Origin: Flavobacteriales bacterium
Lineage (GTDB): Bacteria; Bacteroidota; Bacteroidia; CAIKAF01
NCBI GenBank assembly: GCA_025055575.1
Contig: JANWWP010000081.1
Location: 1-43,491 of the forward strand
DNA length: 43,491 nt
Direction of reading: 5' to 3'
Both the position numbers and the translations under genes were made by a program. Under the pieces are notes generated by a model. It made no database searches, was not told where the DNA came from, and worked only from the letters and a program-made list of their open reading frames with translations. Positions within the stretch are counted from its first letter, which is position 1. Each line of letters begins with the position of its first letter. Below, piece after piece: positions 1-43,491 of the stretch.

Positions 1-1419
1 AACCAGGATGTGGGCCCTGCCCGGGGCAATTATCTGCCCTTTTTTAATCCGGCCGAAGGCAGGGAACTGGGCCGGGTGGCAGCCGGCACGGCCGAAGACG
101 TGGAGGCCGCCGTGGAAGCCGCCGCTGAAGCCTTTCCGGACTGGAGCCGCCGCCCCCTCTTGGAGCGGGCCCGCTTTCTGGAAGCGCTGGCTTCCGGTAT
201 CGAAAAAAGAATCGAAGACCTGGCTTGGGCCGAAACGGCCAACACCGGCAAGCCACTCTGGCTGTCGCGGCGCACGGATATTCCTCGGGCCGCCGCCAAC
301 TTCCGCTTCTTTGCCCATGCGGCCACACAGTTTTTTTCCGAAAGCCATGCCATGCCCGGCCTGGCCCTCAATGTGACATTGCGCCAGCCGGTGGGTGTGG
401 CAGGCTGCATCGCACCCTGGAACCTCCCCCTCTACTTGTTCACCTGGAAAATGGCCCCGGCTTTGGCCGCCGGCAACACCGTGGTGGCCAAGCCCAGCGA
501 GGTGACGCCCCTGACCGCCGCCCTATTGTATGACATTATCCGGGAAGCCGGCCTGCCTCCCGGCGTTCTGAATATCGTGCAAGGCGCCGGACCGGACTGC
601 GGGGAAGCCCTTGTGCGCCATCCCCGGGTGAAGGCCGTCACCTTCACGGGCAGTACAGCCGTGGGCCGCCGTATTGCCGAAATCTGTGCCCGTCAACTCA
701 AAAAGGTGTCCCTGGAACTGGGCGGAAAAAACCCACATATTCTTTTTGAGGACGTGGACATAAGGTCCAGCGCCCAAGCCGTTTGTGAAGCCGCTTTCAC
801 CAACCAGGGCCAGATTTGCCTCTGCGGTTCGCGCGTGCTGATTCATAAATCCATTTACCCGGCTTTTCGGGATGCCTTCGTGGAAGAGGTGCGCCGCATT
901 CGTGTCGGGGATCCCCTGGAGGATGGATCGTTCATGGGAGCGGTGGTGAGCGCCACGCATCTGGAAAAAATCGGCCATTATGTGGATTTAGCGGTGGCCG
1001 AAGGTGGGAAGATTTTGATCGGGGGAAAACGGCGGCAGCTGGAAGGCCGATGCCGCCACGGCTGGTTTTTTGAGCCGACCGTCATCGAAGGTTTAGGCCC
1101 GGAAGCACGGTGCAATCGGGAAGAAATATTTGGTCCGGTGGTGACGCTTCTGCCCTTTGAGGATGAAGCCGAAGCGATAACCCTTGCCAATGCCACCGAT
1201 TACGGGCTGGCGGCAGTGGTGCGCACACGGGATTTGGCCCGGGCTCTCCGTGTGAGCGAACAGCTCCAGTGCGGCATTGTGTGGGTGAACTGCTGGATGG
1301 TGCGCGACTTGCGGACGCCCTTTGGCGGGGTTAAAAACAGTGGCCTTGGCCGCGAAGGCGGTTTTGAAGCCCTACGTTTTTTCACCGAAGCCAAAAACGT
1401 GTGCCTGCACTACGCCTGA
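1..1419 (+). CDS. Aldehyde dehydrogenase, ALDH8/2-aminomuconate-semialdehyde type (5' partial)
   Basis: NAD(P)-dependent oxidation of an aldehyde to an acid in the cytoplasm. The frame is open to the left edge, so the true start lies outside; perhaps 10-30 residues are missing. Counting from the GTG at 10, the cofactor-binding segment APWNLPLYLF..KPSEVTP lies near residues 135-165, FTGSTAVGRR near 212, the LELGGKNP glutamate near 237, and the nucleophile is Cys270 in GQICLCGSR. EEIFGP and a PFGGVKNSGLGREGG tail follow. The GQICLCGSR context, the NCWMVRDL segment and the FFTEAKN ending closely resemble animal ALDH8A1, now assigned to 2-aminomuconic semialdehyde oxidation in tryptophan (kynurenine) breakdown. 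Family is certain; the substrate is inferred from resemblance only. No other kynurenine gene is visible. The next gene starts inside its 3' end. Confidence 0.9.
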   Translation, partial: NQDVGPARGNYLPFFNPAEGRELGRVAAGTAEDVEAAVEAAAEAFPDWSRRPLLERARFLEALASGIEKRIEDLAWAETANTGKPLWLSRRTDIPRAAANFRFFAHAATQFFSESHAMPGLALNVTLRQPVGVAGCIAPWNLPLYLFTWKMAPALAAGNTVVAKPSEVTPLTAALLYDIIREAGLPPGVLNIVQGAGPDCGEALVRHPRVKAVTFTGSTAVGRRIAEICARQLKKVSLELGGKNPHILFEDVDIRSSAQAVCEAAFTNQGQICLCGSRVLIHKSIYPAFRDAFVEEVRRIRVGDPLEDGSFMGAVVSATHLEKIGHYVDLAVAEGGKILIGGKRRQLEGRCRHGWFFEPTVIEGLGPEARCNREEIFGPVVTLLPFEDEAEAITLANATDYGLAAVVRTRDLARALRVSEQLQCGIVWVNCWMVRDLRTPFGGVKNSGLGREGGFEALRFFTEAKNVCLHYA

Positions 1420-3110
1420 TTTTCCTTAGCTTCCTGGTAGGTGTCTGGGCCGCAGCCTGCGGAACCGACGGGCGCCGGCCGCTCCCAACCCCAGACCTCC
1501 TGTCCTCGGGGACGGGCTTCCGCCAGGCTGCCGTGGTTTGTGCCCACCCTCTGGCCGCCAAAGCCGGACGACTGGCTCTGTTGTTTGGGGGCAATGCGGT
1601 GGACGCCGCTGTGGCGGTTCATTTTGCCCTGGCCGTGGTTTACCCCAACGCCGGCAACCTGGGCGGGGGTGGTTTCATGATGTACCGCCCGGCCGCGGGT
1701 CAGGTGTATTGCTTAGATTTTCGCGAAGTAGCGCCCCAGGCAGCCCACCGCACCCTGTTTCTCGACAACAAGGGGCGGCCGGTGCCGGGGCTGAGCACCG
1801 AAACCGCTCTGGCGGCAGGAGTGCCGGGCAGCGTGGCTGGTTTAGCGGAAGCCCACCGGCGCTTTGGCCGTTTGCCCTGGTATTGGCTTCTGAAACCCGC
1901 GGTGCATCTGGCTGAAAAAGGATTTCCTGTGACAGCCCGGCAGGCGGAAGAACTGAATGAAAATGCGCCCCTCTTCCGGGAACGCAACCCCAAGTGTCCG
2001 CCTTTCGTGGCGCCGCGTCCGGAAGGATGGCAGGCCGGCGACACCCTGCGCCAACCCGAATTGGCCCGCGCCCTCCTGGGCTTGGCGCAGGAGGGCCCTT
2101 CCTGCTTTTATACAGGCTGGATTGCCGACAGCCTTGAAGCCTGGATGCGGGCACACGGTGGCCTGATCACCCGTGCCGATTTGCAGGCTTACCGACCCGT
2201 ATGGCGCAGGCCCCTGCATGTGCTTCTGGATACTCTGGACCTCTGGGCCCCTCCGCCGCCTTCCGCCGGCGGCCTCTCCGTGCTGCAAATGCTGCGGCTC
2301 CAAAGCCTTCTGCGCTGGCCTCCCCAATCCCTCCACCATCCCGAAATGGTGTGGCGCTATTGCCATGCAGCCCATCTGGCCTTTGAAGACCGATACCTCT
2401 ATGCCGCCGACCCGGACCATTTGCCCGTGCCCGTGGAACTACTTTTGGACAGCGCGTATCTCCTAAGGCGCTATCGCACTCTGGAACTTCATCGCTTCGC
2501 CCCATGGCCCGGACGGGGTTCCGCAGCCTTCCACGAGAGCACCACCCACTTTTCCATTGCCGATGCGGAAGGCGGCCTCCTGGCCCTCACCACCACCCTC
2601 AACGACAGCTACGGATCCCGCCTCTGCGTGTGCGGCGCCGGCTTCCTTCTGAACAACGAAATGGACGACTTTAGTGTGGCGCCCGGGGTAAAAAATCTGT
2701 ATGGCTTGCCTGGAAGTCCCCGCAACGCCGTGGCTCCGGGCCGCCGCATGGTGAGTTCTATGGCGCCCATCCTCGTGGAACGCCGGGGCCGGCCTTTTCT
2801 GGCCGTTGGCACACCCGGCGGCACCACCATCGTGAGCACCCTTTATCTCACCTTATATTGGACGCTCGTTTTAAACCAGCCACTGGAGGCCTTCCATTCT
2901 CAAAAAAGATACCACTATCAGGCCCTGCCCGACGTTCTTTTCCATGAAGAAGGCGCTTGGAGCGACAGCCTTGCTGGCCGCCTCAGGACGATGGGCCTTG
3001 TATTGCGAAGCCGCGCCCCCATCGGACGTATGGATGGCCTGCAACGCCGGGATGGCCTCTGGTACGCCGCGCCGGACCCCCGCGGCGACGACGCCGCCGA
3101 AGGGTTTTGA
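1401..3110 (+). CDS. ggt: Gamma-glutamyltransferase, predicted lipoprotein
   Basis: Cleaves gamma-glutamyl bonds of glutathione and related peptides, or transfers the gamma-glutamyl group. The enzyme is made as a proenzyme that cuts itself into two chains. The GTG start at 1401 overlaps the aldehyde dehydrogenase by 19 bases. It gives a hydrophobic leader ending in the lipobox WAAAC with Cys20, so the protein is probably anchored to a membrane on the periplasmic or outer face. The large-chain motif GGNAVDAAVA is near residue 54 and GNLGGGGF near 86. The self-cleavage site and nucleophile are Thr381 in ESTTHFS, followed by the oxyanion-hole region VSSMAP and PGGTTIVS. Length (569 residues) is normal. 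The exact substrate is unknown. Co-transcription with the upstream aldehyde dehydrogenase is likely from the overlap. Confidence 0.93.
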   Translation: MPALRLIFLSFLVGVWAAACGTDGRRPLPTPDLLSSGTGFRQAAVVCAHPLAAKAGRLALLFGGNAVDAAVAVHFALAVVYPNAGNLGGGGFMMYRPAAGQVYCLDFREVAPQAAHRTLFLDNKGRPVPGLSTETALAAGVPGSVAGLAEAHRRFGRLPWYWLLKPAVHLAEKGFPVTARQAEELNENAPLFRERNPKCPPFVAPRPEGWQAGDTLRQPELARALLGLAQEGPSCFYTGWIADSLEAWMRAHGGLITRADLQAYRPVWRRPLHVLLDTLDLWAPPPPSAGGLSVLQMLRLQSLLRWPPQSLHHPEMVWRYCHAAHLAFEDRYLYAADPDHLPVPVELLLDSAYLLRRYRTLELHRFAPWPGRGSAAFHESTTHFSIADAEGGLLALTTTLNDSYGSRLCVCGAGFLLNNEMDDFSVAPGVKNLYGLPGSPRNAVAPGRRMVSSMAPILVERRGRPFLAVGTPGGTTIVSTLYLTLYWTLVLNQPLEAFHSQKRYHYQALPDVLFHEEGAWSDSLAGRLRTMGLVLRSRAPIGRMDGLQRRDGLWYAAPDPRGDDAAEGF

Positions 3111-3463
3111 CAAGGCTGGAATAAGCGGCGGAGGAAGGTGGATTTTTAGGATGAATTTTTTAGAAGTTAATCTCGACAAAGTATTAATTAATAATACTTA
3201 AATAATAAAAAATGTTTTACTTTTAAATTTAAAGCTTATTTAAAATTATTTTTTCAATGGCATTTTGAAGTTTTTGCTTTCTTTTCCAACAATTTAAAAT
3301 TTTAATATTTTCTAATCGTATTTGAAGGAATTAATCACAAAAATAGACTATTCTGACTAAATTAAAAGCAAAATAGTACTTCATGAAATATACAAATTTT
3401 AGATATTTTTATTCGAGTAAATTAAACTTTGATGGTTTGAGAAATTTTCTTATCTGTAAATTT
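3111..3463. other. AT-rich intergenic stretch without recognisable gene
   Basis: A gap of about 350 bases that is strikingly AT-rich compared with the GC-rich genes to its left. It is made of runs such as TAATTAATAATACTTAAATAA. I see no conserved ORF, RNA gene or clean terminator hairpin. It probably holds the promoter of the downstream serine hydrolase, but no convincing -7 box is present. Confidence 0.6.
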
Positions 3464-4561
3464 ATGCGTCAATGTTTTTTCTTTTTGATGTTTCATTTTT
3501 TATGGACCCACGCTGGCATGGGGCAGCGTTGGGAAAGTGTCGTGGATAGTCTCCGTGCGGAGGGGAAGATACCCGGTTTAGGCTATGCGGTTCTGAGGAG
3601 CGATACGATTCTGGAACTAAAAACTCTCGGTGTTAAAAGAGCGGACAAAACCGACCGTTTAGAGGTTGGCAGCCGCTTTCATTTGGGCTCCAACACCAAG
3701 GCCGTCACTTCATTTATTGCCGCACAACTTGTGGAAGCTGGAAAAATCCAATGGAGCACCCGCTTTTTTGAATTATTCCCGGAACTATCCCGGACTGCGC
3801 ACCCGGATTACCACCCAGTGACCCTGGGACAATTGCTATCCCACAGGGCTGGAGTGGCGCCCTGCACCAGCGGCGTGGAATTATTGAAGTTGGATTTGAA
3901 AGGCCGTTACCAGGAAAAGCAGTTGCAATTTGCCGAAGCCTTACTCAAAGAAGCTCCGCAAAAACCCAAAGAGGAAAACGATTTTTTTTATTCTAACGCG
4001 GGCTACGGTCTTGCTTCCATGATGCTGGAAAAAACAGCCGGTATGACTTTTGAAGAACTAGTGGAAAACTATGTCAACAAAAAGCTAGGAGTTCAATTTA
4101 AAATAGGCTGGCCTCATCTGGCGGATAGTCTGCAAACTTATGGCCACATGGGCCAAAGTTGGGGGCGAAAGAAATTAATCCCTTATACGGATAATTTTTA
4201 CAAAATCCATGAAGTTATTCAGGCGGCCGGAGATTTAAACGCCACCCTGTCCGATTATGCCAAATTCGTTCAAATATTTTTAAAAGGAATGCGCGGTGAA
4301 AATTCTTATCTCCGATCAGAAACCATAACCTATCTGCTCTTTGGCTTGCCCGATTATGCATTCGGATGGCTCCACGGTCGGGATGGAGATGATGATTTTG
4401 CGGCGCACGACGGATCGGCCGGCACCTTTTATTGTCATACCAGCCTATTGAAAAATAAAAATTTAGGGCTCATCATAGTTTCCAATTCGGCAGAAAAAGA
4501 GGCACAAAAAGCCATCTACCAAATCCGGAAAACCCTCCTTAAAAAATACAATGATTTTTAG
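3464..4561 (+). CDS. Secreted serine hydrolase, beta-lactamase/class C penicillin-binding-protein fold
   Basis: Serine hydrolase of the beta-lactamase superfamily, predicted to be exported to the periplasm. The ATG at 3464 gives a short leader (MRQCFFFLMFHFLWTHAGMGQ); the frame stays open upstream to 3383, but that extension is low-complexity and AT-rich. The catalytic SxxK is Ser76-Asn-Thr-Lys79, the YxN motif is Tyr176-Ser-Asn178, and HDGSAGTF near the C-terminus supplies the third motif (HxG form). Length (365 residues) is that of a single catalytic domain. HxG instead of KTG fits the esterase/peptidase-like members rather than a true antibiotic-degrading enzyme, so resistance should not be inferred. 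It stands alone between an AT-rich gap and a convergent channel gene. Confidence 0.88.
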   Translation: MRQCFFFLMFHFLWTHAGMGQRWESVVDSLRAEGKIPGLGYAVLRSDTILELKTLGVKRADKTDRLEVGSRFHLGSNTKAVTSFIAAQLVEAGKIQWSTRFFELFPELSRTAHPDYHPVTLGQLLSHRAGVAPCTSGVELLKLDLKGRYQEKQLQFAEALLKEAPQKPKEENDFFYSNAGYGLASMMLEKTAGMTFEELVENYVNKKLGVQFKIGWPHLADSLQTYGHMGQSWGRKKLIPYTDNFYKIHEVIQAAGDLNATLSDYAKFVQIFLKGMRGENSYLRSETITYLLFGLPDYAFGWLHGRDGDDDFAAHDGSAGTFYCHTSLLKNKNLGLIIVSNSAEKEAQKAIYQIRKTLLKKYNDF

Positions 4562-4634
4562 ATCATTAAATTATGATATTATTTATTTTAAATTAAAATA
4601 CAGTGCATGAAAAAATTTTATCCATCATCCCCTG

Positions 4635-5414
4635 TCATGTATCGAGCTTTTCCCGCAGCCCCCTGATCTCCGCCGCCAAATCCTCGATTTTTTTCTCCAA
4701 GTCGCGGGTGTTGTCGCTCATCATGCTGTCCACAAATATGGAATTAATCAACGAAAGTCCGAAGATGCCGCCGCCAAATAAGAGCAGCACGAAATAGATC
4801 CGGGCCAGCACAGCCAGCCAGATTTTATCCGATCTTTCGGCTATCAGGTCTGGCACTTCATACCAACCTTCCACCGTGAAGATTTTAAAAGTGCTGTAAA
4901 AAGATAAAAGAGGATTCCCAAAATATTCCGGCGCCAGAGCGCCAAAGAGATAAAAAGACAGAATGGCGAAAATGAAATTGAAAATAAAAAAAGCCAGCAC
5001 CACCAACGTGGATGCTTTAAGCGCGCGGATGATGCCCAGAATCAGGTGCTCCACGTTCGGCACGAAACGTAATACCCTGAAAAATTTGAAAATTCTGAGC
5101 ACCCGCAAAGCCAACAGAAAATCCAACTTCACGACGGTGACGGGCGTGAGCCAGAACACCAGCGAGGGCAAGGCCACCAACACCAGGGCGAAGTCAAAAA
5201 TGTTCCAGCCGCCGGAAAAATAAGTGCGGGGTCCCCACACACGTATTTTGACCACGGCTTCCACAAGAAAAAGCAGGGTAAGGAAATGATCCAACGTGTT
5301 GAGCGCGTGGGCTTCCCAGCTTTCCGGGCCCACAAAGCCCTGCATAAAAATGACCAGGGCGTTCAGGGCAATAATGATAAAAATGAAGGTATTGTTCAGA
5401 AAAATACGAAACAT
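4635..5414 (-). CDS. Voltage-gated cation channel, one-domain bacterial Nav/Cav type
   Basis: Inner-membrane ion channel, one six-helix subunit expected to form a tetramer. The voltage-sensor helix S4 is plain: Arg104, Arg107, Lys110, Arg113 and Arg116 lie at every third position. S5 follows at about 133-160, then the pore helix and selectivity filter Thr180-Val-Glu-Gly-Trp-Tyr-Glu186, then S6 at about 199-230. The C-terminal end (about 235-257, DNTRDLEKKIEDLAAEIRGL) has a heptad pattern and should form the four-helix coiled coil known in bacterial sodium channels. The filter differs from the familiar LESW signature: Gly replaces Ser, and an extra Glu follows. Ion selectivity therefore cannot be assigned by analogy to NaChBac. 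The gene is transcribed alone, convergent with the serine hydrolase. Confidence 0.9.
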   Translation of the reverse strand: MFRIFLNNTFIFIIIALNALVIFMQGFVGPESWEAHALNTLDHFLTLLFLVEAVVKIRVWGPRTYFSGGWNIFDFALVLVALPSLVFWLTPVTVVKLDFLLALRVLRIFKFFRVLRFVPNVEHLILGIIRALKASTLVVLAFFIFNFIFAILSFYLFGALAPEYFGNPLLSFYSTFKIFTVEGWYEVPDLIAERSDKIWLAVLARIYFVLLLFGGGIFGLSLINSIFVDSMMSDNTRDLEKKIEDLAAEIRGLREKLDT

Positions 5415-5517
5415 AATTCAGGAAAATTTGAAATACACAGCTCAGAATGCCCAAAAATAACGGCTTGTAAGCCGAGATTTAAAAGGATGAAACCACAGAA
5501 AAACAAGCACAAACCCT

Positions 5518-5525
5518 TACTTTTG
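5518..5525 (+). promoter_or_regulatory. Bacteroidota-type -7 promoter box (TACTTTTG)
   Basis: TACTTTTG matches TAnnTTTG exactly. It lies 9 bases before the ATG at 5535, which would place transcription start almost at the start codon. No -33 TTG box is seen at the usual spacing. It supports 5535 over the earlier in-frame ATG at 5487. Confidence 0.5.
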
Positions 5526-5534
5526 GCCGACTGT

Positions 5535-6572
5535 ATGAGTTCTGAAACCAAAAACCAGGAATTTTCTTTTAACTCGGCCAGCATCATAGATTTTCTGGCG
5601 CGGCGTTGGAAGCCTTTGATGCTCGTGACGGGGGCTTCGGCCTTGCTGGCCGCGGTGGGTTCTCTCTTCATCCCGGATAAATACAAAAGCACGGTGGTGC
5701 TGTTTCCGGCCACCACGCATTCGCTAAGTAAGGTGCTCATGGATGTTCAGGGCGCTTCGCGGGCCGATCTGTTGGCCTTCGGAGTGGAGGAAGACGCCGA
5801 TCAGATGATCCAAATTCTGAACTCCGATGAGATCCGCGAAAAAATCATCCGGAAATATAACCTGATGGAGCACTACCGCATCAATCCCAACCGGCGTTTT
5901 GCACAAACCCGGCTGCGGGAAAAATTTCAAAAAAACATCAGTTTCCGGCGCACCGAATACCTCTCTGTGGAAATCAGCGTGCTGGACGAAGACCCGCAAA
6001 TGGCAGCCCAAATTGCCAATGATATTTCGGCGCTTTTGGATTCCACCAAAAACCGCATGCAACAGGAACGCGCGGCCGAAGCGCTTCGTATCCTGCAGCA
6101 GGAATACGCCGATCTGGAACGCATGGTGCGCGAACTGGAGGATTCCCTCACAGCCGTGCGCATGCTGGGCATCAACGACTACAACTCCCAGTCGGAAGTG
6201 GTGAACGAACAATATGCCATTGCTTTAGCAAAAAATAATTATGCGGCGGCCGCAGCCCTCAAAGAAAAACTGGATGTGCTGTCACGCTACGGAGGTATTT
6301 ACATATCCCTGACGGAACAACTCTCCCACTATCATGACCAGCTGGCCCTTCTGAAAATTAAAATGAAAGAATTGAGCCTGGACGCCACACGCCCCATTAC
6401 CCATAAATTTATTGTGAACCGCGCCATGCCTTCCGAAAAGAAAAGCTATCCCCGGCGTTCCCTGATTGTGCTGGCGGCAGCAGCCGGCGCTTTTCTTGTG
6501 GCCTTGTTCACGCTCATAGGCATGGAAAATTACAAGGCGTATAAAAAAGTTCAGGCCGGGGGGGTGGCATGA
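5535..6572 (+). CDS. Wzz-like polysaccharide chain-length/co-polymerase protein
   Basis: Inner-membrane protein with a large periplasmic part that sets chain length or assists export of a surface polysaccharide (Wzz/PCP family). The start at 5535 (MSSETKNQEF) gives 345 residues. A first membrane segment lies at about residues 22-45 (PLMLVTGASALLAAVGSLF), ending in the family's IPDKYKSTV strand. A long helical, probably coiled-coil, region spans about 165-290, and a second membrane segment near the C-terminus (LIVLAAAAGAFLVALFTLIG) closes the hairpin. No tyrosine-kinase domain is attached. It overlaps the O-antigen ligase-like gene by ATGA, so the two should be translated together. An ATG at 5487 is an alternative start. 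Confidence 0.85.
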   Translation: MSSETKNQEFSFNSASIIDFLARRWKPLMLVTGASALLAAVGSLFIPDKYKSTVVLFPATTHSLSKVLMDVQGASRADLLAFGVEEDADQMIQILNSDEIREKIIRKYNLMEHYRINPNRRFAQTRLREKFQKNISFRRTEYLSVEISVLDEDPQMAAQIANDISALLDSTKNRMQQERAAEALRILQQEYADLERMVRELEDSLTAVRMLGINDYNSQSEVVNEQYAIALAKNNYAAAAALKEKLDVLSRYGGIYISLTEQLSHYHDQLALLKIKMKELSLDATRPITHKFIVNRAMPSEKKSYPRRSLIVLAAAAGAFLVALFTLIGMENYKAYKKVQAGGVA

Positions 6573-8014
6573 CATCCGGCTGGCGCATGGCACTACGGGA
6601 ATTTCGGCTGCCGCTGGGGGCGGGTCTGACTTTTGCCGTCCTCAATGCGTTCCTGGTCACCAAGGAATGGTTTTTCCTACCGCTCATTCCCTTTGCCCTG
6701 GGGGTTCTGCTGTTGGGTGTGTTTGCATTAGATAAGCTGCTGTATTTGATTTCGTTTCTCACACCAGTGTCGCTGATTCTGGAGGACAGCGGCCTCGGGG
6801 CCACCCTGAGCCTTCCTTCAGAAGCCCTTCTTGTCTTGGCCTCCGGCCTCCTTCTTCTAAAAATCTGGTTGGATGAGCCCTATCCCCTCGCGGCTTTGCG
6901 CCATCCTGTGACAGTGGTTCTTTTAGCGGGCCTGGCCTGGGCTTTCTTCACCTCCCTCACTTCCACCATGCCCTTGGTTTCATTTAAAAATTTTGCGGCC
7001 CGGATGTGGTTCATACTGCCCTGCTATTTTCTGGGCCTCATGCTTTTTCGACAACCCGCTGCCGTGCACCGTTTTGTGTGGCTGCATCTGGCCGGCCTCA
7101 TGGCCGTGATCTTGTACACCACATACCGGCATTTCCTTTGGAATTTTGAAAAAGATCCGGCCCACTGGGTGATGACACCTTTCTACAACGACCACACGGC
7201 GTATGGGATGATTTTGGCATTCTTCCTGCCATTTGCCATCCATTTTGCCTTGAATTATCCCATGGGCCTTTTCTTCCGGATTTGTGCCGTGGGTTTTATG
7301 GGCATACTGTGGGTGGCTTTCCGGCTTTCTAACTCCCGTGCCGCCTGGCTCAGCCTGGCCGTGGCCGGAGTATTTTGGATATGGATCCGTTTCAAGGTGC
7401 GCTGGTATGTGGTCACGGTTTTTGCGGTCCTTTTGGCAGTCCTGATGTGGAGCCTGCGGGTGGAAATCCAACAGAAGCTGGCCCGTACCAAGGAACAATC
7501 TTCCGAACAACTGGACGAACAAATCCGCAGCATCACCAACATCACCACCGACCCCTCCAACTTAGAAAGGTTTAACCGGTGGAAAAGCGCCCTGCGCATG
7601 GCTGAAGACAAACCCTGGCTGGGCTTTGGCCCAGGGACCTACCAATTTCAATATGCCCCGTACCAAAGTTTTCTGGACCTGACCATCATCAGCACCAACG
7701 CCGGCAACCAGGGCACGGCCCACAGCGAATACCTCCTGGCCTTGAGCGAGCAGGGCTGGCCCGGACTTTGTCTTTGGCTGGCTTCCGTATGCCTCATTTT
7801 CATCACCGCCAACTACGCTTACAACAAGTTGGCCGAACCCTACCAAAAAAATCTGCTGCTGTCCCTTCTCTTGGGACTGATCACCTACTGGACCCACGCT
7901 TTCTTAAATAATTTCCTGGATACCGATAAGGCGGCTGTGCCTTACTTCGCCACCGTGGCGGCCATTGTTTCCGCCGACCTTTTTTGGAAAAAACGCCACC
8001 CTCTGCCATCATGA
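6569..8014 (+). CDS. O-antigen ligase/polymerase (Wzy/WaaL-like) membrane protein
   Basis: Polytopic inner-membrane protein of the O-antigen ligase family (481 residues, about 10-12 hydrophobic segments). It either joins finished polysaccharide to lipid A-core or polymerises repeat units. The large periplasmic loop near residues 300-385 holds the conserved features: RFNRWKSALRMAED, then GFGPGTYQF and the His-containing HSEYLLALSEQGWPG. The stop/start overlap with the preceding Wzz-like gene (6569-6572) and with murB (8011-8014) shows an operon. Ligase and polymerase cannot be told apart from sequence. The neighbouring Wzz-like protein favours polymerase, but the six-gene glycan operon at 36482-43077 could supply its substrate. 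Confidence 0.85.
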   Translation: MTSGWRMALREFRLPLGAGLTFAVLNAFLVTKEWFFLPLIPFALGVLLLGVFALDKLLYLISFLTPVSLILEDSGLGATLSLPSEALLVLASGLLLLKIWLDEPYPLAALRHPVTVVLLAGLAWAFFTSLTSTMPLVSFKNFAARMWFILPCYFLGLMLFRQPAAVHRFVWLHLAGLMAVILYTTYRHFLWNFEKDPAHWVMTPFYNDHTAYGMILAFFLPFAIHFALNYPMGLFFRICAVGFMGILWVAFRLSNSRAAWLSLAVAGVFWIWIRFKVRWYVVTVFAVLLAVLMWSLRVEIQQKLARTKEQSSEQLDEQIRSITNITTDPSNLERFNRWKSALRMAEDKPWLGFGPGTYQFQYAPYQSFLDLTIISTNAGNQGTAHSEYLLALSEQGWPGLCLWLASVCLIFITANYAYNKLAEPYQKNLLLSLLLGLITYWTHAFLNNFLDTDKAAVPYFATVAAIVSADLFWKKRHPLPS

Positions 8015-9033
8015 GCATTTGGACCTCTGAGATCAATTTGAAACGCTACAATACCTTTGGTGTAGAAGCCAAAGCCGCTTCCATTGCCCGTCTCCACACC
8101 CCGGAAGACGTCCTGACTCTGCTGGAGCACATCTGGCTCACGGGACGCCATTGCGTTTTTCTGGGCGGTGGCAGCAACGTCCTCTTTGTGCGCGACTGGC
8201 CCGGCATCGTGGCATTGAATAAAATAAGCGGTATTGAAATCATCGAGGAATCCGAGGAGTACGTGTGGGTGAAAACGGGCAGCGGCCACAATTGGCACGA
8301 CTTGGTGATGTGGAGTGTGGAGCGCGGGCTTGGAGGTCTGGAAAATCTGGCGCTTATTCCGGGTTCGGTGGGGGCGGGCCCCATGCAGAATATCGGGGCC
8401 TATGGACGAGAGATTAAAGATACCTTTTGGGAACTGGAAGCGGTGGATGTAAATACCGGAAAAGTAAAAATTTTTAACTTGGAAGATTGTGCCTTCGGTT
8501 ATCGTACTTCCTACTTCAAGTCCCGAGGCAAAGGGTTGTGGTTCATTCAGAGTGTGACATTGCGCCTCTTTAAAAAACCTGTTTTGGTTTTGGACTATGG
8601 CAACGTGAGAGAAGAAGTGGCGCGCCTGAGCGCCAGCCCCACACCTGCCGATGTGGCCAACGCCGTGATGCACATCCGCAGGAGCAAACTGCCGGACCCC
8701 GCGCTATTGGGCAATGCAGGGAGTTTTTTTAAAAATCCGGAATTGCCGGAAAAAAAGATTCATGCCCTGCGTGAAAACTACCCTGAGATGCCCGTGTATC
8801 CATCCGCCCAGCCGGGGTATTTGAAAGTGGCCGCCGGCTGGCTGATTGAAAAGTGTGGACTCAAAGGCTTTCGCAGGGGTGCTTGCGGCGTGCACGCGCA
8901 TCAGGCGCTGGTGCTGGTGAATTACGGAGGCGCTACGGGCACTGAAATATTGGACCTTGCCCGCCATATCCAGGAAGTTGTTCACCGTACATTTGACATT
9001 ATGCTGGAACCCGAAGTCAATATCATTTCCTGA
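8011..9033 (+). CDS. murB: UDP-N-acetylenolpyruvoylglucosamine reductase
   Basis: FAD enzyme that uses NADPH to reduce UDP-GlcNAc-enolpyruvate to UDP-MurNAc, the second committed step of peptidoglycan synthesis, in the cytoplasm. The ATG at 8011 overlaps the previous stop (ATGA) and gives 340 residues beginning MSIWTSEINLKRYNTFGV, as in type I MurB. FAD-binding motifs LGGGSNVLF and GSVGAGPMQNIGAYG are clear. Catalytic residues are Tyr164-Arg165 (FGYRTSYF), Ser238 (GNAGSFFKNP) and the near-terminal Glu335 (EPEVNII). All type I (E. coli-like) signatures are intact. An upstream in-frame start at 7984 exists but lies inside the ligase gene. It is an essential wall gene placed between glycan and fatty-acyl genes. 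Confidence 0.97.
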   Translation: MSIWTSEINLKRYNTFGVEAKAASIARLHTPEDVLTLLEHIWLTGRHCVFLGGGSNVLFVRDWPGIVALNKISGIEIIEESEEYVWVKTGSGHNWHDLVMWSVERGLGGLENLALIPGSVGAGPMQNIGAYGREIKDTFWELEAVDVNTGKVKIFNLEDCAFGYRTSYFKSRGKGLWFIQSVTLRLFKKPVLVLDYGNVREEVARLSASPTPADVANAVMHIRRSKLPDPALLGNAGSFFKNPELPEKKIHALRENYPEMPVYPSAQPGYLKVAAGWLIEKCGLKGFRRGACGVHAHQALVLVNYGGATGTEILDLARHIQEVVHRTFDIMLEPEVNIIS

Positions 9034-9036
9034 ACT

Positions 9037-9810
9037 ATGTTAGACTATACCGTAGAAGACAGAATTGCATTCATTACACTCAACCGGCCCGAAAAGCGCA
9101 ACGCTTTTAACAGCGCGTTGGCCGAACTCATCACGGAGGCTTTCGTAGAGGCCGCCCGGGACAGCCGGGTACGCGGAGCGCTGTTAAGGGCCCGGGGGCC
9201 AGCTTTTTGCGCAGGTGCTGATCTGGCTTACCTCCAGAGTCTTCAGGACTTTTCTTGGGAAGACAACTTGCGGGATTCAGAGCGCATCGCCAGTATGTAC
9301 AGCGCTATATACACCCTGCCCAAGCCCGTGGTCTGTGCGGTTCAGGGACCGGCCCTGGCTGGCGGCGCCGGTCTGGCTTCGGTGTGTGACTATGTGGTGG
9401 CCGCCCCCGAAGCTACTTTTGGTTACACCGAGGTACGGATAGGGTTTATTCCTGCCATTGTGAGTTATTTCCTGATTCGAAAAATAGGCCGGGCCAAAGC
9501 TGCTCCTTTGCTTATGAGTGGCCGAATTATTTCTGCTGAACACGCCCTGGAATTAGGTATAGTGAACGATATCGCACCCCAGGAATCTTTAGAATACCAG
9601 GCCGTTCAATGGCTCCAAACTTTATTCAGGGAAGTGTCGCCGCAGGCATTAGCCACTACAAAACAGATGCTGGATGTCCTTCCTTTGCTTCCCCTGGCCA
9701 AAGCGCTCGAAGAGGCCGCCCGACTGAATGCCGAAGCCCGGTCCACCGAGGATTGCAGGAAAGGCATAGCCGCTTTTCTGAATAAAACAACACCGGATTG
9801 GCTCACCTGA
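9037..9810 (+). CDS. Enoyl-CoA hydratase/isomerase family protein, possibly methylglutaconyl-CoA hydratase-like
   Basis: Crotonase-fold enzyme acting on an acyl-CoA, starting 3 bases after murB (257 residues). The CoA-binding/oxyanion segments are RGPAFCAGADLAYLQ near residue 52 and GPALAGGAGLASVCDYVVAA near 105. The glutamate of TEVRIGFIPA matches the second catalytic Glu (Glu164 of rat mitochondrial hydratase). The first (Glu144) is replaced by Gly in AGGAGLA. One-glutamate members include isomerases and the methylglutaconyl-CoA hydratase type found in leucine breakdown, and the IPAIVS segment resembles the latter. Substrate is therefore uncertain. No other leucine-degradation gene is adjacent, although a 2-oxoacid E1 lies at 24491-26896. 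Confidence 0.88.
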   Translation: MLDYTVEDRIAFITLNRPEKRNAFNSALAELITEAFVEAARDSRVRGALLRARGPAFCAGADLAYLQSLQDFSWEDNLRDSERIASMYSAIYTLPKPVVCAVQGPALAGGAGLASVCDYVVAAPEATFGYTEVRIGFIPAIVSYFLIRKIGRAKAAPLLMSGRIISAEHALELGIVNDIAPQESLEYQAVQWLQTLFREVSPQALATTKQMLDVLPLLPLAKALEEAARLNAEARSTEDCRKGIAAFLNKTTPDWLT

Positions 9811-9996
9811 GCAAAGCCTTGAAATACTTCGGCCCCGTCTCAACGGGGAAAACCCAAGAGAAGATGAAGGAAGGTTATTCTGAGTCCAACGATACAATGA
9901 GGCTTTTCCTTCTCATCGAATATTGCAAATTTCACCTGCCAATAAAAATATCTTCCTCCGATTTCTATAATTTCACCCGTTGAAAACTTAGATTTC

Positions 9997-10686
9997 ATGA
10001 AAAAAGTTGCAGTTCTTTTATCCGGCGCAGGAGTGTTTGACGGCGCGGAGATTCACGAATCGGTTTTGACGCTGTGGGCCTTGGACAAGCGGGGTTTTAC
10101 TTACCAGGTATTTGCCCCGGATGTGTGGCAACACCATGTTATCAACCATCTCAACGGCGAGGAAATGCCGGAGAAAAGAAACGTGTTGGTGGAATCGGCC
10201 CGAATCTCCCGGGGGAATTCAAAAAACCTGGCCGAGTATCAGGCAAGTGACTTCGACGGATTGGTTCTGCCGGGGGGATTTGGAGTGGCCAAGAATCTAA
10301 CGAAATGGGCCTTTCAGGGGCCCGATGGAGACATCCTTCCGGAAGTACGGCGTGCGATTCGGGAGACCGTGGACGCCGGAAAGCCAATTCTCGGATTGTG
10401 CATGGGTCCAGCGGCCATTGCCAAGGCCTTGGAAGGCAGCGTCGTAAAGCCCTTGCTCACCGTGGGTTCTACAGAAGCTGCTTCGCCCTATGATATTGCG
10501 GGTGTGTCGGCGGGGCTCGAAAAAACGGGAGCCCGGCCCGTCCAGCGCACCGTCCGGGAAATTGCGGTGGATGAAGCGCATAAAATTGTCACTGCGCCCT
10601 GTTACATGATGGAAGCCCGCATCAGCGAAGTGGCATCCAACATTGATCAGGCTGTGGAAGCTTTTGCCCGTCTGATGAATGCCTGA
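9997..10686 (+). CDS. elbB: ElbB-like glyoxalase of the DJ-1/PfpI superfamily
   Basis: Cytoplasmic protein of the DJ-1/PfpI fold, ElbB branch (229 residues; E. coli ElbB is 217). ElbB was linked genetically to isoprenoid production, and glyoxalase-type activity has been shown for the family; the cellular role is not settled. The N-terminal strand VAVLLSGAGVFDGAEIHE is characteristic of this branch, LVLPGGFGVAKNL is the family nucleotide-like turn, and the nucleophile-elbow Cys135 lies in LGLCMGPAAIAK. The C-terminal part ends with EAFARLMNA. It overlaps the downstream sugar kinase by 8 bases, so the two are co-transcribed. The 186-base gap before it holds no gene. Confidence 0.88.
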   Translation: MKKVAVLLSGAGVFDGAEIHESVLTLWALDKRGFTYQVFAPDVWQHHVINHLNGEEMPEKRNVLVESARISRGNSKNLAEYQASDFDGLVLPGGFGVAKNLTKWAFQGPDGDILPEVRRAIRETVDAGKPILGLCMGPAAIAKALEGSVVKPLLTVGSTEAASPYDIAGVSAGLEKTGARPVQRTVREIAVDEAHKIVTAPCYMMEARISEVASNIDQAVEAFARLMNA

Positions 10687-12277
10687 TCCCCCCAGCTTTC
10701 AGGCCCAGCCGCCTCTTGTGCTGGCAGTAGATTTGGGGACCGGCGGGCCCAAGGTGGCATTGTTCGATACTTCGGTTCGGCTTCTGGCCGAAGCCTTCTG
10801 CCCCGTGGAAACCCATCTGCCTGCTCAGGGCGCCGCCGAACAGAATCCGGAAAACTGGTGGAAAGCTATTCAAAAAGGCTGTGCGGAATTGGATCGAAAG
10901 GTTCCCGGCAGCTTGGCCCGCGTGGCTTACGTGGCCTGCACCGGGCAATGGAGCGGCACGGTGGCCCTGGATGCACAAGGGGTGCCTGTACATCCCTGCC
11001 TCACCTGGATGGACAGCCGGGGTGCCGGAGAAATCCGGTCCCTGATGGCCGGGTGGCCGTCTGTCAGCGGATACGGGCTGGTCAAGGCACTGCGGTGGAT
11101 CCGCCTGACCGGAGGTGCGCCCAGCTTATCTGGCAAAGACCCTCTGGGCCATATTCTCTGGCTCAAAAAACACCACCCGGATTTGTATGAGGCCACAGAG
11201 ACCTTTTTAGAGCCTGTGGATTACCTGAACTTTCGACTCACCGGGCGGCGCTGCGCTTCTTTTGATTCCATCACCGTCCACTGGCTCACGGACAACCGGC
11301 GCGCAGATGCTGTGGTCTATCATGAAGGCCTAATCCGAGCCACAGGACTGGATGCACGAAAACTTCCGGAACTTGTGGCCACAGGCCGTTGGATCGGGAC
11401 GGTTTCCACACAAGCTGCGGCTGAATTGGGAATTCCCACCACGGCGCAGGTACTCACAGCCTGCGGAGACATCCATTCCGCCGCCGTAGGTTCGGGGGCC
11501 ACGCAAGACTGGATACCCCATTTTTATATTGGCACTTCATCGTGGCTCATTCCTCATGTACCGCGCAAGATAACGGACCTTCAAAATAATATTGGGGCCT
11601 TACCGGCGGCCCTCCCCGGCCGTTATATATTGGCCAATGAACAGGAAGCGGCAGGAAAATGCCTCCAGTTCCTGCGGGATAACGTCCTGTTTGACCAGGA
11701 TAGCCTGAGTCATGGGGAGGCGCCCACCGAATTTTACAAAAAATTGGATGAGACCGCTGTTCAGAGCCCGGCCGGAAGCGAAGGACTGATATTTTTCCCA
11801 TGGCTCAACGGTGAACGCACGCCCTACGAAGACCACCACATGCGGGGCGGTTTCTTTAATCTTCATTTGCGCCATCGGCGTTGCCACATTCTACGAAGCG
11901 TGCTGGAAGGCGTGGCCCTCAATGCCCGGTTAATCCTGGAAGCGCTCCAGAAGCATGCGCCGCACAGGATTGAACGGGTCCATATGATCGGAGGTGGGGC
12001 CCAAAGCGCTTTATGGTGCCGCATCACGGCCGATGTGATGCATGTGCGCGTCCTGCAGATCGCCCAATCCCAGCAATGCAACACACGGGGTGCCGCCATC
12101 CTGGCCCTCCTGGCCGCAGGACTCATCCCAAGAGAAAACCTGGAGAAATGGGCGCCGGTGGAAAATGTTTGGGATCCTGATCCTGCCAACGTGAAAATCT
12201 ATCAAAAATCCTTCGAGGTTTTTAAAAGATATTACAGCTGCAACAAAAAGTTCTGGAAACAGTTAAATTCATCCTAA
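10679..12277 (+). CDS. FGGY-family carbohydrate kinase (xylulokinase-like)
   Basis: ATP-dependent sugar kinase, 532 residues, two actin-like domains. Domain I starts with the phosphate-binding LAVDLGTGGPKVALFD (residues 13-28) and includes CTGQWSGTVALD and LTWMDSRG. The catalytic Asp is in ACGDIHSAAVGSGAT near residue 262. Domain II carries the adenosine motif IGGGAQSALWCRITADV near 438 and CNTRGAAILALLAAG near 465. Arrangement and length match xylulokinase-type members, but FGGY substrates (xylulose, ribulose, glycerol, erythritol and others) cannot be read from motifs. No isomerase or sugar transporter is beside it. It overlaps elbB and is followed after 24 bases by the sphingosine-phosphate lyase homologue. 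Confidence 0.88.
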   Translation: MPDPPSFQAQPPLVLAVDLGTGGPKVALFDTSVRLLAEAFCPVETHLPAQGAAEQNPENWWKAIQKGCAELDRKVPGSLARVAYVACTGQWSGTVALDAQGVPVHPCLTWMDSRGAGEIRSLMAGWPSVSGYGLVKALRWIRLTGGAPSLSGKDPLGHILWLKKHHPDLYEATETFLEPVDYLNFRLTGRRCASFDSITVHWLTDNRRADAVVYHEGLIRATGLDARKLPELVATGRWIGTVSTQAAAELGIPTTAQVLTACGDIHSAAVGSGATQDWIPHFYIGTSSWLIPHVPRKITDLQNNIGALPAALPGRYILANEQEAAGKCLQFLRDNVLFDQDSLSHGEAPTEFYKKLDETAVQSPAGSEGLIFFPWLNGERTPYEDHHMRGGFFNLHLRHRRCHILRSVLEGVALNARLILEALQKHAPHRIERVHMIGGGAQSALWCRITADVMHVRVLQIAQSQQCNTRGAAILALLAAGLIPRENLEKWAPVENVWDPDPANVKIYQKSFEVFKRYYSCNKKFWKQLNSS

Positions 12278-12301
12278 TCAAACACCGTCCATTCATATTT
12301 T

Positions 12302-13813
12302 ATGAATATAGAAAAAATCAGCAAAAAACTGGGTTGGTTGAGTCCTGCTATGGCCGCCACTGTAGAAACGGTGCTCCGGCGCATTCCGGCCGTTCGAAAA
12401 AAAATGGAAACGGAATATGCTGAAGTATTGAAGACGCTTGAGCAGCACCTGAAGCCCTACAAAGGAAAAGAACCTTCTTATCCGTTGTTACCCGAGGAGG
12501 GACTCTCGAAGGAAGCTGTGTTGGATACTTTGAAGCGCCTGGCGGAGAAAGAGAAACCCAAATGGCAAAAGGGGCTTGTCTCCGGAGCTGTGTACCATGG
12601 GGATCCGGAGTATGATAATTTTTTGGCGGAAGCATACCGGATTTACGTTCAGAGCAATCCCCTGCACGCAGATGTGTGGCCGGGCCTCAATAAAATGGAA
12701 GCCGAAATCATTTCCATTACAGCACACCTGCTCGGGGCTGGGGATTCCAAAGAACCCATCGTGGGAGCGGTCACTTCCGGCGGGACCGAGAGCATCCTTC
12801 TGGCGATAAAGACCTACCGGGACAAGGCCCGGCGCGAAAAAGGCATCACCCAGCCGGAAGTGGTTTTGCCCGTGACGGCCCACGCGGCCTTTGATAAAGC
12901 GGCCCATTATTTTGGTTTGAGGCTCGTGAAAATCCCTGTGGACAAAAATTCTGTCCCGGATTTGCGTGCCTATCGAAGAGCTTTCAGCAGCAACACGGTG
13001 GCCGCGGTGGGATCGGCTCCGAATTTTCCTCATGGAACCATAGACCCCATTGAAGATATGGCCCGTATAGCCCGTAGGAAAGGGGTAGGATTTCACACGG
13101 ATGCTTGTCTGGGCGCCTTCATTCTGCCTTTTGCCCGGGAGTTGGGAGCCCCGGTTCCGCCGTTTCATTTTGAAGTGCCAGGGGTCACCTCCATGTCGGC
13201 CGATACACACAAATACGGTTACGCCTCAAAAGGCACCTCCGTGGTGCTCTACAGGGGCGAAGAACTGCGTCGGTATCAATACTTCACGGCCACCGAATGG
13301 CCTGGAGGCTTGTACTTTTCTCCCACTATGGCCGGAAGCCGTCCCGGGGGACTGATTGCCGCCTGCTGGGCCGCCCTGATTGCCCAGGGACAGAAAGGGT
13401 ATCGACACGCAGCGGCCGCCATCCTTGAAACCACTCGAAAAATCCGGGAAGCAGTACAGGAGATCCATGACCTGCGATTGATTGGTGAAAGTCTCTTTAT
13501 CATCACCTTTGGTGCTGCCCGGGAAGACTTTAATATTTATCGGGTGATGGATGCCATGGCTCAGAAAGGCTGGAGTTTAAACGGGTTACACCGCCCTCCC
13601 TGCCTGCACTTCACCGTCACACTGCGCCATACCCAGCCGGGCGTCGCAGATAAGTTTGTGGAAGACCTGCGGACCTCTGTCCGGGAAGTCAAGGAAATGC
13701 CCCAGGCTGCCGACGGCCTGGCCCCGGTCTACGGCATGGCGGCCTCCCTCCCTTTCCGGGGGATGGTGGATGACTTGTTGCGCGGCTACATGGATGTGAT
13801 GTACAAGGTGTGA
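12302..13813 (+). CDS. Sphingosine-1-phosphate lyase homologue (PLP-dependent)
   Basis: PLP enzyme expected to split a phosphorylated long-chain base into a fatty aldehyde and phosphoethanolamine. The 503 residues show group II decarboxylase architecture: SGGTESILLA (about 160-170), an active-site DACLGAF near 265, and PLP lysine Lys304 in SADTHKYGYASKGTS. The following EWPGGLYFSPTMAGSRPGG and the DFNIYR..KGWSLNGLHRPP segment closely match human SGPL1 and yeast Dpl1, not glutamate or tyrosine decarboxylase. No N-terminal membrane helix is present, unlike the eukaryotic enzymes but like the soluble bacterial ones, so it is probably cytoplasmic. Bacteroidota make sphingolipids, so a native substrate is plausible. 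The gene stands third after elbB and the sugar kinase and is followed by a probable terminator. Confidence 0.9.
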   Translation: MNIEKISKKLGWLSPAMAATVETVLRRIPAVRKKMETEYAEVLKTLEQHLKPYKGKEPSYPLLPEEGLSKEAVLDTLKRLAEKEKPKWQKGLVSGAVYHGDPEYDNFLAEAYRIYVQSNPLHADVWPGLNKMEAEIISITAHLLGAGDSKEPIVGAVTSGGTESILLAIKTYRDKARREKGITQPEVVLPVTAHAAFDKAAHYFGLRLVKIPVDKNSVPDLRAYRRAFSSNTVAAVGSAPNFPHGTIDPIEDMARIARRKGVGFHTDACLGAFILPFARELGAPVPPFHFEVPGVTSMSADTHKYGYASKGTSVVLYRGEELRRYQYFTATEWPGGLYFSPTMAGSRPGGLIAACWAALIAQGQKGYRHAAAAILETTRKIREAVQEIHDLRLIGESLFIITFGAAREDFNIYRVMDAMAQKGWSLNGLHRPPCLHFTVTLRHTQPGVADKFVEDLRTSVREVKEMPQAADGLAPVYGMAASLPFRGMVDDLLRGYMDVMYKV

Positions 13814-13899
13814 GGGCCTCTCCAAGGCGACGCTAGGCAGTTGGAATTGTTTTGCGTTCTAATGCACAGCGCGTCTGCTATCTCAAAGATGCTTTGAGC

Positions 13900-13932
13900 T
13901 TAAGCTCTGAAGGGCTTGATTTTTCTTTTTCA
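13900..13932 (+). terminator. Probable intrinsic terminator after the lyase gene
   Basis: The arms AAGCTC (13902-13907) and GGGCTT (13912-13917) pair with one G-U step around the loop TGAA, and TTTTTCTTTTTC follows directly. This fits an intrinsic terminator for plus-strand transcription. The stem is short, so strength is uncertain. Confidence 0.5.
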
Positions 13933-14030
13933 ATACAATTAAACTTCCGACACCTCCTGCCAGTTTAGAATATCCACAAAGGGCCTTGGACTTTCCCGTG
14001 GACCCCCCCGCAAATCAAAAGGCCCTTGTT

Positions 14031-14161
14031 AAATCTGAAATTTTTGATCCAATAATTCCAGGCTTTTAAACAAATCAGTGGAAAAGTTGTGAGGGATTCC
14101 TCTCATTATCTAAATGAATGGGTTCTCCCTTTTTTAGGAGTGCGGCCCTAAATTTCAGATT
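14031..14161. repeat. Spaced 12-base inverted repeat
   Basis: AAATCTGAAATT at 14031-14042 is matched in inverted orientation by AATTTCAGATT(T/C) at 14150-14161, about 107 bases apart. No transposase ORF lies between. It could be the ends of a small decayed element or a bidirectional fold between convergent genes. Confidence 0.4.
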
Positions 14162-14172
14162 CTGTGGATTTT

Positions 14173-15369
14173 TTATCGAAATACTTGAATCCAGCCTATT
14201 CTGAACTGGTCTGTAAATCTTTCGGGCTTGTAGCTGTCTTCGGAGAAAATATGCCAATACTGAAGTCGAATCTGACTGCCCCAGGGCGACATTTTCCAAC
14301 AGAGGGCGGGGCTCAGGGTGCGCAAGTAGCCCGGCGACACATCGCTGATGTTGAGCTCGTCGTAGCGCAAGGCTAAAGCCAGACGGATTTTCTTAATAAA
14401 ATATGAGGCCTGTGCCACCCAACCTCCGGTGAACACGCGGCCGCGTGTCAGGGAATCGGGAAGCCCTGAGAAGATGGGATCGTTGCTGTTTTGGGGCGTG
14501 TGCCGTACCCTGTGGATTTCGCCGGTGAGCATGAAGCCTTTCCAGGCGAGAGCGCCATCCAGGCCATAGGCTAACTTTTCGCCGTTGATCACTTTAAAAC
14601 CATATTCGCCGCCGCTTCCGGCCGGGAAAAACTTGCCCGGGGGAAGGCGCCTGTTGTTCCACCGGCCGTTGATACCCACGGAGGCCACTGGCACGGACAG
14701 GTGCGTTTCATCTATGTCGCGGTTCCGCAGGCGATAGGGAAAGGAATAATCCACGCGGGCCAGATATTCCAGGGCGCCGGAAGCATCATTGTCCCCCCGG
14801 AGGATGGCCTCGCCCAGGCCGGAATACACTCCGCCGTAGATATTCAGTTGTCGATTCATCAGGGAGGAAGAAAGCGTTACGCCAACATCCCGACGACTGA
14901 ACACATCCCCCCGCGCTATTTCGGCCCGCTGCCAGTAGGCGCTCTGGATAAAAGGCACGCGGGAAAACCGTCCGTAGGGCAACACATCATAACCGATTTT
15001 TATCCCCAACGTAGGATGCGGACGCACCTGCACCCAGGCATCCATGATACCTGGATTTTCTGGATCGGTGGAGGCAAAAGCCAAATCCGCCACATCCACC
15101 TGGAAGCGGTATTCAATGTAGCGGTCGTAGATGCCCGTCACTTGCAACTGGGCATCCCGGACGCTGAAGCGGTTTTTCTTTTTGTCACTCTCCCCCTCCT
15201 TTAAAATCCTGTGATTATAAAACACGGACACGCTGCCTCCGAATTCCATGGCAAACCTTCCCCTGGAAAAAGAGTACTGCGCCCTGGCATTCGGAGACCA
15301 GAAAATTCCTAAACCCAGCATCCAAGCAAGGACGGCTTTTGCTGTCATTCCAGAGACTGCCTTTCTCAT
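14173..15369 (-). CDS. Outer-membrane porin, phosphate-selective porin O/P family
   Basis: Predicted beta-barrel channel of the outer membrane (398 residues). A signal peptide runs from MRKAVSGMTAK to a likely cleavage after PNARA (about residue 30). After it come alternating aromatic/hydrophobic strands; VRDAQLQVTGIYDRYIEYRFQVDVAD and DAWVQVRPHPTLGIKIGYDVLPYGR are the segments characteristic of porin O/P proteins. The protein ends in an aromatic-containing strand (DQFRIGWIQVFR), as needed for barrel insertion. In Pseudomonas, OprP/OprO take up phosphate and polyphosphate; many Bacteroidota members have unknown substrates. It overlaps the upstream SdiA-regulated-type gene by four bases and is the last gene of that operon. 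Confidence 0.82.
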   Translation of the reverse strand: MRKAVSGMTAKAVLAWMLGLGIFWSPNARAQYSFSRGRFAMEFGGSVSVFYNHRILKEGESDKKKNRFSVRDAQLQVTGIYDRYIEYRFQVDVADLAFASTDPENPGIMDAWVQVRPHPTLGIKIGYDVLPYGRFSRVPFIQSAYWQRAEIARGDVFSRRDVGVTLSSSLMNRQLNIYGGVYSGLGEAILRGDNDASGALEYLARVDYSFPYRLRNRDIDETHLSVPVASVGINGRWNNRRLPPGKFFPAGSGGEYGFKVINGEKLAYGLDGALAWKGFMLTGEIHRVRHTPQNSNDPIFSGLPDSLTRGRVFTGGWVAQASYFIKKIRLALALRYDELNISDVSPGYLRTLSPALCWKMSPWGSQIRLQYWHIFSEDSYKPERFTDQFRIGWIQVFR

Positions 15370-16100
15370 TCCTCCAGTGAATAGAAATAGACGGTTTGCC
15401 GGTCATCCGATAGAATCAAAAGACGCCCTTTTTCGTCGAACGCTATGCCCTCAGGGTTCACAACATGCAGGCGGAACACTTTTTCCAGCTTATAATCCGG
15501 CAAGGCGTGAACGAATATTTTCCGGCTTTCATCGCTCAGCACCCAAAGTTTTCCTTTGTGAACGGTAGCGGCAGAGACGTCGCCCCGGAAAGAAAGGCGT
15601 GTTTCGAGAGCCAGTTGCATGCCATCCCGCCATTCAAACACCACCGGCGGGCTTTCTGTGATTCCTATCAAAATACGGCGATCCGGGTCCCAGGCCAACG
15701 CTTCAAAACCCGCGTTCAGAGCGCCGTTCTCACGGGCGTGCCATGTGGTGATGCGGTTCAATGGCTCATCATAGGCGTGAATCAGGCGCAGGGATTCTTC
15801 GCTGATCCATAAAACCTTACCATCCGTGGTAACGGCCTCAAAATCGGCCCCGGTGAGGGACGTCTTTTGACAGGCAGAAAAGTCCGGAGCGCAACGATAG
15901 AGCCAGCCGTTGTCCGAAACCACCCACCAGGCTCCGGAAAACCAGGTGAGATCGCTGGGTTCGGGGATGGAGAGGCGTTTTTTTTCAACGGGTTGTATGG
16001 AAAGGGTGGGCGGTGGGTTCTGAGGCCACACAGAAGACATCCAAACCACCAGGCAAATGAGCAGGATAGGCGTGGTTTTCAATACCAGAAAGTTATTCAA
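15366..16100 (-). CDS. SdiA-regulated-type beta-propeller protein, exported
   Basis: A 244-residue protein with an N-terminal signal or anchor (LKTTPILLICLVVWMSSVWPQ), so probably periplasmic or surface-exposed. The body repeats propeller-blade signatures: IPEPSDLTWF, ADFEAVTTDGKVLWI, AGFEALAWDPDRRIL, WVLSDESRKIFVH and NPEGIAFDEKGRLLILSD. The PEGIAFD/LSDES pattern is typical of the SdiA-regulated (YjiK) family, which is related to phytase-like propellers. No biochemical function is established for it. It lies between a lamin-tail lipoprotein and a porin O/P gene, both on the same strand and tightly packed, which suggests one surface-associated system. Its stop overlaps the porin start. Confidence 0.75.
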   Translation of the reverse strand: MNNFLVLKTTPILLICLVVWMSSVWPQNPPPTLSIQPVEKKRLSIPEPSDLTWFSGAWWVVSDNGWLYRCAPDFSACQKTSLTGADFEAVTTDGKVLWISEESLRLIHAYDEPLNRITTWHARENGALNAGFEALAWDPDRRILIGITESPPVVFEWRDGMQLALETRLSFRGDVSAATVHKGKLWVLSDESRKIFVHALPDYKLEKVFRLHVVNPEGIAFDEKGRLLILSDDRQTVYFYSLEE

Positions 16101-16116
16101 ATGAAATAATATTTAA

Positions 16117-16668
16117 TTAAGGATTGGGGGCACCGGGTGTCGGCGTGTTAAAGGAAACCCAGTTACCGGATCCATCCGGACTGCGCCCTTCCGATACGTT
16201 ATCCAGAGTCTGGGCGCCATAGGATCGCTGGTCCACAAGAACTTTTTCGCCCCCGTTCATAAAGAATAGTCCCAAATCCTCGCCGGCTGAGGAAAGGCTG
16301 AAATTGGTGTGCACCATGCCCGTGAAGGCGCCCTGCCCATCGCACCAAATGAGCAGATGGCCTTTGGAAGGAATTTTGACTTCCGGCAGCATGAATTTCA
16401 AATCGTTGGAGCCCATTGCATCGGTGACGTACCATAAGCCTTCTTTTAGAGTGACTTCAAAAGGCTGTGGATTGAATATTTCAATCCAATCCGAAGGGGT
16501 TCCCAAATCGGATAAGAAGGCATCACCTTTTGCTAAATACTCATTAATTTTTAAATATCCGGGCCCTACAGCGCCTCCGCCCCCGGGATCCGACGGAGCC
16601 AAACTTCTGTCTTTTGTGCATCCCATCCACACAAGTCCTAAAAGAATGAAAACTGTTTTTTTTGACAT
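16117..16668 (-). CDS. Lamin-tail-domain lipoprotein
   Basis: A 183-residue predicted lipoprotein. The ATG at 16668 (MSKKTVFILLGLVWMGC) gives a compact leader and a lipobox WMGC; an ORF extension of five residues upstream is unlikely. After a Gly/Pro-rich spacer (PSDPGGGGAVGPG), residues about 40-183 form a lamin-tail (LTD) domain: LKINEYLAKGDAF, DWIEIFNPQPFEVTL, KGHLLIWCDG, NFSLSSAGEDLGLF and the closing SPDGSGNWVSF followed by TPTPGAPNP. LTD domains in bacteria sit on secreted or surface proteins and are thought to be binding modules. No catalytic domain is attached. It starts an operon of three with the propeller and the porin. Confidence 0.85.
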   Translation of the reverse strand: MSKKTVFILLGLVWMGCTKDRSLAPSDPGGGGAVGPGYLKINEYLAKGDAFLSDLGTPSDWIEIFNPQPFEVTLKEGLWYVTDAMGSNDLKFMLPEVKIPSKGHLLIWCDGQGAFTGMVHTNFSLSSAGEDLGLFFMNGGEKVLVDQRSYGAQTLDNVSEGRSPDGSGNWVSFNTPTPGAPNP

Positions 16669-16885
16669 CCTGATTCGGCACAAAAAACTCCATTATGAGT
16701 TATTCCCATATTAATTAAACGTTAATCCAGTGGGGCAGAAAATTTCCAAAAACTTCTAAAAGCTTTCCTTTTGCGGTGTTTGGATTAACCCTTTTTTTTC
16801 CATGATCAATTCGCCCACGACTGAGCCATTTTAGGACAATTAAAATTCTTAACACAAAATTTCAATCTTATTTAAATACATACCG

Positions 16886-16893
16886 GACGTTTG
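16886..16893 (+). promoter_or_regulatory. Weak -7-like box before the T9SS adhesin
   Basis: GACGTTTG differs from TAnnTTTG at one fixed position and lies 17 bases before the ATG at 16911. No -33 partner was seen, so this is only a candidate. Confidence 0.25.
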
Positions 16894-16910
16894 CACGTGT
16901 TTTGGTTGAT

Positions 16911-19900
16911 ATGAATAAAACATTTTTCCTTATTAGTCTTTTTTTGGGTTGCCTGAATTTGAACCTCAGGACACAGGTGACCAATCCCACGCCTTACAAC
17001 CTCAGCGGCGGCAGCTGGACCCTCACCGGTTGGCGGGATAATGCCGGAGCGGGCGTGTACCCGGGCAATGGCGCCAACGGCAGCGGGGCCGGCGAGGTCT
17101 CTGGCGCCTCCGCGGCCCACATGGTGTTTCACCAAACCACACAGCCGGAGCCACCAGGTTACAATACGGCACTCCCTGGTACAAAAACCTGGAACTGTGC
17201 TTACAACCTCACCGCAAGGGCACGTATTTTGGGAAAAGGAACGAATGGATTTTCATTTCTTGGGACCAGTGATGCGCTCACTGATGCTTGTGTCAATACG
17301 GGAACGAATCCCAATAATTATGTGGGGGGAGCCCTGTTAGCCCTGAATACCACGGGCCGGGAAAATATTCAGGTCACCTGGACAGGCCGAACCATCTCGG
17401 TGGCTACAGGCTCCCCGCCCAGGGTGTACACCCTACAACTTCAGTACCGAATTGGGAACACCGGAAATTTTACAGATGTTTCCGGATCCTCTTATACTAT
17501 GAATACAACAGCTGGACATTCCGCTGTCGTGGGACCGGTGACGCTCCCCCCTGCCTGCAACAACCAATGCCTGGTGCAGTTGCGGTGGTTGTATTACCAG
17601 TCTTCCGTCACCGGCACGGGAAATCGTCCTGAGTTAGCCGTGGATGACATCACGGTGAGCAGTTCGGCCATTGGTACCACCCCAAATGTAGCCCACACTT
17701 TCACCAGCCCGACCCCTTTAACAGCATCTTTAGGGGATGCGGACAAGCCCATCTACCGGGTGGATCTGAATGTGACAGGTAATACGGCATCCCTCTGCGG
17801 CGCCAGCTTCACCACGGGGGGCACTTATGCAGCTGCCGATGTAACCGGTTTTAAGCTCCGCTACTCCCCCGACGCAACTCTGGATCCCACGGATCCTGTG
17901 TTGGGGACGATCTCCGTCTCCACAGGTCCAGGTCAGGTTCTCAGTTTTACGGGCTTCACCCGCAGCTTAACCACGGGCACACACTATTTGTTTGTGACCA
18001 CGGATGTGTCTTCCTGCGCCACGGTAGGCAATACCATTCACATCACCTCCACGCCGCTAAGCAGCTTCACCTATTCCACCGTCACTACGAGCGGCACGCC
18101 CACAGCCGGTTCCAATTACACCTTTAATCTCTCCAGTGTTCCGAATGTAACGGGTCTTGCAGCCACCCCCGGAAATGCCCAGGTGACTCTCAACTGGACC
18201 AATCCGAGTTGCTTTAGTGATGTCCTCATCGTGGCACACACAGCCACGATTACAGGCACGCCCTCCCTCACCAGTTATTCTTTCAATACGAACTACACGC
18301 TGGCCCCGGCTTTCACGCCTGCAGGAAAGGTGGTGTATCAGGGCTCGGCCGCCACGCAGACGATCACAGGACTCACCAACGGCACCGAGTATTTCTTTAA
18401 AGTTTTTGTGCGGAACGGTACCCTTTGGAGCAGCGGCGTGGAAGTGAAAATGACGCCCTGGAACGGAACAGCCATGTTTTCAGTGGCCAGCGGCCTCACG
18501 AGCGCTTCCATTTGGAGCAATACGCGCACTGGCACAGGGGGACCACCCTCTTTCTCTACCACCACAGACGTTGTGATACAAAACAGCCACTGGGTTCAAA
18601 TGGCTTCCTCTCCTCTGGATGTTCGGGACCTTATCGTGGAAAGTGGTGGACGCCTGTGGCGCGGCGACAGCACCAACACCGGCAATATGCGCTATTGGAA
18701 TATCCAAAGAGATATTATCTGCGATGGCATTATTGGCAATATGAACAACACCGACATGATCGGCTTTAATATCGAGACGGGCACCAGCACCATCAGTGGT
18801 ACGGGTCAATTCCGTCCGGCCCGCATCCGCAAGAATACCACTACACCCACCACATCCACCGTGAACATTAACATGAATGCTACTTTGAGCTTCCCGGGCA
18901 CCACAATTTATAACAATACAAACTTTACCAACTTCAACGTGAACATTGGCGCCGGCGCCACAGTGCATTCCAAGGGAAATATTTCCATAGATGGCATTAA
19001 TGGCCTCAGCGCCGGAGAGCGTGGGGGCACCCTCACCGTCCATGGAACCCTCAATATCTCCGGGGCGCCTCAGGATACTTTGTTCCTCGTAACCAACAAC
19101 ACCAACCCGGCCCATCCGGTGGGCTTCGTCATCAGCAGTGGCGGCGTGGTGAATGCCAACCATGTACAATTGGATAACAGCAGCGCCCAGTTTACCCCCT
19201 TCACCATCAACGGCCAGCTGAATGTCAACGAGCAAATTCGTCACGTTGCCGGCACCGTTTCCAGTTATGGAACCGGAACGGTGACTTTGGAATCCACAGC
19301 CTCTGCCACGGCCTTTTACGACAACTTTTCTCCGACGCTGAGTGGGAGTTGGACAGCTCCGCTCACGGTGGAACGGTATATGGCTGACACCTACTTTGGC
19401 TACATGAGTTCCCCAGTGAATAGTCTGCCGCTCAGCCAATGGCAAAGCGACATTGGAGGCAGCGGTTGGAACGGCATAGGCGGGGACGGCGCTAATATGA
19501 TTTTTGATCCCACCTGCGTGTACCTGGATCCCACCTCTCCATTCGCCAATATCATCCAGCTCAATGAAGCCGACATCACCACTTGTCGTTTCCAAGGCTG
19601 GGAAATTCGTACCAGCGGTTTGGCCACCAACGGCCGGGGCTATGGCGTGAACATTCCCACGGCAGGCCTGGTGGTGGATGTCACCGGCACGCCCAACAAT
19701 GGTTCCGTTACCCTTTCCGGTCTCACCTCTTCTGCCAATCCATCCGTCACTTCCACCATCACGCTGGGCACGTATCCCGTGAAAGGTGTCAATATGATAG
19801 GCAATCCTTACCCCAGCAACATCGGTTGGGATCAATTCCGGACTTCTAATACCACATTATCAAATATCGCATATTTGTATAAAGGCGGCAACTGGATCAG

Positions 19901-20732
19901 TATGGATGCCACCAACGGCAGCGATCCCAATGTGATAGGCAGTTCCCAAGCCTTCCAGGTAATCGCGGCTTCGGCCACTTCCGTAACTTTCCAGAACAGC
20001 CACAGGCTCACCGGCCTCACAGCTTCCTTCTTTGAAGACGCACTGGGCTATGCCAGCGGATTCAAAGTGCGTGTCATTGGGAACGGACGGATGGACGAAA
20101 CAACGGTTTACTTTGACGATAACGACCGCACCAACGCCTATGATTTTTACTACGACGGTGTAAAGTTTGAAAACGGTCCGGGCGTGCCTAATTTATTCAC
20201 GCGGCCCGCGGGCAGCGATATGGCATTGTCCATCAACGCCCTTCCCGCTACGGGTTACATCACCACCGTGCCCATGGGCTGCACCATCCCAGCCTCTGGT
20301 ACCTACACTCTGGAGTTCGACCACATTGAAACCACCGGTCTGCGTGTGACGCTGGAAGACCTGAAAACGGGCGTGTGGCAGGTGATGAACAGCAATCCTT
20401 CTTACACTTTCCAGGCTCAGGAAGGCGATGATCCCCTGCGTTTCAATCTGCATTTTGAACCCTTGACCACCTCAGTCAAGGAGTTTCAGAATACCCTCTT
20501 TCAGGCTTTTGTGACAGGCCAGAACCTCCAGATACAGTTTCACGAAACGAGCGGCTGGCTCAACTTGCGCCTCACGGACCCTGCCGGTCGCACACTCTGG
20601 AGCCAAAGCCAGGCACCGGCCGGCGGCAGTATCCACAGCATGGATATTTCCCATCTGCCAGCCGGGGTTTATGTGCTCACGGCTTCCGGTTCAGCAGGAA
20701 CCCAGTCCACACGTATTGTGGTAGCACAATAA
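16911..20732 (+). CDS. Large secreted adhesin-like protein with type IX sorting domain
   Basis: Surface or released protein of about 1273 residues. The ATG at 16911 (MNKTFFLISLFLGCLNL) gives the signal peptide; an in-frame TTG nine bases earlier is not needed. Residues 1-245 are a Ser/Thr/Gly-rich beta domain. From about 255-400 comes a Bacteroidota beta module ending THYLFVTTDVSSC..SNYTF. A fibronectin type III domain follows at about 403-510 (VTGLAATPGNAQVTLNWTNP..ITGLTNGTEYFFKV). A repetitive, Asn/Thr-rich beta-helix-like part lies at about 520-800, and a region with GVNMIGNPYPSNIGWDQF is near 960. The last 80 residues form a type A sorting domain (LRLTDPAGRTLWS..HLPAGVYVLTASGSAGTQSTRIVV), recognised by T9SS. 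No enzyme domain was recognised. Monocistronic, with a strong terminator. Confidence 0.9.
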   Translation: MNKTFFLISLFLGCLNLNLRTQVTNPTPYNLSGGSWTLTGWRDNAGAGVYPGNGANGSGAGEVSGASAAHMVFHQTTQPEPPGYNTALPGTKTWNCAYNLTARARILGKGTNGFSFLGTSDALTDACVNTGTNPNNYVGGALLALNTTGRENIQVTWTGRTISVATGSPPRVYTLQLQYRIGNTGNFTDVSGSSYTMNTTAGHSAVVGPVTLPPACNNQCLVQLRWLYYQSSVTGTGNRPELAVDDITVSSSAIGTTPNVAHTFTSPTPLTASLGDADKPIYRVDLNVTGNTASLCGASFTTGGTYAAADVTGFKLRYSPDATLDPTDPVLGTISVSTGPGQVLSFTGFTRSLTTGTHYLFVTTDVSSCATVGNTIHITSTPLSSFTYSTVTTSGTPTAGSNYTFNLSSVPNVTGLAATPGNAQVTLNWTNPSCFSDVLIVAHTATITGTPSLTSYSFNTNYTLAPAFTPAGKVVYQGSAATQTITGLTNGTEYFFKVFVRNGTLWSSGVEVKMTPWNGTAMFSVASGLTSASIWSNTRTGTGGPPSFSTTTDVVIQNSHWVQMASSPLDVRDLIVESGGRLWRGDSTNTGNMRYWNIQRDIICDGIIGNMNNTDMIGFNIETGTSTISGTGQFRPARIRKNTTTPTTSTVNINMNATLSFPGTTIYNNTNFTNFNVNIGAGATVHSKGNISIDGINGLSAGERGGTLTVHGTLNISGAPQDTLFLVTNNTNPAHPVGFVISSGGVVNANHVQLDNSSAQFTPFTINGQLNVNEQIRHVAGTVSSYGTGTVTLESTASATAFYDNFSPTLSGSWTAPLTVERYMADTYFGYMSSPVNSLPLSQWQSDIGGSGWNGIGGDGANMIFDPTCVYLDPTSPFANIIQLNEADITTCRFQGWEIRTSGLATNGRGYGVNIPTAGLVVDVTGTPNNGSVTLSGLTSSANPSVTSTITLGTYPVKGVNMIGNPYPSNIGWDQFRTSNTTLSNIAYLYKGGNWISMDATNGSDPNVIGSSQAFQVIAASATSVTFQNSHRLTGLTASFFEDALGYASGFKVRVIGNGRMDETTVYFDDNDRTNAYDFYYDGVKFENGPGVPNLFTRPAGSDMALSINALPATGYITTVPMGCTIPASGTYTLEFDHIETTGLRVTLEDLKTGVWQVMNSNPSYTFQAQEGDDPLRFNLHFEPLTTSVKEFQNTLFQAFVTGQNLQIQFHETSGWLNLRLTDPAGRTLWSQSQAPAGGSIHSMDISHLPAGVYVLTASGSAGTQSTRIVVAQ

Positions 20733-20750
20733 AGCCTTTTCAACTCATTT

Positions 20751-20780
20751 AAAAAGCCCTTGCAAGTGCAAGGGCTTTTT
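20751..20780. terminator. Strong hairpin terminator, probably bidirectional
   Basis: A perfect 14-base stem: AAAAAGCCCTTGCA at 20751-20764 pairs with its complement at 20767-20780 across a two-base loop. A T run follows on the plus strand and the A run supplies one for the minus strand. It begins 18 bases after the adhesin stop. It also faces the convergent menB gene, whose stop is at 20904. Confidence 0.88.
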
Positions 20781-20903
20781 TGTTTGAACATTTTTAAGAC
20801 CCAAAAAGCCCTCACAGGCGGATATAAAAACTACACATAATTCAAAGGCAATGTGAGAGCCCGCTTTTAGAAAAATGGTAGGCGAAAAGAAAATTGAAGG
20901 TAA

Positions 20904-21731
20904 TCAAGGAAACATGGGGAACTTTCCAAAGTCCGGATCGCGTTTTTCCAGAAAAGCATTGCGTCCTTCCTGGGCTTCTTCCGTCAAATAGTAGAGCAGG
21001 GTGGCATCTCCGGCCAGCTCCATGATCCCGGCCTGTCCGTCCAGTTCGGCATTCAGACCGCGTTTGATCATGCGCACGGCCAGAGGGCTTCGTTTCATAA
21101 TAATCTGGCACCATTCCACCGTGGCATCTTCCAGTTGTTCCAAGGGTACCACTTTGTTGACAAGACCCATTTCCAAAGCCTCCTGGGCGGTGTATTGGAG
21201 GCAGAGAAACCAAATTTCCCGGGCTTTTTTTTGACCCACATGACGGGCTAAGAAAGAGGATCCAAATCCGGCGTCAAAACTGCCCACCTTGGGGCCGGTC
21301 TGCCCAAAACGGGCGTTTTCTGAAGCAATTGTCAGGTCGCACACCGTGGCCAAGACGTTGCCACCGCCTATGGCATAGCCGTTCACCATGGCAATGACGG
21401 GCTTGGGCAAGGAACGGATTTTTTTATGGACATCCAGAACATTCAGACGGGGGACACCATCCGAACCCACATAACCGCCGCGGCCTTTCACGTTTTGGTC
21501 GCCCCCGCTGCAGAAGGCTTTGTCTCCGGCGCCGGTCAGAATGACCACACGGATGCGTTTATCTTCACGGCAGAGGTCCAAAGCATCCAGCATTTCCATG
21601 TTGGTTTCGGGCCTGAAAGCATTGTACACGTGCGGTCTGTTGATGGTGATGCGGGCTATGCCTTCCCAGTAATCAAAAAGAATATCCTGATAGGACTTCA
21701 GAGGGGTCCAAGGACGATGTGAAGCGCTCAT
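20904..21731 (-). CDS. menB: 1,4-dihydroxy-2-naphthoyl-CoA synthase
   Basis: Ring-closing step of menaquinone synthesis: o-succinylbenzoyl-CoA to 1,4-dihydroxy-2-naphthoyl-CoA. The ATG at 21731 ([17 protein letters not shown]) gives 275 residues; the frame is open further upstream, but only through menD. Crotonase-fold motifs include [26 protein letters not shown] and [35 protein letters not shown] carries the conserved Asp. The Gly in GQTGPK marks the bicarbonate-dependent type I enzyme, where type II has an Asp. The C-terminal [13 protein letters not shown] is also typical. It is the last gene of an E1-menF-menD-menB run, two bases after menD. Confidence 0.96.
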
Positions 21732-21733
21732 GA

Positions 21734-23428
21734 TTAGGGTTTTAAGGAGGTGTATAACTGTTGAAAAGCCGAAATGTTTATATCGGGGTCTGTGAATATT
21801 TCTAGAAGAGCCGCGCCTTTGGCACCAGTCAATTTTGCTAAAGCATCCATCAGACTGTGCATATCCCCGGCCGAAAAATAATTCAGACCAAATTTGCGGG
21901 CATCCCACCGGGCCGTGGAGCGCATCCGGTTTTCAAAATATTTTCGGGGATGGGGTGTTTGAGACGGCCCTGGAATCACGCCAAAAATGTTGCCTCCGCC
22001 GTTATTGAAGACCACCACCCTCAGGTTGGAGGGGACTTCCTCCACCCACAAAGCATTCACACCATGATGAAACGACACATCTCCCAGCAGACACCACACC
22101 TCTGTTTCGGGCTGCGCCCAAGCCAGGCCGACGGCTGTGCCCAGCGTGCCATCAATGCCGCTGACACCCCGGTTCACATCCACATGGAAAGCATGATCCC
22201 ACAGGGCATACATGTCATAAAAATAACGCACCGGCATACTGTTGCCCACATGAGCGGCGGCCCCGGGCCGAATCTTTCCGATAACGGCCCGCATGGCCGT
22301 GGCATCACAAAAAGGCAGTGCTTCTAAAGCGGCCTTTCGTTTCTCAAGAGCCCTTAATGATGCTTCCCTCCATTGTGCAACCCAGGGTTGAACATGGAAA
22401 CAATCCACTTCTTGGGGTTGGCTTTCTATCTTGGCCGTCAAGTTCAAATCCCAGGCCCAAATTCCTGAAAGACAACCAAAGGGATTCACGGCACGCCCGG
22501 CGGCGTCAATATGGATGTGGCAGGATGGCGGGTACTGGGTAAAAAATTTTTTTACGTTTTTGCTGACGATATTTCCACCCCAAGTAAGTAAAATCTCTGG
22601 AACGTTTTCGCGGAGTGCATTTTCAGAATCTAAATTCAAAATATCCTGCGCGTTGGCCAAGAGCAAGGGATGTTTCAAAGACTCGGCTCCGGGTTCTGCC
22701 AAAACCGGTATTCCTTGATGGAGAAGCCAACGTACAAAGGATGAGGTGCTTAAAGCGGAGCCAAGCCGGGAGCCTGCCAGTCCCATTATACGTTTTCCGG
22801 AGGCCAGCCAGCCTGCCAACTGGTCCAACCCTTTTTGGAAATCCGAAGACGGGCCTAACATGGTTGGATGCCGGGGTACGGTCACTGTGAAATCCGGAGG
22901 CTCAAACAGAGGTTCCCGAAAGTGCAAATTGATGTGGACCGGCCCGGAAGGCGGAGAAGTCAGCTTTCTCAGCGCTTGAGCGATTTGACTGCAAACCCAG
23001 GCCGGGCGTTGCGATAAGTCTTCCCCTTCAAGACTGAGATCGGCCCGGGTCCAGGGCTTGAAAATGTGATCCTGAAAGGTGGTCTGCCCCTCAAACTGGC
23101 CAAGAAATTCTTTAGGACGGTCGGCGCTAAGAATCAAGATTGGTATATCGGCCCCATCGGCTTCGGCCACAGCCGGGGCATAATTGAGAAGAGCAGAACC
23201 GCTGGTGCAAATCAAAATTGGCGCCTTCCCGTCGGCTTTCGCCATTCCCAGGGCCATGAAAGCTGCCGCTCTTTCATCGTTCACCACACGCACTTCAAAA
23301 CCCGATGCTTCCGTGAAAGCGCGGACCAATGGGGCTGACCGCGCACCGGGCGATAAAAGAACTTTTTTCAGTTCAAACTCGGCACATAATCGAGCCAGAG
23401 GAACGAGGTTGTTCTGGTTATCCGCCAT
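21734..23428 (-). CDS. menD: 2-succinyl-5-enolpyruvyl-6-hydroxy-3-cyclohexene-1-carboxylate synthase
   Basis: ThDP enzyme joining isochorismate and 2-oxoglutarate (as succinic semialdehyde-ThDP) in menaquinone synthesis. The 564 residues match the family. The N-terminal half has [14 protein letters not shown] and [16 protein letters not shown], whose Glu activates ThDP. The C-terminal half has [27 protein letters not shown] and the cofactor-binding [22 protein letters not shown]. The ATG at 23428 lies inside the 3' end of menF (11-base overlap), so the two are translationally linked. The start [18 protein letters not shown] is normal. All family signatures are intact; the chain ends [10 protein letters not shown]. 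Confidence 0.96.
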
Positions 23429-24470
23429 GATTTCCCGAATTCAGAACCTGCTGAGCGGCCTGAAGGGTAGCCCGCATTTTGCGCCGCACTTCCAGCCACT
23501 CATCGTCGGGCCGGCTGGCCTGAGTGATGCCAGCGCCTGCAAATACCGTCAGGGCAGAAGCCGACAATCTCAGGCAGCGGATGTTGACAAACAGGCGGCT
23601 TTCCAACGGACTGATAAAGCCCCAAAAGCCTGTGTAGAGCCTTCGGCTGTGCTTCTCCAGCTCCATCAAAAGCTGGAGAGCCATATTGCGGGGCATCCCA
23701 CATACAGCCGGCGTAGGGTGCAATTTCAAGGCCAGTGATAAAAATTCGACCGGGGTCATCGAAGGACTTATGGCGCCTGAAAATACGGTGCACAAATGCT
23801 CCAAAGAGCCCGTGCGGCGGGTGCCGGGTCCTTCGATCCGAAGACCTTTAACACCAGCCTGAATCAGGATCTCTTCTATGAATCTTGTGACGATGTCCTG
23901 CTCCTCTATCTCCTTTTCATTCCAGGGCGGGGAATCCTCTTCCTCAACCACCGGCCGGGTGCCCGCCAAAGACATGGAATAGATGGTACCCTGCCGGAAG
24001 GCCAGCAACAATTCGGGGGAAGCCCCCGACCAAATCCCTAAATCCCGCGCCATTAACAATGCCACAAAACCCTCTGAATGCCGGGCCATTTGAGCCAAAA
24101 AAAGGGCCTCCAGATTTTCTGGTGCCAACTTCCAGGAGGCCGTGCGCACCGCGGATAACACCACTTTTCTAAGCCCCTGTTCCTGAATTGCCTGCTGTAC
24201 TTTACGAACGGATTCTTTGAATTGGGCTGAAGTTGTGTCCCTTTCCTCCGCATCGGTTATCACCAAATCCTCCAGGTACCGGCGCAATAAAGGCCTATCC
24301 GGAAATCCGGGCTGGAGCTTCCCTGCAAAATATCGGATCTCCTGGGGCGCCTCTTTGAATGGAGCGCACACAAAACAGGTGGCATCCGGTGCAGGCATTG
24401 GCACAGACCTGCCCTCCAGATAAAAAATCTGCCCTTCATAACCAAAAACACACAAGGCTTCCTCAGGCAT
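23418..24470 (-). CDS. menF: Isochorismate synthase
   Basis: Chorismate to isochorismate, the first menaquinone-specific step. The ATG at 24470 (MPEEALCVFGYEGQ) gives 350 residues; a TTG four codons earlier is less likely. The chorismate-binding core is complete: KVVLSAVRTASWKL, GASPELLLAF, SLAGTRPV, HPTPAVCGMPR, YTGFWGFISP and VFAGAGITQASRPDDEWLE. The HPTPAVCG signature and PDDEWLE end distinguish this group from anthranilate synthase component I. It starts 20 bases after the fused E1 gene stop on the same strand and overlaps menD. That no menC, menE or menA is here means the rest of the pathway lies elsewhere. Confidence 0.94.
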   Translation of the reverse strand: MPEEALCVFGYEGQIFYLEGRSVPMPAPDATCFVCAPFKEAPQEIRYFAGKLQPGFPDRPLLRRYLEDLVITDAEERDTTSAQFKESVRKVQQAIQEQGLRKVVLSAVRTASWKLAPENLEALFLAQMARHSEGFVALLMARDLGIWSGASPELLLAFRQGTIYSMSLAGTRPVVEEEDSPPWNEKEIEEQDIVTRFIEEILIQAGVKGLRIEGPGTRRTGSLEHLCTVFSGAISPSMTPVEFLSLALKLHPTPAVCGMPRNMALQLLMELEKHSRRLYTGFWGFISPLESRLFVNIRCLRLSASALTVFAGAGITQASRPDDEWLEVRRKMRATLQAAQQVLNSGNHGG

Positions 24471-24490
24471 TGTCCCCCGCAAAAAACCTC

Positions 24491-26896
24491 TCAGAAAATG
24501 TTGGGAAAGTCCCGGGGATTCAATGGGTGCATAAGGGCGTATACCGCTTCCACAACATCGTCTTCGGAGGGTTTGGAGAAATAATCTCCATCGCTGCCGT
24601 AAGCCGGCCTGTGATCCTGCGCTGTGATGGTGACAGGCGCCGTTTCCAGAAGCTCAAAACCGCCCTGGTCTTCCAGGATTTTCTGCAACATATAGGCCGA
24701 GGCACCACCCCGCACGTCTTCGTCAAGAATGACGAGCCGATTGGTTTTTTCCAAAGAGGTGCGAATGATGTGATATCTGTCAAAAGGCAAAAGCGTCTGA
24801 ACATCCACCACCTCCACTTCAATCCCAAGTTCCGCCAGATCCTGGGCCGCAGCCAAGGCAATGCGACAACAGGAGCCGTACGTCACCAGGGTGACATCCG
24901 TACCCGCGCGCACCACCTCCGGAACACCGAGTTCCACTGTGAAATCTCCCAGGTTAGAAGGCAGGCGTTCTTTCAGACGATACCCATTGAGCGGCTCAAT
25001 TACCAGGGCCGGATCCATCCCCCGCATCAGGGTATTGTACATTGCGGCCGCTTGGGTCATGTTGCGCGGCACACACACATGGATGCCGCGCAGGGCATGC
25101 ACAATCATTCCCATGGGCGAGCCGCTGTGCCAGATACCTTCCAGTCTGTGGCCCCGTGTGCTCACAATGAGCGGTGCCTGCTGCCCACCTTTTGTGCGGT
25201 ACGTCAATGTGGCCAGGTCGTCGCTAAGGGTTTGCAACGCATACAACAGGTAATCCAGGTACTGTATTTCAGCCACAGGCCTCAAACCGCGCATCGCCAT
25301 ACCGATACCCTGGCCTACAATGGTTTGCTCACGAATCCCGGTATCAAATACACGGAGTGGCCCATACTTGGCCTGCATCCCCTCCAGAGTTTGATTAACC
25401 CCGCCAATATGGCCCACGTCCTCGCCAAAAATCATAAGACGCGGTTCCCTGCTTAGCCAGACATCCCAATTGTCCCTCAACACCACCCGGCCATCCACCA
25501 AAGGCGCATCGGGAGCATACTGCGGAGGTTGGGTCTTAATCTGAAGGGCAGATGTAGGATGTTCATTATACAGGAAGCTGTTGTATTTATCCCGCGCAGA
25601 AGCCTGAAATTTCCTAATCCAATCCTTGAGAGGCGCTGTGGCTTCGCCGGGTAAATACCGGGCCGCCAGGCGCGCCTTCCGGGCCGTGGAAAGTACCAAT
25701 TGGCGCCCCGGAACGGGCTCCTTGCGAAGGGGCTCCGTGATAGCCGAAAATTGGGGGAAACGACTAAGAATTTCCAGCAGTTCATCTTTTTCGGCCTGGA
25801 TTTCAGAAATGAAATTTTCCCAAGCCACATTTTTGGCTTTACGGGCCGCCTCCCGGGCTTCTTTATCCACCTGCTCCACCTCTTCTTCCGTGGCTACGCT
25901 GTGGGCAACGATCCATTTTTTAAATTGAAGTATGTTGTCGTATTCCTGCTCCCAGGCCAATCGTTCTTTGCTTTTGTAGCGCTCATGCGAGCCTGATGTG
26001 GAATGGCCCTGCGGCTGCGTACATTCAATCACATGCACAAGACAGGGCACATGCTGGGACCGGCATATCTCAGAGGCTTTTTCATAGGTGCGGATGAGCT
26101 CGGGATAATTCCAGGCTCGGGCTTTAAAAATACGGATTCCGCCCCTCTGCTCCCCTTCCCGAAGTGCAAATCCTTCGGCAGCGCGAGAAATGCTGCCCAA
26201 GGCGGTTTGGTATTCGCGGGGTACGGAAATTCCGTACCCGTCATCCCACACGGACAGCAAAATAGGTGCCCCCGTGACGGCGGCCGCGTTCAAAGTCTCC
26301 CAAAAGTGGCCTTCTGATGTGCTGGCATCGCCAATGGTGCCGATGGCAATTTCGTCCCCTCCGAAGGAAAACTGAGTGTATTCGGCCAATTGAGGATTGT
26401 TTCGAAAAAAAACGGATGCTAAACCCAAGCCTAACAAACGGGGCATTTGCCCCGCCGTGGGGGATATATCGGCCGAGGAGTTGGGCTGGGTGGTCAAGGG
26501 TAACCAACGGCCGTGTTCATCCACCCAACGCGTCGCAAAATGACCGTTCATCTGGCGGCCCACGCTCATGGGTTCATGGGCCAGACTGGGATGCGCATAC
26601 AGCTGGGCGAAAAACTGTTCGGTGGTCATGAGGCCCAAGGCCATCATCAGGGTTTGATCCCGATAATAGCCGGCTCTGAAATCCCCATCCCTCACAAATT
26701 TGGCCAATGCAATTTGCGCCAATTCCTTCCCGTCCCCAAAGATTCCGAACTTGGCCTTGCCAGTGAGCACCTCCCGCCGGCCGATCAGGCTGGCTTCACG
26801 ACTTTCGATGGCCAGCCTCAGATCCTTGAGAATTTCCTGGCGGAATTCCTCGAAGGTCAGCCGCACCGTTTCGCTCTTTTTTTTGGTGGCCGCCAT
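24491..26896 (-). CDS. 2-oxoacid dehydrogenase E1, fused alpha and beta subunits (branched-chain type)
   Basis: Thiamin-diphosphate E1 that decarboxylates a 2-oxoacid and passes the acyl group to an E2 lipoyl protein. Both subunits are on one 801-residue chain. Alpha part, about 1-400: GYYRDQT near 76, SVGRQMNGHF near 111, and ThDP motif GDASTSEG at 189-196 with DDGYGISVPREYQ. A charged helical linker spans about 320-455. Beta part, about 465-801: IFGEDVGHIGGV, FDTGIREQTIVGQGIGMA, EIQYLDYLLYALQTL and VEVVDVQTLLPFD. The ATG at 26896 (MAATKKKSE) is preferred to a GTG at 26908. Fused E1 proteins of this form are usual in Bacteroidota and annotated as 2-oxoisovalerate dehydrogenase; the substrate is inferred. 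No E2 or E3 is adjacent. First gene of the men run. Confidence 0.92.
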   Translation of the reverse strand: MAATKKKSETVRLTFEEFRQEILKDLRLAIESREASLIGRREVLTGKAKFGIFGDGKELAQIALAKFVRDGDFRAGYYRDQTLMMALGLMTTEQFFAQLYAHPSLAHEPMSVGRQMNGHFATRWVDEHGRWLPLTTQPNSSADISPTAGQMPRLLGLGLASVFFRNNPQLAEYTQFSFGGDEIAIGTIGDASTSEGHFWETLNAAAVTGAPILLSVWDDGYGISVPREYQTALGSISRAAEGFALREGEQRGGIRIFKARAWNYPELIRTYEKASEICRSQHVPCLVHVIECTQPQGHSTSGSHERYKSKERLAWEQEYDNILQFKKWIVAHSVATEEEVEQVDKEAREAARKAKNVAWENFISEIQAEKDELLEILSRFPQFSAITEPLRKEPVPGRQLVLSTARKARLAARYLPGEATAPLKDWIRKFQASARDKYNSFLYNEHPTSALQIKTQPPQYAPDAPLVDGRVVLRDNWDVWLSREPRLMIFGEDVGHIGGVNQTLEGMQAKYGPLRVFDTGIREQTIVGQGIGMAMRGLRPVAEIQYLDYLLYALQTLSDDLATLTYRTKGGQQAPLIVSTRGHRLEGIWHSGSPMGMIVHALRGIHVCVPRNMTQAAAMYNTLMRGMDPALVIEPLNGYRLKERLPSNLGDFTVELGVPEVVRAGTDVTLVTYGSCCRIALAAAQDLAELGIEVEVVDVQTLLPFDRYHIIRTSLEKTNRLVILDEDVRGGASAYMLQKILEDQGGFELLETAPVTITAQDHRPAYGSDGDYFSKPSEDDVVEAVYALMHPLNPRDFPNIF

Positions 26897-26929
26897 GATG
26901 TTTTCCACAAATACAAGATTTTAATCGGA

Positions 26930-26937
26930 CAAAAATA
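26930..26937 (-). promoter_or_regulatory. -7 promoter box upstream of the E1-men operon
   Basis: Read on the minus strand this is TATTTTTG, an exact TAnnTTTG match, 33 bases before the ATG at 26896. No -33 TTG was found at the expected distance. It would drive the E1, menF, menD and menB genes. Confidence 0.45.
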
Positions 26938-27115
26938 CAACGGCAGCCCAATGAGCGTTTTGAGGCATGGCCAGACGCCCTGGAATCGGATGTTCTGGAT
27001 ACCGAAACCCTTTCTCTCCGTTTTTTAAACGAAAAAGGATAGAGATAATTGGCCTGATTATTCAGAGCTTTTCAACGGGACAGATGAAAACAATCCATTA
27101 AAACTTTCGATGTCC

Positions 27116-28552
27116 TTATTTGAGGGATTCGGCCCAGCGCACGGCCCATCGGTGGTAATTTATCACCTGTCGGTCTTCATGCATGCGAATCTGGGGGTCT
27201 GGAATGACTTTTTCAAGGAGATAGCGCTTTATTTCGCGCAAATTCAGTTTTGAAATGTGCACCAGATGCAGAAGCAAATGTTTGTCATCCGGCTCCGGCA
27301 TCAGGTCATCCCGAAGCAACTGGCGGCATCGGTGGAAGCCATAGTCCAGATCCCCCACCAGCAAGCGCAGAAGGATTTCCATTATTTCTGCCTGCACTTG
27401 CAGCCGTTCATCCGTTTCCTTAAAGGCCTCCATTGTTTTTAACCGAGCCAGAGTTTTTAGCGCCTCCGGCAGTCGGTTGGTTTCAAAAAGGCACAAAGCC
27501 TTGTTGATGGCGGCAAAAATGAGATAACGGGGATTGACACTCAGTTCTTTTTCACCTTCCATTTGATGGATTAAATGCAAGGCTTCGGAAAAGCGACCTG
27601 TTTTACAAAAAGCGGCCACAGTGGTTTGATAATAAAAAAAACGGTAACGCGAAGCCAAAAACGGCTTTTTTTGCAGCAGAGCCTCCAGTTGCGGGCTGTG
27701 TTGTGTGACAGCATCAAAATCTTCGCACAAGGTGAAAGCATTCAGCAGGTAAATGAGCAAAGTGGCCTGAAGGTCGGCCTCTTCCTGTAGGCTGGCCTCC
27801 CTTTTTAAAAACCCTTCCATCCGGGGTTCCAGCAAATTTTTTATGCCCGTATAATCGTGATTAAAAACCAATATCTGACACTGCAGCTTCAGCCACAACA
27901 TATTCAAAACAGGAGGCAGCGCCGCAGGGTCTTTAGTTTTTTTTAATGCCTGCTGGGCTTTAGCCAAGAGGATTTTCCGGACGCCGTACAAGTTTTGACT
28001 GCGCCGAAGTTCTTCTTCCAGCAAGGCGGAATGAAATTCAAGGCTGCGCCGAAGCCGACTGAATTTTTCATTGCTTTTCAGCCGTTCCAAAACGGCTTGG
28101 CTTCTTTTTTCCGACCGGTAACGCTGACTTCGGAGCAGGCTGTGGCAGGCTATCACGGCCAGGTCATAAAAGCCGCAGGCTTCTGCTTTAGCCAGGGTTT
28201 TTTTCAAGTAATAATACGCCGTTGTATGCCGATTGCGCAGATCATAATATTGAAAGGTGAGGTAGTAAAACCAAGGTTCAAATTCTTTTTCCTTCAAACT
28301 GGCGGCCACCAAAGCTTTATTCAGATCTTCCGTGAGCCGGTTTTTGAGCCGTGCATAGGTGTTGGCATCGCCTTCCTCGCCATAGAGCGCGCGTCGGAAC
28401 CGATCGTCGTCCACAACCTCATTTTTTCGGTAAAGCTCCAGCAAGTGCCAGTCTTTGCGTTCTTCATTGCGGTTGCGTCTTTGGGCATAAAACCGATAAT
28501 GCCGCAATTCCTCATTTGTTAGGTCATGGGCAATTAAAGAAAGGATATTCAT
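27116..28552 (-). CDS. Uncharacterised helical repeat (TPR-like) protein
   Basis: Not assigned to a named family. The 478 residues are almost wholly alpha-helical by composition, with no signal peptide, membrane segment or catalytic motif, so the protein is probably cytoplasmic. The first 90 residues (LTNEELRHYRFYAQRR..LLELYRKNEVVDDDRFRRALYG..YARLKNRLTEDL) look like a DNA- or protein-binding helical bundle of the kind at the N-terminus of large Bacteroidota-specific proteins. The rest alternates helix pairs with spacing like TPR repeats (for example FSEALHLIHQMEG and LPEALKTLARLKT). It is rich in Leu, Arg and Lys. It precedes the E1 gene by 219 bases on the same strand, and the E1 operon has its own candidate promoter, so a functional link is not implied. 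Confidence 0.7.
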   Translation of the reverse strand: MNILSLIAHDLTNEELRHYRFYAQRRNRNEERKDWHLLELYRKNEVVDDDRFRRALYGEEGDANTYARLKNRLTEDLNKALVAASLKEKEFEPWFYYLTFQYYDLRNRHTTAYYYLKKTLAKAEACGFYDLAVIACHSLLRSQRYRSEKRSQAVLERLKSNEKFSRLRRSLEFHSALLEEELRRSQNLYGVRKILLAKAQQALKKTKDPAALPPVLNMLWLKLQCQILVFNHDYTGIKNLLEPRMEGFLKREASLQEEADLQATLLIYLLNAFTLCEDFDAVTQHSPQLEALLQKKPFLASRYRFFYYQTTVAAFCKTGRFSEALHLIHQMEGEKELSVNPRYLIFAAINKALCLFETNRLPEALKTLARLKTMEAFKETDERLQVQAEIMEILLRLLVGDLDYGFHRCRQLLRDDLMPEPDDKHLLLHLVHISKLNLREIKRYLLEKVIPDPQIRMHEDRQVINYHRWAVRWAESLK

Positions 28553-28620
28553 AAATATGTATCGCGTAATTTTTTTATTAATTCATGATGTAAATGTCGC
28601 AACCTGGGTTGCCTCTCCCG

Positions 28621-28628
28621 TATCTTTG
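28621..28628 (+). promoter_or_regulatory. -7 promoter box (TATCTTTG)
   Basis: An exact match to the Bacteroidota TAnnTTTG box, including the common TATCTTTG form. It lies in the divergent gap, ahead of the small T9SS protein gene. The start codon at 28694 leaves about 60 bases of leader; 28670 would leave about 35. Confidence 0.6.
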
Positions 28629-28693
28629 AAACAAGTGTAATTCAGGTGCATCTATTACTTGAGAAATCCATGCTAATCAGAAAAAAAGACTTC

Positions 28694-29419
28694 ATGCAGA
28701 AGCCCAGACCTTCATGTATTAAACGCCTGTTCTTTTTGTTTTTGATTTGGATTCCTTTCCAGGCACAGGGCCAAAATGAAATCACCCCTTCCCTCACCAT
28801 TCTCCCTGATACGGTGGTAGCGTACGGAGATTTAGTGAAGTTTACCGTGCGCCTGGATTATACTTCTTCGGCTCAGATACCTCTTTTTGGAAAGTTGTAC
28901 TACCGTTGTCTGACACCCTTGGGCCTGCTGGACTCCCTGAGCCCCCAACCGTCCTCTGAGGTTATCATTGGTTCGGGGGGGTTTGTAAATACCACCTTTT
29001 TCCTGCCTGTCACGCCTTCAGCTTTTTTAGCCGGAGGCGGCGGAAATCCCATTGTCATTTGGCCCGTGGTGCTGCCGGATTCTTCTTTGACTCCCGGAAA
29101 TGTGGTAGTGAAAGATTCCGTCCTTCTCACTTTGTACGTCATGCCTTTGGAATCGGGAGAAATGCCGCAAACCCCCTTCCGATTCTATCCCAATCCGGCC
29201 CGCCATTTTGTGTGGATTCAAAATGCAGGGCAGAGCAAATGGTTGCACATCACACTCACCGATGCCTGGGGCCGGCCCCAGCTTGTTCATTTTGCCGCAG
29301 AGACCGGACTTCAAGGTTTCTCCATAGAAGCTCTCCCCCAGGGTCTCTACTTTTTAACTGTGCACTGGGCCGATGGAAGAGCGGACACACGCAAATTGCT
29401 TATCGTTCGGGGCGAATAA
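28694..29419 (+). CDS. Small secreted protein with type IX sorting domain
   Basis: Predicted surface or secreted protein, 241 residues from the ATG at 28694 (in-frame ATG at 28670 is an alternative). The signal peptide is MQKPRPSCIKRLFFLFLIWIP, with cleavage likely after QAQG. Residues about 30-150 are a beta-rich domain with no recognised family (PDTVVAYGDLVKFTVRLDY), perhaps an immunoglobulin-like fold. The last 75 residues are a type A T9SS signal: FRFYPNPARHFVWIQNAG, then LTDAWGRPQLVHF and LPQGLYFLTVHWADGR. The FYPNP start of that domain is diagnostic. Its size suggests one binding domain plus the sorting tail. It is monocistronic, with typA beginning 130 bases later from its own promoter. 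Confidence 0.85.
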   Translation: MQKPRPSCIKRLFFLFLIWIPFQAQGQNEITPSLTILPDTVVAYGDLVKFTVRLDYTSSAQIPLFGKLYYRCLTPLGLLDSLSPQPSSEVIIGSGGFVNTTFFLPVTPSAFLAGGGGNPIVIWPVVLPDSSLTPGNVVVKDSVLLTLYVMPLESGEMPQTPFRFYPNPARHFVWIQNAGQSKWLHITLTDAWGRPQLVHFAAETGLQGFSIEALPQGLYFLTVHWADGRADTRKLLIVRGE

Positions 29420-29533
29420 TGTTCCACAAGGGGTGGGAAAACAAATGAAAGAGGCGCCACCTGCCCCGTTGGATTAAAGGATACGTTCAGGCTGATTTTT
29501 AGAAAATTCTCACACAGGCCCAAAGCCTCCCAC

Positions 29534-29541
29534 TACTTTTG
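29534..29541 (+). promoter_or_regulatory. -7 promoter box before typA (TACTTTTG)
   Basis: Exact TAnnTTTG match, identical to the box before the Wzz-like gene. Only 8 bases separate it from the ATG at 29550, so the message would begin at or next to the start codon. No -33 TTG was found. Confidence 0.5.
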
Positions 29542-29549
29542 TGCTGCCT

Positions 29550-31364
29550 ATGACACGCCCTTTGCGCAATGTGGCCATCATCGCCCATGTGGACCATGGA
29601 AAAACAACCCTGGTGGACAAAATCATGCATCAATGTCGGCTTTTTCGCGACAATCAGCACACCGGAGAACTCATTCTGGATCATAATGAACTGGAGAGGG
29701 AAAGAGGCATCACAATTCTGGCCAAAAATATTTCCGTCACATATAAAGGAATAAAAATCAATATTATAGACACCCCCGGCCACGCCGATTTTGGAGGCGA
29801 AGTGGAGCGTGTGTTGAACATGGCCGACGGCGCCCTGCTCCTTGTGGACGCCTTTGAGGGTCCCATGCCTCAGACGCGGTATGTGCTTCAGAAAGCGTTG
29901 GACCTTGGAAAAAAAATCATTTTGGTCGTAAATAAAATTGACAAGGAAAACTGCCGGCCTTTGGAAGTTCAGGAAGCCGTGTTCGAGCTAATGTTTCACT
30001 TAGGGGCGTCTGAAGAGCAATTGGATTTCCCCACGCTTTTTGGCTCCTCCAAGCTGGGCTGGATGTCCACAGACCCTACGCGTCCGGAAGCCGACATGAC
30101 GCCCCTGCTGGATACGCTGATCGCTACTGTTCCTCCACCCTCGGATAATCCGGGTAGCCTTCAGATGCAGATCACCTCCTTGGATTATTCTTCTTTCCTT
30201 GGCCGCATTGCGATAGGCAGGGTCCATCGTGGCACAGCGCGGCCCGGCATGGAAGTCCTGATCATGAAACCCGACGGCAGTTCGCAGCGGCAGCGCATTA
30301 AAGAACTGTTTGTATTCGAAGGCCTGGAAAAACAAAAAACCGATGCAGCGCCCTGCGGCGAAATCTGCGCAGTCACTGGCCTGGAGTCCTTTGATATTGG
30401 AGACACTATAGCCGATCCATTGCATCCGGAAGCGCTCCCGGCCATCCAAATAGACGAACCCACCATGAGCATGGTGTTCACCATCAACAATTCTCCTTTT
30501 TTCGGAAGGGATGGACGCTTCGTCACTTCACGCCATTTGAGAGAAAGGCTGTTGAAAGAAACCGAAAAAAATCTGGCCCTGCGGGTGGAAGAAGGCCAAA
30601 GCGCGGACAGTTTTGTGGTGTATGGCCGGGGCGTCCTGCATTTGTCTATTTTAGTGGAGACCATGCGCCGCGAGGGGTATGAACTTCAGGTGGGCAAACC
30701 CCGCGTGCTCCTGCGCGACACGCCGGAAGGCCGCATGGAACCGATAGAGTGGCTGGTGGTGGACAGTCCGGAGTATTGCGCCGGAAAAATTATTGAATCT
30801 GTCAGCCGCCGGAAAGGCGAACTTAAAAATATGGAAACGCGGGGCGATATGCAACGGATGGAATTCGAGATTCCGGCACGGGGTCTGATAGGCCTGCGCA
30901 CAGAGATCATCAATCTCTCCTCCGGTGAGGCCCTGATGGGGCATCGTTTCTTACGTTACGATGCCTGGCGCGGACCTATTCCGGGCCGCATCAATGGTTC
31001 CCTTATTTCAGGGGAAACCGGTGTGGCAGCTGCCTATTCTTTGGACCGGCTGCAGGATCGAGGGAAGTTTTTTATACACCCCGGAGAGGAAGTTTACGAA
31101 GGTCAAGTAATAGGCGAACACACCCGCGACAACGATCTGGTGGTGAATGTGACCCTTGGTAAAAAGCTAACCAACATGCGCGCCAGCGGCGCCGATGAGA
31201 AGATGCGCATTGCGCCGCCGGTTAAGTTCACTTTAGAAGAGGCCATGGAATACATCAACGAGGACGAATATGTGGAAATTACACCAGCGGCGCTAAGACT
31301 TCGTAAAATTTTCCTCAATGAAAATGACCGAAAGCGCATGGCACAAAAAGCTGTCATTTCCTAA
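29550..31364 (+). CDS. typA: Ribosome-binding translational GTPase TypA/BipA
   Basis: GTPase that binds the 70S ribosome and assists large-subunit assembly and stress or low-temperature growth. The ATG at 29550 ([19 protein letters not shown]) gives 604 residues, the usual size. GTP-binding motifs: [10 protein letters not shown] (G1), [11 protein letters not shown] (G2), [11 protein letters not shown] (G3) and NKIDKE (G4). Beta-barrel and EF-G-like domains III and V follow ([20 protein letters not shown]), and the BipA-specific C-terminal domain ends [34 protein letters not shown]-like sequence. An in-frame GTG at 29541 would fall within the promoter box. The sterol-reductase-like gene follows after six bases, so the two are probably co-transcribed. 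Confidence 0.97.
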
Positions 31365-31370
31365 TAATAC

Positions 31371-32960
31371 ATGAGAAAAAAAGAAGATTTCAACAGCCGC
31401 TTCAATTTACTGGAATACATTCTCACCTACCATCGCGGTCTTTTTACCACCGTTTTTCTTCTTCCTATTTCCACAGTGGTGCGCCTTTTCCGTTGGACCA
31501 AGGACCGCCTGACACTGTGGCTGTTTTCTGCGCCTCAGCTTCATGCCAAAAGGGTGGAAAAAGTGCAACAGGCCCTCCACAACTGGATTGCCGAAGGATG
31601 CCCTTCCCGGCTTACCACGTCCCGTTCCGGCTGGCAAGCCATGAGCGAATTGGTGCCCGTGTACAAAAAGACCCATCGCGCCATACCCATGAAAAATATG
31701 CGGGACATTCTGCACCTGGATACCCAACGCAACACGGTTACCGTGGAGCCCTATGTAAATATGGGTCAGATTTCCAGGTATCTCATCCCGCGGGGCTACA
31801 CCCTGCCAGTCTTGCCTGAGCTCGACGAGCTCACAGTGGGTGGCCTCATCAATGGTTTTGGGGTAGAATCGTCCAGCCATCGCTTCGGCCTTTTTCAATA
31901 CACCGTAGAAAGCCTGGATATTATCACCGCGGATGGAACATTGCACCATTGTTCCGCCCTTGAGAATCCGGACCTATTTTACAGCATTCCATGGAGCCAT
32001 GGAACCTTGGGATTTCTGGTGGCCGCTGAACTAAAGGTGATACCCTGCCAGCCCTATGTTCGTTTGGAATATTGGCCCATACGCGGGCTTATGGAAATTG
32101 TTCAGGAATTTGAAAAAGCCAGCCGATCCGAGGATTTCCAATTTGTGGAAATGTTGATGTACGGACCGGAAGAAGCCGTGCTCATGACCGGTCGCATGGC
32201 CGGTCAACCCTCAGAAGATGGCCGTGTAAACGCCATTGGAAGATTCTGGAAACCTTGGTTTTACAAACATGCGAAAAGCTATCTGGATTCGAACGCGGCT
32301 GGCGTGGAATATATTCCCCTGCGCCACTATTACCACCGCCATACACGCAGCCTTTTTTGGGAAATGGAGGAAATTATTCCATTCGGCAACCACCCCGTGT
32401 TTCGTGCGCTTCTGGGTTGGGCTGTTCCTCCGCCCATCTCGCTACTGAAATATTTTGAAACCGACACCACCAAACGCCTTCGCGAACAGCACCATGTGGT
32501 GCAGGATATGCTGATGCCGGTATTCCATCTGGAAAAATCCCTGCGCTATTTTGAAGAAAATTATCAGCTCTATCCGCTTTGGGTGTGCCCTATGAGCGTC
32601 TATTCCTATCCGGACGGCCGAGGGTTTCTAAGGCCTTTCCGCCGTCCCGATGGTACGGAAGATCCTCTCTATGTGGACATTGGAGCCTACGGCACCCCGC
32701 GCAAGCCCGGATTTCATGCCATGGAAGCGCTGCGCGCCCTGGAACAGTTTGTTCTCGCACATAAAGGCTATCAGGCAATGTATGCCCGCACTTTGCTCAG
32801 CCGCGATGATTTCCGAACCATGTTCCACCACTCCCACTACGACCGCTTGCGGCAGGAATTGCCCTACACCCGCCAGGCCTTTGATGAAGTGTACGATAAA
32901 CTGGGAGGACAAAGCCGTCTTTCCCCTGCAGATTTTAAAAAAGTACGACCCACATCATGA
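31371..32960 (+). CDS. FAD-dependent delta24-sterol reductase (DHCR24/Seladin-1) homologue
   Basis: A 529-residue flavoprotein resembling animal DHCR24 along its whole length. DHCR24 reduces the side-chain double bond of sterols with NADPH. Residues 23-40 form a hydrophobic N-terminal segment (LFTTVFLLPISTVVRLF), likely a membrane anchor, at the same place as in DHCR24. The FAD domain spans about 75-225, with VEPYVNMGQISRYL, LPVLPELDELTVGGLI and GFGVESSSHRFGLFQ. The C-terminal half carries DHCR24-specific GVEYIPLRHYYHRHTRSLFW (311-330) and the IIPFGNHPVF and VPPPISLLK segments. Family level is secure. Whether the substrate is a sterol, another polyprenyl lipid or something else is unknown, since no squalene or sterol gene is in the window. 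It follows typA by six bases. Confidence 0.9.
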   Translation: MRKKEDFNSRFNLLEYILTYHRGLFTTVFLLPISTVVRLFRWTKDRLTLWLFSAPQLHAKRVEKVQQALHNWIAEGCPSRLTTSRSGWQAMSELVPVYKKTHRAIPMKNMRDILHLDTQRNTVTVEPYVNMGQISRYLIPRGYTLPVLPELDELTVGGLINGFGVESSSHRFGLFQYTVESLDIITADGTLHHCSALENPDLFYSIPWSHGTLGFLVAAELKVIPCQPYVRLEYWPIRGLMEIVQEFEKASRSEDFQFVEMLMYGPEEAVLMTGRMAGQPSEDGRVNAIGRFWKPWFYKHAKSYLDSNAAGVEYIPLRHYYHRHTRSLFWEMEEIIPFGNHPVFRALLGWAVPPPISLLKYFETDTTKRLREQHHVVQDMLMPVFHLEKSLRYFEENYQLYPLWVCPMSVYSYPDGRGFLRPFRRPDGTEDPLYVDIGAYGTPRKPGFHAMEALRALEQFVLAHKGYQAMYARTLLSRDDFRTMFHHSHYDRLRQELPYTRQAFDEVYDKLGGQSRLSPADFKKVRPTS

Positions 32961-33085
32961 TGCAGTAGAAGTGGCTTCAAAAGCTTACTTGAATTTTTCT
33001 CCCTAAGTTCTCCTGGATTGCATTTTTTATTTTAATAAGCTTCAAAGTCCCATACCCAACTAATAGAAAATTCTTCTTTGGCTTG

Positions 33086-33093
33086 CACCTTTG
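33086..33093 (+). promoter_or_regulatory. -7-like box directly before deoC (CACCTTTG)
   Basis: One mismatch to TAnnTTTG, and only four bases before the GTG at 33098. If used, the transcript would start at the initiation codon. Confidence 0.35.
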
Positions 33094-33097
33094 CACC

Positions 33098-33880
33098 GTG
33101 AAAAAGCCGGAGGCTTCCCTGATTCTTTCCCTGTTGGATTATACCACGCTTCAGGGTACAGACACCCACCCCACAGTGGAACAGCACATTCGAATTCTTC
33201 GGCGTTTGGCGGAAACCCACCCGGATCTGCCGCTTCCCAAGGCCGTGTGTGTGTTTCCTGTGTTTGTGCCGTATGTGCGTGAGGGGCTAAAAGGGCTGCC
33301 CGTGAAAATAGCTACAGTGGCCGGTGATTTTCCCTTAGGCCAACTACCCGCGGCGCTCAAGCTGGAACAAGTGCGCTATGCCGTGGACCAAGGAGCCGAC
33401 GAAGTGGATTTTGTGGCCTCACGGCGCCTAATTCTGGAAGGCCGGAATGAACTTTTTCTGGAAGAAATTCAACAGGCGCGGGATATGTGTCGCCACCGCA
33501 CTTTAAAAGTTATTTTAGAAACAGGAGAATTAAAGGACGTCGTACTCATTAAACGGGCTGCCAATCTGGCAATTCGCGCCGGCGCCGATTTTCTAAAGAC
33601 CTCCACCGGCCGCGCGCAAATCCATGCCACACCCGAAAGTGTGAAAGCTTTGAGTGAAGTGGTCAGGGATCATTTTTTAGCCACGGGGCGCAAGGTGGGT
33701 TTAAAGCCCTCCGGCGGCATTCGCACCCTGGCAGATGCCCAAAATCTCGTAGCCATTGTGCGCGACACCTGCGGTCGCGACTGGCTCCAGCCCGACCTTT
33801 TGCGTCTGGGAGCCAGCGCCCTCTTGAAAGCCCTCTTGCCGGAACATTCACCTCTGCATTCGGGAACAGAAACTTATTGA
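33098..33880 (+). CDS. deoC: Deoxyribose-phosphate aldolase
   Basis: Cleaves 2-deoxyribose 5-phosphate to glyceraldehyde 3-phosphate and acetaldehyde, in deoxynucleoside breakdown. With the GTG at 33098 the protein has 260 residues, and the Schiff-base lysine falls at Lys167 (GADFLKTSTG), the same number as in E. coli DeoC, which supports this start. The second active-site lysine is Lys203 in VGLKPSGGIRT, and the conserved DYTTLQ motif is near the N-terminus. GADEVDFVASRR fits the E. coli-type subfamily. A TTG 15 bases upstream lies in the -7-like sequence. No phosphopentomutase or nucleoside phosphorylase is adjacent. The ABC-transporter genes start 22 bases later. Confidence 0.95.
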   Translation: MKKPEASLILSLLDYTTLQGTDTHPTVEQHIRILRRLAETHPDLPLPKAVCVFPVFVPYVREGLKGLPVKIATVAGDFPLGQLPAALKLEQVRYAVDQGADEVDFVASRRLILEGRNELFLEEIQQARDMCRHRTLKVILETGELKDVVLIKRAANLAIRAGADFLKTSTGRAQIHATPESVKALSEVVRDHFLATGRKVGLKPSGGIRTLADAQNLVAIVRDTCGRDWLQPDLLRLGASALLKALLPEHSPLHSGTETY

Positions 33881-33902
33881 TGCACGCATTGTTATTTGAG
33901 GC

Positions 33903-34823
33903 ATGACAGCCGCCCTAGAAATTGTGGGTTTAAAAAAAAGCTTTGGCGCCCTGCGGGCTGTGGACGATGTGTCTTTCTCTGTGGAAGCGGGGCAAATTTG
34001 CGGCTTTTTGGGGCCCAACGGAGCGGGGAAAAGCACCACCCTGCGCAGTCTGCTTACATTGATTTTTCCCGATGCCGGCACCCTGATGGTCCATGGCATG
34101 GATGTTTTTAAAAAACGACGTAAGGCCCTGGCCCGCGTCGGTGCTCTAATTGAAAGAGCCGATTTTTACCGCTATCTGTCGGCCTTGGACACCTTGCGTC
34201 TTCTGGCCCGTTACCAAGATAAACGGGTGGAGCGCACTCGGATGATGGAGCTTTTGAAATGGGTGGGTTTGGAAGATCGGGCACATGCCAAAGTGAAAAC
34301 TTTTTCCCAGGGAATGAAGCAGCGTTTGGGCATCGCTCAGGCCCTCCTGCATGACCCCGATATTCTGATTCTGGATGAGCCGACCAATGGATTGGATCCC
34401 GGCGGTATGGTGGACATGCGTAACCTTGTGCTGCGCCTGGGCCGGGAGCTGGGTAAAACTATTTTGCTTTCAAGCCACATCCTGAATGAAGTGGAAATGG
34501 TGGCCGACACCATGGTCATCATACATAAAGGCCGGGTCATAACTCAAGGCCCGGTACAAGATCTGCTCAGCCGGGATGCGGCCACGGTTTGGGTGAGCTG
34601 GCAGGAGGCGCCGGCCCAGCTTTTGGAAGCATTTAGAAAAAGCCTGATTCCGGAACGCGTGCGCCAACTCAGCCCCACCGGAGCCGAATTTGATGTGCCG
34701 GAAAAAGATATTCCCGACCTGCTTTCTGCTTTGCTGGGATTGGGCTTCCGAGTGACGGAAGTCCAAAGGCGCCGTTCCCTGGAACAGCTTTTTTTGAAAA
34801 TTACAGCGGAAGCCGATGCTTAA
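33903..34823 (+). CDS. ABC transporter ATP-binding protein (ABC-2 exporter type)
   Basis: Cytoplasmic ATPase subunit of a two-gene ABC exporter, 306 residues. Walker A is GPNGAGKST near residue 40, the signature FSQGMKQRLGIAQAL near 138, Walker B ILILDEPTNGLDPGG near 158, and the switch His in LLSSHILNE near 193. The extra C-terminal 75 residues (about 230-306) are typical of the multidrug/bacitracin-type exporters. The start at 33903 (MTAALEIVGLKKSFGALRAV) is normal. It overlaps the permease gene by 8 bases. Substrate is not predictable; the downstream LolA-like gene hints at a lipid or lipoprotein-related role but does not prove it. Confidence 0.93.
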   Translation: MTAALEIVGLKKSFGALRAVDDVSFSVEAGQICGFLGPNGAGKSTTLRSLLTLIFPDAGTLMVHGMDVFKKRRKALARVGALIERADFYRYLSALDTLRLLARYQDKRVERTRMMELLKWVGLEDRAHAKVKTFSQGMKQRLGIAQALLHDPDILILDEPTNGLDPGGMVDMRNLVLRLGRELGKTILLSSHILNEVEMVADTMVIIHKGRVITQGPVQDLLSRDAATVWVSWQEAPAQLLEAFRKSLIPERVRQLSPTGAEFDVPEKDIPDLLSALLGLGFRVTEVQRRRSLEQLFLKITAEADA

Positions 34824-35652
34824 AATTCTCTCTGCCGAACTGCGCAAAATTTTTTTACGAGGCCGCACCTATATTGGTTTTGCGGCCGTGGCTGTGATTG
34901 TGCTGGGGGTGGAACTGGCCATCTGGCTCGAAGGCAGCAAAATGCTCAATTTTGTTACCAACGATCTTCAGCGATACTTTTTCCTGGACGGCCGGCCCAT
35001 CAACGGTTTCCTCACCACCTACATGGTGCTGAATGCATTGTGGGTGCACGTGCCATTTCTGGTGGCCTTGGTCACGGGGGATTTACTCTCCGGCGAGGCG
35101 GCAGCAGGCACTTTCCGCCTCATTCTTACGCGCTCCGCTGGACGCGGGAAGGTGGCCTTAGCTAAATTTTTGGCGGGTCTTGTGTACGTCTATCTATTAA
35201 TAGCCCTTATGGCGGCGCTGAGTCTCGGCTTGGGCTATGTCTTTTTTGGTTCCGGGGATCTCATTGTTCTCAAAAAAACCATCAACATCATCCCGCCGGA
35301 CGACGTGCTCTGGCGCTTTGCTGGGGCTTTTGCTTTCGGCGCCCTGAGTATGACCACCGTGGCCGCTCTTTCTTTCCTCTTCAGCACCATGGCCGACAAC
35401 AGCATCGGTCCCATCCTGGGTACGGTGGCCGTCATCATTGTATGCACCATTTTTTCTTCCCTTAATTTCGGTTTTTTCAAAGTCCTGCGCCCATTTTTGT
35501 TTACAACGCACATGACGGGATGGCGCCTGTTTTTTGATTTCGAACCCTCGTGGGAAGTGGTCCTGCGTTCGGCCTGCATACTCCTGGCGCATATCCTTCT
35601 CTTTCTTGGAATTTCCTTATGGCGCTTCAAAACCAAAGATATCCTGACATGA
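34816..35652 (+). CDS. ABC-2 type transporter permease
   Basis: Inner-membrane subunit partnering the preceding ATPase (278 residues). About six hydrophobic segments: FAAVAVIVLGVELAIWL, VPFLVALVTGDL, LAGLVYVYLLIALMAALSLG, FAFGALSMTTVAALSFLFS, PILGTVAVIIVCTIFSSL and SACILLAHILLFLGISL. The cytoplasmic coupling helix is at SGEAAAGTFRLILTRSAGRG, the pattern common to ABC-2 permeases. It overlaps the ATPase gene by 8 bases and the next gene by ATGA. GldF of gliding bacteria has a similar fold, but no GldG is present, so this should not be called a gliding protein. Confidence 0.88.
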   Translation: MLKILSAELRKIFLRGRTYIGFAAVAVIVLGVELAIWLEGSKMLNFVTNDLQRYFFLDGRPINGFLTTYMVLNALWVHVPFLVALVTGDLLSGEAAAGTFRLILTRSAGRGKVALAKFLAGLVYVYLLIALMAALSLGLGYVFFGSGDLIVLKKTINIIPPDDVLWRFAGAFAFGALSMTTVAALSFLFSTMADNSIGPILGTVAVIIVCTIFSSLNFGFFKVLRPFLFTTHMTGWRLFFDFEPSWEVVLRSACILLAHILLFLGISLWRFKTKDILT

Positions 35653-36362
35653 AGACCTGGCTGTTGGGGTGGATATGTTTCTGCTCAGGCTCTTTTCTCC
35701 TCCAGGCCCAAAACCCGGAAGCCGTCGAAATTATTGGACGGTTGCGTGAACGCATGGCCGGCCTGAAAGATTACACCGCAGACGTTCGTATAAGCATCAA
35801 CATCCCATTCTTACGTATCCCCGACAAATCGGCCAAAATTTATTATAAAGCACCGGGGCGCTTCCATGTGGAAACGCGCGGTCTGGCCCTGATTCCAAAA
35901 ACCACCTCAGATTTGGGTGGACAATCCTTGCTGGATGCGCCGCATTCTGCCCTGTATGTGCGCCGTGAAAGGAGGGGGCCTTTAAATTTCCATGTTATAA
36001 AGATTGTTCCTTTGAACGACACCAGCCAAGTGGTGCTGGCCACTTTTTACATCGGGGTTGAAGATGAGAAAGTGTACCGGGTGGAAACCATCACACGGGA
36101 ACAAGGTTCGGTGAACGTAGATTTTACACCAGGCAATAATCCCTATGGATTGCCGGAAAGAATGTTTATTACATTTGAAATACCCCGTGTGGAAATGCCC
36201 GCCGGATTCACTGGAGATATTGACGTAGGTCTTGAAAGCCAGAAAAACCACATCGGCGCGCGGGACAAAAAAACGCGGGGCACGGTGGCTGTCAGCTATT
36301 TACAATATCGCTTCAATACCGGCCTGAGGGATGAGATTTTCAATAAAAAACGCGGCGCTTGA
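35649..36362 (+). CDS. LolA-like periplasmic lipid/lipoprotein-binding-fold protein
   Basis: Exported protein of 237 residues. The ATG at 35649 overlaps the permease stop and gives a signal peptide MKTWLLGWICFCSGSFLLQAQ. The mature part has the pattern of the LolA/LppX fold: an amphipathic helix (EAVEIIGRLRERMAGLKDYTADV) leading into a beta sheet (KSAKIYYKAPGRFHVETRG, VVLATFYIGVEDEKVYRVET). Proteins of this fold carry lipidated proteins or other lipids across the periplasm. The similarity is to the fold, not to LolA itself; no LolB or LolCDE is adjacent. Being third in an operon with an ABC-2 exporter, it may bind what the exporter moves. This last point is inference. Confidence 0.65.
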   Translation: MKTWLLGWICFCSGSFLLQAQNPEAVEIIGRLRERMAGLKDYTADVRISINIPFLRIPDKSAKIYYKAPGRFHVETRGLALIPKTTSDLGGQSLLDAPHSALYVRRERRGPLNFHVIKIVPLNDTSQVVLATFYIGVEDEKVYRVETITREQGSVNVDFTPGNNPYGLPERMFITFEIPRVEMPAGFTGDIDVGLESQKNHIGARDKKTRGTVAVSYLQYRFNTGLRDEIFNKKRGA

Positions 36363-36367
36363 AATCG

Positions 36368-36389
36368 GTTCCATACCCTGTAATGGAAC
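36368..36389 (+). terminator. Possible weak hairpin after the LolA-like gene
   Basis: GTTCCAT (36368-36374) and ATGGAAC (36383-36389) form a 7-base stem with an 8-base loop, starting 6 bases after the stop. The T-rich stretch comes about 15 bases later, so the terminator role is doubtful. Confidence 0.3.
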
Positions 36390-36450
36390 TCCATGCAATC
36401 CTCTATTTTATTTTTCTCTAAACCCACCTGCCTGGTAACTATCGTAGACC

Positions 36451-36458
36451 TATTTTTG
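36451..36458 (+). promoter_or_regulatory. -7 promoter box before the surface-glycan operon (TATTTTTG)
   Basis: Exact TAnnTTTG match, 24 bases before the epimerase ATG at 36482. No -33 TTG at standard spacing. It would serve the operon through 43077. Confidence 0.5.
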
Positions 36459-36481
36459 TCCGCACTATCTTAAATTAAATT

Positions 36482-37480
36482 ATGTCTGGGGAAACATCCG
36501 GATTCCATTTAGAAGGCTGTCGCATACTGGTGATCGGCGGCGCTGGCTTTATTGGCGGCTTTGTGGTGCAGGAGCTATTGAAGGAGCCGGTGGCCGAGGT
36601 AATAATTTACGACAATTTCGCCCGGGGTAAAATGGACAATATTTCGAAGTCCCTCCAAGACCCGCGCTGCCAATTGTTCCCCTACGGAGGAGACATTCGG
36701 GAAATAGATATTTTAGACAAAGCCATGGAAGGGGTGGATTATGTTTTTCACCTCGCGGCCATGTGGCTATTGCACTGTAAGGATTTTCCCCGTACGGCTT
36801 TTGATGTCAACATCGCAGGCACTTTCAACGTATTGGAAGCTTGTGTGCGGCATCGGGTGAAAAAACTGATTTATTCCTCATCCGCCTCTGTGTATGGCGA
36901 TGCGGTAGAAGTCCCCATGACCGAATCTCACCCTTTCAACAATAAGAATTTTTATGGCGCCACCAAAATCGCTGGCGAAGCTATGTGCACCGCTTACAAC
37001 GACCGGTACGGACTGCCGGTGATCGGCTTGCGGTATATGAATGTGTATGGCCCCGGTCAGGACCAGCACGCTGTGTACAGCGGGGTAATCCCCATCATGC
37101 TCAATAAGATTGACCGGAATGAACCGCCCGTGGTGAATGGTGACGGATCCCAGGCTTACGATTTTATTTATGTGGAAGATGTGGCCAAAGCCAATATCCG
37201 GGCGCTCAAAAGTCCTGTTAAATACGGTTTCTACAACGTGGGTACGGAAGTACAAACGTCTGTGCGCCAATTGTGCGACCTGATACTTAAATTAACCGGT
37301 TCCTCCCTCCAGGTCACTTACCAGCCTTATGCACCGGATGATGCCCGGCAGTTTGTGAAGAATCGTATAGGATCTGCCCAAAAAGCTAAAGAAGAATTGG
37401 GTTTTCAATACAGTATTTCTTTAGAAGAAGGGCTCAAAAAGCTTATCGCCTGGCGCCAGGCTCATGCCATCCACGGATAA
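36482..37480 (+). CDS. NAD-dependent sugar epimerase/dehydratase
   Basis: Short-chain dehydrogenase fold enzyme acting on a nucleotide sugar (332 residues). The NAD-binding motif is IGGAGFIGGFVV near residue 19. SSSASVYGD supplies the catalytic Ser region, and the catalytic pair is Tyr158-x3-Lys162 in FYGATKIAGE. The substrate-side segments RYMNVYGPGQDQH and DFIYVEDVAKANI are typical of UDP-glucose 4-epimerase-like members. The fold family is sure; epimerase or dehydratase, and which sugar, are not. It begins a tight operon: the aminotransferase gene starts three bases after its stop. That partner normally needs a keto-sugar, so a dehydratase- or oxidase-like reaction is also possible. Confidence 0.9.
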   Translation: MSGETSGFHLEGCRILVIGGAGFIGGFVVQELLKEPVAEVIIYDNFARGKMDNISKSLQDPRCQLFPYGGDIREIDILDKAMEGVDYVFHLAAMWLLHCKDFPRTAFDVNIAGTFNVLEACVRHRVKKLIYSSSASVYGDAVEVPMTESHPFNNKNFYGATKIAGEAMCTAYNDRYGLPVIGLRYMNVYGPGQDQHAVYSGVIPIMLNKIDRNEPPVVNGDGSQAYDFIYVEDVAKANIRALKSPVKYGFYNVGTEVQTSVRQLCDLILKLTGSSLQVTYQPYAPDDARQFVKNRIGSAQKAKEELGFQYSISLEEGLKKLIAWRQAHAIHG

Positions 37481-37483
37481 ATT

Positions 37484-38629
37484 ATGAAACCACGCACCAT
37501 TCAAATTTCTCAGCCTGTCATGGGAGAGGAGGAATGGCTTGCTTGCCGGGGGCCCATCGAGAGCGGGTGGCTCACCAGTGGTCCTCAGGTACAGGCCTTT
37601 GAGCAGTTGTTCGCCGAATTGCATCAGGTGCCCCATGCCATCGCCGTCACCAGCGCCACCACCGCCCTGCATCTGGCTTGTGTGGCGTTGGGTGTGGGTC
37701 CCGGGGATGAGGTCATTGTACCGGCCTTCACCTGGGTGTCCACGGCCAATGTGGTCCTCTACTGCGGCGCACGCCCGGTTTTTGCGGACATTGATCCCGT
37801 CACCTTCAATCTGAACCCCGAAGACGTAAAAAAACGGCTCTCTCCCCGCACCAAAGCGATCATGGCGGTGCACCTGTTTGGTTTATGCGCTGATATGGAT
37901 GCGCTCCGCGAGGTGGCTGGCTCCGTTCCCATTATAGAAGACGCTGCCTGTGCGGCGGGCGCTTCTTATAAAGGCCGCATGGCGGGAGGTCTGGGCGTGG
38001 TGGGATGTTTTTCCTTTCATCCGCGCAAGTCGGTGACCACGGGGGAAGGCGGCATGTGCACAACCTCGGACTCTGAACTGGCCGAAAGAATCCGGAGTCT
38101 CCGAAACCACGGGGCTTCCATCTCTGAGGAACAACGCCACAAAGGGCCTCGTCCTTATATCTTACCGGAATTTAATATTTTGGGATACAATTACCGGATG
38201 ACCGACCTCCAGGCGGCTGTGGGCCTTGTCCAGCTGAAAAAAATGCATTCGTTTATTCAGGAAAGAAAGCGCTGGGCCGAATATTATTTCCGGGAATTAT
38301 CTGAGGTCCCCTGGTTGCGCCTGCCTCATGTGCCAGAGGATTACGGGCATGGCTGGCAGTCTTATGTAACCACTGTGCTGCCGGATCAAGCGCCTATGCC
38401 GCGCAACGATCTGATGGAATACTTGCAACAGCGGGGTATTTCCACAAGGCCCGGCACCCATGCCGTACACATGTTGGCCTATTACCGCGAAAAACTGGGG
38501 CTTCAACCTGAGGATTATCCAGGGGCACGTTTTGCCAACGACCACAGCATGGCCATACCTTTGCACAACCGGATGACAGCGGAAGATTTTGAATATATTG
38601 TCCATACCTTGCGAAACATCACAGCATGA
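37484..38629 (+). CDS. DegT/DnrJ/EryC1 family sugar aminotransferase
   Basis: PLP aminotransferase that puts an amino group on a nucleotide-linked keto-sugar (381 residues). The family layout is intact: LTSGPQVQAFEQLF near 27, SATTALHLACVALGVGPGDEV near 58, DAACAAGASYKG near 152, and the PLP lysine Lys182 in FHPRKSVTTGEGG. RNHGA and LGYNYRMTDLQAAVG follow. The C-terminal ISTRPGTHAVH segment is also typical. The reaction would yield a 3- or 4-amino sugar, normally with Glu as donor. It overlaps the methyltransferase gene by ATGA. The formyltransferase further down would be a natural next step. Confidence 0.93.
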   Translation: MKPRTIQISQPVMGEEEWLACRGPIESGWLTSGPQVQAFEQLFAELHQVPHAIAVTSATTALHLACVALGVGPGDEVIVPAFTWVSTANVVLYCGARPVFADIDPVTFNLNPEDVKKRLSPRTKAIMAVHLFGLCADMDALREVAGSVPIIEDAACAAGASYKGRMAGGLGVVGCFSFHPRKSVTTGEGGMCTTSDSELAERIRSLRNHGASISEEQRHKGPRPYILPEFNILGYNYRMTDLQAAVGLVQLKKMHSFIQERKRWAEYYFRELSEVPWLRLPHVPEDYGHGWQSYVTTVLPDQAPMPRNDLMEYLQQRGISTRPGTHAVHMLAYYREKLGLQPEDYPGARFANDHSMAIPLHNRMTAEDFEYIVHTLRNITA

Positions 38630-39645
38630 CTGCCGTTCCGGAATGGGCTTTGAACTTATTGGACTGCGGTGATATCGCGGAAAACGCCACATTTATTACA
38701 AAGTCGGGGGAACAATTTATTGTCAAAGGCCAGATTTTGCGTCAAAAAGCGCACTATTCTCCTGACCAATCCCAAACGCGGGACGCCTTTTCGTTCAAAT
38801 GGGGGCTGAGGAACACCTTCGACTCCGAGGCTTCGCTCCACCGCATGCGCACCTGGCTTTTTGAGCGGTACGGCCATCCTTCTCAATACCCTTGGTTATC
38901 AGACTCTGCAGGCGGCGAAAAACCGCTTATTTTGGATGCCGGTTGTGGGGCCGGCATGTCGGGATTCGAATATTTCACCCCGGTGTGGCCCCACATTCGA
39001 TATGTGGGCGTGGATATCTCCACGGCGGTGGATGTGGCCTTTCAAAGAGCCCTGGAACGGGGACTGGAAGGTTTGTTCATCCAGGCTGATTTACAATCCG
39101 TACCCTTGCCCCAGGGCTCGGTGGATGTCATTTTTTCAGAGGGTGTGCTCCACCACACAGATTCCACACGTCAAGCCTTTCTGGCTCTGCTGCCCTTGCT
39201 GAAAAAAGGCGGCTATTTTATGTTTTACGTATACAAAAAGAAAGGCCCTATCCGTGAATTCACGGATGATTATATCCGGGGACAGCTTCAAGGCAAGACG
39301 CCCGATGAAGCCTGGAAGGCCTTAGAACCCCTCACCCGACTGGGCATTGAGTTGGGAAAGTTGCAAGTGGCGTTGTCCGTTCCTGAGCCTGTGGAAATTC
39401 TTGAGATTCCTTCAGGGACTTTCGACCTTCAAAGATTTATTTACTGGCCCGTGGCCAAAATGTTTTATCGGGAAGATCTAAGTTTTGATGAAATGAACCA
39501 CATCAACTTTGACTGGTATTTCCCCAAAAATGCCCACCGGCACACGCCCGAAGAAGTGCGCCAATGGTGTGTGGACAGTGGTCTGGTTATTGAACACGAA
39601 AACATTCAGGACTCCGGCATCACTATTGTGGCGCGTAAAACCTAA
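38626..39645 (+). CDS. SAM-dependent methyltransferase
   Basis: Class I methyltransferase of 339 residues. The SAM-binding core is in the middle: LILDAGCGAGMSGFEYF (about 102-118), VGVDIS (about 130), and a motif VDVIFSEGVLHHTDS typical of the UbiE-like group. About 95 residues before it and the last 125 (ending THEEVRQWC-like helices and ITIVARKT) have no recognised domain. Such two-part methyltransferases occur in surface-polysaccharide clusters, where they O- or N-methylate a sugar. The acceptor is unknown. Its ATG overlaps the aminotransferase stop, and asnB starts five bases after its end. Confidence 0.85.
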   Translation: MTAVPEWALNLLDCGDIAENATFITKSGEQFIVKGQILRQKAHYSPDQSQTRDAFSFKWGLRNTFDSEASLHRMRTWLFERYGHPSQYPWLSDSAGGEKPLILDAGCGAGMSGFEYFTPVWPHIRYVGVDISTAVDVAFQRALERGLEGLFIQADLQSVPLPQGSVDVIFSEGVLHHTDSTRQAFLALLPLLKKGGYFMFYVYKKKGPIREFTDDYIRGQLQGKTPDEAWKALEPLTRLGIELGKLQVALSVPEPVEILEIPSGTFDLQRFIYWPVAKMFYREDLSFDEMNHINFDWYFPKNAHRHTPEEVRQWCVDSGLVIEHENIQDSGITIVARKT

Positions 39646-39650
39646 GCCGC

Positions 39651-41543
39651 ATGTGTGGCCTGGCAGGGTTTTTTCATTTAAGTGGCGCACCGGCGGATCC
39701 GCTCTGGCTCAGGCCCATGCTCCAGGCCATCGCCCACCGCGGGCCCGACGGCGAAGGCTATTGGAACGAAGGCGCTTGCGCGTTGGCCCATAAGCGCCTG
39801 GCCATATTAGATACTTCAGACAGGGCTTTGCAGCCCATGATCAGTGGAAACAAAGAGTGGGTGCTGGTTTTCAACGGGTGCATTTATGACTTTCGGGAGC
39901 GCAAAAAAGAACTGGAAAAACAAGGTATTTGCTTCCGCACTACCTCCGATACGGAAGTTCTTTTAGAGGGGATAGCCCGAGAAGGCCTCCGGTACGTCGA
40001 AAAAGTGAACGGAATGTTTGCCCTGGCCGCATGGCACAGGCCCTCCGGAACACTCTATCTGGCGCGCGATCGCTTTGGCGTAAAACCTTTATACTATTGG
40101 TTTGACGGAAACACCATTGTCTTTGCCAGTGAAATTAAAGGCATACTGAAATACCCAGATTTTCCACTGGCCATCAATTTCAACGCTCTCTCCGAATATT
40201 TCACTTTTCAAAATCTTTTTACCTATCAGACGCTGTTCAAAGATGTTTACCTATTGCCCCAGGCCAATACCATAAGCATCACTCCAAGCACCCGCGAAAT
40301 TGTCCACAACTCTTGGTGGGATTTTAACTTTACGAACTTCGACGAAGGGCTCTCCTTTGAAGAAGCCCGGGAAGGCACCCTCTTTTATTTCAAACAAGCC
40401 GTGCAGCGTCAAATGGTGTCCGATGTGCCCGTGGGCGCTTACTTGTCCGGTGGCATGGACAGCGGGAGCATCGTGAGCGTGGCGGCCCAGTATTTGCCTC
40501 GTTTAGCCACCTTCACTTGCGGGTTCGATATGAGCGCCGTCACGGGGGTGGAAGCCAATTTTGACGAAAGGCGGGATGCCGAATTGATGGCCAGTTACTT
40601 CAAAACCGAGCATTATGAGCAGGTGATCAATTCCGGCGACCTGGGATGGTCTTTACCCCGCGTGGTCTATCATCTCGAAGACCTGCGCTTGGGAATGTCC
40701 TATCCCAACTTTTATATCGCGCGCCTGGCCTCCAAATTTGTCAAAGTATGTCTGCAGGGCACCGGAGGGGATGAATTGTTTGGTGGTTATCCCTGGCGCT
40801 ATTACAGAATTTTTCACGCCACGTCCCAGAATGATTTTTTTGAAAAATATTATGGCTTTTGGCAGCGTTTGGTACCCGATGAAGAGAAAGATTCCTTATT
40901 CCAGGAAACTGTTAAAAATGAGGTTCAAGGACTTAGCCCGCGGGAAATCTTTGAAAGAGTTTTCAAATTCAACCCCACACTTAGATACGACTCGCCGGAA
41001 CAACACATCGCCAATTCCCTGTATTTTGAAATAAAAACCTTCTTGCATGGGTTATTGCTCTTGGGGGATAAGCTTTCCATGGCCCATGGTCTGGAAGAAC
41101 GCTTTCCCTTTCTGGATAACGATCTGGTGGCATTTGCTCAAAAAATCCCCCCCCGTCATAAACTGGGAAATCTTCAGGAAGAGATAGAAAGGTTTGACGA
41201 AAACAATCTGGAGAAATATGATACTTACCGGGAGTTCCACGACGGAAAAAACGTACTGCGCCGGGCCATGGCTTCTTTAATTCCTGAGACTATCATTAAT
41301 CGGAAAAAGCAAGGCTTCTCATCCCCGGAGGAAAACTGGTATAGGGGGGAGAATGCTAACTATGTGAGAAAAATCCTTTTAGAGGATAAGCTGGTTTCCG
41401 AAGAGTTTATCCGAAAGGATTACATAGCCCGTATTGTTCGGGAACACACTGAACAACAAATTAATCATAGACTCCTCATTTGGAGCTTTTTATGCTTTGA
41501 ATGGTGGTGTAGAATATTTTTAAATAATGAAACACCGGCATGA
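39651..41543 (+). CDS. Asparagine synthase-type glutamine amidotransferase
   Basis: A 630-residue AsnB-like enzyme. The N-terminal glutaminase begins with catalytic Cys2 (MCGLAGFF) and has AHRGPDGEGYW near residue 27 and FNGCIYDFRERKKELE near 73. The synthetase domain has the ATP pyrophosphatase loop SGGMDS at 266-271 (VGAYLSGGMDSGSIVS), QGTGGDELFGGY near 367 and HGLEERFPFLDNDLV near 480. True asparagine synthases and glycan-modifying amidotransferases share all of these. Its place within a polysaccharide operon favours a sugar acid amidation over amino acid supply, but this is inference. It overlaps the formyltransferase gene by ATGA. Confidence 0.92.
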   Translation: MCGLAGFFHLSGAPADPLWLRPMLQAIAHRGPDGEGYWNEGACALAHKRLAILDTSDRALQPMISGNKEWVLVFNGCIYDFRERKKELEKQGICFRTTSDTEVLLEGIAREGLRYVEKVNGMFALAAWHRPSGTLYLARDRFGVKPLYYWFDGNTIVFASEIKGILKYPDFPLAINFNALSEYFTFQNLFTYQTLFKDVYLLPQANTISITPSTREIVHNSWWDFNFTNFDEGLSFEEAREGTLFYFKQAVQRQMVSDVPVGAYLSGGMDSGSIVSVAAQYLPRLATFTCGFDMSAVTGVEANFDERRDAELMASYFKTEHYEQVINSGDLGWSLPRVVYHLEDLRLGMSYPNFYIARLASKFVKVCLQGTGGDELFGGYPWRYYRIFHATSQNDFFEKYYGFWQRLVPDEEKDSLFQETVKNEVQGLSPREIFERVFKFNPTLRYDSPEQHIANSLYFEIKTFLHGLLLLGDKLSMAHGLEERFPFLDNDLVAFAQKIPPRHKLGNLQEEIERFDENNLEKYDTYREFHDGKNVLRRAMASLIPETIINRKKQGFSSPEENWYRGENANYVRKILLEDKLVSEEFIRKDYIARIVREHTEQQINHRLLIWSFLCFEWWCRIFLNNETPA

Positions 41544-42346
41544 AAAGCGTCTTTTTAGGCTGCACACGGTTTAGCCTTCAAATTCTTCAGCATCTGTTAA
41601 AAAATGATTTGGCTCCACACCTGGTGATCACCATACCCCAAGAATTTTCCATCTCATATTCGGATACTAAAGTAAAAAATTATAATTACGCTGATTTAAG
41701 TTCTGTATGCCAGAAAGAAGGTATCCCGCTCCTTTTTGTGGATTCGGGTCAAGGCATTAAACTGACAACCCATAGAGAAGCCATTGCCGCCGTACAACCT
41801 GATGTAATCCTGGTGATGGGTTGGTATTATGTTGTGCCCCGTTCTATTCGAGAATTAGCCCGCCAAGGGGCCTGGGGTATTCATGCATCCCTGCTGCCCA
41901 AATACGCCGGGGGCGCACCCTTGGTATGGGCCATCCTCCAGGGCGAAAAAGAAACAGGAATCACTCTGTTCAGGCTGGGCGATGGGATGGATGACGGCGA
42001 CATCATCGCACAGAAAAAAATTAAAATTAACCATACGGACACCATTAAGGAGGTATATCATAAAGCCACCAAAGCTGCCCAGAAAGTTCTGGTTCAAACT
42101 CTAAAAAATCCGGAAAAAGTTCGTTTTACCCCCCAGGATCCTTCCAAGATTGAATATTATCCACAACGAAAACCGGAGGACGGAGAAATTGATACCAGCT
42201 GGGATGGCATCCGAATGTACAATTTCATAAGAGCCCAAGCGCCTCCCTATCCGGGTGCATTCCTACGCACAAAGGACGGCTATAAAATCATCATTGAGAA
42301 GTGTCGACTTGAAAAAGTGAACAAACCTTCATCCGAGCAAAAATGA
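41540..42346 (+). CDS. Formyltransferase (Fmt-like, probable sugar N-formyltransferase)
   Basis: Transfers a formyl group from N10-formyltetrahydrofolate to an amine (268 residues). The core IHASLLPKYAGGAPLVW near residue 116 and LFRLGDGMDDGDIIAQ near 148 are the formyltransferase motifs. The catalytic His is in IHAS, and an Asp in DDGDI. The Asn two residues before the His in Fmt and ArnA (NxH) is Gly here (GIH). At 268 residues it lacks most of the tRNA-binding C-terminal domain of methionyl-tRNA formyltransferase. Its partner aminotransferase suggests that an amino sugar is the acceptor. It overlaps the deacetylase gene by ATGA. Confidence 0.87.
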   Translation: MKSVFLGCTRFSLQILQHLLKNDLAPHLVITIPQEFSISYSDTKVKNYNYADLSSVCQKEGIPLLFVDSGQGIKLTTHREAIAAVQPDVILVMGWYYVVPRSIRELARQGAWGIHASLLPKYAGGAPLVWAILQGEKETGITLFRLGDGMDDGDIIAQKKIKINHTDTIKEVYHKATKAAQKVLVQTLKNPEKVRFTPQDPSKIEYYPQRKPEDGEIDTSWDGIRMYNFIRAQAPPYPGAFLRTKDGYKIIIEKCRLEKVNKPSSEQK

Positions 42347-43077
42347 GTCAAAATCTCTTGCCGCCTTACATTATCACACTGGATGTGGATTGGGCACCCG
42401 ATTTTATAATTGATTATGTTGCTCAATTAATTATTGATCATAATGTAAAAGCCACCTGGTTCATTACGCATGAATCACCCGCAATAGATAGATTGCGACA
42501 ACATCCTGATCTATTCGAAATAGGAGCCCATCCAAATTTTTTTCCAGCTTCCACCCACGGCCAAACACCAGAGGAAGTTTGGCGCCAAATACGCAAAATT
42601 GCACCCGAAGCCGTAAGCATACGTACCCATGGGCTCTATCAAAGCACCTGGTATTATATTGAAGCCATACGCGAGGGATTTTTATATGATGTGTCTACCT
42701 TGCTTCCAAGCCATCCATGCCCGGCGCCCGCGCGTTTTGAATGGTCCAATGGAAGCATCTTAAAAATTCCATTCGTTTGGGAGGATGATATCGAGTTTCA
42801 AAAGCCCAACCCCTCATGGCAGACCGAAAAAATAATTACAGTGCCTTATCCGGCTATTTTAAATTTTCATCCAGTTCATATTTACCTAAATTCAGAAAAC
42901 CACTTAAGATATCAAAATTTCAAAAAATTAATATTAAAAACCAATGAAATTTCAGAATTTCAGAGATTAAGAAATACAAGACTAGGCACAGCCAAAATCT
43001 TCATCGAAGTGCTCGAAAAAAACGCTGATTATAGCGCAACATTAAAAGAAATAGGAGAAATATATAAAAATCTCTAG
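42343..43077 (+). CDS. Polysaccharide deacetylase (NodB-homology) family protein
   Basis: Predicted metal-dependent hydrolase removing an acetyl or similar group from a sugar (244 residues). NodB motif 1 is YIITLDVDW near residue 11. KATWFITHESP and FEIGAHPNFFPAS near 60-72 supply the first metal-site His. RTHGLYQSTW near 94 is motif 3, and LNFHPVHIY near 173 supplies the late His. The second His of the usual HxxxH pair is not obvious. No signal peptide is present, so it is probably cytoplasmic or acts on a lipid-linked precursor. The DNA is more AT-rich than in the preceding genes. It is the last gene of the operon and is convergent with the right-edge methyltransferase. Confidence 0.83.
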   Translation: MSQNLLPPYIITLDVDWAPDFIIDYVAQLIIDHNVKATWFITHESPAIDRLRQHPDLFEIGAHPNFFPASTHGQTPEEVWRQIRKIAPEAVSIRTHGLYQSTWYYIEAIREGFLYDVSTLLPSHPCPAPARFEWSNGSILKIPFVWEDDIEFQKPNPSWQTEKIITVPYPAILNFHPVHIYLNSENHLRYQNFKKLILKTNEISEFQRLRNTRLGTAKIFIEVLEKNADYSATLKEIGEIYKNL

Positions 43078-43097
43078 CAGGAAAATATTATTATATT

Positions 43098-43491
43098 TTA
43101 ACATCCCTTTTGCGCTAAAATCTCATAGACCCCTTCCCGATTGTGATAAACACCTTTAAAGAAAGGGGTAATGACCTGGTCCGTGAAATTGATGGAACCC
43201 TCCGCACCATTGGCAATTATTTCAAAACCCGCAATCTCTAATTCTCTTTTCATGATTTCGGAAGGCACAATGGTTTGTTTCCCTTCGGGATACACACCTG
43301 TATAAAGAAACTGAAGGGTCGCTTCAAAAGTTTCCATAGCCATCAGGCGGGAGTCAAAATTCTGGCTGGAGTTATGTGTTTCAATTAAATTATAATAATA
43401 CCAACCCACGCCATTAGTGCAGATGTACACGCGTCCGCCTGGTTTCAGGATTCGGTGGAATTCCCGGACAGATTTTCTAAAATCCGAAAAC
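43098..43491 (-). CDS. Class I methyltransferase, partial at right edge
   Basis: Only the C-terminal 130 or so residues are in the window; the frame is open to the right edge. The visible start of the segment reads SVREFHRILKPGGRVYICTN, the post-motif region of UbiE/type 11 methyltransferases that follows the SAM-binding motifs. The motif I glycine-rich loop would lie beyond the edge. The remainder (about 110 residues, ending ILAQKGC) has no named domain. It is convergent with the deacetylase gene, 20 bases apart. It is probably another glycan or lipid methyltransferase, but the acceptor cannot be inferred. Confidence 0.75.
   Translation of the reverse strand, partial: FSDFRKSVREFHRILKPGGRVYICTNGVGWYYYNLIETHNSSQNFDSRLMAMETFEATLQFLYTGVYPEGKQTIVPSEIMKRELEIAGFEIIANGAEGSINFTDQVITPFFKGVYHNREGVYEILAQKGC

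What the first reader, a model, noticed from the sequence alone, without database searches (positions are those of the whole stretch)
31371..32960. Full-length animal-type DHCR24 homologue in a Bacteroidota genome
The 529-residue protein matches animal DHCR24 from its membrane segment (23-40) through the FAD domain to the C-terminal signature GVEYIPLRHYYHRHTRSLFW. That part is specific to DHCR24 rather than to flavoproteins in general. Sterol synthesis is rare in bacteria and no other sterol gene is in the window. Either this organism makes or modifies sterols, or the enzyme reduces a different isoprenoid side chain (for example a menaquinone or carotenoid tail). The gene sits six bases behind typA, as if expressed constitutively. 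Family recognition is from sequence and known DHCR24 conservation; the alternative substrate is inference.
Basis: partly seen in the sequence, partly recalled or inferred. Interest (0 to 1): 0.8.

Follow-up and report, generated by a model that had tools for sequence, protein, structure and literature searches.

The report
Sterol side-chain reductase in a Bacteroidota bacterium
The gene is a bacterial version of DHCR24, the enzyme that saturates the sterol side chain, and the same genome also carries the enzymes that make squalene, oxidise it and close it into a sterol ring, so this bacterium probably makes a simple saturated sterol of its own.

Summary
In detail: 31371-32960 (+) encodes a 529-aa, full-length DHCR24-type protein. 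It is a bacterial member of that group: the best relatives outside its own family are Methylococcus-type MAG proteins (57%), whose genes sit beside sdmB/sdmA-type sterol C-4 demethylation genes. On another contig, the genome has an oxidosqualene cyclase with cycloartenol-synthase residues (Y381/H449/I453), 55 bp from and divergent to a single ORF fusing squalene synthase with squalene monooxygenase. In 395 Bacteroidia genomes the reductase occurs in 9, all among the 11 with the cyclase, and in none of 384 without it, which disfavours a menaquinone or carotenoid substrate. No P450 (so no CYP51) and no SdmA-like Rieske protein was found. Best reading: a short pathway, farnesyl diphosphate > squalene > oxidosqualene > cycloartenol-type sterol > 24,25-dihydro product (e.g. 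cycloartanol). DHCR24-type reductases in sterol-making bacteria and cycloartenol in a Bacteroidota (Fluviicola) were already known. The combination in this family and the squalene synthase-monooxygenase fusion are additions. Activity and product are inferred, not measured.

The parts
31371..32960 (+). DHCR24-type FAD-dependent sterol delta-24 reductase, 529 aa (P0001)
31437..31490 (+). predicted N-terminal hydrophobic membrane segment, residues 23-40
   Evidence: hydropathy maximum; long helix 22-50 in the model
31680..31955 (+). FAD_binding_4 domain match, residues 104-195
32301..32360 (+). GVEYIPLRHYYHRHTRSLFW signature, residues 311-330, conserved in the sterol-type group and different in the BfaA-like outgroup
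29541..31364 (+). typA, upstream neighbour with a 6-bp gap; linkage not seen in relatives; not part of the pathway

Best explanation
The gene encodes a membrane-anchored, FAD-dependent sterol C-24 reductase of the DHCR24 family that works at the end of a short sterol pathway in this Bacteroidota bacterium. Proposed steps: (1) a fused squalene synthase-squalene monooxygenase turns two farnesyl diphosphates into squalene and then 2,3-oxidosqualene; (2) a cycloartenol-synthase-type oxidosqualene cyclase closes the rings; (3) the window protein, using FAD reduced by NAD(P)H, adds hydrogen across the C24=C25 side-chain double bond, giving a 24,25-dihydro C30 sterol such as cycloartanol. Shown by sequence: presence, completeness and family of the enzymes, and co-occurrence. 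Inferred: enzyme activity, cyclase product, electron donor, order of steps and final sterol.
For: Full-length relatives. OSC on contig C68: TIGR01787 above cut-off, best PDB match human lanosterol synthase (656 bits), catalytic DCTSE, Y381/H449/I453. SQS-SQMO ORF: TIGR01559 above cut-off, PF08491 1e-71, motifs DTIED, DYLED and GDALNMRHP. Co-occurrence with OSC: 9/11 versus 0/384 in class, 9/10 versus 0/6 in family. Methylococcus-type homologues are adjacent to sdmB/sdmA-type genes in three MAGs. In methanotrophs, presence of an ERG4/DHCR24-type homologue tracks C-24 saturation of sterols (PMC4919349). A 'canonical' C-24 reductase is assigned to cholesterol-making E. salina (PMC12004948). I453 marks cycloartenol in bacteria, and Fluviicola makes cycloartenol (PMC4919349). 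No P450 in the genome, with controls ringing.
Against: The reductase is not clustered with the OSC/SQS-SQMO genes (different contig) and has no conserved neighbours in its family. The co-occurrence is clustered in one family, so independent events are few. In the papers read I found no bacterial DHCR24 homologue tested as an isolated enzyme. One family member (G012) has OSC without this gene.
Confidence: 0.8

Rival explanations
1. The enzyme saturates another isoprenoid chain, such as menaquinone or a carotenoid, and sterols are unrelated.
For: It is an FAD-fold protein, and the fold is shared with many flavoproteins acting on other substrates.
Against: Menaquinone and carotenoids are widespread in Bacteroidota (general knowledge), yet the gene is absent from all 384 sampled Bacteroidia lacking OSC. 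The nearest non-family relatives sit beside sterol demethylation genes.
Confidence: 0.06
2. It is a BfaA/TmsA-like reductase of 10-methylene fatty acids.
For: The nearest bacterial outgroup by sequence (25% identity) includes a Nonomuraea protein encoded next to a CMAS methyltransferase, as for bfaAB (PMC5660069).
Against: The window protein is separated from that outgroup by a 100/100 branch and keeps the sterol-group signature. Whether the genome has a CMAS-type methyltransferase was not searched.
Confidence: 0.03
3. It acts on sterols taken up from other organisms rather than on its own.
For: The Parachlamydiaceae homologue, which groups with recalled human DHCR24, could be such a case.
Against: This genome encodes its own route from farnesyl diphosphate to a cyclised sterol.
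Confidence: 0.05
4. The cyclase makes a pentacyclic product without a side chain (arborane-like, as recalled for Eudoraea), and the reductase acts on a minor tetracyclic product.
For: A bacterial OSC product cannot be read with certainty from three residues; the Eudoraea case is recalled, not looked up.
Against: Y381/H449/I453 match the cycloartenol type, and I453 correlated fully with cycloartenol in tested bacteria (PMC4919349).
Confidence: 0.06

Closest known systems
Eukaryotic DHCR24 (24-dehydrocholesterol reductase)
   Same: Full-length similarity, N-terminal membrane segment, FAD domain, HYYHRHTRS-type signature; 47.5% identity to human as recalled from memory (a lead only).
   Different: Closer to bacterial homologues than to recalled human; predicted substrate is a C30 4,4,14-trimethyl sterol rather than desmosterol.
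Methylococcales sterol C-24 reductase homologues (M. capsulatus type)
   Same: 57% identity to Methylococcus-type MAG proteins; that group is known to make sterols (PMC4919349).
   Different: There the gene is adjacent to sdmB/sdmA-type genes, in a group reported to have CYP51 (ERG11) homologues (PMC4919349); here no P450, no SdmA-like protein and no clustering.
Canonical C-24 reductase of Enhygromyxa salina
   Same: Described as the canonical (DHCR24-type) reductase (PMC12004948).
   Different: Acts last in full cholesterol synthesis; not compared by sequence here.
Bsr, the GGR-family bacterial sterol C-24 reductase
   Same: Same reaction (PMC12004948).
   Different: A different protein family (geranylgeranyl reductase).
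Fluviicola taffensis cycloartenol pathway
   Same: Bacteroidota with squalene epoxidase and CAS-type OSC (PMC4919349).
   Different: Reported to make only cycloartenol, with no downstream genes; here a C-24 reductase is added and SQS-SQMO are fused.
BfaA/TmsA 10-methylene fatty acid reductase
   Same: Nearest bacterial outgroup found, similar in size and domain.
   Different: 25% identity, different signature, CMAS neighbour.

Membership tests
DHCR24 family (sterol delta-24 reductase) | FAD_binding_4 domain | tested here: met
   PF01565 57 bits, cut-off 26.4
DHCR24 family (sterol delta-24 reductase) | Full-length similarity including the part after the FAD domain, distinct from generic FAD oxidases | tested here: met
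   501-543 aa relatives align over their length with 119 invariant columns; generic FAD proteins in PDB/NCBIfam match about residues 100-265 only
DHCR24 family (sterol delta-24 reductase) | Phylogenetic placement with eukaryotic DHCR24 | tested here: inconclusive
   Groups with sterol-type relatives against the BfaA-like outgroup at 100/100, but the only eukaryotic row was recalled from memory
DHCR24 family (sterol delta-24 reductase) | N-terminal membrane segment | tested here: met
   Hydrophobic residues 23-40, helix 22-50 in the model at modest confidence
DHCR24 family (sterol delta-24 reductase) | A substrate with a C24 double bond available in the cell | tested here: inconclusive
   OSC, SQS and SQMO genes are in the genome; that they make such a substrate is inferred
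DHCR24 family (sterol delta-24 reductase) | Reduces sterol C24=C25 with NADPH/FAD | not testable with these tools
   needs an enzyme assay
Cycloartenol synthase (cyclase on C68) | Catalytic DCTxE and Y381/H449/I453 | tested here: met
Cycloartenol synthase (cyclase on C68) | Passes the NCBIfam 2,3-oxidosqualene cyclase cut-off (TIGR03463) | tested here: not met
   696 bits against cut-off 851; it passes the broader squalene/oxidosqualene cyclase model TIGR01787 (656 against 322.7), so it is called an oxidosqualene cyclase of CAS type, not a TIGR03463 member
Cycloartenol synthase (cyclase on C68) | Makes cycloartenol | not testable with these tools
   needs expression and GC-MS
BfaA/TmsA fatty acid reductase | Branches with BfaA-type proteins and shares their signature | tested here: not met
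   Separated at 100/100 and with a different signature

The most novel reading that the evidence does not exclude
A Bacteroidota lineage runs a minimal membrane-sterol pathway with no demethylation: a single fused squalene synthase-squalene monooxygenase, one cycloartenol-type cyclase and one DHCR24-type reductase, ending in a saturated C30 sterol (cycloartanol type). The squalene synthase-monooxygenase fusion would be a bifunctional enzyme not described in the papers I found.
Probability: 0.55. Interest if true: 0.55.

Novelty: new member of a known kind. Interest (0 to 1): 0.45.

Why it matters
Sterols in sediments are read mainly as traces of eukaryotes. A bacterial family predicted to make 24,25-saturated C30 sterols without demethylation would add a bacterial source, and would be a simple system for asking what a minimal sterol does in a bacterial membrane and why the side chain alone is saturated.

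Tried and rejected
Viral contigs were scanned for DHCR24 relatives: none. PHROGs: none. PDB by sequence: no chain named DHCR24 among the hits, only generic FAD proteins; by fold: DprE1-like fold, TM-score about 0.55-0.59, which fits the superfamily and says nothing on substrate. Plasmid search gave only about 25% BfaA-like or generic proteins. A first reading that the SQS-SQMO fusion also exists in genus g2 was dropped: in G002 and G004 the two genes are in one frame but separated by a stop codon. ERG4/ERG24 (PF01222) gave no match, but its controls were silent, so absence is not shown. Rieske proteins in the genome gave at most a 53-residue local match to the Methylococcus SdmA-type protein. 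L074 was read in a wrong frame in the first alignment and was left out of the trees.

Full report
Observation. The ORF at 31371-32960 (+) is intact, 529 aa, and starts 6 bp after typA. Pfam sees only the FAD domain (residues 104-195); NCBIfam and PDB hits are generic FAD oxidases matching about residues 100-265. Relatives found by whole-genome search are full length and conserved throughout, with 119 invariant columns in 12 sequences.

What it is. Identities to the window protein are 77% (same genus), 54-62% (same family), 57% (three gammaproteobacterial/Methylococcus MAGs) and 41% (a Parachlamydiaceae MAG). The outgroup proteins (about 25%) include one encoded next to a CMAS methyltransferase, matching the described bfaAB pair that makes 10-methyl stearic acid (PMC5660069). 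In maximum-likelihood trees the window protein lies with the sterol-type sequences, separated from the outgroup at 100/100. The deeper order inside the group is not resolved, and holding the eight family proteins together as one clade is borderline (p-AU 0.0499). The predicted structure (mean pLDDT 77, pTM 0.80) has a DprE1-type FAD-oxidase fold.

The rest of the pathway. At the start of contig C68, a 729-aa oxidosqualene cyclase (L013:2733-4922 +) lies 55 bp from, and divergent to, an 847-aa ORF (L013:134-2677 -) that joins a squalene synthase resembling the human enzyme (TIGR01559 above cut-off; PDB 1ezf, 280 bits) to a squalene monooxygenase (PF08491, 1e-71; PDB 6c6n). Catalytic motifs are present in all three. 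The only squalene/hopene-cyclase family protein found in the genome is this one, so no hopene cyclase was found. The fusion is seen in both genomes of the genus (847 and 851 aa, no stop); in genus g2 (G002, G004) the two genes are in frame but split by a stop, and elsewhere in the family they are separate.

Which sterol. Against human lanosterol synthase the cyclase has T381Y, C449H and V453I, the cycloartenol pattern; I453 tracked cycloartenol in every bacterium tested by Wei and colleagues (PMC4919349), and the Bacteroidota species F. taffensis makes cycloartenol only. No P450 was found in the genome while half of the control genomes rang, so CYP51-type C-14 demethylation is unlikely. Rieske proteins are present but not SdmA-like over their length. 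ERG24 absence is not shown, and ERG25 and EBP were not searched. The simplest product is a 24,25-dihydro C30 sterol.

Link between reductase and sterols. In 395 Bacteroidia genomes the reductase is in 9, the cyclase in 11, and all 9 are among the 11 (Fisher p 9e-17). By genus it is 4 of 6 versus 0 of 190 (p 2.5e-7). These p-values overstate independence because the carriers sit in one family. Within that family the six genomes of genus g3 lack both, and one genome (G012) has the cyclase without the reductase. In the three Methylococcus-type loci the homologue lies next to sdmB- and sdmA-type genes. Wei and colleagues tie the presence of an ERG4/DHCR24-type homologue to C-24 saturation in methanotrophs.

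Context. The reductase is on a different contig from the other sterol genes, and its neighbours differ among relatives (an M16-type peptidase, secretion-tail proteins, a DUF2851 protein), so the typA linkage is not informative about function.

Known and new. DHCR24-type reductases in sterol-making bacteria and bacterial cycloartenol are known; a GGR-type alternative (Bsr) was described in 2025 (PMC12004948). New here are a Bacteroidota family combining a cycloartenol-type cyclase with a C-24 reductase, with no P450 in this genome, and the fused squalene synthase-monooxygenase, for which the paper searches gave no precedent (open-access papers only).

Noticed in passing
L013:134-2677 (-), G000:C68; also L035 in G015: Squalene synthase and squalene monooxygenase fused in one ORF (847 and 851 aa) in both genomes of the genus; in G002 and G004 the same two genes are in frame but split by one stop codon.
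   Followed up: partly
L015:9986-11494: A Parachlamydiaceae MAG encodes a DHCR24-type protein that groups with recalled human DHCR24 (52% identity), possibly taken from a eukaryote and used on host sterols.
   Followed up: no
L016, L017, L018: In three Methylococcus-type MAGs the DHCR24 homologue is divergently adjacent to sdmB- and sdmA-type genes, a compact sterol-modification cluster.
   Followed up: partly
L013:5634-7261 (-): A short-chain dehydrogenase and a PhyH-type dioxygenase lie near the cyclase; apart from a 33% SDR match in one genome they were not found beside the cyclase in relatives.
   Followed up: partly
G317:C2:1165510-1167717 (L051): A Bacteroidia genome outside the family has a CAS-type cyclase (44% identity, Y381/H449/I453) but no DHCR24 homologue.
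   Followed up: no
G013:C8:55607-56920 (L052): The only P450 among the ten cyclase-bearing family genomes; whether it acts on sterols is unknown.
   Followed up: no
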